In this document: positions 1-64,000 of the stretch, piece after piece
How positions within the stretch are numbered: position 1 is the stretch's first letter
How the letters are laid out: the number at the start of each line of letters is the position of its first letter
Assembly: GCA_947034885.2 (NCBI GenBank)
Contig: OX344758.2
Coordinates: forward strand, 8,868,501 to 8,932,500
Source of the DNA: Thuidium tamariscinum
Taxonomy: Eukaryota; Streptophyta; Bryopsida; Hypnales; Thuidiaceae
Length of the DNA: 64,000 nt
Reading direction: 5' to 3'
Notes under the pieces: generated by a model
Databases searched by the model: none
The model's input: the letters and a program-made list of their open reading frames with translations, nothing else
What the model was told of the DNA's origin: nothing
Made by a program: the position numbers and the translations under genes

Positions 1-944
1 TTTAGGAGTGGAAAGTGGAGATCTTCTACAATTATTTGACTTCAAATGAATTTTTTTGAATATTTTATTACCAATGATTCCGATAGTTTTAGAAATGCTA
101 AATTCCACAAAGACCTCACACATCCTTATAAGGTTAAAAATGCTAGAAAGTGAAGAAAATGAAAAAGGTTTTGTTGCACCAATGGATGTTTTATTTGAAA
201 TGATGCATGCATTATTTATGCAAAAGTTGTAAGTATTGCACTTCATAGTAATCCAATTAGTAAAACCAACCTTGGCCTTAAATTGTTGCAAAGGCCAAAA
301 AATAACCAATGGAAGATTTTGAAGATTAGTTTTAGAAATGAAGATTGCACCTATTGGTTCGAAAGCCAAATCATTTTTGGCAAAGTACCTTTGTGATAGG
401 TCTCATTCTTCCAAGGTTAACAAATTTTAGCCTACAATGTACACCTTTAGAATCTCAAGTCAATTTTTTACACATCTAAAACCAACATTACAGAAATTCA
501 TAGTCTAGTCATATGGCATCCAAAAACACATTCTAAGATAATCCTCTTTCATCCAGAACTTACACAAGCACTTGCATTACAATACGTAAATCATTTCCCA
601 CTGTGCAAAAACTCTTTATCATAAGGAGCTTATAAGGTCAATTTTAATAATCCCTGGTAGGTACCATGTGATATCATGTGCATATTTGCACCTGATATTG
701 GGCTCAGTCATGATAAAACACTTCCTACATTCTACATATCAGTTGTACAATGTAAACCCACAGGCAGAAGAATAACTCCAGAATGTGCACCCAGTTGTCC
801 AATCAGATGTTCGTTCCAAGCATAAACAGGTTATACGCAATAACAAAGAGTACAAATTCAAATTCCAAGGATGTCAATGATACCAGAATTGTTCCAGACT
901 GCACTTAGTGTAAGTCAGGACAAAAGAAGCAAAAAAAAATCCTT
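1..944. other. AT-rich flank, no gene recognised
   Basis: No coding pattern is visible on either strand. From about position 945 onward the sequence becomes alignable with the 3' flank of the second heat-shock factor gene, so the left part of this stretch lies outside that duplication. Confidence 0.5.
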
Positions 945-1302
945 ATAAATGGCCAGCATACCAGTAATCCACTCTACTGATACAAAACCGGTGCTCATCA
1001 TATTCATTAACGAATATCGACGTAAACCTACAGACTACTCCACCTCAACAAGGTACTTTCTATTTAGTGTACAATAGGACGGTTCTTGGGAACAAAATGC
1101 ACATACATTCATTCCAAATCGTCGTCACAAGAATTTACGGAGGGAACCTGCAGCGACAGTCGCTGATGTCTCAGGACTCCAAGGGTGCTTGCCCCCAGAG
1201 AAGCATGATCAATGATGCACCAAGCATGACGCTGCTATGTACCCGTCCCTCAGACGTCATCATGCTCTCCTGCACACCCACCAAACCAAACCCACCCGGC
1301 CT

Positions 1303-3574
1303 CTATCCAGGTGCAAGCTGCCCCATTCTTACAGACAGCTGGTCAACACTAGGCTTCTTCGACCACCAATCCTTCATATCTCCTCCCTCATCACCTATAT
1401 CTTCGAAGTCCCCCGCCGTTTCATCTACTACTGCTTCATTGCCATCAGCACCTAAACTCAACTCCTCCTCTAGTTCGTGATCTACAGCAGATGGACTCCC
1501 GCTTAGGAATTGCTCCCAGAACATATCGTTCGCAGCGGACACGCCTGGGCTACCCATGTTGGAGATTCCTTCCTCTCCATCAGATACGAGCCTGCTCCCA
1601 TCAACATGAAACTCCATAGGTTCTCCAGAAAGATCTTCAAGTTTAATTTCATCGCTGGAGTATTTGCTAAAGTTATCGTTACTCAACACACCTGATTTAT
1701 ACATGAGCGCAAAGATGAGTCAAAAATCATCCAGACAGAAAACGAGATTCAAATTTAACCATGAGCAATGCTCAAGAAGGGCAGAACATAAGTCCTCTAC
1801 CAAAATCGAATCAGCCGAATCAAAACTCAAGAAGGCTCATCCAAGAAAGTTCAAATCGTTCAAGTCAAGTATCTAAGATCATATATGAACACTTAAATTA
1901 CGTACTACAACCACATACCTTCTAGCCTTGGAATTCGCGCTGCCAGAGGCATCGGTAGATCCACCTGCTCAGGAGAAGCATCCGTCACAACGGGACCAAG
2001 ATATCCATCATCCAGCCCTGGCGTGTTCATTTCCGTCAATGTGACACCTGATTGCCGGTTCAGTGCACCCACATCAGGACCAGACGGTGCTGATCCCAAA
2101 TCCCTGAACAACGCCTCCATAGGACCACTGTCAAGACCAGGAGCAGACGACGCATCCGGTGAGTTGAAAAACTGCATTATCAAGGACCGAGCTCCATTCG
2201 ATTCCACCGCCCCGTTCGGCTGAAAGGCCACTATTTGATTATCGGCTGAAGTACCCGAGCTCATAGAATCATCTCCGCTCATCGAGTCTTGCTTTGGCAG
2301 ACGCCGCTTCTTTCGCACGCTCGCTGCAAGCCTCTTGTTCTCCGATTGTTGCATCAGTTGCGCAAGAAAGCTCGGATTCTGCATGGCTTTTGCAAGAAAC
2401 GACATCATGTGTTGCTGCCGATTCTCCGTTGTGTTCAGCCGCTGGCGCATTGCCTACATACAAGGATTCGCAACTCTCAGCAAAGTCACGAAGAGCACAT
2501 GTCCAGACCAATCACACAACAAAAGGAAAGACTCACCCTAAGACACCAACATCAATAACCAAGAACAAACCAACGGTCTATCCAAATTCAAGTACCTGCA
2601 TCTCTCGGTCCGTATTCTGCTGCTGCTGTCGCAGTCGAACCAATTCCACCATCAAAACGTTCTTGTCTCTCTTCAGCATCTCAATTTCACCTTCCAAACC
2701 GAACTTCCCCACTTCGACGAACGGCCCTATCGAACCCTGCTCGCTCAGCTGATGCTGGTGCTGATGCTGATGTGGATGCTGCGGTTGGGCTGATTGCTGC
2801 GAATGCGTCGCTGGTTTGCGACGATGGATGCCCCGCAGAAGATCGCGCCGACCGCGCAAGAAACCTTCGTTCGCGAACTCCCAACGATCCGGATCCACCT
2901 TGCGAAAACCCTGCAAACATTCAAAACAACCAAGTCACATCAGCAAGAACTCTAACTCGAAATCTAAAAAAGAAACACAAAAAAAGAATCCAAACGCTTG
3001 GAAATCTACTCAGAGGCCCAATCAACCAAAGAACTGGAGAAACCGGACTGACTCTGCTACCGTGCTCAAAAAGCAGAACAAAAGGGGGAATTGGCACCCT
3101 GCGTCTACTGTACTACGAAACAGGATCATCCGTTTCGCGAGCCAGATTATCTCCTACAATTCGCACTCGGAGCTCACAAACCACCACAATCCACCACGCC
3201 TAGCCAACCCTTCACCTCGGACCCCGAACAAAACTTACATAGGTATTCAATTGACGGACGAAGCTGGAAAAGTTGTTGTGCTTGAAATACTTCGGCAAAA
3301 GCTCCTGGGCGAAATCCGGGGGACTCCACACGATGAAGCTGTTGTTCCCGCTGCTCCAAGACACCACATGGTCCGTCGCGGGATCGTCCACCATATCATA
3401 CGTCTTCGTCAGAAACGGAGGCGGAGCAGTGCCCTGCAACCCGTCCATGGGCTGGGGCGCCTGGCTGCCCACAACAGAAGACGCCGGCACCACATCCGAA
3501 TTCACTCGGTCCTGTCCCATGCTCTCTTCCAGAGAAGGCCAGTGCGGATCCGTCTTCACCACCTGCGACACCAT
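1303..3574 (-). CDS. Class A1-type heat-stress transcription factor, copy A
   Basis: Four exons on the minus strand: 3574-3239, 2910-2596, 2453-1919 and 1691-1303, all GT-AG and phase-consistent, giving about 524 residues. The protein starts [12 protein letters not shown]; the GTG codons farther upstream are not taken as starts. The DNA-binding domain begins around residue 52 ([14 protein letters not shown]) and is split by the intron typical of plant HSFs between QLNTY and [10 protein letters not shown]. It is followed by a His/Gln-rich linker, a class-A HR-A/B coiled coil starting [13 protein letters not shown], a basic nuclear localisation signal (VRKKRRLPK), an AHA-type activator motif (DMFWEQFL) and a C-terminal export-like segment ([14 protein letters not shown]). 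These parts together fit an HsfA1-like master activator that trimerises and binds heat-shock elements in the nucleus. It is the inverted paralogue of the gene at 20398-22865. Class assignment is from motif memory, not a tree. Confidence 0.93.
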
Positions 3575-3655
3575 TCTCTTTCCTCTCCCTGCCACCACTC
3601 ACTCCCGCCTCCCCCCCATCTCCTGAATTCCACAAACTCAAAATCCCAACCCTCG

Positions 3656-3691
3656 CTAAGAACAAGAAATCGCACAGCTGATGAGTCTCAT
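3656..3691 (-). other. Upstream ORF 2 of HSF copy A (11 codons)
   Basis: The ORF reads MRLISCAISCS and ends 81 nt before the HSF start codon. The matching ORF in copy B starts with the same MRLISC but runs to 33 codons, because copy A lacks 9 nt in frame and has TAG where copy B has TGG. Whether it lies in the mature leader is inferred from its position. Confidence 0.55.
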
Positions 3692-3731
3692 CAAGCGATC
3701 CCCTCGCGTCCAGGAAAACGCAACTCCAACG

Positions 3732-3758
3732 TCAATTACTTGCTAACGCCACCGCCAT
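3732..3758 (-). other. Upstream ORF 1 of HSF copy A (8 codons)
   Basis: The ORF reads MAVALASN and stops. Copy B has MAVALGGN at the equivalent place with the same length and stop codon. Conservation of start, length and stop suggests a translated leader peptide, although recent duplication alone could explain it. Confidence 0.5.
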
Positions 3759-3785
3759 GTACTCCCTCAATCCGACAACAAAACG

Positions 3786-4364
3786 ATTTCCAACCAAATC
3801 CTCACTACTCAATCCAACATCAAAATTGCTCCAGTCAGAAATTCCAACAAACTATCATCTGTCCCCCTCATCTGTCCATATCGTCTGTTCCTACCGCCAG
3901 AGATTCCGTGGCGAATACTCCAAGCAGCATCGTGGACGCCACGATTCGTACCCTAGCTCCACCGACAGAGCAGCGTGGTGACGTAGTAATCGGTGAAGAA
4001 GAAAAGAATCCGGCACTTTGAATTGGACGACGCGCGACCATGGCGAACCGTAAGTTAATTCGCAGGAGACGACGAAGAGAATTGGAGGGGAATCGGAACT
4101 TCAATGAAACCCTAAGTCAGAGAAGGTGCGTGGGGTTCTTCTGTGCATGGAATTGCCTCAGGTGGTGACGAGCTTATGTAGGGCCCGTCGCACGCGTCGT
4201 CACCGGCCTTCTCGGCGGCGGGACTGGGTGCGGTGTGCGCTTTTATCATGGGGGCTGTAGGACAGTGCCGGGCGGCGTTTCCCGTGGATGGATGGAGCTG
4301 CTTTCGATTTCTATGGAATTGGATGGAGGAGAACTGTATAAGGACCTGAACCCCTAAATGCACC
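3786..4364 (-). promoter_or_regulatory. Probable promoter and leader of HSF copy A
   Basis: A GC-rich stretch directly upstream of the duplicated leader. On the minus strand it contains CTACATAAG (a TATA-like candidate near 4170) followed by TTAGGGTTTCATTGAAG near 4100, a telo-box-like motif often found close to plant transcription starts. I found no clean heat-shock element. The sequence is unrelated to the region upstream of copy B. Confidence 0.4.
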
Positions 4365-6707
4365 GCATTTGAGTGTAGCCTAAACTTTTGAAGTTGAAAT
4401 AATATCTCTGCAAAGTACTAGTTTTTCATACATTCTTTTTTCTTGAATACCCTCTAATGTCTATTTTACACATCAAAGAGTATGAATATCCACTATAGTC
4501 TATTTTACACATCAAAAAGTATTAGTTTTGGTTCTTTCTTTCTTTTTCTTGTCAATAGAGTTATTCGCAAAGTGAACTGGAGTTTTCTAGAGTTTCGTCC
4601 TCACTTTTGAAACCAGATTTAGCTAGCCTGATACATACAAGACACACATTTATTGAGTTGGGACCACACGGTAGCCCACTTAGGCATGGTTTTGGCTTTG
4701 GTTTGAGGCTTGGAAGGTGGGGGGGACAATGGCAGCTAAAATCTTAGGATGTGTCATGAACTCTCATTGGCTCCCTCAAACTCCGGTCCAAATTTTTTTT
4801 CTCACCTTTTTGGAGGTTTAGAAAGTTTGGTCCCCACTTTCTACATCGAGGTTGCAAAATGGAGTTTGAGAGGGGATTTTACGAATAACTCTAATATCCT
4901 TCAAATTATATTTTTAAACATATGAAGTACAATTTTGGATACTTATTTTCTACCTAAATAACCTTAAATTATATTCTAACATCAAAAAATAAATTTTGAA
5001 AAGAATTGTTTATGATTATTCTATTGAAGATTTTGTGCAAAGTCATCCATTACAAATCTTGAAGTTCATTATATGATTTTTGAGGTTTTCAGAATAGTAT
5101 GGATTCCCGAATTGTAGGAACATTGTGAGAAACTTTGGAACTCTACTACATAGGCAAGTTGATGTAGTGGAGACATTTCCACATCAAATAATACTAATTC
5201 ATTCATTCATCTTTATTTTTTTGGATGTAAATACTTTTCTAAGTCAATTTTCGGTTTTTAAATACTTTTGAAATTTTTTGGAATATTTTTTTTAATCAAA
5301 AAACCAAACTAGCAGGGAATGGTTCATTGTACAAAGAATAGTTTTAAGGAACAACCTTGAAATAGTCTCTTAGAGGGATGAAAAATCATTTAATGTTAGT
5401 GATTGAAACTCATAGAGACAAGTATGAAGTAAACTATATCTTGAGGAAAAAATCAAATTGAAAATTTATTTTTTTAGAATTGTAGGATGGATTTTGAGAA
5501 TTTGTACATCAATTACGGTTCGAGTTACAGTTATGCATATTATATCCTTTCACCTCATTTTTATGAATTTTTATTTTTAGGTTTGACCTATTAAAAGTAG
5601 ACTAAATGACTTCAAATCATTTCTAAAATTTTAGCAATCACTCTTATGATCAAACATTATGATCATTTAATCTACAAGTAAAATTGTTGTGTTTCCTATA
5701 TGATCCAACTTCTATGGTTTTTCTTTCCTAACTCCTTCATAACTTTTAGAAACAATGCTCCTAAAGTCTCTTTTTGCTCCTATAAATATAAAGATTACCA
5801 CAACAGTTTTATTGGAAAAGAACCTTACAACTCTATATAGAGTGCATTTAAGAATAGAAGGATTTTGCCACTTAGACATTGGGAATCAAATGGAAGTCAC
5901 AACAAAAAAATATCGTTGTTGAGGGATATACCTTCCAACAAAAAAAAGTCTTCAAGGATTTTCTTCTATATTATATTAAGGATGACAGGTAATGACAAAA
6001 TTTATAAAGATATATTATAGAATACAACTTTAAACAACAAGTAAATGATGAATTTCAAACAAAGTTTCTAAAATGTAATCTATAGATCATATCCATATAG
6101 TAAAATCATTTGTTTTACCAACTAACATTTTTCAATAAAATTTGAAATAAAAAATTAATCATTTGTTTTTAAGTAGATTATTGATTGAATAATTGAAATT
6201 CTCGTAATTAAAGGTACTTTAACTTTGTCAATATCAATTATATTCTAATTATAATGATATTGTTGAGATTTTAATTTTACTTGTGTATGCAAGTCATTTT
6301 TGAGTGACCATTTTGTGAAATGAAAAGTTTGATTTTGACGTTGAATATATTTCATAACATTCAGTAGCATTCATAGAGATTGCCTTTTCTTCTTTGCACT
6401 CTTCATCTACAAAGTTCATCTACATATTATTATTTTAAATTTCAATACTAGGATAGTGGTAGTATAGCTACGGTGAACTTCATTTTTTTAGTTGTTTCTA
6501 AGACCAAATATAGAAATAACATATAGTTGTAAAGATAGATGGTTTTCTCAAAATCTTTAAATCCATAAAATACTATATTATTGTATTTTCTTGCCAATTT
6601 TCCATCAATAGCTTATTTTAAATTTTTATTGTAGAATAGAAGCTCTATATGTACATATGGGGAGGTAGCAGGTAGAACAATCCATGTGGGTTCTTTAAAC
6701 TCTTAGA
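4365..6707. other. AT-rich intergenic DNA, no gene recognised
   Basis: Very AT-rich sequence with stops in all frames. I see no coding exon or obvious complete transposon here. Confidence 0.5.
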
Positions 6708-6900
6708 CATTAGAAGAAATTTGAGGCCTCTAAAGGCCGTTTCGGGATTGTTCCCTAATTGCTGGCCGTTGTCAAGGCGGCATTTATCCCCCCAAAAAAT
6801 AAAAATTGGGATCTTGAAATATGGAAAAAAAAGCCAATTTTTAAAAAATGATATGGCACTCTCTCGACCACGTCGGATTTCAGTTCACGTGACAGAAACT

Positions 6901-9187
6901 AGGGGAGGACACTTCCTGTTTTTTAATAACCTACGTGCGGCGGAAGATAGGGTACATTTAAATAATCTTGGGTAAAATTTATAGGAAATTTATATATAAA
7001 ATAGGGGACATTAGAAAGGCAAAGTGTTTAAAAATAAAATAGGGATGATAATATGGCTGATTTTTCCGCTTTATGGTAAAATAGGGTCTCTTTTAATGTT
7101 GCCAAGCACTACTAGAAAATGATGTCCAAATCAACAAAAAATCAACAAATTTTTGTTAATTTTGGTACTGTATCGACCGTTTTCACAAAATTTTGTTGAT
7201 TTGGCACTAGTTAACAAATAAGTGTTAACCCCTAAAGGACCAACCCTTTGTTTTTGGCAACATAACTTTTTGGGGCAGGTACCTGTGAATGGAGTTTTTA
7301 ATATTTTTCTTTGAAATTTTTACACAACATGGAATCTAGGAATATCTTTAAGGCCCAACAATTTTCATAACTTTTGACTACATTGTCAAAAAGTTATTGC
7401 ATAATATGTTGCTTTTTTCTCAACTCGGGCAGTTCGGGCAGATCTGAAAAAATCACTTTTTTGAAAAATTGAAATTTGAAATTGGTTTGTCAAACTTATA
7501 TATACATGGAAAGCTTTAAATCATTCTAATTTGATCAATGAGATGAAAGTTATGAAGTTTTTTAGTTTGTGGGTAGTTATGGATTCTTTACTTTGAAATA
7601 AACTTTGAAATCATTTATCTAACTCAATTTTCAATATTTTTGAAAAACAATAAAAACATTAGATGTAGATATTTTATTATAATGTCACAACCGTTGGGAT
7701 TGTCATTTTTTAATTCTATAATTAAATTCTTAACAATTTAGTATATTACATGATTCACTACTTCTTTCTACTTACTATTTTTTTTCTATATGTTGTACAA
7801 TTCCAAATGATTTGAAATTTTTTGAGCACGTAGCCAACTTGTTCTTACTAAATAATCCAAAGAAGCACAACCATTTTGACCATTTTTTCATACAAATCAG
7901 ACCTTCTAAACCGCAGCTGCCCAATTTTCAGCAGGGTTAAAAAAATGAATTTTTCAAATTCAAACGCTAATATCTTGCAATCCACACGGTGGATTCTTCT
8001 GAAATTTTTTCCACATCATTTCTATCTACTTTACTACAAGATCCTACGGTTACATTTGTCCAAAAATATTTTTTTTCTAAAACTTGGTACTTGCACTAAA
8101 AATGACAGTTTTGGAGAGTTTTTAGTGGAAACATAGTCAAAGAACTTTAGGGGTTAAATATTTTGTTGATTTGGGTAGTGCACTGTCCAAATCAACAAAA
8201 AATTTAACACTTATTTGTTAACTAGGAATTTCAAAAGTTTCATATAAGTTTCTTCATTTGTGCAATGTCTAAATAACCGTGCTTGAAATTTTATGCAAAA
8301 ACAAATGCTTCTTCCCAAGTCAATCATTCAAAGTTCAGTGTTTTTGAACATCAGCAGACTTTGGTGGCCATTTTTGCATAGTAAAACAACTTTTTTGAGA
8401 AAACTTTAAGCTAATGAAAGTTGAAAAATAAAATTATCTTTCATCTCCAAAAATCCGTTTGAGATTTCAAGTTTTCAATCAAAAGTTATGGACAAAAATC
8501 AGAGAAGGATTAAAGAGGACATTGTATTTGACATTTTAAGAAACCTTCTCTAAATTCTATCCATAACTTTTTATTGGAGACTTGAAATCTCAAACGGATT
8601 TTTTTTAAATGAAAGTTTGTTGTATATTCCAACTTTTATTAGTTGAAAATTTTCTTAAATAAGTTGTTTTTCTATGTGTAAACGGCCACCAAAGTCATCT
8701 GATTTTAACATAACAAAGACAAACTAAAAGGAAGAAGTAGCTAAATTAATTCTAATTCCATTCTAGATCACTTGTGGCTATGCATGTTGTAGTGGTTTAA
8801 GACTTTGGACCTCAACCTTGAGGTCCAAGGTTCAAACCTTGTGGCCGGCGGTCGCCCGCGTGGCGGGGTTGCCTAGGTGGCATGACTTTGCTGACGTGGC
8901 ATCTGTCACGTGGCAGATTTTGATTGGTCCAAAAAAATTTATGTTTTCAAATTTTTCTCATGAATGTCCAAATTAACAAAAAAATGAATAAGCAAATAAA
9001 CACTTCTCTGTTCTCATATGTCCGGGACAACACGTCCAAATCAACAATTTTCTGTTAAATTTTTGTTGATCTGGACACGATTTTTCTAGTAGTGAAGTAA
9101 TGATTACAAGTAATTGATAGCCCCCCTAAAAATACCCCACCGCCGCACGTGGGTCCCCCAAATACACAAGAAGTGTCCTCCCCGGGG
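6901..9187. mobile_element. Middle element: MULE-like MITE inserted in the outer element
   Basis: It is flanked by the 9-bp direct repeat ACAGAAACT (6892-6900 and 9188-9196), as expected for a Mutator-like insertion. Its ends are inverted repeats containing GGGGAGGACACTTC. Removing the inner CACTA element and one AAG leaves about 296 bp, almost the length of the intact relative at 29235-29532. No transposase is encoded. The superfamily call rests on target-site length and end structure only. Confidence 0.75.
7107..9094. mobile_element. Inner element: non-autonomous CACTA transposon
   Basis: The ends are CACTACTAGAAAAT and its complement ending TTTTTCTAGTAGTG, with a 3-bp target duplication AAG at 7104-7106 and 9095-9097. 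Both are hallmarks of CACTA (EnSpm) elements. The 1988-bp interior has sub-terminal repeats of GTCCAAATCAACAAAA in both orientations and an internal inverted pair around 8440-8600, but no transposase ORF. Its empty site is seen at 29235-29532, where TTGCCAAGTAATGATTAC is continuous. Degenerate relatives lie near 28690-29200 and 38330-39130. Confidence 0.88.
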
Positions 9188-9609
9188 ACAGAAACTGCGT
9201 TTCCACAGTTCGGGAACCCGCAGTCTTCTAATGCCCTCAGATTTCTTCTAATGAGATGTAGTCTATGAACTGTTCATATTGAAGTCTACTGAAAGTAAAA
9301 ATTGTGTTAAAATTAGAGTTCCAAATCTCATTTACACATGGTAGAATAACTTACTGCAAAAAAATTTGAATTAAAAAATGTTATTAATTCAAGTTAAGTT
9401 TCATCTCCAAAAATCCATTTGAGATTTCAAGCCTCCATTCAAAAGTTACGAACAAATTTTAGAGGATATTTCAAAATGTCATTAAAAGAATCTCCTCCCA
9501 ACTCTTCTCTGAAATTTGTTCGAGCCATCTGCTACAGTAAAAGAAGAAAAAAAAACGGACCATGATTTTCGTGGAACTAGACGAGGGGGAGGGAGAGGAG
9601 CTCCAAACA

Positions 9610-9945
9610 CTAAGGTAGAAGGCTCTTAAATGGAGCAGGTTCTAAAATGGTGCCCTATCTTAAATGTACAGTACTTGTACATGTTGCTTTTTTATAGCCT
9701 TCATCAGTGTACTGACAGTGTACATTTTAGCTAGGACACCATTTTTGAGCCCTATGTCCTTTCAACTTCAAAATTTGATAACTAATTCCACAAAGCTCAA
9801 AAAAATATGAAACGACTTGGGTTAAATGTCAATTCTACTTGTCTTTCAAGAAAAATTTACTGAAAAAATATTTCTAGAAATTTTACCTCCCTGAAATTCT
9901 GTTTCAGCCCTTAGATGATCCATTATAGGACCTAAGACCGAAACA
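9610..9945 (+). repeat. Dispersed repeat, copy 1 (inverted partner at 45304-45630)
   Basis: About 335 bp that aligns end to end with the reverse complement of 45304-45630, including GGTTCTAAAATGGTGCCCTA, an internal TGTACA-rich inverted segment and CCTCCCTGAAATTCTGTTTC. No coding capacity; probably a transposon-derived repeat. Confidence 0.75.
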
Positions 9946-10254
9946 CTACACTACTGGACCACCCTTAACTGAAAGACTACTGGACCACTCCCTCCGCCAT
10001 CATGTCAGAGAGAGCATCATCATCCAATGGCCGAGTGCGCTTTGGCATCCACGGCTGCCCGTGGGTCGGGGGTGCCGCTCTCCGTGACTGCTGACGGGGT
10101 CCCTGGGGGGGCACTTTTGACGTCACAGTGGTGACGTGGCGTTCCCTTGGAGGTGTACTTTTTGGGGTGCAGTTCTCGTCCAATGAAACGCATTCCTTTG
10201 GATGGGGGCTTTGCCTTGAGGACCACTCCGTCAAGAGCATTCGAACTGCCCCAC
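9946..10254. other. GC-rich segment without a recognised gene
   Basis: A locally GC-rich patch with overlapping ORFs in several frames (up to 124 codons on the minus strand), none resembling a protein family I recognise. It adjoins transposon ends on both sides, so captured or transposon-internal DNA is the likeliest explanation. Confidence 0.35.
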
Positions 10255-10264
10255 CCAGACGGAC

Positions 10265-10551
10265 GGCGCGCGTTAAATCCTGTAAACAAAACTTACGTAC
10301 CGCAGCTGAATTTATCCCAGGGTAAACACTGAAATTTTTTATTTTTTTCAAAATTTATTTTTTTCAATTTCTGAATTCATATTTGGATTCAGAGACCCCA
10401 AATTAGCTAGGGAGGACTTAGACACAACCAAAAAAAACAAGAAAACCTAAACCCCCAAACCCTTATCGACCCCTAGTAAAACAAGTTTTACCTACAAGGG
10501 GCTTGATTTACCTGCGCCACGTCAGGTTCGTTTACAGGATTTAACGTCTTG
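10265..10551. mobile_element. hAT-like MITE (GTTAAATCCTG family)
   Basis: Inverted ends GCGTTAAATCCTGTAAAC and GTTTACAGGATTTAACGTC lie inside the 10-bp direct repeat CCAGACGGAC (10255-10264 and 10552-10561). Related ends occur at 15325-16660, 17141-17409, 31977-33636 and 61347-61614. No ORF of note. Confidence 0.65.
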
Positions 10552-10581
10552 CCAGACGGACAGGTGGCATTCACTCTCAGA

Positions 10582-10856
10582 TATTAGAGGGGATTTGAGG
10601 CCTCCGAAGGGCCGTTTTGGGGTTGTTCTCCGAAACTGTTTCTGTAACTGTTAGCCGGGTCAGGTCAACATTTATCAAAAAAAAATTGGGGGGGTCTGGA
10701 AATATGAAAAAAAGCCCTCTATTTTATTTTATTTTCAAAAAAAAAGTATGACATGGCACTCTCTCAACCATGTAGGATTTCTGTTCACGCGGCAGAAACT
10801 ACGTTCCTGCAGTTCGGAAACCCGCAGTCTTCCAATGGCCTCAAAAATCCTCTAAT
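10582..10856. mobile_element. CATTAG-family MITE, uninterrupted copy
   Basis: The ends are ATTAGAGGGGATTTGAGGCC and GGCCTCAAAAATCCTCTAAT. Internally it carries CATGGCACTCTCTC and CCCGCAGTCTTCCAATG, matching the two halves of the interrupted element at 6708-9253, so it serves as that element's empty site. Confidence 0.75.
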
Positions 10857-10874
10857 GGGATCAAGGTTTTTAAA

Positions 10875-11440
10875 CAAATGTTCATTTTTGGAAGTTGTTC
10901 AAGTGTTTAGATTGTAAATTGATTTTCTTTCTCATTTTTGCTTGGATGAAAGTCATCCTAACTTGTAGAGGTACTTTATTAAGATGTTGGATTTAATGGT
11001 TGGATTTGGCGTTACTAGAATACATATTTTTTGAAAATTACAAATGTGAAAGTATGTCAAGTGGTTGACAAAGCCAAAATTGCATTGACTCTAATTCAAA
11101 ACTAGATTTGCAAAAATGAGGTCATAGATTTAAAGAATTCAAAAATTCTCCAGAATCACTATATCAAGAGAACCTCATTTCAAACCCATTCCAACAAAAT
11201 TTACTCTAAAAATGACAATGTTCTCTTTATTTTTGAATTTTGATGGAATTTTGAAATTCCCCTTCTAAAATTTATAGAAAATATTAATGATAGCATTAGT
11301 AAATCTAACCATATGGATAGAATCTAAAACTCATAATCCACAACTTTTGTTTTTATATAAATTTCAAAATATTCTTCCAAATAATACTTTATAATGATTT
11401 TTTTTCAAATCATTAATCTCGAAAAAGAAAAGGGATGCTT
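10875..11440 (+). repeat. Degenerate dispersed repeat (partner 35290-35860, inverted)
   Basis: The segment aligns with the reverse complement of 35290-35860 at moderate identity, for example AATGGTTGGATTTGG and GTCAAGTGGTTGAC. No coding pattern. The family is unknown to me. Confidence 0.5.
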
Positions 11441-11940
11441 AGGGATTAAATTTTTTTAAATAAATTTTTTTAAATAAATTTTTTAAGAAATTTTCATTGA
11501 AAGATAAAATGACAGTGACATATGTTGTATATATATTTTACTAAAAGATATTGAATGCACTTTAAGAGAAAGGGGTGTTTTAAGTATAATCTTAGTACTA
11601 CAGTCTTTTAAGTAATGACTTTTAAGTAAGGTTTTTAGTAAAATTTTACTAGAAAGACAGAAGTTAACCTTGGAGTAAACCTTCAATTTTGTGTCAATGC
11701 AAGTAACATTAGTAGAAAGTTCTGATCAAAATAATAGAAAATCAACAGTTTTCTATTGTTTTTGGTATTTGTAGTTACAATTTGATCATATCAATGGAAT
11801 TTTATGAAGACACTAATAGAATTCTATTTTTTTAACACAATTCGAATTTGTTTTGATCAAACTAATATGAATTCAATTAGTTTCATAAGAAACAATTATT
11901 TTATACACACACATGTAATTTCAACCATAGCGTATGTAAT

Positions 11941-12076
11941 GGTTGAAAGATGTGGTTTGCAAATGCAGGGGCAAGGGTTAATGGAGTAGAGGTTGAAAGA
12001 TGTGGTTTGCAAATGCAAGGTCAAGGGTTAATGGAGTAGTGGTTGAAAGATGTGGTTTGCAAATATGAGTTCAAAG
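11941..12076 (+). repeat. Tandem repeat, 50-bp period, 2.7 copies
   Basis: Units start at 11941, 11991 and 12041 with GGTTGAAAGATGTGGTTTGC. The first two units are nearly identical over the full 50 bp; the third diverges after about 35 bp. It lies within a possible CACTA-like remnant (about 11705-12283) whose right end reads TTTTTCTTCTAGTAT. Confidence 0.85.
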
Positions 12077-12287
12077 GTTCAAACTTCAATGCCAACATTG
12101 TTGACATGGCAATCTTATTGTACTATAATTTTTTTTTAATTTAATATTAAATTTTTTTTTGTCCAAATCAACAAAATTAAACAACAAATTTGAATGTAAT
12201 TTTGAGTAGTACAACATAACCAATTTTTTAAAAACTTTTTGGCTCCAATTTTGTTGTTTTAGTCATAGTTTTTCTTCTAGTATAGGC

Positions 12288-12555
12288 AATAGAAGAGATT
12301 TGAGGGGTGTAAGAGATTGTGAGTTCTCGTAGTCTGGGAACGCAGTAATATTATAGAATCACAAGAATCTGATGTAGCAAGGGCAATGCCACGTAATTTT
12401 ATTTATTTTTAAATCTTTTTTGGACTTCTTTTTGCATTTTAGGATATATACACACACTATTTATTTATTTATTTTAAATGCCAACCTAACAACAATCGAC
12501 TATTTTGGAAACAATCCCAAAACAACCTTTTCGAGGCCTCAGATTTCATCTAATG
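12288..12555. mobile_element. CATTAG-family MITE, diverged copy
   Basis: The ends are TAGAAGAGATTTGAGG and CCTCAGATTTCATCTAATG. The interior is AT-rich and diverged. Length is similar to the other family members. Confidence 0.6.
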
Positions 12556-12892
12556 AACCTAATAATGAGCCTTTAAAATTATTGTCAAAGATTAGCAGAT
12601 TATTTTTTAAATAAGTCATTTGTTTTCCTTTCACCCCCTTACATATTCTTGCCTAACCCTTAAAGATTTTAGTAGACCAACATAAATTTCCAAATCTTAG
12701 AAATGCAACAAATACAAGTGAAATGACTATTGGAATTTTAAGCTAACTACAGATATCTTTGTAAAGTGATGATGCAAATTGTGTAATTTTTTAAGAAAAA
12801 AATGATTATTTATTTGCATTTCATAGCCCATTTTGTAAACATGGATTAGTGTTTTTTATAAAAACTAGAATATTGTATAGTATAAAGCAATA

Positions 12893-13119
12893 ATGGTCAA
12901 TTTCGTTAAAATGGCGATATTCCAATAAAATGGCATGACATTCCATTAAAATGGCACAACATTCCGTTAAAATGGCACATTTTCTTCCTCTACCACTAAG
13001 CCTATATGTCAAAATGGTGCACAAAATATGTCAAAATGACACTTGAAATTTGTCAAAGTGGCACATGGAATATGTCAAAATGGCACTCGGAATACCGCCA
13101 TTTTAACAAAATTGACCAT
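12893..13119. repeat. Short palindromic element built of 21-22-bp tandem repeats
   Basis: It begins ATGGTCAATTTCGTTAAAATGG and ends with the near complement CCATTTTAACAAAATTGACCAT. The left part has three 21-bp units of the type AAAATGGCAxxACATTCCxTT. The right part has four 22-bp units of the type AATATGTCAAAATGGCAC. Every unit contains the word AAATGGCRC or a close variant. Confidence 0.7.
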
Positions 13120-15316
13120 AATACAACTAGAATGTTGTAAAAACTACAATATAAACCAATAATAATAATAATTTTATCTATTCATTGTACATATGTTTGA
13201 AGGTTAATCTTGGTTCTTCCAGAGAGGATGAATATAACTTCAAAAGGTAGGAATGCCGCTCATCAAAAACAGATAATATTTTGTGCATAACCAAGATTTT
13301 TGTTCAAATACTTCATTTCTATACATTTGTATGTATATCTCTTTTTGTCGTTACAAAATAAATCTATTTTATTTTCAAACCACTTGGTTTATAAACATTT
13401 CCCAAGAATTCCACATAATAGATGGTAAAAAGTTGTTATTGCAACAATATTCTTGACTTGTGTATCAATGTGAACAAAAAATCAACACTAGACTTGGAGG
13501 GGTTTTTTCCATTGATGGTGCCTTATTGAAGTCATTGTCATTGAATTAAAAAAATTGCACCATTTTGCTATGTTTTAAATTTACAATTAATTTTGAATAT
13601 TCCTTCCAACTATAATAAATTTTTTGAAATTCTACATAGTTCACAAAAATCTCAAGCCATTTTGAACTTCATTTTCATTCAAATGCAACTTTGCATTGCA
13701 AAATACAATTTCTATACCCAAGGGCCAAATGTATTCAAGATCCTTTAGGGAATAAACATATACTCAACCATTTATTAGTTAATACACAACTTAGTAAAAT
13801 GTTTTAGTAAAATTGGAAGGTCCTAATTCTATAATCTTTGAAATATAATATTTTGTTGCCTTCAAGTGTTGAAATTTCAACAAACATATTAAGAATGAAG
13901 AAATTAACATTGTTCAAATTAAAGAAGATACAATTGAGAAGAAGTTCAAAGAGAAGATTATTGACAACTTAACCAAACTTTAATTTGTATTTAGTTAATT
14001 GCCAATGATGCTAGTATGTGAGCATGAACATGCAAGCATGTGAGCTTCTAATATGTATATAAGTAGATATACTACCACCTTTTGAAGGTGTTTATAGTAA
14101 AAATACCTATAATATAGGCACCTATAGTATAAATACACTCTTATCATAGAAGGTTTCTATAATATAAGCACCTATACTATAGGTGCATAATCTTTGAGAC
14201 TAATAAGCTCACACTTTTACTCTCACATACTAGCAACCGTGAGTTAATTGCTAATAAATTTGGATTTTTTTGCTTGAATTCAAATGACACCTTGATTTCA
14301 TTGTTGAATGTTATTATATACCCTTCTAAACCAAGGAGACATTTGATGTCATAGCATTTAGAGGTTCCACCAACTCTACTCTAGTAGCAAGAAGATCTTG
14401 TAGCACAAAGCTCTAGTTTGAAATTTTAGTGTCAAAAATCCATGTGGACACCAAGCAATAATACTATAGTTTGGATCTCCAAACCCCTTTTCACAAATAT
14501 CATTAAAATATTCACATGTAAGTTAGTTGCTCTATTATGATGTTGTCATGAAGATTTTTTCCCAAAAAATCACCTCAAGAAGTGTGTTCTAGGCTAAGGT
14601 CAAGTTTCTAAATAATTTGCAACATGTTAAAAGTTTGTTAAATTAGTAGACCAATTTTTAAAAACAATCTTTTCATTTATTGAAAGTTTAATATTAGTTT
14701 TTTGTAAAATTCAACTTTCCAAAATTCCAAAATTTTATTAAACACTGAAAATTAAAAATGATATTTCATGGCGTATGAATTTTAAAATTAAATCACCCTA
14801 AGATACACAAAAGTGTTGAAATTGACTTATAGATATTGTATCCAAAATATTTCTATTCAATTTAACTAGTGTGCCCTACGTATGCGGTTGCCACACTCAA
14901 AATAAATGTAAAAGTGATTTCATATCTTTTAATTCTTAAAAACTTTGAAATTCAATTTCTTTTGGATGGAGTCAGAATGCCACCAAAAACAAAGCCTATT
15001 CACTGCTCTTTATAGAGAGCCATATCTCATGTACCAAGACATTAGTTTTGGAACATATATTTCGAAAGATCTTATTGTAACAAAAATAACCAAAAAAACC
15101 AAAAAACCAAACTTGAATAACCTAACTTAAAGGATAGACTAATAATAGTGAAAATCATTGATATTGATATTGTGGAAATTGCTAGCATAAAAAAAATTCA
15201 AAATTTTTCATTGGAAGTCAAACTATTGTAGAAGATTTCCTCTATCCACCCCTAATTTTGGAGAAGAATAGTTGCATTTATGTACTACAGGGGAGAATTT
15301 CTTGTCATTCATCACA
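13120..15316. other. AT-rich intergenic DNA, no gene recognised
   Basis: No coding exon recognised. A small palindromic cluster around 14090-14190 repeats CACCTATAGTAT-type words in both orientations. Confidence 0.5.
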
Positions 15317-15324
15317 CAAAAATG

Positions 15325-16660
15325 CAGCAGGACGTTAAATTGGTCCCACGAAACCACACCCCGAAGACCCTGCACTTGGTGTCAGGTATGGGCCCAACAT
15401 CAACCCAGCCCCACCTGGTCCCATGACGTCTTCCCAGTGGCATAGGACATCGGCTCTACAGGACGTGCAGGACATTGACCTTATAATTTTTCAAACTATG
15501 AACGAATTTACTTATCCCACATTGTTTGACTTCCCTTCTACCGCCTACGTGTATATATAGAGTTATCTTCTCAGTGCAAAATACAAATCACAAAACACAA
15601 AATGCAAATTACAAAATAGAAAACACAAATCACAACTAAGTTTTTATAATTATTTTAAGTTCTTATACAACAATGAAAAATCTCATTAAAATGACAACAT
15701 TCCATATGTTAATTTTTGGATTGTGCAATTTGAATTAAAAATTGACATCTAAAATAAGTATAGATTTTCAAACATTTAAGATTCTTATAGATCTCAAGAA
15801 ATCTATGACATATATAGATTTTACACTATATTGTTTTAAACATCTTGGATAGGTATAGATTTCAAACATCTATAAAATATATAGATTTCAAAATTTTATT
15901 ATAGATTTAGATTTCAAATTGCATAGGGTGAAGTGTAAAAAGTGTCAAAGAAATCTTTGACATATAAAGATTTCAAACTATGTTGCCTAAAACATCTTGG
16001 ATATATATAGATTTCAAACGTCTACAAATATGTAAATTTTAGAAATCTATGACAAATTTAGGATTTAGATTGCATAGGGTGAAGTGTAAAAAGTGTCAAA
16101 GTAATAGAATGTTGTCATTTTAATGAGATTTTCCATTATTGTATTAGAACTTAAAATAATTATAAAAACTTAGTTGTGGTTTCTTGAGATCTATAAGAAT
16201 CTTAAATGTTTGAAAATCTATACTTATTTTAGACATCAATTTTTAATTTAGATTGCACAATCCAAAAATTAGCATATGGAATGTTGTCATTTTAATGAGA
16301 TTTTCCATTGTTGTATAAGAACTTAAAATAATTATAAAAACTTAGTTGTGATTTGTATTTTCTATTTTGTAATTTGCATTTTGTGTTTTGTGATTTGTGT
16401 TTTGCATTGAGAAGATAACTCTATATATACACGTAGGCAATAGAAGGGAAGACAAACAATGTGGAATAAGTAAATTCGTTCATAGTTTAATAAATTATAA
16501 GGTCGATGTCCTGCACGTCCTACGACTTGTAAAGCCGATGTCCTGTGCCACTAGGATGACGCTATGGGACCAAACGGGACTGGGTCGACGTTGGGCCCCT
16601 ACTTGACACCATGTGCAAGGGCTTCGGGGTACGATTTTGTGGGACCAATTTAACGTCCTG
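15325..16660. mobile_element. hAT-like foldback element with long inverted arms
   Basis: A 1336-bp element flanked by the 8-bp direct repeat CAAAAATG (15317-15324 and 16661-16668). The terminal repeats are CAGGACGTTAAATTGGTCCC and its complement ending CGTCCTG; the left end has three extra bases (CAG). The arms match for roughly 450 bp each, including TATATAGAGTTATCTTCTCA. The right arm carries a partial extra copy of the ATGTTGTCATTTTAATGAG segment (near 16115 and 16283). An AT-rich centre repeats TATAGATTTCAAA. No transposase. TSD length and the CAGG end suggest hAT. Confidence 0.85.
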
Positions 16661-17140
16661 CAAAAATGTAAGCTTATGCATCATCATTTAATTTACGGGT
16701 TAAGTAAGGTATGTATGGATACAATAGCAATACAACTTCCCAGTACCAACTTAACTACATTTGGCAATAAAGAATCATAACATTCAGTAGCAACCTGTCA
16801 CATTGCCTGCCAACGGATGAAATGGTGTGGAATATTCCACACCATTCAGTAACTAAAGTTGCAAACTTCAAGAAATGTCAGATGAAATTAGGTGATAGGG
16901 ACTTCACAAAGGGAAAGGCAGTCCTTCTATGGGCTACTGAATGTTATGATAAAAAAAATTCCAAATGAAAATGTTCGCATGACACATTATTTACTTGATT
17001 GGCCAGCAAAAGTGACATGAAAATTCATTCCAGCAAGGGAAGTCCTAAATGAGATCAATGTCTTCAATGAATGCCACTGAAATCATAAATCCCTGAGGAC
17101 CACAGCTTCCAGCACGGCATGAAGGAATGATGTTGCAGCT

Positions 17141-17409
17141 GCAGCCTGCAGGACGGTAAATCCTATTAAGTTATCGAAAGTGGGCCCAACAGGTGGATTT
17201 ACCTTGGGGGAAAACACAAGAATTTTTTATTTTTTGAAATTCTGAATTTATATTTGCAATCAGAGATTTCAAATTAGAAATCTAGGGTCTAAAACATACC
17301 CTGGACACAGTTCAAAATAGTAGGGTTTTTTGTTTTTTTTCATTTTTATCTAGAGAACACAAAATCTATCCTGTTGAGCCTACCTTCGATGGTAGGATTT
17401 AATGTCTAG
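17141..17409. mobile_element. hAT-like MITE related to the foldback element
   Basis: Ends contain CAGGACGGTAAATCCTA and TAGGATTTAATGTCTAG, flanked by the direct repeat TGTTGCAGCT (17131-17140 and 17410-17419). Internal GTGGGCCCAACAGG and GTGGATTTACC motifs recur in the elements at 31977 and 61347. Confidence 0.7.
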
Positions 17410-17419
17410 TGTTGCAGCT

Positions 17420-19370
17420 ACCTTACCAATTTGACGGACTACCATACAAGGTGAATCATACTATTATTGCAACCACCCTTCTCAAGTTCTCTTGTCAAGG
17501 TATTCACTTAGAGGGAAAATGTACACCCCAAATACATGATGGTGGTAATGGATTAATCAAACTTTGCTTTCACATAACCTAATCCATTATTCAAACAGTA
17601 CTGAGGCATATGCATTAGCTTTCAAATGATGATTTTCTTAGTGTCATTCCAATTTTGCTTTAAGTTCAACATTTGAATATATTTTATTTTTGCCACTTCT
17701 TGAAATGATATGGTAGCAAAGTTAATTCAACTTAAAGGAGTAGAATTGAATTCCTATAAGAATTTATGACCACTTGTAGAAGCCTAAATTGCTATAATTT
17801 GGAAATTTAAAATATTCTTTTAGCAATATAAGTTTTAAATTTTACTTGCAACATCTTTCATATAAAATTGCTCTTATATTCTAGTGTATGGAAAAGACAA
17901 ATGTTTGTAGTCTAATGCCAAATTAGAAAGATGTGTGTCAAAATTTTATTGGTTGAAAATAGATAGATGTATTAATTGTGGAAGTATGAACTCCCAAATG
18001 TTCATTCAATAACTTTAAAAAGTTATTACTACAAAATAACATCCCTAAAATATAGTAATTTACATACAAAAGTTTGCATTGTTAATTCAATGAATTATGT
18101 ATGGAGTATTAAAAAATAATTTCTTTATTTCATTGTGTTATTAAAATTTGAATCAATCTTTAGCTATAAAAATATAGAAACAAAATATTTTTTGTAAGAT
18201 TCTCTTCCAAATGAACATAGGTTTATCATGATGAATATAGAAATATTACATAAATTTGTTTATATTGAATGGATGATAGATACTTGTATACATGTTTGTA
18301 GAATTTTTTTCAATTAGGAATTAATCCCTGATGGATTAAAGAGTGTGTTTTGGGGGTTGCAATTGCCAAAAGTTGTTGCTTTTTGGCATATTATAAGAAA
18401 AATGAAAAAATAGACTTTTTGGAAAGTCAACTATACAAAATTGTATGAGATATGTGGTTGAAAAATTCAAAACCTTGAGTATGTATATTGCATCAAGGGC
18501 ATTGGGATAGAGGAAAAAAAATTCTTTATAGCCACATAGACTTTGATTCTACTTGGAGTAAGACTTTGAAAATTGCATACTATAGGAGAGGTCAAAGTGT
18601 CTACAATAATATAAGCAAGTTGAAAAAAACCTTGTTCATTTGAAAGTTTAGGGCCCAACTACAAAATTCTTCAATACACTGACAAGATTCTTGTTATTCT
18701 ACCTAATTATCTCCTTCAACAAGAATCTCTTCTATAAATTGGGAAAATGAGGCCTCCCTATTGTAAATTCCCCCTTACATATTTAGAAAAAAGCATTTTG
18801 AATTAAAATATGAACTAAAGACAAGTTGTTCTAAATTGTCCATCTTGCTTGAAAGAATGTAGATTATATAAATTATCATCAAATCAACTAGTTGACAATA
18901 GTTTTCAATTTGCTTAAAAATAAATATGTCCACACCTATTATCAAAATTTCAATAATCATCATCCCAACTCAACTTTGTAGGAACCCACCAAAATTTCCA
19001 ATTGCTTGTTTTCTTTAATGGACAATACTTCTTTAAGATGTAAAAATATATTCATGATTAAAAATAAATATTTAAAAATATTTAAAAAATCACTATATCA
19101 TTACAAGTGCTATATTGTTGTAAATTTTTAAAATCCATCTCAAAGGGCAATAATAAAATCCTTCAAGTAACCACATCAAGATAGGGAAATCCATTGTTCA
19201 TATCATTCATTCATCTAGACTAAATAGTGAAATAAAATTGCCTATCACTAATTTCTAAACATTTCACACCATATACATATAATTATCATTATTGTACAAG
19301 AATGCACTACATTTTAATTAGTCATTGGAATAGTTGGAACTCATGAACCTCCATGTCTACAAAATGAAAT
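17420..19370. other. AT-rich intergenic DNA, no gene recognised
   Basis: No coding signal recognised; occasional homopolymer and AT-rich runs only. Confidence 0.5.
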
Positions 19371-19649
19371 AAGGTAGGTACACCCAAAATGGCACTTGAC
19401 CTTAAAAAGCCTTGTACAACGTGCATTCATTTTCAAAATAAGTCATGTACCTAGACTATAGATGGCGCTTTCAGAAACACACTTTGATTGTTAATAACTT
19501 TTGCATACGGTATCCAAATCCACTGTTCTTTGGTGCGTTGGAACGTGCTTTCACTCACCAACAAGATTGTATAAAACAAAATCTGAACAACATAATAACA
19601 GGAACTAGGCACAGTATGAAAAACTGGCGCTTTTGGGTGTACCTACCTT
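19371..19649. mobile_element. MITE with AAGGTAGGTACACCC ends, copy 1
   Basis: Terminal inverted repeats AAGGTAGGTACACCCAAAA and TTTTGGGTGTACCTACCTT enclose about 240 bp. A second copy lies at 46422-46696 and shares internal words such as GTTCTTTGGTGCRTTGGAA. No coding capacity. Confidence 0.8.
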
Positions 19650-19868
19650 AGTTGGAGAAATATTTGTTGACTTTGATGCTTTGTAGAGTAACTTTCTTAT
19701 GATAAGGCAACCTTATTGTAAAGCCACACTAAGCACACTATTTAGAGTCACATGTTTGAGTGTGCTTTCGCTCCTTCAAATTCCATTATTCATCTATTTT
19801 GGAATGATTATCATCCATCGTTACGACCCCAACTCAAAGTGACGTTCTTTATTTGAACCCCCGCCGCT

Positions 19869-19874
19869 TATAAA
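19869..19874 (+). promoter_or_regulatory. TATA box candidate for HSF copy B
   Basis: TATAAA sits in a GC-richer island about 530 bp upstream of the copy B start codon, with GTGACGTTC about 30 bp before it. The leader that follows is long and carries several upstream ATGs. Confidence 0.45.
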
Positions 19875-20204
19875 TGTGGAGAAATACAGACGTCATTCAT
19901 GCCAAGTGCAGTTCCCCTCGCCAGACTGCGCTGCACTTTTCCTTAGGGTTTCACGCACCCGGCCAATCTCCGACTCCCTCCAGTCTCCGCCATCTCCCTT
20001 GCCATTTCATCTTATGTCCCCGTCGTCATTGCTTTCTGCCGGAATTCAATTTCGACTTGGAGCTTCCATTCCATTCCATCGCAGCTGTGTCGGTGTAGCT
20101 AGTGTGAAAATCGCGCTGTCAACGATGGTCGGGCGCATCCCTCTCGTCATAAATGGAACAGGGTCAAATGGTCAAGGCGTTTTCATGTCCGGTTGAGGGA
20201 GTAC

Positions 20205-20231
20205 ATGGCGGTGGCGTTAGGAGGTAATTGA
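20205..20231 (+). other. Upstream ORF 1 of HSF copy B (8 codons)
   Basis: MAVALGGN followed by TGA, in the same place and of the same length as the ORF at 3732-3758 of copy A. An even shorter ATG-TCC-GGT-TGA lies just before it. Confidence 0.5.
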
Positions 20232-20271
20232 CGTTCGAGGTGCGTTTGCTTGGACGCGAGGGGATCGCTTG

Positions 20272-20373
20272 ATGAGACTCATCAGCTGTGGGGATTGGGC
20301 GATTTCTTGTTCTTGGCGAGGGTTTGGATTTTGGGTTTGTGGGATTCCGGGGATGGAGGGGATGCGGGAGTGA
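20272..20373 (+). other. Upstream ORF 2 of HSF copy B (33 codons)
   Basis: Begins MRLISCGDWAISC and is rich in Trp, Gly and Cys. It stops 24 nt before the HSF start codon. In copy A the same start leads to an 11-codon ORF because TGG is replaced by TAG. A ribosome translating this ORF would have little room to re-initiate, so a repressive effect is plausible but unproven. Confidence 0.55.
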
Positions 20374-20397
20374 GTGGTGGCAGGGAGAGGAAAGAGA

Positions 20398-22865
20398 ATG
20401 GTGTCGCAGGTGGTGAAGACGGATCCGCACTGGCCTTCTCTGGAAGAGAGCATGGGACAGGACCGAGTGAATTCGGATGTGGTGCCGGCGTCTTCTGTTG
20501 TGGGCAGCCAGGCGCCCCAGCCCATGGACGGGTTGCAGGGCACTGCCCCGCCTCCGTTTCTGACGAAGACGTATGATATGGTGGACGATCCCGCGACGGA
20601 CCATGTGGTGTCTTGGAGCAGCGGGAACAACAGCTTCATCGTGTGGAGTCCCCCGGATTTCGCCCAGGAGCTTTTGCCGAAGTATTTCAAGCACAACAAC
20701 TTTTCCAGCTTCGTCCGTCAATTGAATACCTATGTAAGTTTTGTTCGGGGTCCGAGGTGAAGGGTTAGCTAGGCGTGGTGGCTGTGTTGTCCACTTCTGA
20801 ATTGTTGGTATGTGACTAGTTGGATTGTGGTGGTTTGTGAGCCCCGAGTGTGAATTGTAGGAGATGATCTGGCTCGCGAAATGGATGATCCTGTTTCTCA
20901 GTACAGTGGACGCAGGGAGTCAATTCCCCCTTTCGTTCTGCTTTTTGAGCACGGTAGCAGAGTCAGTCCGGTTTCTCCAGTTCTTCGGTTGATTGGGCCT
21001 CTGAGTACATTTCCAAGTGTTGAGTTTTTTTTTTCTGTTTCATTTTTATAATTTCGAGTTAGGGTTCTTGGTGATGTGACTTGGTTGTGTTGAATGTTTG
21101 CAGGGTTTTCGCAAGGTGGATCCGGATCGTTGGGAGTTCGCGAACGAGGGTTTCTTGCGCGGTCGGCGTGATCTTCTGCGTGGCATCCATCGACGCAAAC
21201 CAGCGACGCATTCGCAGCAATCAGCCCAACCGCAGCATCCACATCCACATCAGCATCAGCACCAACATCAGCTGAGCGAGCAGGGTTCGATAGGGCCATG
21301 CGTCGAAGTGGGGAAGTTCGGTTTGGAAGGTGAAATTGAGATGCTGAAGAGAGACAAGAACGTTTTGATGGTGGAATTGGTTCGACTGCGACAACAGCAG
21401 CAGAATACGGACCGAGAGATGCAGGTACTTGAATTCGGATTGACCGTTGGTTTGTTCTTGGTTATTGATGTTGGTGTTTCGGAGTTTGTCGTTCCTTTTG
21501 TTGTGAGATGAAATGGGACATGGCAGCTGTGGGACTCTGCGCAGTGTAGTGTAAATGTGGTGGTTTGAGCGAACCCCACGCCGGATCTTGTTGAATTTCT
21601 TGCTGAGAATAGCAAAACCTTGTGTGCAGGCAATGGGTCAACGGCTACTCAAAACTGAGAGCCGGCAGCAACACATGATGTCGTTTCTTGCAAAAGCCAT
21701 GCAGAATCCGAGCTTTCTTGCGCAACTGATGCAACAATCGGAGAACAAGAGGCTTGCAGCGAGCGTGCGAAAGAAGCGGCGTCTGCCAAAGCAGGACTCG
21801 ATGAGTACAGATGATTCAATGTCCTCGGACGCTGCGGCCAATAATCAAATAGTGGCCTTTCAGTCGAATGGAGCGGTGGAATCGAATGGAGCTCGGTCCT
21901 TGATAATGCAGTTTTTCAACTCAACAGAGGATTCATCGTCACCTGGTCTTGATAGCGGTCCTCTGGAGGCGTTGTTCAGGGATTTGGGATCAGCCCCCTC
22001 TGGTCCTGACGTGGGTGCACTGAACCGGCAATCAGGTGTGACATTGACGGAAATGAGCACTCCAGGGCTGGATGATAGATACCCTGGTCACGTTGTTATG
22101 GATGCTTCTTCTGAGCAGGTGGATCTGCCTATGCCTCCCCATTTGGCAGCACGAATTCCAAGGCTAGAAGGTATGTGGCTTTAGTACGTTTTAGGATGGG
22201 TGCATCTTCTAGTTGCATCTATCTTTGTTACTTGAAATGAATGATTTATCCACTCGAAGTTTGGTGTTTGCTGATTACTTCGCGAGGAACATGGTTTTTT
22301 TTGCATTACTCGACTTGGTCCCGGATGGCAGTATTTAACGCTTCTCTTGGATGTGCGTTTTTGGTTTTGCATTCTTCTGTAGTTACGATTGTTTCGATTG
22401 CAATTCGAGCTGATGGATTGCTGCTCTTCCTCATTTCTGGAACCAGGTGGACTTAGTATGGAGAATGGGAGCAAGTATTCCAGCGGGGAAGGTAAACCAG
22501 AGGATCTTTCCGAAGATGCGATGGAGTTTCACATTGATGGGGGCAGACTGGTGTCTGATGGAGAAGAGGGTATCTCGAACATGGGTAGCCCAGGCGTGTC
22601 AGCTGCGAATGATATATTTTGGGAGCAATTCTTAAGCGAAACTCCATCAGCAACAGATCAGGAACTTGATCAAGAATTAGAGCAGGAACTAGAGCAGGAG
22701 TTAGGTTTAGGCGCTGACAGTAGGGAAGCAGATGAAGATGAGACGGTTGAGGATTCCGTGGAAGATTTAGGTGATGAAAATGGAGGAGATACCAAAGATT
22801 GGTGGTCGAAGAAGCCTAGTGTTGACCAGCTGTCTGTTAGAATGGGGCAGCTTGCACCTGGGTAG
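20398..22865 (+). CDS. Class A1-type heat-stress transcription factor, copy B
   Basis: Four exons, 20398-20733, 21104-21424, 21630-22170 and 22447-22865, encode about 538 residues. Domains: HSF DNA-binding domain about 52-145 with the conserved intron after QLNTY; a His/Gln-rich linker ([11 protein letters not shown]); HR-A/B coiled coil from about 187 to 258; nuclear localisation signal VRKKRRLPK near 265; AHA motif DIFWEQFL near 455; and a C-terminal [14 protein letters not shown]. It differs from copy A by an expanded acidic run made of QELD/QELE units near 470-484, produced by 12-bp tandem repeats, and by an [12 protein letters not shown] insertion-like stretch. The first in-frame ATG after the upstream ORF stop was taken as start. 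The role inferred is the same as for copy A: nuclear trimeric activator of heat-shock genes. Confidence 0.93.
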
Positions 22866-23240
22866 AGGCTGCGGGGCTGGGTGCTGGAGAGCTTGACGAC
22901 GTCTGAGAGATTGGTATATAGAGGGCGTTATCTGTTTTAGATCAAAACTGGTGAAGCCACCAGTATCGTATTTGAATTGAGACGTTCAGGAATCAGGTAC
23001 TCACGCTAGACATTGGCGACTTGCGCTGCTGTTCCTCTCCGTAAATTTTTTTGTGATGACAATTTGTAGCGAATGTACGTGCATTTTTGTTACGGACAAC
23101 CGTCTTACTGTGCACTAAATAGCGATTACCTTGTTCAGGTAGAATTCGTTTGTAGGTTTACTTTGATATTCAAGAATTGAAACGATGAGTACCTGTTTTG
23201 TATCAGCAGAGTGGACCACTGTTTCGCTGGCCATTTGTCA
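22866..23240 (+). other. 3' untranslated region of HSF copy B (inferred)
   Basis: The sequence is conserved with the minus-strand 3' flank of copy A, including CTCCGTAAATT, GCACTAAATAG and TTTTGTATCAG. No single poly(A) signal stands out. Confidence 0.45.
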
Positions 23241-24850
23241 ATGATCTTTTTTTTGTCATGACTGCCAAACCCTTATGTCATGGCTTACACAATAGTGGAA
23301 GTTTCGTGTTACGCTGACAATCGCTATGAACGAATTTTGCGATGTTTGTAAGATTCTCTTGCTCTTTGAGCTTGAAGTCTGCACTAGAAATTTGATAGAC
23401 GTGAATATGTGATGCACGGCTCTTGGTTCACGCTTTGGTAGCATTCTTCAATAGACTCGACTGTCTAATTGCACACTCAATTTGCATATTTCTTGTATAT
23501 CCTGGTAATCTTTTATGTTTTGTGCAAAATTGCCAGGACAACCTCCTCATGTCAAGTGCGAAAGCACGTACCAGGAAATTTATAAAAAAAGTTGCAACTT
23601 CCATATATTATTCATTGTGATTCACCTGCTCATGCACTCATCTCAATTGTCCCATCTGTTTCAATATACCTTGACTTTTTATTAGAACTTATTTAAGTTT
23701 CAAATTGGATCTTCCCAGACATTGTTCGACCTACAAGAAGTATTGCATTTCAGATGCCCAATTATGTCCATAGAAAGTGTGCAATTGAGGACAATTCAGT
23801 GCAGTGGCTCAGAATGAGAGCTTAGTCGACTTAGAACAAAATGATCGGCGGACATACTCACAAGCAAAGACAATTGCCCTTGATGACTTGAAGAACCACC
23901 ACTTGGTCCAACCGAGTACAACGTTGCAATTCAAAGTCTGAAGAATTGCAGGCCTATTTCAGATGCAAATTCAAAGGTGCTCAACCAGGATTCCTTCGAA
24001 TGTTAAGTTCCGTCAACAAGTCCAAAATTTCTTTCAGTGAAAACTTGAGGCATCTTTCTTGGCAGTGATGCAACCCAACGGGAAAAACAAAAACATGTAC
24101 CTGGCAACTTCAAAAAAGTGGAAAGCTCTGGCTTGTCCATATTTTACTGCAAAGATATGCCTCAAATTCTGATCACTAATCCTTACACATACTTCGGACG
24201 AACAAAATTCTACAACACCACTTAGAGCTTTACTCAACTCTCTATCAGACAGTTGGACATTTGAACAACATCAAAAAGAGGTTCACATTTGCCCTGGAAA
24301 CCCTAATCAAATCGGATACTACAGTGGATTTGAAAACAAAACGATGAGATCCCGAGGCAAACAAAACTCGTGAGAGTATACCTGCACTGTACAGTACATC
24401 TATGTTACACCTAATTCCTTGAGGAACACGTTTCGGAAGATTTTCAATTGCCGGAGTGCAAATATCATACCAGGAGTGTCAACCCACATTTTCCTCCACC
24501 GTGATAAATGAAGGATTTGGCCGCCTCCTCGTTCTCCAGTTGCTGCTTTCGAAGAACAAGCTAAAACCCATTGTTTTCTGTCCTCCAGATCCTTTACAGA
24601 GTGAAGAGTTGAAGTCTTCCTCTGACCCCATATTTGCGTACTTGAAGAAAATCTCGGATCCAAACACCAACGTGTAGGAACATTACGTCTCTAATAATTA
24701 TACCACATGAACGCAGATACACAGCAAAAGGAGGCGAACGACGTTATTCATACTGACGAGTTAACCCTAATAACCCATGAAACATCCCTGTTTTTGAAAA
24801 GAAACTGAATTGAAAAGCTGGCTCGAGGACAGAGCTGGCTGTGACGTGAG
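23241..24850. other. Intergenic DNA between convergent genes, no gene recognised
   Basis: Moderate GC with scattered ORFs below 90 codons on both strands; none resembles a known family and overlapping frames are equally open. Part of it is probably 3' untranslated sequence of the two convergent genes. Confidence 0.45.
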
Positions 24851-26469
24851 TTACGGGTAGTAATCGTCGTAGCCGTGGTATGGCCAGTTGTACTGCTGCT
24901 GGTACCCAGAGCCATAATACGAGTTAGCCTGATCGTAATCCGGAAGCTGGTAACTCGACTCCGGTGCTGTCATGGGTGTCGTCTCTTCGAAATCGAATGG
25001 AAGATTATCCGCCCAGCTGGAAGGAGAAACCTCCGGAGGCACTGGGAAATCATCCCACTCGAATTCCTCTGTCGCTTCACCCGTAGTTGACGTCGATGCT
25101 GCTGGAACTGCACCACAATTGAAGACACTATAAGTCTCCGAACTTCGCAATTCGTAATTCGCGAAATTGTATTTCGCGAAAATGACAAGTTTTAACATGA
25201 ATTTGCACGTCGAGTCCTAGCTCGTGTTTCAGCGAAGTTGGAGCCACATGTTAGACATCATGTACCCAACACCATGAATTTGGCACAAACCCGTGATCGA
25301 TTAATTCTAACCCTTTGACACAGACCCATGAAAGTCAAACCTTCTAATTAAATTTCATGATCCCAGGAGTGTTGCATCTGATTTTAGCGAGTCACACTAC
25401 AATAGGAAGTAGCTAGCGGTTGCAACAAATCATCAAATATTTTGCGATGGTTTTGTAGTGGTTCCGGACTCTGCCGATCAATTGCTAACCATTCCAACGT
25501 ACAGTGAAGCAAACTTGCTGCATGCAAAAGTCTTGGGCAAGTAACCAATGCAAATCTATCTATACAGCCTAAACTGTTGAAAAATCTACTCCAATCATAA
25601 ATAGTTGCAATTACATTCAGCACAACGTTGTACTAAACCATCAAAAATCGTTGACATATACAGTACATTATCTGGCGGTCATTGCAAGTCCGTTGCAAGA
25701 CCTACTGCCAAAACTCAGAATTTTGATTCGTAATGGATATTTTGGTTTACCAGTCGTTGCAATCTCTAGTAGTTGCTAACACATTGCACAATTAATGTTG
25801 TACAAACCCATTTCAAAATTTGTTAAAAGAATTTTGTCGGTACGGTCGATTACTCGCAATTCCGTAGCAAAAGCTATTCCTTAGTTCTGAAGTTCTAATG
25901 AACATGCTGTCGATCTTACCAGGGTTCATCGGCCCGGACTCCATCGCCAGCTTCCCGTACTTCTTCACCACCTTCCTCAGCTCCGCCGCAAAGTCCTGCC
26001 TCTGCAACTCCGTCGAAATCGTCGGGATCTGGTCATATATCGGGTGCCCATTGAAGTTCAGCGACGACTCACTCCCGAAGTATGTGATAGCCACATCGTA
26101 AGCGTACGCTGCCTCTTCCGGCGTGGAGTAAGTCCCCAACCACCACGTCTTCGTCGCTCTCGGAGGTCGAATCTCCGCCACCCACTTGTTCTGCTCCTTC
26201 CGGTACCGCACGCCCTTGTAGGCCGCCGTCTGCTGGCTCTCCACACCAGGAGAGTTGTACTCTCCAGAAAATTGTGGCGGAGTGGAGGATTGAGGGGAGG
26301 ACCCCCGGTCCTGCTTGCGGTGGACGTTCATGTGGCCGCCGAGAGATTGGCCGGACGTGAAAAAGTTGCCGCAGACTTTGCACATGTAGGTGCGATGACC
26401 AGGGGAGCCGCCGGGGCTACCGCCACTGTCGCTACTACAGTTCGAAAGGCTGGATTGTGCCATGACCAT
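24851..26469 (-). CDS. Fusion transcription factor: C2H2 (QxLGGH) zinc finger plus AP2/ERF domain
   Basis: Two exons on the minus strand, 26469-25920 and 25107-24851, joined in phase 1 (G|GTAAGA donor, TGCAG acceptor), give about 268 residues. Residues 28-50 form one C2H2 finger: C30, C33, H46, H50, spacing C-x2-C-x12-H-x3-H, with the plant signature QSLGGH at 41-46. Residues 84-140 form a single AP2/ERF domain (AYKGVRYRKEQNKWVAEIR, then WWLGTYSTPEEAAYAYDVA and LNF). Both lie in the same uninterrupted exon, so the fusion is not a gene-model artefact. The second exon encodes an acidic stretch (EEFEWDDF, then WADNLPFDFEE) and a Tyr/Gln-rich tail (YQQQYNWPYHGYDDYYP) that look like an activation region. 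A nuclear DNA-binding regulator is inferred; target and pathway are unknown. A second ATG two codons in is an alternative start. Confidence 0.88.
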
Positions 26470-26549
26470 GAAAAAGTAGAAAATCGAGAACGAGCTTGTG
26501 TGTTTGTGCAGGGCGATCGAGAGACTCCTAGGAATGTGGTCTATGCATG

Positions 26550-27695
26550 AGAATATTGATAGTTCACTTGGGTGGTGCTAGAAGAGACTCATACATTGTA
26601 CTACAGTGTTCGGAGGAGACATACTAGCTAGAGCGTCTCGGTTTCATCTACAAGGGCGGCGCACGTATTGACGATTGTGAGGTCTGAAATTTTATTTACA
26701 TTTGGGGAGCTAGTGCTCGCAGTTGAATGCAAGTTGCCAATCGATCTGAAGCACGGGGAGTCTAAAAAAGTTGCGGGTCCGAACATCGACGCATTGGTAT
26801 CGCATCAAGAAGGCGATCAACAAAACTTCCTTAACTTGGACTGGTTCAAGTCTAGCCAGGCTGCAGGGACTTGAAATCAGCACATTCGTGTTGAATTACA
26901 TCCTCAAGCAGAAGGAACCCTCTGTAACTCCGACTCAGAGGAAGTGTGAGGAATGTACAAATTCGAAGTTTGTGAGAACTATACTCTACCGTACTGTTGC
27001 AATGATGTCAGTGATGAAGGACAAGAGCTTTCTGCCTAACTTGTAAAAACTGTAATGCGGAAACTCAAGACGTAATCATCTATTGCACTCCCACACTGAC
27101 GTAAACGAAGCTGCAAAGTTCGAAATAGTGTTGTGAACGAATTGATTCAACAGGACCCAGATCGAAACGGGGATTTTCAAAGTAAAACTCGCTCGCTCGA
27201 GCTTGTCAAAATAAGAAGAAAGTGCAGAATCACGACAGTCACACGCTACTTGGCCAAGGCAAGCTACTTCGAGAGGATCAAACCTTCGCCTCGTGGAACA
27301 TATCGATCGATTCGATTGTACAGATCGAGTGTGGCGTCCGTTTGGAATGGATCGATTACAAAGAAATCTAGCCCAGCCTCATTCACAGAGTAAATCAACA
27401 CCAACCATGCCAATATATACCCAACTCCGATACCGAAGCTAGCGCCAGGCCGGCAACCCGTTTCTGATTGCACAGAGCTTTGCTAGCTACCGACTGTCGG
27501 GTGACGCAGTCACGCCAGCACACGCAGAGGTACGTCGAACAACGACTGACAATTCAACGGGAAAATCACCAAGTGTGCGGCCTGTTTTATACAGCCAGCC
27601 AGCTAGAGAGCGAGAATAGTTGCAGACAAAACAGGAAGGGGTAAGCTGACGTCCAAGCGGCGATTCGAACTACAGGAGAGAGAGTTTCCGAAAGC
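26550..27695. other. Upstream region of the C2H2-AP2 gene, no gene recognised
   Basis: Moderate GC sequence that should contain the promoter of the minus-strand regulator gene. ORFs up to about 90 codons are present on both strands but show no family resemblance. Confidence 0.4.
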
Positions 27696-27892
27696 ATGGG
27701 AATATGCTCGGCTTCTTCCGGGAATGCTCCTGGCACCTTCGATCCGTGCAGTGGGGATTTGCGGGTGACTGGGGGTGGATTCAGTCTACCGACGGGAGGA
27801 CCTCCGCCAGGCTGGGCTGGAAACTCCATGGCAACGACGGGACTGGAGCGCCTTGTCGGCCCGCGCGGACTTCGCGGGACGCAAGCGCGAAG
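27696..27892 (+). CDS. Possible orphan first exon, function unknown
   Basis: An isolated GC-rich ORF starts MGICSASSGNAPGTF and ends at a strong donor (CGAAG|GTACGTGA), phase 2. The MGxC start resembles N-myristoylation/palmitoylation signals. The opposite strand and a second plus frame are also open here, and the DNA that follows is AT-rich transposon sequence with no matching exon, so this may be a broken gene start or chance. Confidence 0.25.
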
Positions 27893-28689
27893 GTACGTGA
27901 AGGCATCCCATATTGATTTCCTTTAAAGCCTTCATTTATTAGCTTGGCAGTTTACATCCAAATTTGGATGAAATGATCGAATTATTCATCCAAAATCGTG
28001 GATTTTCTTCTCATGAAGAGCAGTAGCATCGTGAGTTTATTTAGAGATTCATTTGATTGCAATTCCTTGAGAACTATGTACATATCCAAGTATTCATTAA
28101 ATTTTTTTTTGAAGGAATAATGCTTTTCAAGGATTTATTGCTACCCCTCCCTCTCTCTAATGTAGCCTCTTTTCAACAAGTTTTTTGGGTCTGTGTTCTA
28201 CATTGACAATGTTATAGTGGGAGTAATATCTTATCTAAAATTTGGGTTACATGTATTTTAAGGCAATGAGATTTTTTTATACATTCTTGATCTTCTAGGA
28301 ATTAAATGAAAACCTCCACTTATATTGGTTTTCAAAGCACTTTTATATATATGTATGAAACTCAATAAGTTTCAAACATTCAAAGATAACTTGAGAGAAA
28401 GTAGAACATTTTATTCTTGTCAATGGCCAATAATTCAAGAAGTTTTCTAAGGTAAAAGTTGCTTACAATCAATTGAAGGTTTTGAAAGTGAAGACAAACT
28501 TAGTGGGATAGTAGAAAATTGGTGGGTGATTTAAAGGTGATATTTTAGCCTATAGATGGCCTTTAAGTTTACTATAGAAATGAAGAATGCATTTGTTTAT
28601 TTAGAAATTAGATCATTATTTACAAAGTACTTTGGTGATAGGCCTTCACTTTGTAGAATTATCCTTTCAAATGTTCAAACTCTGTTTGG

Positions 28690-29200
28690 GGGCAATATAG
28701 CAATTTGAGGTAGTTCAATGGAAATGGAATTTTTTTCCCTTAAAATTCTTATACAACATGTGGATAAGGAGTAGCTTTCACTACAACAATTCTTATAACT
28801 TTCAACATGGATAAAAAAATTATAATATGATATGTGATTTTCATAGCTTCGTGGGCAACCCAAGTAGTTCAAAAAATTGGCTTTTATAAGTAATAAAAAT
28901 TTGAAGTTGATTTTCAAGATTCATATGCACATGAAAAGCTTTGAATCATTATATATATTTTTATTAATGAGATGAAAGTTGTGGGGAGTTTTCATTTGTG
29001 GGCAATAATGGAATCTCTACTCTAAAATAAACTTTGAAATTCATTCTTTAATTCTATTTTCATTATTTTTAAAAGAAGCATTTGGTGTATATTATTTATT
29101 ACAAAATTATAACCATCGGGATTAGAATTTACTATTCATTCTCTACTTCTTTCTATTTACTATTTTTTTTTCAAGTATGATTATGAAATATTTTTTGCTA
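28690..29200 (+). repeat. Degenerate fragment of the CACTA family
   Basis: Aligns in the forward direction with about 7260-7810 of the complete CACTA element, for example TTTGAATCATT, GATGAAAGTT and TTACTATTTTTTTTC, at clearly lower identity. No ends were found. Confidence 0.55.
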
Positions 29201-29234
29201 AATTTTTTATATGTATTTCCATTTTAGTTCTTCA

Positions 29235-29532
29235 CTTGGGGAGGACACTTCTTGTGTATTTGGGGGACCCACGTGTGGCGGTGGGGTATTTTCAGGGGGG
29301 CTATCAATTACTTGTAATCATTACTTGGCAACATTAAAAGAGCCCCTATTTTATCATAAAGCGGAAAAATCAGCCATATTATCATCCCTATTTTATTTTT
29401 AAAACACTTTTCCTTTTTAATGTCCCCTATTTTATATATAAATTTCTTATAAATTTTATCCAAGATTATTTAAATGTACCCTATCTTCCGCTGCACGTAG
29501 GTTATTAAAAAACGGGAAGTGTCCTCCTCGGG
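29235..29532. mobile_element. MULE-like MITE, uninterrupted copy (empty site for the CACTA insertion)
   Basis: Ends contain GGGGAGGACACTTC in inverted orientation, flanked by the direct repeat GTTCTTCA (29227-29234 and 29533-29540). The interior matches 6901-7106 joined to 9098-9187 in reverse orientation. It reads straight through the position where that copy is split by the CACTA element. Confidence 0.8.
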
Positions 29533-30487
29533 GTTCTTCAACATATTATAGAAGATAACAAGATGTAGGATCTACATACTTTTGAATAAAAAATTTGAAA
29601 GATGAAATCTAACCAATTGGAAAGTATTGAAGATTCTTTAAAAAAAAAATCTAAGTAATCTGATCTTGCAATTGATAAGGTTTAGCTAAGTGTACTCTAA
29701 CAAGTGAACTACATGATTTATAGTTGAACTTAAGAAGAAAATAAACGAAGATGAAGATTTTAGCCTTGCTTAGAGTTTGAATATTTTGAAATAATTTTAA
29801 CCCCCACATATGAAAATCATTTAGGTTTACTATAACTACATCTAAATTGAACCCATATTTTTGAAGGAAAAATGAATAGGGAGGATACCAAAAATGTTGT
29901 TCTTTAGAAAGACAAGTGCAAGGTGGAATTAAAGGCCATGTGAGTGGTGTACAACTCTATTTATAATATTGTAAAATAGACAACCTTACAAATGGTTAAC
30001 TTTAACTATACTTAGAATTTTTTGAAATTCTTCTTTGTGATGGCATGTTTTAATACCAATGAAGTGATTTCTTCATATGCATCAAAAGCATTTTGGCATC
30101 ACCTACATTACACTTTTAGCACCTTGCACCTTGCATCTTTGAAAATGTGTAACTATCTCTCAAATGTGTCTAAAAATTATGAAACCATTGAGCATTTTAA
30201 TTCACAATCCTTCACCAATGTACAAAAATTGTTCTTCATTTTCTACAACATATTAATTATTCCACAAAGCTTATTTCTACTATTTTAGGTGTCGTCCTGT
30301 TGTTATGTTGAAAACTTCTAAAGACACCAAAGGCTCATGATAGAATAATATCTTGTAAGGTAGGTGCACCTAATTTCAATGACCACTTAATTATATCACT
30401 ATGTATATTCCCTCTCATTATTTCAAAATTTAAATTTAGGATAGTCACTTTTCTCTTACAATGTTTGCGTTGCATTGAAGAAAATCT

Positions 30488-30771
30488 CATTAGGGGAGAT
30501 TTGAGGCCTCCGGAAGACCGTGAGTTCCCACAATCTGAAAACACAAAAACTACTATGAGAACACAAAATTGCAAGAATCCTACATGGCCGAAAAAGTGCT
30601 ATGTCATTAATTTTTTTTAAATTAAAATTTTTAAAAAGTATTTTAGGACCAATTAATTAATTAATTTGGGGGGGGGGGGTGATGCTAGCCTAATAGTAGC
30701 CAACAATATCGAAAATCATTTCAGGAACAAACCTAAAATAGCCTTCCATTGCCCTCAAATTTCTTCTAATG
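30488..30771. mobile_element. CATTAG-family MITE with a long G run
   Basis: Ends are CATTAGGGGAGATTTGAGG and CCTCAAATTTCTTCTAATG. The inside contains an uninterrupted run of about a dozen G at 30668-30679, next to repeated TTAA words. Confidence 0.75.
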
Positions 30772-31976
30772 AGACTATCTTGAAGGCTAATAGATGTCAT
30801 TCAAATGTGCAAATATAATAAATAAATAAATTTTAAAACATTTAAATATCACAATTTGGCATGGCACTAGAAGCAATCACATGGTACAAGATTTTTTTGA
30901 AAGTAATGTATTTTTAAAGAGTACCAAAAAATATTTTTTTCATTCCTTTCTTTGTTGTATTTGTACATTTAGCTAGTAGGAAAGCAACCCTCTTCAGAAT
31001 CTAAAGTTTTTCTGATGCATAATTAAGAGAACCATGACCACATCTAGAAATTTTACAAAGTATAGTAGGATTATAAATTTATAATCAAATAAAGTATCTA
31101 TACAAAATAGTGAGACTAGGTTGTTCCACATTAATTTATGTATGTTCCACAATGAATAAATATTTGCAATTATTGTATAAGAATGCACCACTTTTGAATT
31201 AGGTGTATAAGTGGAAATATTTTTAGGAGTATTTGTTGACTTTCATGACTTGTAAAATAACTTTCTTGATGTATAGCAAATTAATTGTTAACGCTATCTA
31301 ATTCCACTATTTTGTTTAGAATACTTGAATCTTGGTAATTTCATCCCAAGTTCAAATTTGTTTGAACAAATCCTGATCAATTTTTTTTTTTCATTTCTTA
31401 TAAAGTGCCAAAGTGGCAATATTTCATTTTATTGTAGAGCTCCAGATCTCAACATTCATCCATATATTGGATAGTAAATATCATATTAGCACACAATACA
31501 TACCTATCATTCTATTTTCATCCAATATTTGACAATTTTATCCAATATTTTTTTTAAAATTGAAATTTATTGACGATTTCATCCAAAAATGTATTGTTTT
31601 TTTTCTATAGACTTGGTGCTAGGCCAAAAAATTTGCACCAAAAAACCCATTGATCCTGAGCAACTAAGGGAGCATCTCATCCAAAAAAACCTGAGAATGA
31701 TAATCCATCAATTATTTCATTAATTTTCCTTCTTTAAAGTGGCAGTGAAATGTGAAAATTTCCACCGACTTCAAGGGAAGGACAGGTTGAATTATTCCTC
31801 CCGTTCAAAGCCGGCAGGGCAGTTGGGCACTCAAGTCAATCTTTCAATTGGCTGGCGTTTGAAAATTCCATCCATCATTTGTGGAAAAGAGAGAGAAATA
31901 ATTCCATCCATCCACAATTTGTGTCAAGAAAAATAAAAAAATAAAAAAATTCCATCCATTGCTGTTATTTACTATG
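30772..31976. other. AT-rich intergenic DNA, no gene recognised
   Basis: No coding exon or complete element identified. Repeated CCATCCAT words occur at 31868-31960. Confidence 0.45.
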
Positions 31977-33636
31977 CAGAACGTTCAGTTAAATCCTACC
32001 ATCATCAAAGGTGGGCCCAGCAGTTTGGATTTACCAGAGGGAAAAACATAGGAATTTTATTTTATTTTTACAAATTCTGAATCCATCAGAGACCTCAAAT
32101 TTGAGGTTGGGGTGAACTGGCCTCCTCGCTTGGCCACTCCAAGTAATTTCAGGGAGCTAGTAAAAGCCCCCTATTTTGTGCTTATCTTATTTACCTTTGA
32201 CACTCATCCTTGTTAAGGCTGAGGTGAGCTGACCCCTCGCTCGACCACTTGGGAAAACGCTGGAATTTTTTATTTTTTATAAAAAAAAAATTATTTTTTG
32301 AAAATTTTGAATTCACATTTGCAATTAGTGGCCCTCAACTAGCTTGGAGAAGTGTTCAAGGTAAATTAGATAAGCACAAAATAGGGAGCTTTTAGTTTTA
32401 CTTACACCCCTAGAATTACTTGGAGTGGCCAAGCGAGGGGGCTAGTTCACCCTGATCCTTTGTTAATTGAGGGCCTCTGATCGCAAGTATGAATTAAAAA
32501 TTAAAAATAAATAAAAATTACAAAAAATAGAAAATTCTAGGGATTTTCCAAGTAGTTGAGTGAAGGGGCAGTTCACCTTGACTAAATTTGATTAGAGGGT
32601 GAAGGTATAAGACTTAAGATAGCAACGTCCATAACCGTTAGTGCACCCAATTACTGATAGTAGAATTATCTTAAAGTGTTGTCAAATGTGCCTTTAAACC
32701 ATGCCAATGCGTGATTGTAGTTGGTGGGGTTTGATTTTTTTAGATTTTGGTGTGAGAATCAAGGCAATTTTACTAGAGTGTGCTTAAGGGTGCCCTACAA
32801 AGTTTTACTTTGGAAATTCATAGAAATTTGATACTTTATCCAAAAATTCTAATTTTTTTCTAGAAAATTCATGATTTTCAATTGCTAATACACCAATTTT
32901 GTGCCTTGTCTAGGGCAAGTCTTATACCCTCACTTTCCAATCAAATTTGGTCGGGGTGAACGGACCCCTCACTCGGCCACTTGGAAAACCCCTAGAATTT
33001 TCTATTTTTTGTAACTTTTATTTATTTTTAAATCCTAAATTCATATTTGCAATCAGAGGCCCCCAATCAACAAAGGATTGGGGTGAACTAGCCCCATCGC
33101 TCGTCCACTCTAAGAGCATCCCCATGCCACAGCCTTCAAATATGGGCTTCAAATGAGTTTTGACATGGGCTCATGGTTGGTGAGAGTGCTTCATGCCCCA
33201 TGCCAACACTCCAAATAGACTCACTAAACACATCCCCCAAGTAAAAAAACTACCTGTCAGGCCAAGTGTTGGGCCTCCACGCTCCCAATGGCTGAAAATT
33301 CTGTGAAAGTGTGCCAGATTGAAGAAATCGAGATTTAGTGAGCCAAGTTGAAGAAACACAACAATAGAGTGTGGTTGTTACTTTGAAGTTTCTGCTGGGT
33401 AAATATTTGCTTTGAAGTGCCTGGCATGGGGCAGTTCACAGGGCAAACACTCCATATAATCAATTTGGAGCCCTTTGAAGAGCAGGCATGGGGATGCTCT
33501 AAGTAATTTTAGGGGCAGTATCCATAACCGTCATCCATAACCTTCACTTAAGGTAGCAGCATCCATAATTTTTACCCCACAGAATCCAAAAATTACCTTG
33601 TTGAGCCCACCTTCAATGGTAGGATTTACCGTCCTG
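31977..33636. mobile_element. hAT-like element with nested repeats
   Basis: The left end GTTCAGTTAAATCCTACC and the right end GGTAGGATTTACCGTCCTG match the ends of the 17141 and 61347 elements, as do internal GTGGGCCCAGCAG and TTGAGCCCACC. Inside are several copies, in both orientations, of a second family containing GGGGTGAACTRGCCCC and CGCTYGGCCACT (near 32110, 32440, 32570, 32945, 33080), and a Tourist-like insertion. Boundaries of the nested parts are uncertain, and I found no clear target duplication. Confidence 0.55.
33114..33499. mobile_element. Tourist-like (PIF/Harbinger) MITE
   Basis: Inverted ends GAGCATCCCCATGCC and GGCATGGGGATGCTC, with a TAA target duplication at 33111-33113 and 33500-33502. 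The 386-bp interior has no transposase. An undisturbed relative of the target, CCACTCCAAGTAATTT, is seen near 32144. Confidence 0.85.
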
Positions 33637-35289
33637 CGTCAGTAATTTATGGCTTCAGGTGCGCTCTCTTTCGTGTCTCCTTCTTCTTCTTCTGACAACT
33701 GAAGGAAGTTGCCGACTTTGGGCAGCCTCAGTGCGTCACGAGTCACGACGTCGAGGCAGCTTCCATGACGCGCAACAAAGTCATGCGGAATTACGGATAT
33801 ATTGGAATCCCCTTGGACCAACCGAAAGGGAGGAGAGCCACTACCCCGTAGGAGGTCCATAAAGTGACCATTTCCACAATTTTTTTTGGAGAGTCTGACT
33901 TCTTTTGAAAACAATTAAAAGAGCCATTTTAGGGGGATGGAATTCTTCAAATATTTTATCAACTCCCTCTAGCTCTCTATGAAAAAAAAGATCCATGTTT
34001 CCTTTGTATATTAATCCTTGTATGTCCGAGGTTTGTTTTGAACTTCTTGAAATTTGCTCTAAGTTGAACAAAATGCCAACATTTTGATAAGTTGTATCAA
34101 TTTTTTTTAATTGTAACCGTACAAATTCAAACTAGACATGTTAGAGATTGCAAAGGAAAAAAAACCACAAGAATATCGAAGATGTCAATGGCTGCAACCC
34201 CTAGGAGCTCTCCATTGTTCCTAAAAACTAAAAAAATGACACAACACCACTTATGGAGTGAAAGGTTATAATGTTCGAGCATCAGGGTATTAAAGTTGTA
34301 AATGTGACGTAAATTGTTTCTATCCTCTTTTTGTAAGCCAAATCTACAAAGTTGGTGACCAAAAAAATATGAGGTTAAAAGCCTTGCTAACAGGTATAAC
34401 TCCAATCAATTTGTGGCTTCTCAAATTCTACTCTATAATTTTTGTATATGAATTCTGAATGTGATTTTTTCATCAAAATCTAGTGTATTTGAGGCTCATT
34501 TTCAAGAGCTTTCAACACTTTGGAAAGCCAAGATTGCAATGGGTACCCTCGCACAAAATCTTGAATAGAAAATCACCAACATTCATTTTCCAGATTGGAT
34601 TTTTGATATTAAAATTAGACTTCTAAAAAAACTTTCCAAAAATATAAACTACTAAAAATAGCAACTTGGTTAGGTTTTATTTGACTTCAAAGTTTTGCAA
34701 ACACTAGATTCTAGTGCTTTGGGCATTTAGGGGTTAAAGGTGAAACAACCTTTTTTGGTCAAAATTTGGAGTTTACCCTCATGCCATCACTAAAATGTTT
34801 CAAATTATTTCCCACACAAAGACAAGTGTGAGAAATAGTGAAAATGATTGAAATTATATTATTCAAAGAAAGTACGAACTTGTTGTGAATTTTTGAAGTG
34901 ATCCACCCCAAAGAGTTAGTAGGCTACTCCATAATCAACAAAAACTATATCCAATATGCTCATCTTAATCACCTAAAGCGGTCACAATAATTTTTTAATG
35001 TAGAAGGCTATGAAAGTCACTTCCTACTATGATTTACATCGAAAATGTAGGGGGTTCTTAATGAGGTCACTAATCATTCTAATGGTGTTAGGGTTTGATC
35101 TAGATTGCGGTATGAAGACCCATCATAGAGTCATTTGGTGTCCATCATGGGTCATTTGATAGCAAAGGGTTGTTCTACCTTATGAAGGAAGATGGGTCTT
35201 TTTTAGAAACAAAGGGAGTACTTTTTTGGAAATAAAGGTTGACTTTATTTTATACCATAGTACATTAGAATCTAGTATATTCCTAAATG
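33637..35289. other. No gene recognised
   Basis: A small GC-richer patch (33650-33870) with ORFs on both strands gives way to AT-rich DNA. Nothing resembles a known protein. Confidence 0.4.
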
Positions 35290-35860
35290 TCCAAAGTCTT
35301 CTTTGGAATTGACTACTAAGAAAAATCATTATAAAGTATTATTTGGAAGAACATTTTTGAATTGATGTATTGAAGTGAAATGTTTTGGATTTTGAGTTTG
35401 AGTTCCAACTATACAATTAGATTCACCAATGCCATTACTAGTATTTTTCTATAAATTTTGAAAAAAATCTTCTAAATTCCTTCTAAATTCAATTAGAAAA
35501 AAATATTGTCATTTTTGAATGAATTTTGTTGGAAAGGATTTGAAATGAGGGTTTCTTCAATTAGTGGTTTTTAGGAGTTTTTTAATTTTTTGATTCTATA
35601 ACCTCATTTTTGTAGATCTAAGTTTGAATTAGAGGCAATGCAATTTTGGCTTAGTCAACCACTTGACATACTTCCTCACTTGTAATTTTAGAAAAGTGTA
35701 AACCCTAATTACACCAAATCCAACCATTAATTAGGATAACAATTTGATGAAATATCTCTACAAATCGTGTTGAATTTCATCCAAACAATAATGAAAAAGA
35801 AAAAGAATTTTCAATTTGTATATTGTTTAGAAAGTGGACATTGAAGTACTTTAAGGTGGT
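35290..35860 (-). repeat. Degenerate dispersed repeat, inverted partner of 10875-11440
   Basis: Reverse complement of the earlier copy at moderate identity, for example CCAAATCCAACCATTAA and GTCAACCACTTGAC. Coding capacity absent. Confidence 0.5.
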
Positions 35861-38329
35861 TAATTGTGAAGGTCTTTTTAGTTTGTAACATGGGTGCAAG
35901 AAGAAAGTTTGATTAAGAATAATACAAAAGAAACTAAACATTAGATTCTATCAAACCCTAGCTTAGATTGGATGCTATGAGGAACTTTGTATAGTACCCG
36001 TTTCAAACTCTAGCCCTTACTCCCTCATTTCACACACTTTACAATCAACTCTAGGTATTTCATTGGAAGAATAATTTTTAATGACAAATCTAACTTGAGA
36101 GGTTAGATTTTTAGAAAATCTTTAACAAAATTTCTCCCTTTATTCAATAAAATGTGAACTTTGGTCCTTGACATCATTTTCTTTGTCTATAGAAAATGCA
36201 TCTATCAATCATGAACTCTTGGCCTCTTGGATTTTGAATCACAATTTAAAGTTGTATGATTTCCACTTGAAAATTTGAAGAAAAAAATTGAATAGTGGCT
36301 TTAAGATTATCCGTGGGCTTGAAGAGGGTGAGAAATCATCATTTATTGGTCATTTGAATAACCAATGTAATGCCCAATTATGAAAGATTTTGAAATCTAA
36401 GTTTGGGTAGTATTTGGAAGACCTCAAATGTTTTTAAGGGTTAATTTGCTTTAATGTGTTTGGAATCAAAAATTGACTCTTGGATGATTTTAGATACCAA
36501 ATTTTGGATGATGAGCCAAGATTTTGCATCCAAATTTTTTATAGAGTTTATGAATGTGTTTGTAGTAGATAGTGATGGAAAAACCTCTAAAGAGACATTA
36601 TTTACTTCTCTACATGAGAAGATGCTACAAAACAAATAACAAAAGATGTCTTATAAAAGTAGTTTAGCAACTTGTACATGGTGACAACTCTTCAATTATA
36701 ACATAAAAATGATCTTTTCTCAAATTGACTTAGTCCAAATAATGAAATGAAGTAAATTAAGTGATGGTTTAGACCAAGGTTGGACCAAATGATTTCCTAA
36801 TGTTCTTTCTAGGCTAAAATTCTCATTCATATTTATTTTCTAACAAATCTAATTGTAGGATGTTTTAGTGAACTTGATAGAGTGCATTCTCCTAATATTT
36901 TAGAATAAAAAGAACCTTACCAATTGCAAAATCATGATGCTTGGGTTTCAAAAATAAGTTTATAACTATAGTCAAATTAATTGAAATTTTGTAAAAATTC
37001 TAATTTGATTATTTTATTGTAGTATGAATTTTGGGCCTATAACAATAGTCTACTAGTTTTTAAATTTTTTAAAAACTCAAAATTTTAGTTTATACCTAGA
37101 CATTTTAAACTTAAATACATAGCAATTTTTGGTGAATTTTTCAAATTTTTATCAAAAGATTTGTTGATTTAAGTATATATATAGTATAAAAACTTTTATA
37201 GTCTCTAAGCTTACTATAAACCATTATTGTGGGTAAAAGTGTAGTTCACTATACAAAACAAAATGTCTTAGCAAAAGTACCACTAACTAGTGATCAATGT
37301 GGAACTAAAATTTTAACTTCTAAAATATTGGGAGGATCTTAAATTCTACAACCTATATAATTTTTCTATCAATTTGAAACTAATTTATACTATTTAAAAA
37401 AAATTATAATATAAATTTATAGAAGGATTTGAAAGAAAGGATGGTATAAAATTTTTACCAAAGAAATATTCTTGACTTACATATCATTGCATGTATACCA
37501 AAAATGAACATTAATTTAGAATTTTGATATATTATCAATGCCATGTAATGGATAGATTGTACATCCATTTTTTTTTTCCTTTTCCTAATTTCAAATGTAC
37601 AATATTCTAAAGATACTACTTGCCACTATCACAAAAAGACTTGAATTGAATATAGCTAGAATATGCAAACTTTTTGAATTCACAAAAACTTCAAGTCATG
37701 TGAAACTTTTGTCACTATTCAAATAGAACATTATATTTCCAAGGACACCATCTTCACAAGGGTGCCAAATGTATTCAAATCCCTTTTGGCAATTAAAGTA
37801 CAAATTAGTAGTTGGATTGAATCAAATACAAAAAAATAGACTCAAGAAAACATTTGCTTGAAAATTGATTTTAAATGACTAAAATAGACTTTAATAGAGA
37901 TAAGATAAATGCTGAAAGTTTATACAAACCATGTAGATGGAAAAAGATAGACCTTATGATAGTGAATGATTAAACCTCAAAATCCTTCACTATGTATATT
38001 CAAGTTTGCCACAAACATCTATAGATAGATTTTTTTTAATTCAAAATTCATTCACATTGATATCTTTGTAATCCTTATTTAAATTTCTTTGCTAAAACTG
38101 AAAATGATGATTTATTCGCAAATTCAGGAGAAAAATTTGAAAACAAATTCATCACAATTACAAAATTTAGTTAAATTTTTTGAAGATTTCACCAATGGTA
38201 CATATTACAGTAGAATTAATATTCCCTTACCATTTTGTATTTGAAAAGGTGTCTTGGATTTTAATTTTAAATTACAAAAAAAACTCATTATTTGGAAGCT
38301 AACATCTAAATATATTTGACTATGTTTAT
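35861..38329. other. AT-rich gene desert
   Basis: About 2.5 kb of AT-rich sequence with no ORF above 65 codons and no identifiable element. Confidence 0.5.
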
Positions 38330-39130
38330 AACAAAAATGCTTCAAATCTACCATTTCAAGTACAAGACCTAAGTTTTAGAAAAAATCATTTTTGGACACA
38401 TGTAACAATAGGATCTTGTGGTAAGGTGGTTTGAAAAGATGTGAAAAAAATCTCGAAAATTATCACCAAGTAGATTGTAAGATACTAGCGTCTAAATGAC
38501 ATAAATCCTTTTTTGGGTCTTGCAAACAACTATACAACTCCACTTCACAAGGGCACACTTGTATGAAAAAAATTCTATAATGATGGTGCTTGTTTGGATC
38601 AATTTTTCAAAGCAAGTTGGCTAAATGCTTCAAAATTTTCAAATCATTTGAAATTGTATAACATATATGAAAAAATAGAGAATGATTTAGAATACTAAGT
38701 TGTCAATAATTTATATATGAAATTGAAAAATGACAATTCAAATGGTTTTAATGTTGTAATAAATAATATTCACCAATTTTTAAAAATATTGTAAATTGAA
38801 TTAAATAAAGGACTTCAAAGTTTATTTTAGAGTAGGAAATCCATAACTACAAACAAACTAAAAGTCTTCATAACTTTTATTTCATTAATCAAAATGGAAT
38901 GATTCAAAGATTTCCATGTATATATAAATTTAGAAAATCAATTCAAATTTTTTATTTATCAAAATTAAATTCTAAAGAATTTTTTTGAATTGTCTAAGTT
39001 GCATGCTAAGCAATAATAATTATCTATCATATAATAACTTTTTGACCATGTAGTCAAAAATTATGAAATTTTTTGGGTCTGAAGGCTACTTCTTAGGCAC
39101 ATATTGTGTGAGAATTTCAAAGAGAAAAAA
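38330..39130 (-). repeat. Degenerate CACTA-family relic, reverse orientation
   Basis: Segments such as TTTCAAATCATTTGAAA-like words and TAACAATAGGATCTTGTGG match the reverse complement of 7300-8100 with many changes. No termini were located. Confidence 0.45.
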
Positions 39131-41600
39131 CACATCCATTCATAGTAAGCTACCTTATATCACTATGTTGTCAAAATACTTAGTTTGGGCATTTGAAGAT
39201 ATAGATTACTTTCAAAATATCTTAGGATAGTTTAGAAAATATCCTAAGGTTAGAGTAGGCTAAATTTTTTTTCTCAAATAAAACAAAAAACTAGATTAGA
39301 TGACTTCACTTTTCTTTTCTTTGAAAGGAAACAAAGTATTTTTAGTTGTTGAAATCAATTTCTTATAGAAACAAATATCTAATATTTATGAGTAATATAA
39401 ATTACATCTTGGATGAAATTTCAATATTTTTGAATTTGCTTTGTATTTAATAGAAATTTTCTTCACTCTATTTTCTAGAATTTTTAATAATTTTGAATCT
39501 TCAAAATAAATTTTATGGATTATAAAAAGCTTGAGATTGCATTTGCAAAAAATGTGATTAAGTATAATTAATTTCACTATCTACTAGCCAAATTGAGCTC
39601 ATGGATTAGAAATTAGTAAATTATTGCTATACAATTGTAGGCTAGTATGTTTGGATTAATATTTAAGAGACTTTATTGACTAGTCTTTGACACTCTAGTT
39701 TTATAGTGATATTAAGTTTTACTTCTATAATACTAATAGTCATCTATACTCGAATATCCTTTATGTGATTGCTTTGAAGACAATAAAATTATTAGTCATA
39801 TAATTTGAATGTGTGACAATTTTGCTACAAACAATGGAAGTAGGTGTAACAAGTGTATATGATATTCTAGAATATCATTTGGAAGATATTCAAAGATTTG
39901 AGTGTACAAATATGAGTCTTTGATATCTAGTAGAGCTTGATAGCAATTTCAACATGATGCTCTCTATATTTTATACAAAAGTTGCAAAAGTTTGCCCTCA
40001 TGTTGATTTAGATTAAAAAACACATGACACTCTTGAGTTGAATAATTGTTGCACCACCTACATGTATGGTGAATTTCAATAAATTAGCGATATTCACTAT
40101 ACCATTTTTCAGACCGAGTGATCTGAACTAAAAGTTAACATCTAGGTTAGGTATAGATTTTAGACATCTAAGACTTGTGTAGATTTCCAAAATCTATAAC
40201 GTATTTAGATCTTAGACCATGCAATCTGAAATATCTTGGACAGATATAGATTTCAGACATCTATAACACATATGGATTTCAAAAATCTATGACCAATTTA
40301 GATTTGGATTGTACGGTGTGAACTATAAAAACTGCCAAATTCATGGCATTTTGTTGTTTTAACAAAATTCGCCATATGTCTATAGAAGCTCCAATTTGAT
40401 CACAAATTATACATGCTTATTGCCATATTTGAGCACGATAAGGTTAAAATGTTTGGAATGACATTCAAATGAAGGATGCTAATTGCTAGAATATCAATTC
40501 AATGATGGATGGCTTGCCATATTTTATTACCAAATGCCCATTTGGTACTAAAATATAAGACTACAATACAATGCTATATATATTCTTCCATACCTACAAA
40601 TCTAATATTTACATTTGTATGAAAATATATATGTTCCTTTCAATAATTCTTGATGCTAATGCTAATGCTTCAAGTGTGTGTTGTTGACTAGGAATGCATG
40701 AAGGACAAAAGGGGCCCCATTGTTGCTTCATGGCATTCATTAATTTTGAAGTATAATGGAAAAAGGGAAGTATAATGTATATTTAGGAGGATTTTTTTTT
40801 CATTATGAAAAAACCACAACTTGTATAAGGTGATGTTATGTATGTTGTCACCATTCAAATTTCCAAAGTACTCCATATATTTCCTTTGTGAACAAATTTT
40901 ATTCAAAAATAGGTTAGTGTATTAATAGCAAATTTTTTCTACCTCTTATTATTGTAGGGTGATTTAAAGAGAGCTAGAACTTGAACTTACCTCTAAAAAT
41001 TTGCAAGTAAATACTTAAGAAGACATACAAGTGAATGGTGAAGAGACTACTTGACCTTGTGTAAGAATTTTTTTTGCCAAGAGGGCCTCGGAAGTCTACT
41101 GTCCTTGTTTGGGTCAATGATGAGAAAAACTTTTTTTCCAACTTTGAATGTTGCAATCTTTCAAGATTCCACACAGTGAAATGGGATGAGATTTTTTCCA
41201 CACATTGGTAAAATACTTTACTACAGTTGTGGACAGTAGAAATTTCAACAAAAAGTTTCAGTTTTCATCATTGATTAACATACCAAAAAACTGCAGTTTT
41301 TGACAATGTCTCCCTAAAACCCCTCGTATGATTATATAGAGAGATGTTAAGAAATTAGCAAGTTAGAGAAAAGGCCGAATTCGATGAACCGGAGCACTTT
41401 CAAGTCGCCCACCAGGGAAACTGGAGCTGTTTTGGGTTCGCCAACTGAGTGAAAACTGGAGCCCATCTCAAACTCCGATATCTCTAAGTCACCAATCCTA
41501 GATTGTTGAGAGCTGAAGGTTTCAGCTGACCAACTCAACACCAATCTGAGGAGCTGCAAGTCCAAGTTGAAATAAAAGTCAACTAGTTTTTCAGAGTTTT
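39131..41600. other. AT-rich intergenic DNA with one small repeat block
   Basis: No gene recognised. The stretch 40085-40375 repeats TAGATTTCAGACATCTATAA-type words similar to the centre of the foldback element at 15325-16660 and ends TTTAACAAAATTCGCCA, resembling the ends of the 12893 element. Confidence 0.45.
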
Positions 41601-41775
41601 GAGCACTTGAAAATCAGGTATTCAGTGCTCTGAAATTCGCTATTTCACGAGTGTGACAATTTGACTATATATGTAACATCTAGGTTGGATGATATTGATT
41701 TCGAAGTTGTTGATCTCGAAGGATTACTGCTTATATCCAACACAACCTGTAACAGTTGACAAGGATCCGGCAATT

Positions 41776-43879
41776 TCAATTTTCTGCCCCCAATTTGAAT
41801 TTTCTGACTGATGACATCGGTGTCCGAGAACCGAGGTTCAAGCCGGTCCGGGGGCTCCAGGAGATCTCTTTCCTGACTGTGAAGCACGAATCAGCAGTGA
41901 GAGAGAAAACAAGCTCTTCCCCAAAGCAAAGTGCGTTCTCACTGACGAAATCAGCCCACCCCACTCCTTTCAGGAATAACCTGTCCCGTCCATTGTCCTT
42001 GTAGCAAACGCATCGGACTTGGTTCTGTGCTGGAGATTCCTCATGGATTCCTTGAAGTTGAACAGGATCATGCAGCTGACCGCGGTGGGCTGCCACGAAG
42101 TCTCTTGGAATTTCCTACGAATTGAACACAGATCAGTGCATGTTGCCGGCACAAGCTGCTAGCTAGTATCTGTACATTTTACTCAGAAATATTCGTAAAA
42201 CACTTGATTGGAAAGTTCACTTGTTACGTACAACCAAAAGCTAGTTAAATAATATATGGAAAATGTACAGTACATGAATCAATCATAGAGATATATAATA
42301 ATATTAAATATATTCATCGGATCTTACTGCCACGAAGTCTCTAGGAATTTCCTTTGAACACAGATCAGTGTTGCCTAGGCTGTTAGCATCTGAAGATTTT
42401 ACTCAGAAATATTCGTATCTTAAAACACTTGATTGGAGATTTACTGGTTTCGTTCAACCAAAAGCTAGTTACAGAATCAATCGTAGTGATGTTGAATATA
42501 TGAACTGGATCGTCATGCATTTGACTACGGTGTACTGGAAGTCGTGCATGAAGTCTTTCCAAAACGTTCAGATACAAGTACAAACAGGCTTTTAGTATCT
42601 GACTGAAGAAGATAAAAACTGAAAGTTACTTTGAACACTTGATCAGAATCGGGGATGCAGCAGACCTCATTCCACTAAAATATATTCACTACAACTTCAA
42701 TGTACTCGAGTCGACCACATGGATATTAGAAAGGGGCAAATTTCGAAAAAACACCGATATTAAAAAAGCCAACTTATGCTTTACCTACTAAACAAGAAAG
42801 CACGCAGGAGGTGTATTAAAATGTCTCGGTTGATGTAAGATTAATACATCCTCCACGTGACAGAGGTATTCCATTAAACTGAAATTGGAATCAGGAAAAG
42901 GAGCAAAAGTTCAGAGTAATACTCGGAGCTCACCAGTTGGTAAACGTTGATCTTCACGAGTCTCCTGGAGAAGCTTGGAAGGCATGAAGCTCTGTTCGAA
43001 CGCAAGTCCTGCTGCACCATACGACGAAAAACCCATGCATGAGCTAAATCTAGCGATCGGACGGGAAAGTTTTTTTCAAGATAGAGGTTATGAACTTACC
43101 AATTGCGAAGGTGCGTTCTCAAAAGATAACTTCTGGCAAGCAGTATCATTAGAAGCACAGTCGGCAATTTCATCATCCTCAAGCGGCACCTTCTTTCTTG
43201 TACACATCTCAGGTTCAATCATCCTGTTCCCAGATTTGCGACATGCCAGATGCTTATGAGGCCATTTGATTGTTTCTGACCATTTCATGGGGGCGTGTAT
43301 CTTTTGAGGTCCCTTGGGCTCTCCAAGCCCGTCGAAAACGTAAACTTGAAACTGGGATATGGCCGTGAGGGAGAAAATCAGCTGGTCGCCTTGGACGAGG
43401 TCATGGGAGGTCACAAAAGCTCCCCATCGCTTGCCGGCAAAGGTTACTTCTGGAACATCTCGGGAAGTGCAAAAGGAAAGCCTATGTGGCCATGGTTTGT
43501 TACAGCTGAGGTCAGATCGCAACTCCACGGCCCTTCGAAACTTGTTGCCATGTTCACAGACAAACCATCTGGGCATGGACTACAATCCGGCCACAAGGAA
43601 TATCAGAAGATTACTCATGTAAATTACAATGCACCGCTAGCTTCTTACAGCCACATTGATCGTGCAGGTAATTAGGGTTTGAGAGCAAATTGGTCGTGTA
43701 ATGAAACACACCAGCTGACCGTGTCGACGTAAAGTTGAAGATCGACGCAACGCATTTGTAGAGCTTAGTTTCTTCTGGAAATAGACGCTCCCCCGCAAAT
43801 CATCCAGCACGTCGTTCAAATCTCCACTTCGTACTGATCGGATCATTTTTGTATCTGGACACGCTGTGGAATTCTGCAT
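41776..43879 (-). CDS. Two-B3-domain DNA-binding protein (REM-like)
   Basis: Four exons on the minus strand, 43879-43649, 43579-43100, 43011-42934 and 42114-41776, all joined in phase 0, give about 375 residues. Two B3 domains are visible. The first runs from about ICSQTLITCTINVA through SMPRWFVCEHGNKF to GAFVTSHDLVQGDQLIFSL. The second runs from SFSRRLVKINVYQL through EIPRDFVAAHRGQLHDPVQL to WADFVSENALCFGEELVFSL. In both, an intron falls at the same point of the fold and in the same phase, which supports the model and an origin by internal domain duplication. Exon 3 has a CAGCAG acceptor that could vary by one codon. B3 proteins of this type are nuclear DNA-binding regulators; the target is unknown. 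The first exon is the least certain, and MIRSVRSGD at 43846 is an alternative start. Confidence 0.72.
42090..42475. repeat. Tandem duplication inside intron 3 of the B3 gene
   Basis: Two copies, about 42090-42260 and 42330-42475, share CTGCCACGAAGTCTCT, GAACACAGATCAGTG, TTTTACTCAGAAATATTCGTA, AACACTTGATTGGA and CAACCAAAAGCTAGTTA. The left copy contains the true start of exon 4; the right copy contains a truncated exon start. Confidence 0.85.
42328..42351 (-). other. Possible 24-nt duplicate micro-exon (EIPRDFVA) in the B3 gene
   Basis: On the minus strand an acceptor (TTCAAAG) is followed by 24 nt encoding EIPRDFVA, identical in protein to the start of exon 4, and then directly by a strong donor GTAAGATC. 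Inclusion would keep the reading frame and repeat eight B3 residues. It may be a spliced micro-exon, a decoy or inert. Confidence 0.4.
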
Positions 43880-44023
43880 ATCTAGCGACTCGATTTCGAC
43901 CACATTGATACACTTCACTACAAAATCTCTCACGAAGCCAATCTCGAACACGTGAAATCATCCGCTCCTCGCGCGCTTGTCGTCTTCTTTCAAAGAAAAC
44001 AAGAACAGTGAACCCTGAACCCA

Positions 44024-45152
44024 AACTTTGGTCTCTAACTTCTTACTGAAGCAATATCCACAGAATTTCGACTAACCTAACAAGAAAGACGAATTGACAC
44101 GACGAAGATCGGACTTCATTGAATTCCTGTGAATTGAAGGAGGACTTGAACATCATTGTCAAGATTGCTGCACTTATCAATGCTCTCCTACGTCGGAGAT
44201 CAATCACAATGTCGATCGCAATCTGACTGCCGCAATGTTCTAGCTGGTTCGATGATTTAATATGCACATGATCGTGATGGAACCGTAATGCAAAATTACT
44301 GAAAAACAGCGCGCACTCAGCAGGTCTCATCACTACGTACGGTTGAATCGATCGATTAGACTCTCTCCAGAGCAATCTCGTCATCTTATTGATTACACGA
44401 ATTCAATCTTCGTATGGAAACGCGTGAAATTTTGCAATGTACCTCAGATAGCAAATTGGGTCACAACGGTTTGACGAAGCTGGAGAGATGGCGGAAACAG
44501 GCACAACTGAGCCTAGCGCCATAGCGGTTTTCTCAGAATTTGGATGGATGATTTTGATGCGATTTCATCTGACTTCCTGGACACCAATGTCCGGGGAGTA
44601 CCGGCATTTAGTAGCATTGTAGCCGGTTGATTTTGAGAATTTCCGGTTGAGATAGAAAAGTTTCGGCAGAGGTTCCGGATGAAAAAAATAGATTTCGGAA
44701 ATGAACCGGGTAGTAAAAAAAATGTCGGCTTTTTGCCATTTATTCTAGGAATATTTCGTAAAATTGCCGATTTAAAATACATGGTTCCGGTTTTTAGCCG
44801 GCTAGGATTACACTGTGTAGGAAATTTTCTCTGTAGGGTTTAGGGTCCTAACTCCTAAGATACATAGTTACATACTACATAGACACATAGTATCCTATCT
44901 TAAGAATTTACAGAACATAACTTCAATAATTAGTACTTCACTACTTCACTAATTAAGAGTGTAAGTCTGTAAAATTTACTAAGACACCCAGTTGTCCCAA
45001 CCTCCCAGAGTCCCAGGAGTCCAGGACACAAGCTTCCAAGTTCCAACAAGTCAGTACTCAGTACTGTAGTCAATAACTGGCTTAGACTTCAAAAAACTCA
45101 GAAGGTAAAAGGGGCACATGAGGAATAAGGATTACTGTTTTTATGCGTAAAT
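44024..45152. other. Upstream region of the B3 gene plus repeat DNA
   Basis: No gene recognised. A possible small element lies at about 44622-44808, from TAGCCGGTTGATTTT to TTTTTAGCCGGCTA, rich in CCGGTT words in both orientations. Confidence 0.35.
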
Positions 45153-45284
45153 GGGATTATGGGAAACAGGGCTAATCCCACATTCTGGCTACTAATCACT
45201 AATGGAGTGATGGAGTTAGGGATTATGGGAAACAGGGCTAATCCCACATTGTGGCTACTAATCACTGATGGAGTGATGGGGGTA
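45153..45284 (+). repeat. Tandem duplication of 66 bp
   Basis: Two adjacent copies, 45153-45218 and 45219-45284, begin GGGATTATGGGAAACAGGGC and differ at only a few positions. Confidence 0.9.
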
Positions 45285-45303
45285 GGGAGGCACAGCTTGT
45301 AAG

Positions 45304-45630
45304 ATAAGAGGTCCTATAATGGACCATCTAAGGGCTAAAACAGAATTTCAGGGAGGTAAAACTTCTAGAAATATTTTTCAGTAAATTTTCCTTGAAAGAA
45401 AAGTAGAATTGACATCTTATCCAAGTCGTTTCATATTTTTCTGAGCTTTTTTGAGTTAGTTATCAAAATTTGAAGTTGAAAGGACATAGGGTTCTAAAAT
45501 GGTGCCATAGCTAAAATGTACACTATCAGTACACTGCTGAAGGCTATGAAAAAGCAACATGTACAAGTAGTGTACATTTAGATAGGGCACCATTTTAGAA
45601 CCCGCTCCATGTAAGAATCTTCTACCTAGG
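45304..45630 (-). repeat. Dispersed repeat, copy 2 (inverted partner of 9610-9945)
   Basis: Reverse complement of the first copy over its whole length with a few substitutions and indels. Both copies keep the inner TGTACA-containing inverted segment. Confidence 0.75.
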
Positions 45631-46421
45631 GTTTTAGACTTCAAAAAACTCACAAGTTACAACCTCGCAATCTTGCATGGTCATTCAATAATAAGCAATT
45701 CAGCATTTCATGCTATAGGTTGAATTGTGTATGTATGTTGGTTGGTATGTTACCCACCCCATTTTTTTTTGTCTTAAGGTGTTTTGATTCTTGTAAATGT
45801 TGGCTTGTTCTCACTGATCTCCCCATTTTTTTAATCTCATGTTGTTTGATTCTTGTAAATGTGAATGTTGTGGGCATGTCGTACTAACCAGCCTCTTGAA
45901 AATGCATGGAACCTCTTTTGGATCTGTGCATTTTCGGAAGGCTAAATCCTTAGCCCTAAGTTGGTAGGGGCAATGCCAAGTTCAAATCTTGCCAAGGATA
46001 ATACTTAAAAACAGTTTTGAAGCAAAACAAAGCCACTTCAAGAATGAAGAATAAAACCAAAAAAAATTACAACCGGATAGATTTTCACTTTGAAGGAAAA
46101 TTTCCGGTTGGAATAGGACAATGGCGGCAATGCAACTGGGAGAAAAAAAATATTTTAGGAAATTGGCCGGCAAATTCTACAACCTCTCGGTACACTTCCG
46201 GCCAATTTTTGAAAAAACCGGGAAGGATGAAATTCTAATGGAAATCTACCGTTTGGCTCACAGAACTCCCCGGACCTTGCTGGACACCCAGAACTCTTTA
46301 ATCCGCGCCGTATTGATTCTCTATTCTCACATCCTTTGTTGGCTCTAGCAGTCTGGCCAGACGGGGCCTGGTGGTCTTGCATTGACAAAAGCTACATGTA
46401 AGGAAGTTTGAAAAGTGAGTA

Positions 46422-46696
46422 AAGGTGGGTATACCCAAAAGTGCAGCTGACCTTAAAGTACCATTTACAGTCTGTGTACAATTCCAAAATCAGTTATGTA
46501 CACAAACTATAAATGGTGCTTTTACAAATAGACTTTGACCCTCAATAACTTTTACACATTGTATCCAATTGTTGTGTTCTTTGGTGCATTGGAATGTGCT
46601 TTTAGTTGCCAACAAGACTATATGAAAATTTGAATTGCTTTACAATAGTAACTAGGCATAGTACCAAAAAGTGGTACTTTTAGGTGTACCCACCTT
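46422..46696. mobile_element. MITE with AAGGTRGGTA ends, copy 2
   Basis: Terminal repeats AAGGTGGGTATACCCAAAA and TTTTAGGTGTACCCACCTT; same length and internal plan as 19371-19649. Confidence 0.75.
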
Positions 46697-47600
46697 AGTG
46701 CTACAAAGTCAATCTCCTATCACTACTATGGTATCTCTTCAAAAGAGACAACCCACCTTATCTTTATAAATGAACACCCCTTGGCAATGATCCCAGAACT
46801 AGATTATAGAATTTAGTGCATTATGTTACCTTCAAGACAAACAAGCATCAACTTTGGCTACCTTGAGAGTGAGTAGTTTAAAAAGAAATAGAAAATAAAG
46901 GATATTAGATGTTGTGAAGGATTGTTGGTAGTACTATAATACAAAACTGACTAAATAGATGCTAATTTTGTTGTGGAGGAAGTTTCAAATTGGCTATCAT
47001 ATTCTATTGTTTGTTGTAGTCTTGACTAAAATGTCTTCATGAAAGGCCCTTTTTTACAATGTACTAATAGCAAAATGATTTTTTGAGTAGAAACTCAGCT
47101 AATTTTAGCTAGTTTAGGGATTGCCACATGTTAGCCCCTCATAAAATATTATATGAAATATGCTCATATCTAGACATGTTGATATGTTGATACAAATATG
47201 CATACCAACATAGGCACAACATACAAATAGAAGATACAAATATTGGCACTTCGGTATGATACACATAGTAGCCGTTTTAAAAATTACTGGAACATGTGAT
47301 CATGAGGCAACTTTAGAAAGATTTTCAACTCAATTTGAACGCAACATGAAAAAATGTACAAAAAGTTTAGGAAAATACAGGTAATGCGCAATTACAGAGT
47401 GTACAATTTCTCAGTGTGCAATTACAGAGGGTGGGGCATTCTGTTTCCTTCATTGTTTGAATTACGAATTCCGTCGAGTTTCCCCCACACACTCCGGTTC
47501 ATCCACTAATTTCATTCATCCACGGCAGTTGGGTCGTCTTCTTCCTTTCGCAGGGCATGTCCCTTGGCATTAATTCCTATGCAAGCCGGTCTCAAGTCTC
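46697..47600. other. Intergenic DNA and RPT3 promoter region
   Basis: AT-rich to about 47400, then more balanced. A telo-box-like TTAGGGTTTCACTTC lies just before the RPT3 start codon (47635-47649), a common arrangement in plant housekeeping genes. Confidence 0.45.
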
Positions 47601-47664
47601 AACTGCCTCACCCCAAATCGATCAATCCTTGCATTAGGGTTTCACTTCACGCAACTCTGCGCTC

Positions 47665-50210
<2,546 letters not shown>

Positions 50211-51942
50211 ATGAAACAGGGCCTCACTTTCTGTTCTAGTTTTTCTGCAAGTAGTTTCTCTTAAACTAGGTGTCGGCAAGTGCATAGTTTCATGTACTGC
50301 ATACCACATCATGGAGGGTTGTGTCATGTAATTAGGAACTTTGTAAAGCCTATCGTATAAATCAAATCATATCCATTTTGTCTTCCTTTCCTTCCCATTC
50401 AATGTCGATGCTAGACCTAATGCATTTGCGTCTTCCAAGAGCCCCAAGCGACAAATGCGTAACAGGTTTCGGGTATAATTATGACTTCTGTGAGCTACCT
50501 AATTTTCCGCTTCTGGTGTTCTTTCTGAAGCTGAGATGCGTGACATTGTGACAACTGTGCTGCAAGTCTGCAACCGTCTTTTGATGCGTTAGTTTTGCGA
50601 AATTCGTCAGACATGTTGGGATGTGTGAATTGTCAACGGTCCTAGAAATCTGGGATTACTTTATGGCCACGGCGATGCTGCAGACACAGTCTGTTTACCG
50701 CGGCCGACTGCTAAACATAGAGAAACTGATTTGTCGGTTCCCCTTCTACTACTTTTTGCTCTGCGTGTCTCAGGAATCAGGATTTCATTGAAAGCTGAAA
50801 CCACCTTTTCCAGATTAGGGAGCCATGGCCAACTTCTAGGGTGCACTATTTTAGACCATGAAGGGTGTTGAATCTTGGTATGTGTTCTTTTCTTCTTCAA
50901 GTGTGTTTTTCTCCTTTTCAGGGTTGGGATGAATAAGGTCATGACACATGTCCCAAATTGTCCCCAAGTGTACAGGAAGTAGCAAGCAAGATAGTAGGAA
51001 GTAGTGAGTGAGAAAGTAATTTAGCTATGAGCCAAATTGAAAGACTCTAGACATTGGCTATAGGTTTGGAACACTTTTGGCTCCCAAAATTCTTAGTAAT
51101 TCAATTTTCACCAAAAAATTACATATAAAAACCACAATGAAGAAATATCTATTTTTAAAAATTTGGATAGTGCCATCCCAACTTTTGAAGCCTTTGTGAG
51201 GAAGTTCAAAACTTTTTTGGAGATGCTTCTTGAAGGAAAGATGTACATGTGGATGTTTCCACCATATTGTTGTAGTCAAATCAAAAAAATTTATCATCAA
51301 TGTTTTTCAATGAATTATCACATAAAATTCTTAAAATTTGATGAAACAATTCACCAAAAATTGAGTTTAGGTTTTATGAAATCAAAATTTGGTATGCTTA
51401 ATTAGAATTGCTAAAGAATTGAATGTTAATTATGCTAGACGAAATTTTTTAATCATATGATGCTTTTTGCAGTTTTCTTTGCAATTTTCTTTGGAATGGC
51501 AGAAAGGGGTGGACGATTGAAAGCTGCCGGGTACTGTACTGTACAGTAGTTGTGAATGTAGGCAACTCCTCCGCCTTTGAATTTATGCAACGTAGTAAGT
51601 TGTTTTAGTAGTGAAATCCCATGTTCTGCGGACGCGTTCCTCCGATTTGCATCGCTAATTATAGTGCAACCTCAGTAGCTTGAGTGCCCGCCAGGTTTCA
51701 TCCGCGTTCTCCAACAACAAGGCTGCGGAAGTTTCTTACCAATTGTTCCAGTGCTTCCTTTCAATGTACTTAAACTGAACTTGTGCCGGGCTTCGATCGA
51801 ATTCATCAGTGTTAATTTGAGTCTTCCCAGTTTATGAATGTGCTGCAACTCTGCACGCAGTCAATAGGGTTCACTTGTTGCTTACCTTGTAAGTTATTGA
51901 GGTGTCTAGTTGAGTTCGTCGAAGGAAAGGATCCACTGAGCC
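50211..51942. other. Intergenic DNA, no gene recognised
   Basis: 3' flank of RPT3, then an AT-rich patch (51040-51480) of repeat-like sequence, then a moderate-GC leader before the F-box ORF. A CTGTACTGTACAGTAG palindromic cluster lies at 51533-51550. Confidence 0.4.
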
Positions 51943-52191
51943 ATGGCTGCCGAGAGCAACGAAGTGGAGCTGGAGCGTGAGCGTGAGCCTGAGGCTGAGA
52001 CTGCCGAGGAACTGGAGGATTTGTGGGCCAAGTTGCCAGAAGAGGTGCAGCAGAAGATTTTCAAGCGTCTTCGTTGGCGGAGCCTGTTTCGCGTGTGTGC
52101 TGTGAGCAAGAGCTTCAACGACGGGATCAACCGTTACGTGTACGAGTTGCCGATATTTCGAACTGCCGCCTCCTCCGTTCATCTGCATTAA
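51943..52191 (+). CDS. Very short F-box protein or F-box gene remnant
   Basis: A single ORF of 82 codons starts at a good CCATGG context. After an acidic Glu/Arg-rich leader (about residues 1-25) comes an F-box: LWAKLPEEVQQKIFKRLRW, then RSLFRVCAVSKSFNDGI. The F-box binds SKP1 in SCF ubiquitin ligases. The usual C-terminal substrate domain (kelch, LRR) is missing: the frame stops after SSVHLH. I could not find a convincing donor leading to downstream exons, so it is either an F-box-only protein, a truncated gene, or the first exon of an undetected model. It lies between RPT3 and the convergent PPR gene. Confidence 0.6.
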   Translation: MAAESNEVELEREREPEAETAEELEDLWAKLPEEVQQKIFKRLRWRSLFRVCAVSKSFNDGINRYVYELPIFRTAASSVHLH

Positions 52192-52890
52192 TCAACAACT
52201 TCTGATCGAATCCTTGCTTGTACATATGAGGATCTTCACCTTGCCATCGATCTAACTGCTGGTCATCATGCACGGATTGGTAAGCTTACCGGCCAATTCT
52301 CTTCAATGCATGCTGGGGAAGCTGATCACAGCGTGAGGGTTTGATCGAGCCCATTCGGAATCGTGAATTAATGAATGTTGTTGCAGAAGGTTTGCCTGTC
52401 GTGCTTGTTGAAGTCAGCGGAGTTTGAAATCTGGAGTAGAAGTGCATGCTTGGGTGCGCTTCACTTTGGCGGTACACTGAATTATCTGGGTCGTGTGTGT
52501 GACACTACCAAATAGTCACACTATTTTAAACTCGTGTGGACTGAAATATTACTGCATCAGTCGTGCGAACTTCACAAATTTTTTTTTTATACCCACACTA
52601 GTGGGCGCCTCTCAGTAATAGGATTAATCAGCTTAGCCTAAGCAGAGATTGTACAGCGTTAGAGGCATTGCAACACAGTAAGTCATTGAACAGTAATTGA
52701 ACCTTGAGACTGAAAACTGGTCCTCACCACCTGAAAATTGCTGTTGCTCAGTTTGGCTTCAGAAAATAACTCCTTTTCACTCTTTTTTTCCTTCTCAGAG
52801 TCGATCTCTGTGCCGACATTGACTTCTTGTACATAGTTGCTTATCATTAACTGTGTTGGAAGATTGAAATTGTGGTAAATTTCTTTGGAC
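52192..52890. other. Downstream of the F-box ORF, no gene recognised
   Basis: No continuation of an F-box partner domain (kelch or LRR motifs) is visible in any plus-strand frame. Confidence 0.4.
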
Positions 52891-53112
52891 ATGCCTCAAA
52901 TGGATGCTGGTGGTGCAGTTGATAAGGGTGGAGATGCCTGCAGTAGTGGAATAAAAGTTCGGTTACTGGGGAGAGAAACTAAGATCTATTTCCTGCGTCC
53001 TGCAGGCGGATTGATGGGTTCCATTTTCACCAGTCAATATGGGAGCATCCATTTCAACCCCTTCTACTGCTCCGAGACTTTCCGTGATTTGATGCTGATT
53101 GTCTCAGAGTGA
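52891..53112 (+). CDS. Small uncharacterised ORF (73 codons)
   Basis: Starts MPQMDAGGAVDKGGD and continues IKVRLLGRETKIYFLRPAGG to a TGA after LMLIVSE. Composition looks protein-like, but no family is recognised and no splice partners are evident. It could be an exon of the neighbouring F-box gene or chance. Confidence 0.25.
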   Translation: MPQMDAGGAVDKGGDACSSGIKVRLLGRETKIYFLRPAGGLMGSIFTSQYGSIHFNPFYCSETFRDLMLIVSE

Positions 53113-54099
53113 GAATCTTCAAGCTATGAGTATAATCTCCTAACAGGGTGATGTCGGATTGCATTCTGAGGTAGACGCACGAAATGTGCTGTCAGTCGGT
53201 GCAACTCACTGGAGCAATTTGTAACACTAGTAGATCCTATGTTGCTGGATAAGATGTGACTACGTTCTCTAGCATAGCAATTTGAAAATTTCTTGTCATT
53301 CGGCACCAGGACTCTTACGTCCCTGCATTCAGTATTCCACAATCTCGGAAAACTTAGGTTTCGTAAGATGCCAAATGTGCTGCGACACAAAACGCCACAA
53401 ATTCTGACTTTGTGACACATGGGTGGTCAACTACTTGGGAACAAAGCGGAGCTCAAGGACCAAATCTGAAAGGCGTTTTTCAAATGTAATTGCAACTTCT
53501 TGATCCGAATTTTCAGGAAATTAACCAAATGATGTGAATTTCCATTCGATGCTGTACGTTCACATTCAGGGTTAATACTGTTTACCAGTGCATCCTCGAC
53601 GCACCACATTGGTGGAAAGTGTTTGTAGTCTTAGTTGTACAACACTCTATAATGAATCTCCTCGTCGCAATTCAGAGTTTCTTCGCTGCACGTTGTTTTT
53701 AGTAACGAACAGTATTGAATTGTCTCAACATTCAAACTCTTGAGAGGTTGTGAAAACTCACCCCTCCTCATTTCTGAGTAAAATTCAAAATCCAAACATT
53801 CACTGCAGACAGAATGCATGGTACATAATGAGAGGTCAATGAGCGTGCTTTCCTCGAATATATTTGATAAATACCACGGGACATGTGCACAAGTTTGTGC
53901 ACAAAAAGAATCTGCAATCCTTTTCCAAGGATATTATGACAGCTTTTCAAAGAATTTCGAGTGATTCTTATTCTCATGAATGGTCGCAGATGTCTGTTAG
54001 ACCTGAGATGTGAAACGGAAGCTTGACAAAGAACTATCTTCTGGACAGCTGAAAGATCATGTACCTCATACTTTAGCCTAAAGTTGTATAATGTACAAT
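53113..54099. other. Intergenic DNA between convergent genes, no gene recognised
   Basis: Short ORFs on both strands with no family resemblance. It probably includes the 3' untranslated region of the minus-strand PPR gene. Confidence 0.4.
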
Positions 54100-57000
54100 T
54101 TAATGAGGTAGGGAGCCACGCAGCCGTTTGTCGTCTCCCCTAACAGCTGCCTTGTTTTCTCTCTGGAGTTCTTGGAGGCGAATCATCACTGATGAGGCAC
54201 TGCTCTTCATGCCCAAAGCCTCATATGCAGCTCGTGCCATTCTTAGAGTACTGTTGTCAGGCTCAATTCTGCATCACGGAATGATCCATTCAGTTTCTAA
54301 AATTCTGGTGAAAATTTCAAAAACCTACATCATTAACTATAACTCATGACGGCACTCAGCTCATATCTATACGCACTTGGCAACAATCGAAAAATGACGG
54401 AGCGATCAATCCATGTGGGACTGTACCCTTGAGCCAGAACCTCGGCGTATAAGTCGACAAAGGTCTCCCAAAGCTCCAGTTGTCCCAAGCATGAAAGTAC
54501 AGGCTCGTACGTTTTCCAATTGGGTTGCATTTTTTCTTTCTGGATAGACCCCAAAATCTGAAAACCACCCCACAAAACATTCAGTTGGGAAACCTAGGCG
54601 AATTCTGAGATAGTTACAATCCAGTCAGACCATGATCACATCCATAATTTTATTATTTTCAATACAGGTATTCGAACTTCAAAATTTTAGCCTCACCTCC
54701 AGACACTTTCGCCACTTCAAGCCACGACTGTAACTATCAACCAAGATGTTAAATATCTGAAGAGTAGGCACATATCCAGCCTTTTGAAACTCAACGTACA
54801 CCTGCAGCCAAACAGCATAATGGAGTAGCCATGAGCAGTTGCGCTGAAGCACAAGTAAGGGAGAGAAGAATCATCTCATAACTTCCTGGGATCTTGTTGT
54901 CAATTGAAAGAAGATTCCACCATCGTAGCATGAAGTTTTGGGACCACATAAACAAACTATAAATTTTCAAAGTATTCATTATAGGTGTACTCAAAATTGA
55001 CCTAGGCTCTCATGTTGAGATCATATACATGATTGGATTTTGGCTCAGCTTGCAAATAGGAGCGGTTACTCTAAGTCCGACATGGGCTACTTGGAAAGCT
55101 CTGCATTATGATCGGTGTGCTCACAAAATTACTTCGGAGATAACATCAACAGACTTCGCCTCATTCTGTGACTTGTCGAGAAGTCTTAACACTATGTCAA
55201 GCAGAAATGAAACACTACTCTGAACTGACAGAACAATCTGTGAATGTACCTTGTGTAATCGATCAAGTTTTCCACTTCTACCAACAGCAGAGAGAAGATT
55301 AGTAGCCATGACGTCCGTAAGCTGTAATCGTGCGTTTTTCAAGTCTTCATACACAAAGAGAGAAGTCTCCCAGTCCTTAAGCCTGTTCACAAGATCGGTA
55401 AGTATTAGACACAATGCACTTATTTAACAAAAGTCTACTGAATAAAACTACCTGCATCTACAGCAACCATCAAAGCTCCAAACAATCAGGACAAAGTCAT
55501 ACTAATTATCATCAGCAATCAGATCAATACCTGTTACATGCTATCAACATTTCTGTGTAAGCAACGTCATTAAATGGAATTCTCCGTGCTCGTAAGGTTT
55601 TCCCAATTGCAAGAGCCTCTTCAGAGCGATTTCCTTTGTTCAAGACCATTAGAAGGGCTCCATATGCAATACTGTCAGGAGCTATGCCTGCTGCAACCAT
55701 CTCCTCAAACGCAGATTGCGCATGTTCGTACATCCCTTTGCATTACAATATGAAGGACACAGTGAATATGATTACAGATGGGATGACTTTGATACAGGTA
55801 GTCTCATGTAAGCAAAGGATATGACATACTAACATGAATGATTTGAATAAGCAGACCTGCATTGCTGTAGGTGAATACGAGACTCGTATATGTAACCACG
55901 TTAGGCTTGCATCCAGCTTTCTTCATATCATCGAATATCTCCCGTGCCTCATTGTACATGCCCTGCACGCAATACATGGCCACATTCTAATAAATGTGTC
56001 GGGCGGAGTGTATAAGATCGAGTCCAGCACATTTCAAAAGAGATCCACCATTAGCTTCACAAGCTCATTAGTGGTAAGATAATATAAATCTAATAGATCA
56101 ACATTATATCAATATTAAGATAATGTTTAATTTCAGTAAATGTTAACTTGATAGTTGCCAGTATAATACTAAGTAAATGCCAGGACACTAACATCACACT
56201 GACATTACGTTAACACTATTTTCTTTAAACTAACATTAACACAGTAACATCTGGGGTGGTACAATCTTTGAAAAAGAAATTGAAACGGTCTTAATTTAAA
56301 CTGGAATACTACTGCACACCCATGAACCAAGAAATAAAAGGCATAATGGAGGTTGACGGCATGTTGTAAGCGGATTCTGCGTTAGCAATGGTCTTACAAG
56401 CTTTGCGAAGGCATTGATAAGTGCTGAGCAGGGCTCCACAGTCAAAGGCACGCCAAGACCGATCATTTTGTCATACAAGTGTTTGGCTTGTTGGTGATCT
56501 CCAAGATTTCCAGCAGATTTGATAAGTTGTAAAAACGTGACCCCATTTGGTTGAACCTGTTCCTCTTCCATGACCTCCAGCAACACTAAAGCCTCAGCCA
56601 ACTGTCCAGCTTCTACGTACGCTGCAATGGCTGCATTGAAAGCCGGGGGGTTCAACACTATCCCCCGAATCTTCGCTTCCTGAAAAACATCTTTCACTTT
56701 CTGTGGGCACCGACCTCGTGCACAGGCCGCAAACAAAGAGCATATGGTGACCACGTTTGGTTCAATTCCAGCTTCGGCCATGTCATGCAGAAGCTCTCGA
56801 GCTTGCTCGTATTTCCCAGCTGCTGCATATGCATCCACCAGGCCATTAAAAGTGACGAGATTTGGTCTCCGTGATCTCTTCTTCATCAGGTCCAAAACTT
56901 CCTGAGCTTTCTCTGGATGACCCGACTTGCCAAACGCATTGAGCAGCGAGGAGTAACTCACAACGTCTGGTTCAAACCCTGCTTTCACTATGAGACCAAA

Positions 57001-60000
57001 CACTTTGAGGGCCTCCGTGTGCATTCCCTGCGACGCGTAAGCCCCCAAAAGAGTGTTGAAAGTCACTATCGTTGGAGACACACCTTCCCCTGCACATAGC
57101 GAATTCCTCGTAGTTGGAAAACTTAAAACTGAGAAATTTTCATAGCAGGCAATGCTACATCTAGAAAGAAACAGCTCCATGAATGTCAAATGAAGCATCC
57201 TCGTCTATGGCAACCCTAAAAGACAATAGTGAGGATGAACAACAGTACAGATTCCACTAATAGAAAAACCACCCCCAAAACGTATTCCAGAAAACTTAGC
57301 TACGTTAAAATTGCCAGGAAATAAGTTTAAGAAAATCTCTTAAATGGCATTATAATTGGTAAAGTTTAATGCGGCTAAGTTTAGTAGGATACCTCTAGAG
57401 AGTTGGAAACTTAAAGACTGAGAATTTCCATTCTAATCAGCGGCATTCTAGAAAGAAATGCCCCTTAACCGTCAAAATCCTCATGAATTACGATCGTCAA
57501 ACAGAACAGTGTAGATTTCACCGGTAGGAAATCAATACCGAGGAGTATTCTAGAGAATTTAACCGCATTATAATTGACAGGGTTTAAAACAACTAGATCT
57601 TCTTGAATAGAACCCCGGGGGAACAGGTGTACATAAATGAACTTGGATAAGTCGTTCTTACCATTCATCATATCAAAAGTTTCACGTGCCTTGGCAATCT
57701 CCCCGCGCACAGCATATAAATGCAGGAGAGCATTGAAAGTGATAACATCTGGTTCACACCCATTCATCTTCCGCATTTCATTGAAGAGCCTGATTGCATC
57801 TTCAAAGCGGCCGAGTTTTGTCAAGCAGTTGAGTATTATGTTGTGGCTGTATCGGTCAACAGGCACTTTCTTCGAGACCAGGTGATTATAAAATGCCACT
57901 GCATGACGCGGTTGACCTCCAGATTTAAACGCGGACAGAATGATATTGTGTGTCATCAGGTCGGGACCAACACCGTTGTCGGTCATACGCTTGCACACTT
58001 CTAAGGCTTTGAACCATTCGCCACTGCGTCCACATGCGTTGATTAAGTTGTTGTAAGAGCTTCGGCTTGGAGCAATCTGTGTTTCAAAACGATAACAACA
58101 ATGAGCACCTTAAGCATTCAAAATAATTATCAATTGAATTGGTCACCTGAAAACCTTGATTCCTAGATCCTTCGAAATCAAAGCTTCATGTTGCTCAAGG
58201 AGATACGGAGCAAAATCTGTGCATAGTACCCACCCCTGTAGGATACTCACACCAAGGGGAAATTCTAAACCCAAAAAATTTAAGATTTAAAAACTCGACT
58301 CGCACCTAGGGTGCAAATCTTCACCCTAATCCGATGTGGCACATGACAAGGGGGTTGGGTGGCGGTTAGGGTACGTCTTAAAACCTTGAAGTTAAATCCT
58401 ACCCCATAAGATTATAATCTTCAAAATAATTAGATGTTGGAAGGGAATTGTGAGGGTATGTAAAACCTCAGGAGAGGATGAGGTTTGTTTACCCTTGAAG
58501 GTTAAACTCCCTCCAATGTGTGAACGAGGAAAATTTATCCTCACATGGGTTATATTATAAATTCTTCGTATTAATCCCCACATAATTAAAATTTATAAAC
58601 TCTGTTTTCATCACCCTTAATTGTGAATGAATTTATAGGTATTTTAGGAAACCTGGTCACATTAAACCTTGTCAATTGCAATGCCAATTAAGACATTTTC
58701 TAACATGAACCCTGACATTTTCGAACTCAAGCATTGTAGATTTTCCAGAATATCTCAAGAGGAGAATTTTCTACTTCAGCTAAGTCCTCAGCAGAAACAA
58801 GAGGTGCCCACGAATATAAAAGAGAAAGGTGTCACTAACTAAACATCAAAAGCTAGGGAGCTTACACAGGCCCGTTGCATGTCATCAAAAATTTGCAGAG
58901 CCCAACGCCATTGTCCAGCTCGACCATGAACATTCATCAATGCATTGTATGTTTCCACATCTGGCTTGCACCTGAATTAACACCAACACTCCACAATTGA
59001 GAATTTTAACCGCAAAAGAGCTCTAGGATTCAAAGTTTGGAAATAACCAATTCCATTGATCATATTGTGCAAAATATAACCCAGATGGGACCAAGCTTGA
59101 TATCTCCAGAATCAGTGAAGAGCAATGCATGTGATAGCCAATAAACAAATCAAATTAAGCCAAATTCGAAGTTACCTGACCTCCATTCCTGCATCTCATA
59201 AAAGAGACTCCGCGCATGATCGACACGCTGATGTCTGGCGTGCAACCAGATCATGTAGTTGTAGATGTCAGTCCGTGCCCGGTAACATTTCTGGTTCTTC
59301 ATCCAGTTGAACACCCGCAAACTGTGTTCTATGGCCCCTGTCCTCGTCATTTCCTGCAAGAACATTCAGAATGCTCAAGTTATAATTGTGCTAAGCTTAT
59401 GCTCAAGTTCTATAAGATAGAGGACACTAAAACCGTTAGGACCGCATCCCGTCTCTTAATGACCCACCCCTGCTACCTACAGCAACACATCCCTTCCATC
59501 AACGCTTGCTTGGCCTTCGATTAGCAAGTTGAGTGTAACCATGACTTGGCAAATAATGTCTACGGCCGCTCCTCTTTGAATGAAAGCGGTATTTTCTACT
59601 ATACGTTAAATAGTGATCTAAAACCTCGCACTTCGAATGATTTCAAGAAGAACTCGTCATCCATCGCGTGCTATAACAATTCGATCTTAAGAGAGTTGAC
59701 TCTTAGTAATCTCTATGTTGAGTGGCCTCCCAATGAAACCACAATCCTAAAGATTGGTTAAAACGCTTAAAGCAACGGAAAGAGTGTACTCGACCTAGTT
59801 CCAACATTAGAGCAAAGTTCAACACTCTCAGAATTCACGGTAGAAAGTTAGAACGCGTGGTCAAAAGGGATGCAATCAACACGTCAGAAATTTCAACAAG
59901 TTCCTCACAGCACGAACTCTTCCGGGAAAAGGACAAAAACGACAATTGCGATGTGAAAGCCACAAGTCTGGAAACGCGCTCGTATTCGAAACATTAGAGC

Positions 60001-60536
60001 AAAGTTCAGTATTCTCAGAATTCCATGCTAGAATGCTAGGAAGCGTGGACAACACGATGCAATGCATGAAAGCTACAAGTCACAGATTCCCAATAAGATC
60101 TTATTAGCAGGAATTGAAGTTGAGAATTACATTTACAACATGAAAGCCAGAAGAATACCGAGATGAGTGCAGGGAAATTCTTCCGGTTGAAGCGTCCGAG
60201 CCAGGAATTCAGAATGGCGTCAATGTCGTCCCAGTGATTGAGGGCCAGAACCTTGGCCACCACTTCCCTGGGGCTCCATACCTCCTCGCCCTCACTGAAC
60301 TGCCGTTTTTTGTACTTGGACGGCACCCTGGCCATGGTGGTGGCCATCTCCTCCTGCGTCGCAAGTTTCTTGGTCCAGACATTTCTAAAAGGCACGCTGG
60401 GTTGTCTTCCTGGGTTCTGGTTTTCAGACACGGACTGGCTAGCAAACACAAGTTGGACATGACGCTTCGGGGGATCTCGAAGACGGGAGGAAAAATAGGG
60501 TTTAGTCCCTGCCTCGAACCCTAATGGGTGCAACAT
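54100..60536 (-). CDS. EMB2654: Plastid-type PPR protein, EMB2654-like
   Basis: Eleven phase-consistent exons on the minus strand: 60536-60159, 59353-59181, 58971-58866, 58076-57662, 57089-56398, 55962-55857, 55735-55531, 55382-55250, 54801-54697, 54557-54427 and 54268-54100, encoding about 870 residues. The N-terminus (MLHPLGFEAGTKPYFSS) is transit-peptide-like. Then come WLGRFNRKNFPALIS and a long tandem array of P-type PPR motifs, for example TDNGVGPDLMTHNIILSAFK and GFEPDVVSYSSLLNAFGKSG. The strongest family match is the segment ARTDIYNYMIWLHARHQRVD through SLFYEMQEWRCKPDVETYNA, nearly as in Arabidopsis EMB2654. As I recall, that protein is needed for trans-splicing of plastid rps12. The last donor (GG|GTACAG) was chosen because it restores the family C-terminus (LAQG|IEPDNSTLR). 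The track-like TTG start upstream was rejected in favour of the first ATG. Confidence 0.9.
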
Positions 60537-60632
60537 CGCAACTAGTTTCTCGAATTCCGATTCTCTTCTAATTCCATTCTGCAATCACTGACGTACCAGG
60601 AGTTGCCCATGCCAAATCTTTCACCTGAACTT

Positions 60633-60680
60633 TCAACTTTGGGGTTTTGTCCCTGCCTCAGACCCTAAAGAGTGCAACAT
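60633..60680 (-). other. Upstream ORF copying the PPR N-terminus (15 codons)
   Basis: Reads MLHSLGSEAGTKPQS then stops; the true protein begins MLHPLGFEAGTKPYF. It comes from the middle tandem repeat unit. Location in the leader is inferred. Confidence 0.6.
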
Positions 60681-60775
60681 CAGAACTACGAAATCCAAAT
60701 CTCCTCTAATTCCGTTCTACTGTCACTACGTACCAATAGTTGCCCATGACAATATTCACCCCTCAAATTCCAACT

Positions 60776-60802
60776 TTAGGTTTTGCCTAAAGATTGCAAC
60801 AT
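60776..60802 (-). other. Second upstream ORF copying the PPR N-terminus (8 codons)
   Basis: Reads MLQSLGKT then stops, from the outermost tandem repeat unit, in the same ATGTTGCA context. Confidence 0.5.
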
Positions 60803-60869
60803 TGCACCTGATTTCTCGAATTCCAATTCTCCTCTAAATCCATTCTCCGTGCCAGTAGAAGCTTATGCC

Positions 60870-61346
60870 AATTTGTCCCCTGCACTTCCATGGAAAACTC
60901 AGGGCTCCCAACAGCAACTTCCTCAGGGTTACACAGCAAAGTTAGCCGAACCTAGCAGACAATCCAGAGCTAAGTAGTCTTTTTGCAAACTAGGAGACAA
61001 GAAACCATGCGCAATTTTGATGGAACCTCTCCACCATTTAAGAAACGCAATTGGGAACGCATAATGGACTACAACTTCGATTGTAAAATCAAACATGACT
61101 ATTCTTGAACGACAAGTAAAAGCACATCACTCGGGTTCATTCACCAAACCCTGTGCTGCAATTCTCCATCACAATCTGCTGCATTTGAAATCGCACTCCC
61201 TTCTCATGCCATTCGTCTCCGTTGGATATCACTAAACCCTGCATATGCTAGGCTTTTTGGGAAGAATTGATATCCGGATGAAGTTCCCGGGTATACCTTA
61301 GTCTCATGCGTGTCCAAAGAGAAGATTTTACTTGTAGTATCTTACG
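60870..61346 (-). promoter_or_regulatory. Probable promoter region of the PPR gene
   Basis: Moderate GC, no ORF of note. No clear TATA element was identified. Confidence 0.3.
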
Positions 61347-61614
61347 CAGGACGTTCAATCCTATCAACGAAGTGGGCCTAGCAGGGTATATTATGGGTCT
61401 CCGCGGTAAAAGTGAAAAGAAGCCCCTTATTTTGTGCCGTGTACAGTACAGGGTATGTTTTGGACTTCACCTCGCTAACTACGTCTGATTGCAAGTATGA
61501 ATTCAGAATTTGAAAAAAAATTATTTGAAAAAAATAAAAAACTCCTGCGTTTTCCCCCGAGGTAAATCCGCCCTGCTGGGTCCACTTCGTTGGTAGGATT
61601 TACTTAACGTCCTG
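61347..61614. mobile_element. hAT-like MITE with long inverted ends
   Basis: Ends CAGGACGTTCAATCCTATCA and CTTAACGTCCTG are followed inward by CGAAGTGGGCCTAGCAGGG and its near complement CCCTGCTGGGTCCACTTCG, about 40 bp of inverted repeat. Same family as 17141-17409. No obvious target duplication. Confidence 0.75.
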
Positions 61615-63692
61615 CGTTTTCAGTTTTATGTTAGTGCAGAAAGCGGTGCGACACCCAAGCAGATAGTTCTATCAAACTCGACGCATTCCTTTTCTCGAAT
61701 CCTTCCGACACGTGCGTTTGCGGTTCTCACCATCAAGCTTGCGAACAGTGTCAGATTTCAGAGCCAGATCAGTCAATGGCAGTTTGAAGCAAACGGAAGT
61801 ACGGGTTTGCTTCAGCGTCACATCTGCAACTCCCGAGGAATAAATTAGTGTCTTGTGGGGAGTTGCAGACCATTCGAATAGGCACGACCAAATAGGACAT
61901 ACGTTTGCTAGTTCGCGGCAAATCTGGTTTAGGGTTTCCCAGTATTTGATTCAGAAACCGAATTGAAACAAATTGAACGTGTGCTTCAATTAGTGTCAAA
62001 CTTTGCTTGCCTCAGTCTCGCATCTGCATTCTCGGAGTGTCCAAGGCGGGCAGCAGATTTAGCTCCAAACCACATGCGATTACGAAACTGGACATTAGAA
62101 GTTTTCGAGTTTGCTAGAACGGCAAATTTGGTTAAGAGATTTTCCAAATTCAAAGACACAGTAGAAGTGAGTTTACAGTCAAAGGAAGTGCGGCCCCACT
62201 GTGCGTGTGGGATCCAATCAACTTTTGTTGTGCTTGCAGATTTAGAATTCGAACACTCAAACTCATCGACAAAGATACCCCCAAAGCGGGGGTTCGGGGT
62301 GCAGGGTACAATGAACTTGGGCAACCCTAGAGCCAGAACAGCACTTTGATTGCATTTAGAGTAAGCCCGTGTTAGTTTGCTAAAACGACAACGCAGCACC
62401 TGACACTTCAGAGTCCTGTGAAAGAAAGTTGCTCTTACAACTGCAGTTAACGGAGCATAACTCATGCTCTACGAGCCATGGTGTCTGGTACGTCCCTAAA
62501 CCGGATTGTTCGGCTTTTGTCTGTGGGCGTCTGGTTGGGAGTTTACTCCGTTTCGGATGCTTTGATGCTCCGTCTGGGATACTTGATGGTTGGAGGTGTC
62601 TTGGATTTCAAGCTTTTCGAAGTTTTTGCTGGTGTTGCTGCCGGATATTAGAGGTTTTCTGAGGTGTGTTGAAATCGGGTTTGTTGTGAGCAGTTTAACT
62701 GCGTGATGGTTATCTTTGAAGGTTTGGGTTGTGAATTCATGTGGAAAAGGATCTGTAACTACGCACAAACTCGTACTCCTTTAAGGTTTAGCGTTGAGTG
62801 TGCTAGAATTCTAGAATCAGGGGTTGTCAGGATTTTGTTACGCCGGGGCAAGAATATGTGAGGCTAGATTTTGGGCTAAGAATTGCACAAGGCAATTTCA
62901 GAAAGAAACAATGCAATCAGCAGGAGAGTTTGCGAGCTCTAGAAATCCTAATCAGTTGTGTATTGGGGGTGTATGAGTGCGAGACATTCTTTCCGGAACT
63001 AGAGGATTGGTTTTGCAAAAGAGACTTGAGAATTTCGTGTGAAAGCTAGTGAGGGCTCTACTACGAGAATTTGGGAGTGAGAATCATGAAAATGGAAAGA
63101 AAGAAAGAAGAAAATATTGCAATGAAGTACATTCAGATACCTCTTTTTAGAATGTAGTTTCACAATTGGTGTTAGATCTCGCAATTCCTACCTGTCAATT
63201 TGCAGATTTGTTACCCAGTTGGTCACATTGAAAGTTTGAAACCTTTCTTCCTCCAAAGTATTATTCAAAGTACTTACTTCTTCGTAGAGCTTTGTAACGT
63301 GGTTCTGAAATTGCCTTCTTCTGTGGGCCAGCTCTAAGACCTTACATTGACGCAATTCAGTTCTGGCCTACAAACTATGCAATTTCTAACCAAGCCAACT
63401 GTCCGCAAATTGGAAAGATGTGTCTCTTTCAGCAAGTAGGTAACCTTCCCAGTGATCCTGTATTGAACTCACATGGTGTTGAATTTTCTGGGCAGGTAAA
63501 GGGCAAAGCGGATACGTACCTCTCAGAACGGATGATAACGCAGACACGACGACGACGACGACGACGATGGTTAGCTACTGACCTTTCTGGAACTCGTTTT
63601 CTAATTCTGCAGTTATAAAGATTTCGCTTTGTTTTATGATCTCCGGCAGAAGAGATTGACTGATTGAACAGTTATCACATCGGTGGGTGCAG
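61615..63692. other. Non-repetitive DNA without a recognised gene
   Basis: Overlapping ORFs on opposite strands (61963-62349 plus, 61986-62465 minus) show no family resemblance. The right end should hold the leader or first exon of the transporter gene; a TATAAAG at 63614-63620 is a candidate TATA box. Confidence 0.35.
63547..63567 (+). repeat. CGA trinucleotide microsatellite
   Basis: Seven uninterrupted CGA units followed by TGG, about 50 bp before the candidate TATA box of the transporter gene. Confidence 0.9.
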
Positions 63693-63837
63693 AGTTCTGT
63701 CAAAGAGGAACGATTGCAAGAGACTGGAGTAAGTGCTGAGAGCGAGCAATTCACCGGAGATGGAACGGTGGACAGGAAGGGCCAAATTGCTAATAGACGG
63801 AGAACAGGCGGCTGGAAAGCTGCTCCTCTCATCTTCG
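63693..63837 (+). CDS. NRT1/PTR (NPF) family transporter, N-terminal exon, partial
   Basis: An acceptor (GGGTGCAG) at 63692 and a donor (TTCG|GTATGTC) at 63837 bound an exon encoding SSVKEERLQE, then TGDGTVDRKGQ and TGGWKAAPLIFG. The words DGTVDxKG and TGGWKAxPxIxG are the conserved N-terminal signature just before the first membrane helix of plant NPF proteins, which carry nitrate, peptides or hormones across membranes. The frame has no ATG before an upstream stop, so the start codon must lie in an earlier exon that I could not place. The rest of the gene lies beyond the window end. Confidence 0.6.
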
Positions 63838-64000
63838 GTATGTCACCTCCCTCGGATCATGCTTTGAATAGCTTATGTAAAATGCAACTAGTTTCTCCTA
63901 GTTTCTCCTTAAATAGTTGATCTTGACTGAAGGTTCTCTTTCTGTCCAGACCAAAGTCACTGGCGCTGTGACATGACTTTTGTTTTCATTCGCTTGTGGG

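Follow-up and report, generated by a model that had tools for sequence, protein, structure and literature searches.

A predicted transcription factor gene encoding a QxLGGH zinc finger and a diverged AP2 domain in one exon

Gene model and coding evidence

The window analysed in this study, a 64,000-nt stretch of Thuidium tamariscinum DNA, contains a gene that was predicted to consist of two exons and one intron and to encode both a C2H2 zinc finger and an AP2 domain (Table 1). The exon-intron model was predicted from the sequence; both exons are open, the splice sites are canonical, and the phases of exon 1 and exon 2 are consistent. A previous sequence-only reading had placed the gene at 24851-26469, with the finger and the AP2 domain in one uninterrupted exon. 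These coordinates were exact: on the minus strand, the gene starts with an ATG at 26469 and its stop codon ends at 24851. Both domains were found in the exon 1 frame with scores above the Pfam cut-offs.

Table 1 Coordinates of the finger-AP2 gene, its parts, and the other features observed in the window.
Feature	Positions	Strand	Description
Whole gene	26469 (ATG) to 24851 (stop codon end)	-	268-residue protein
Exon 1	25920..26469	-	550 nt; open frame to donor CTG/GTAAGAT at 25919; N-terminus, C2H2 finger, linker, AP2, and post-AP2 segment; covers residues 1-183 and ends one base into codon 184
QSLGGH C2H2 finger	26320..26388	-	Residues 28-50; Pfam and ligand pattern
Linker	26221..26319	-	Residues 51-83, about 30 residues; Gly/Ser/Pro/Gln-rich
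AP2 domain	26053..26220	-	Residues 84-139; Pfam to 128, PDB alignments to 139 and further
Intron (predicted)	25108..25919	-	812 nt; GTAAG...TGCAG, acceptor end GTGCAG
Exon 2	24851..25107	-	Tail residues 184-268 and stop codon; in-phase join
Heat shock factor gene, first copy	930-3785	-	Inverted duplicate pair with the second copy
Heat shock factor gene, second copy	20178-23255	+	Inverted duplicate pair with the first copy
Inverted repeat	15327-16661		Arms about 480 nt, 91% identical
ORF with B3-like match	43088-43579	-
Proteasomal regulatory ATPase exon	47638-48207	+	Prot_ATP_ID_OB_C
Two adjacent ORFs	56296-58109	-	PPR repeats

When exon 1 was subjected to mononucleotide shuffling, 3 of 2000 shuffled sequences were open over 183 codons. 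A chance open reading frame was ruled out by the scores of the two domains: since zf-C2H2_6 and AP2 both exceeded their cut-offs, neither is a chance match. TATA-like sites were observed at 27591 and 27419, and no AATAAA was present in 24300-24850, the 550 bases downstream of the gene. A second copy of the gene was not found in the window, where all other tblastn matches had E values of at least 2 with a query that was correct only before residue 184.

Codon usage was evaluated with a model trained on six other open reading frames of the window, the gene status of which was assumed. For each segment of the gene, the controls were 2000 open stretches drawn at random from the window; the other genes and the training frames were included among them, and stretches beginning inside the tested gene were excluded. 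The codon score of exon 1 was 0.389 in frame versus -0.103 and 0.113 in the shifted frames, and the frames of the intron scored from -0.523 to -0.295. The fraction of random stretches that equalled or exceeded the score of the segment was 0.129 for the N-terminus, 0.341 for the finger, 0.025 for the linker, 0.135 for the AP2 domain, 0.025 for the post-AP2 segment, and 0.223 for the tail. Codon usage is thus weak evidence for the finger, which by itself is not set apart from random open stretches, and it gives limited support to the N-terminus, the AP2 domain, and the tail. The linker, with 0.553 bits per codon (matched by 2.5% of the 2000 stretches), is among the most coding-like parts of the gene. 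The third-position GC content was 0.62 in the N-terminus, 0.86 in the finger, 0.59 in the linker, 0.78 in the AP2 domain, 0.88 in the post-AP2 segment, and 0.58 in the tail, compared with 0.37-0.42 across the three positions of the intron.

Domains of the predicted protein

The finger contains the ligands C30-X2-C33-X12-H46-X3-H50, with QSLGGH at residues 41-46, and therefore has the arrangement of the plant QxLGGH C2H2 type (C-X2-C-X12-H-X3-H with QxLGGH). It matched Pfam zf-C2H2_6 over residues 28-53 with 31.9 bits (cut-off 25, E 1.2e-07). The ligand pattern and the Pfam match together bear out the earlier description of a complete finger at residues 28-50.

The Pfam AP2 match scored 49.6 bits (cut-off 33.3, E 4.8e-13), which exceeds the curated cut-off and assigns the protein to the AP2/ERF superfamily. 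The alignment covered residues 84-128, corresponding to positions 3-48 of the 54 positions of the profile. When the PDB was searched using the AP2 domain and the post-AP2 part as the query, six distinct sequences were matched up to E 1. The best match was WRI1, which aligned in two stretches (2.6e-13); the higher-scoring of these, repeat 2, reached 31.7 bits. Two AtERF1 sequences (34.4 and 34.5 bits), ERF096 (32.6 bits), and TEM1 (26.2 bits) were also found, as was a bacterial protein containing an AP2-like region (E 0.0021).

Compared with AtERF1, the AP2 domain is one residue longer in the first turn and one residue shorter both in the second turn and after A127. In contrast, the alignment with WRI1 repeat 2 was gap-free to the end of the helix and contained only the one-residue deletion past the helix, indicating that the turn lengths are of the WRI1 repeat 2 type and not of the AtERF1 type. 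The residue past the helix is missing relative to every PDB chain shown and to the four aligned prokaryotic or viral loci.

We take the DNA-contact positions of AtERF1 to be 147, 150, 152, 154, 160, 162, 170, 172, and 186. On this assumed list, six of the nine contacts are identical in the AP2 domain, Lys stands in place of Arg at 147, and two contacts are replaced, Trp154 by Gln and Arg170 by Thr. Because the equivalents of Trp154 and Arg170 are the replaced ones, the preference would be shifted away from the GCC box; an altered DNA preference of the domain is plausible from its residues. The sequence-only reading had called the AP2 domain complete and had stated that the key residues of both folds are retained. 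The domain itself was confirmed, but "complete" is slightly generous for a partial Pfam alignment with one insertion and two deletions versus AtERF1, and the second statement holds for the finger and only in part for AP2, in view of the contacts and the indels described above.

The acidic and aromatic tail noted in the same reading was present and was located in the second exon. Its 85 residues (184-268) include 16 acidic, 17 aromatic, and no basic residues, giving a net charge of -16. This composition would fit an activation region.

Comparison with known families

Zinc finger and AP2 modules usually occur in separate proteins, and AP2 factors are known with a second AP2 domain or with a B3 domain. 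The predicted protein resembles the single-AP2 factors AtERF1 and ERF096 in its single AP2 domain, in which the YxGVR, AEIR, WLGTY, EEAA, and AYD core is present. For the ERF subfamily, in which a single AP2 domain with the AtERF1 contacts binds GCC/DRE elements, the observations are mixed: one AP2 domain is present, but on the assumed list six of the nine contacts are identical, one is changed from Arg to Lys, and two are replaced, and the domain has three indels. The predicted protein differs from AtERF1 in these one-residue indels, in the two contacts replaced on that list, and in the C2H2 finger at its N-terminus. WRI1, the top PDB match, shares the turn lengths of its repeat 2 with the candidate domain; unlike WRI1 and the double-AP2 proteins, however, the candidate has a single AP2 domain with one residue fewer past the helix. 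The AP2 subfamily, which has tandem AP2 domains, was rejected as an assignment, since Pfam gave one AP2 match in exon 1 and none in exon 2.

The RAV family (AP2 and B3; TEM1) also consists of plant factors pairing AP2 with a different DNA-binding domain, and RAV1 reads a bipartite site. By analogy, the candidate may work like the RAV family. Its partner domain is, however, an N-terminal C2H2 finger, and the AP2 domain of TEM1 was a weaker match (26.2 bits). Membership in RAV, where B3 lies C-terminal to AP2, was rejected because no B3 match was obtained with Pfam in the frames of exon 1 or exon 2.

SUPERMAN (PDB 1njq) likewise contains a single QxLGGH finger and matched residues 26-55 (7.9e-06); animal finger arrays in the PDB outscored SUPERMAN against the candidate finger by sequence. 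In contrast to SUPERMAN, the candidate has an AP2 domain downstream of the finger, and a pattern scan of the 268-residue protein found no EAR-type motif (LxLxL or DLNxxP). A repressor of the SUPERMAN/ZAT type was rejected on the absence of this motif.

The homologue collections searched consisted of prokaryotes, viruses, and solved structures. For the 15 PDB chains listed, no best stretch spanned both domains. The prokaryotic contig scan confirmed 1 of 24 candidate stretches, and the viral contig scan confirmed 2 of 9, or 4 of 37 when the AP2 alignment was used as the query; by contig name, two of these AP2-query matches (L005 and L006) repeat L003 and L002, respectively. The one prokaryotic and two viral matches (L001-L003) extended over residues 72-150 at most, which is the AP2 part; open reading frames were read at these three loci, and L004 was aligned. 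The AP2 domains of prokaryotic and phage HNH-AP2 proteins were 33-45% identical to that of the candidate, and six HNH endonuclease families of PHROGs matched residues 74-150. The candidate differs from these proteins in having no Pfam HNH match and a plant finger instead. No NCBIfam family was matched.

No description of the finger-AP2 pairing was found in the part of the literature that was searched with several narrow, in some cases poorly worded, queries, and the pairing is not mentioned in the portions of PMC4827209 and PMC8304369 that were available. By its domains, the gene is classed here as joining known families in a new combination.

Possible modes of action and the surrounding window

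On balance, we consider it somewhat probable that the gene encodes a single land-plant factor that joins one QxLGGH finger, through a flexible linker, to a single diverged AP2 domain and an acidic/aromatic activation tail, and that acts as a composite DNA reader. If the gene is expressed and spliced as predicted, the AP2 sheet would probably lie in the major groove of the DNA and supply most of the recognition. The finger, carried on the flexible Gly/Ser/Pro/Gln linker, would add a short contact with neighbouring DNA, giving a bipartite site, and the tail would recruit the transcription machinery and thereby activate transcription. A wider proposal can be offered only tentatively, namely that the protein belongs to an undescribed, lineage-conserved class of plant regulators that use two modules, a QxLGGH finger and an AP2 domain tethered by a flexible linker, to read a bipartite element together. 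If this were true, the pairing would join AP2-AP2 and AP2-B3 as a third means of equipping AP2 factors with a second DNA reader. A finger-AP2 protein would also show that land plants had one more way of assembling composite regulators, here out of two large families. It would serve as a compact test case of whether two small linked DNA readers select a two-part site.

The main rival to the composite activator is a real fusion in which AP2 alone reads DNA and the finger has a structural role or contacts another protein; in that case, no bipartite site would exist. The finger is a lone one, and the basic residues after it are limited to the short stretch HRKQDR; a scan of the 268-residue protein found neither the nuclear-localisation pattern K[KR]x[KR] nor a run of three basic residues. 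SUPERMAN, by comparison, reportedly requires basic flanks for DNA binding, and this paucity of flanking basic sequence is consistent with a finger that does not read DNA. However, QSLGGH is intact, and the QxLGGH motif in plant fingers is tied to DNA contact. We regard DNA reading by AP2 alone as rather unlikely, though deserving consideration.

The composite activator also has to be weighed against a gene of little function that is confined to one lineage, either as a private recent fusion or in a state of decay. The three one-residue indels of the AP2 domain, its two lost contacts on the assumed list, and the absence of AATAAA downstream would agree with such a gene, but this explanation appears improbable in view of the two open exons, the canonical in-phase splice sites, and the high third-position GC content in both domains.

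Regarding the question of one protein or two, the finger and the AP2 domain share exon 1 in a single open frame without a stop codon; consequently, shuffling of separate exons is not required for the origin of the fusion. In-frame methionines occur only at residues 1, 3, 29, 47, 176, 181, and 229. With no in-frame ATG between residues 48 and 175, the AP2 domain lacks a separate AUG in this frame, and any AUG start that keeps the domain whole must sit at residue 47 or before it; starts at 29 or 47 would truncate the protein before or inside the finger. Translation of AP2 from its own in-frame AUG was rejected on this basis. Three YAG acceptor candidates were found near the linker, preceded by 7, 5, and 4 pyrimidines in 14 positions, and the frame contains two near-cognate codons ahead of AP2, GTG at residue 76 and ACG at residue 81. 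A donor-like site, GGA/GTGAGT, was observed at 26072 inside the AP2 domain. These sites could in principle allow the finger and AP2 to be separated in vivo by alternative splicing or an alternative 5' exon, or the two could have been brought together by an assembly join, but we consider any such separation very improbable, because the YAG sites have no pyrimidine tracts, the AP2 domain lacks an in-frame AUG, and the linker between them is coding-like.

Several other features were observed in the window. About 1.6 kb separates the second copy of the heat shock factor pair from the 3' end of the finger-AP2 gene. The two copies are 78-95% identical in pieces, and each has a readable DNA-binding exon; the family was recognised by eye. 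As the pair is an inverted duplication, the position mirroring that of the finger-AP2 gene would fall just beyond the left edge of the window, and a paralogue may be located there. An open reading frame located about 17 kb from the finger-AP2 gene gave a B3-like match of 30.0 bits versus a Pfam cut-off of 30.1. The proteasomal regulatory ATPase exon is presumably RPT5-like. The two adjacent open reading frames with PPR repeats, which we take to resemble Arabidopsis EMB2654, probably belong as exons to a single P-type PPR gene. The PPR, proteasomal ATPase, B3-like, and heat shock factor genes together represent the gene content of a land plant. Shorter repeats lie close to the inverted repeat, which may be a mobile-element remnant.

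Follow-up and report, generated by a model that had tools for sequence, protein, structure and literature searches.

Few plant transcription factors carry two unlike DNA-binding domains, the RAV family being the textbook case, and C2H2 zinc fingers and AP2 domains are usually kept in separate plant proteins. The gene at 24851-26469, on the minus strand of the window (the whole stretch of 64,000 nucleotides of Thuidium tamariscinum DNA that was analysed), raises the question of whether a finger and an AP2 domain joined in one protein are a private oddity or a working pair, and of what such a pair would do.

The gene has two exons, and its spliced coding sequence of 807 nt, stop codon included, gives a protein of 268 aa. 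Exon 1 (25920-26469, minus strand, 550 nt) covers residues 1-183 and the first base of codon 184, comprising the N-terminus, the finger, the linker, the AP2 domain and a post-AP2 helical tail; an 812-nt GT-AG intron (25108-25919, minus strand; GTAAG...GCAG) separates it from exon 2 (24851-25107, minus strand), which in the spliced frame supplies the acidic/aromatic C-terminal tail and the stop codon. The first-pass annotation had read the protein from one uninterrupted exon, and this is correct for the finger and the AP2 domain, both held by the 183 codons of the single open exon 1, but not for the interval as a whole, which is split by the intron and has nearly all of the tail in exon 2. The splice model is supported by the relative P0001, 88% identical to the window protein in the alignment, because its frame, 272 aa long on a contig of 2109 nt, crosses the splice point without a break and enters the same C-terminal sequence, the behaviour expected of a spliced transcript. 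The frame of P0002 continues past the splice point into apparent intron sequence. P0001 begins at the third residue of the protein as first annotated (MAQSS), so that the gene start may be 26463 instead of 26469.

Other features of the window lie outside this gene. The segments 931-3785 and 20178-23253, about 16 kb apart, form an inverted duplication matching at 91% over 1.3 kb, 88% over 0.6 kb and 73% over 0.8 kb; its ORFs 1905-2453 (minus strand) and 21555-22184 (plus strand) look like what we take to be the C-terminal half of heat-shock factors, and a Pfam scan of both gave no match. The stretch 47638-48207 (plus strand) covers part of a gene of the proteasomal ATPase type (Prot_ATP_ID_OB_C, 48.7 bits), and a pentatricopeptide-repeat gene occupies 56296-58109 (minus strand), with several PPR_2 repeats in each of its ORFs, 56296-57204 and 57465-58109.

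The first domain of the protein is a SUPERMAN-like C2H2 finger with a QSLGGH core (residues 28-53; 26311-26388, minus strand), which matches zf-C2H2_6 with 31.5 bits over a curated cut-off of 25 and whose ligands C30, C33, H46 and H50 are those given by the first-pass annotation. A family-profile comparison with solved structures ranks SUPERMAN (1njq/2l1o, E 7.2e-10) first among C2H2 chains, and 1njq matches the AlphaFold model with an rmsd of 1.1 over 26 columns (Foldseek E 0.45), residues 31-50 of the model having a pLDDT of 87-91. A single QxLGGH finger is common to the window protein and the SUPERMAN-like C1-1i C2H2 proteins, from which it differs by carrying an AP2 domain. This second domain (residues 83-140; 26050-26223, minus strand) is matched by Pfam AP2 at residues 84-128 (26086-26220) with 49.1 bits against a cut-off of 33.3, as had been claimed, and is the only AP2 stretch over the curated cut-off, which places the protein in the AP2/ERF superfamily, as ERF-type. 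The helical tail that follows it (residues 141-178; 25936-26049, minus strand) is conserved among related fusions; pLDDT is 85-96 over the AP2 domain and 88-96 over this tail. The linker between finger and AP2 domain (residues 54-82; 26224-26310, minus strand) is predicted to be disordered, with pLDDT below 50 at residues 56-60 and 62-80, low identity and variable length, and AlphaFold predicts no fixed mutual arrangement of the two domains (pTM 0.54). Structural matches to the model are SUPERMAN 1njq, AtERF1 1gcc and TEM1 7et5. The C-terminal part (residues 179-268), with 16 D/E, no K/R, 17 F/W/Y and 13 P, is a plausible activation tail. The Pfam matches, the AlphaFold-predicted folds and the conservation described below agree with the earlier reading of a composite with both folds and such a tail, and the presence of finger and AP2 domain in one protein is confirmed as an observation on the sequence.

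The pairing is found in other mosses. A search with the single protein returned 120 proteins, the first 18 of which form one tight group (507 to 153 bits, the next match dropping to 50). With a profile, 548 proteins reached E <= 1e-8; both Pfam domains are present in 17 of the 120 listed, and all 17 belong to the fusion family. The five two-domain proteins among the matches listed that are named by organism come from Ceratodon purpureus (M758_6G083500, M758_2G193100 and KC19_2G239900) or Physcomitrium patens (P0007, which is PHYPA_001489, and P0012). The fusion proteins fall into two clades. The profile of clade B adds P0215, with 10 proteins at E <= 1e-8 among 7998 candidates scored. The finger of clade A, to which the window protein belongs, ends in GHMNVH, and that of clade B in GH[KR]N[LV]H, with a longer N-terminal part. 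The finger is complete in 13 of the 19 clade A rows (window included) and in all seven of clade B; the other six clade A rows start inside it. These six, P0013-P0018, all have MNVH as their first residues, just where the finger helix ends; absence of the finger was considered for them, and they are read, without proof, as truncated start calls.

QSLGGH occurs in all 20 rows with a complete finger (13 of clade A and 7 of clade B, out of 31 rows, after setting aside the C9 paralogue described below, the six rows that start at MNVH and four rows with AP2 only), although the criterion for a complete finger was the C2H2 pattern with Q-x-L, which leaves the S and the GGH as the independent part of the motif. 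In the clade B protein P0126, Cys replaces the core Phe of the finger. Across the 13 clade A rows, mean identity is 0.83 for the finger, 0.86 for the AP2 domain, 0.75 for the post-AP2 tail, 0.30 for the linker and 0.24 for the C-terminus, and the linker varies from 23 to 46 residues over the 20 complete-finger rows. Two constrained domains on a free tether are the main evidence that both domains work. Conservation of finger and AP2 domain across genera makes a chance pairing very unlikely, and a chance finger was ruled out on this ground and by the 20 of 20 count. Judging from these alignments, the C2H2-AP2 fusion is a conserved family in two clades and no private oddity. The linker of the window protein includes an STPP motif, also present in six of the 12 other complete clade A rows (P0001, P0002, P0003, P0008, P0009 and P0010), which is a possible proline-directed phosphorylation site between finger and AP2 domain.

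The AP2 domain belongs with a group described in mosses. A moss-specific AP2 clade including PpERF24 has been described by an acidic insertion, a missing residue 19 and an EIRP motif, as reported in PMC9520294. The window protein has the acidic insertion after RxRx, lacks residue 19 and carries EIRP with a following P (RYRKEQNKWVAEIRPP). A tree of the AP2 domain plus tail, built from 58 rows and 110 columns and issued with a program warning about few columns and long branches, places the fusions and finger-less genes of the same genome and of Ceratodon on one branch of 39 rows (99/98), the non-window members of which were assigned to the moss-specific clade by motif; with that caution about columns and branches, the window protein lies there, apart from DREB and ERF. 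Three finger-less genes of that branch from the same genome, L023, L025 and L032, show the clade motifs of PMC9520294; the frames scanned at their loci, unlike that of the window gene, contain no Q-type finger. Membership in the DREB group, which is marked by V14 and E19 of AP2, was ruled out since residue 19 is missing, although the Val is kept. By eye, the post-AP2 helix (25936-26049, minus strand) resembles the stretch after AP2 in the DREB-like proteins P0216 and P0217, a likeness that hints at a DREB-type ancestor of the moss clade.

The RAV family (RAV1, TEM1) offers a close parallel, two unlike DNA-binding domains per chain, as is likewise predicted for the window protein, and the structures that best match its model include AP2 chains of TEM1, which span the post-AP2 tail. 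The partner in RAV proteins is a B3 domain; the window protein instead has a C2H2 finger on the N-terminal side, and no B3 domain is among the six families of its Pfam scan at E <= 1, so it was rejected as a RAV member.

Whether such a protein has already been met under another name depends on its relation to ISSUNBOSHI1 (IBSH1) of P. patens. IBSH1 is Pp3c1_32440, published as an AP2/ERF protein only, a single-AP2 factor of a moss-only cluster (PMC12266102), and in a species other than that of the window. Pp3c1_32440 and Pp3c17_13620 are named as examples of a YAYD motif among AP2 domains fitting no clade (PMC9520294). Both P. patens fusions found, P0007 and P0012, read YAYD, and the window protein joins the same motif to its C2H2 finger, as they do. 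IBSH1 is thus likely to be one of these two proteins; from the YAYD motif we infer that it is PHYPA_001489, with which the window protein groups in the tree (93/80), so that IBSH1 would share this motif with clade A. Against this identity, PHYPA_001489 has a Gly at the position of the mostly acidic insertion described in PMC12266102, and the two genes in PMC9520294 are given "for example", a wording that is not exhaustive and weakens the assignment; an id search found no paper or id table linking PHYPA_001489 to Pp3c1_32440. The main text of PMC12266102 on IBSH1 contains neither "zinc" nor "C2H2". The first-pass annotation knew of no described protein with this pairing, and in that sense it holds for the literature searched, largely open-access texts, in which no description was found; the claim does not hold insofar as the pairing belongs to a conserved family with a P. 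patens member that has probably been published as IBSH1.

According to the text of PMC12266102, IBSH1 is induced at 10g, its overexpression gives 30-60% more gametophores and chloroplasts larger by 29-88%, and two of the three lines with a fusion to the SRDX repressor (1 and 11) show smaller chloroplasts and less photosynthesis. IBSH1-Citrine was seen in the cytosol as well as in the nucleus (PMC12266102). The opposite shifts of chloroplast size, lowered by SRDX and raised by overexpression, support an activator role for IBSH1. We propose, with a probability of about one half, that the window protein is a SUPERMAN-like finger placed upstream of an AP2 domain, likely a moss IBSH1 orthologue, which activates its targets through two neighbouring half-sites by means of a flexible linker. 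The AP2 domain would contact the main DNA site, and the finger would add a short second contact beside it, like the AP2 and B3 pair of RAV1, which read CAACA and CACCTG, respectively (PMC2688026). The disordered linker would allow loose spacing of the half-sites, the acidic/aromatic tail would activate the target genes, and the output would be the traits reported for IBSH1, the size of the chloroplasts and the number of gametophores. Reading of a bipartite site by both predicted DNA-binding domains is plausible. Against the proposal stand the cytosolic share of IBSH1-Citrine, the Cys in the finger core of P0126, the lack of a predicted fixed arrangement between finger and AP2 domain, and two lost AP2 contacts described below.

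An EAR-type repression motif is usual in the SUPERMAN-like C1-1i group. A motif scan of the 268-aa window protein found no LxLxL or DLNxxP, and repression through such a motif was considered and dropped; LxLxL matches are present in P0122 and P0125 of clade B, for which repression is possible.

Activation through two half-sites has to be weighed against a reading in which the AP2 domain alone recognizes DNA and the finger, conserved for partner binding, serves in protein-protein contacts or in nuclear retention. This view is favoured by the weak DNA recognition of single plant fingers and by a paralogue in the same genome. The 363 Mb of this genome, in 19 contigs, contain at least 76 Pfam AP2 matches, and a Q-type finger lies in a nearby frame (at least 50 aa) at two of these 76 places, one being the window gene and the other its paralogue on contig 9 (C9); the clade B signature is at none of them. 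The C9 finger keeps its ligands and reads QSLAGH in its core, so the finger can be lost, and dN/dS between the two genes is 0.18 for the AP2 domain, 0.12 for the tail, 0.96 for the linker and 0.75 for the finger, this last value resting on 8 changes only. On this comparison, the finger of one copy can decay under continued constraint on the AP2 domain, which argues against an indispensable finger. On the other side stands the retention of QSLGGH in every complete finger of both clades. A change of any residue of QALGGH but the Q abolishes DNA binding, according to a review (PMC7044346), so that strict retention of the motif points to DNA contact, the fusion family itself carrying S for A in this core; by the same rule, the QSLAGH finger of the C9 paralogue is predicted to lack DNA binding. 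We consider a finger of this kind, without a DNA contact of its own, unlikely, if still a serious contender. As to the rest of the C9 gene, no exon 2 is recognisable within the 8 kb fetched, and at L013:3178-5363 (G000:C9, about 12262178-12264363) a second, divergent AP2+tail unit lies in frame behind a plausible acceptor; the gene may encode a predicted finger-AP2-tail-AP2-tail protein.

The origin of the fusion is a separate question. A single event is the simplest account, in which a SUPERMAN-like finger would have been placed before an AP2+tail gene of the moss-specific clade, before the split of Ceratodon and Physcomitrium. It has to be considered that the fingers of clades A and B were instead acquired separately, before related AP2+tail genes, an origin that is compatible with any of the mechanisms discussed here. 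The two clades have unlike helix ends in their fingers and N-termini unlike in both length and sequence, and the AP2-only proteins P0127-P0129 adjoin both clades in the tree (91/79), although these may be truncated calls. Both clades read [ST]-x-QSLGGH, their linker lengths overlap (25-35 residues in clade A, 23-46 in clade B), and they join at 82/93, a grouping that is not strongly supported and does not contradict one origin; clade A is itself broken, P0017 and P0018 lying apart from its other members. Two fusions appear to us rather improbable.

A third possibility reverses the roles, the finger being the main reader and the AP2 domain having lost sequence-specific DNA binding. Among nine AtERF1 residues that we take to be its DNA contacts, Trp154 and Arg170 are lost in the alignment with the window AP2 domain, which has an inserted Glu as well; six are identical and one appears as Lys. 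This reading is highly doubtful. That two adjacent genes had been read as one was ruled out by the 183 codons of the one open exon and by relatives, the spliced-looking P0001 among them, in which both domains follow in this order within a single frame; the full-length IBSH1 CDS amplified from cDNA (PMC12266102) would be further evidence if IBSH1 is a fusion, and such an artefact is hardly credible.

With finger and AP2 domain proposed to act together, IBSH1 and its relatives would constitute a moss C2H2-AP2 class of two-reader factors, in which the captured finger would set target choice through half-site spacing; we offer this extension tentatively, as falling somewhat short of an even chance. 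The fusion family would represent a conserved second kind of two-domain factor, so far named only in mosses, and a case of domain capture within a lineage-specific AP2 expansion. If the two-reader class is real, the gravity and photosynthesis phenotypes of IBSH1 would rest on an unreported second DNA-binding domain. Knock-in, overexpression and repressor lines of IBSH1 have already been made (PMC12266102), and they make it possible to test what the finger does for the size of the chloroplasts, the number of gametophores and the response to hypergravity.
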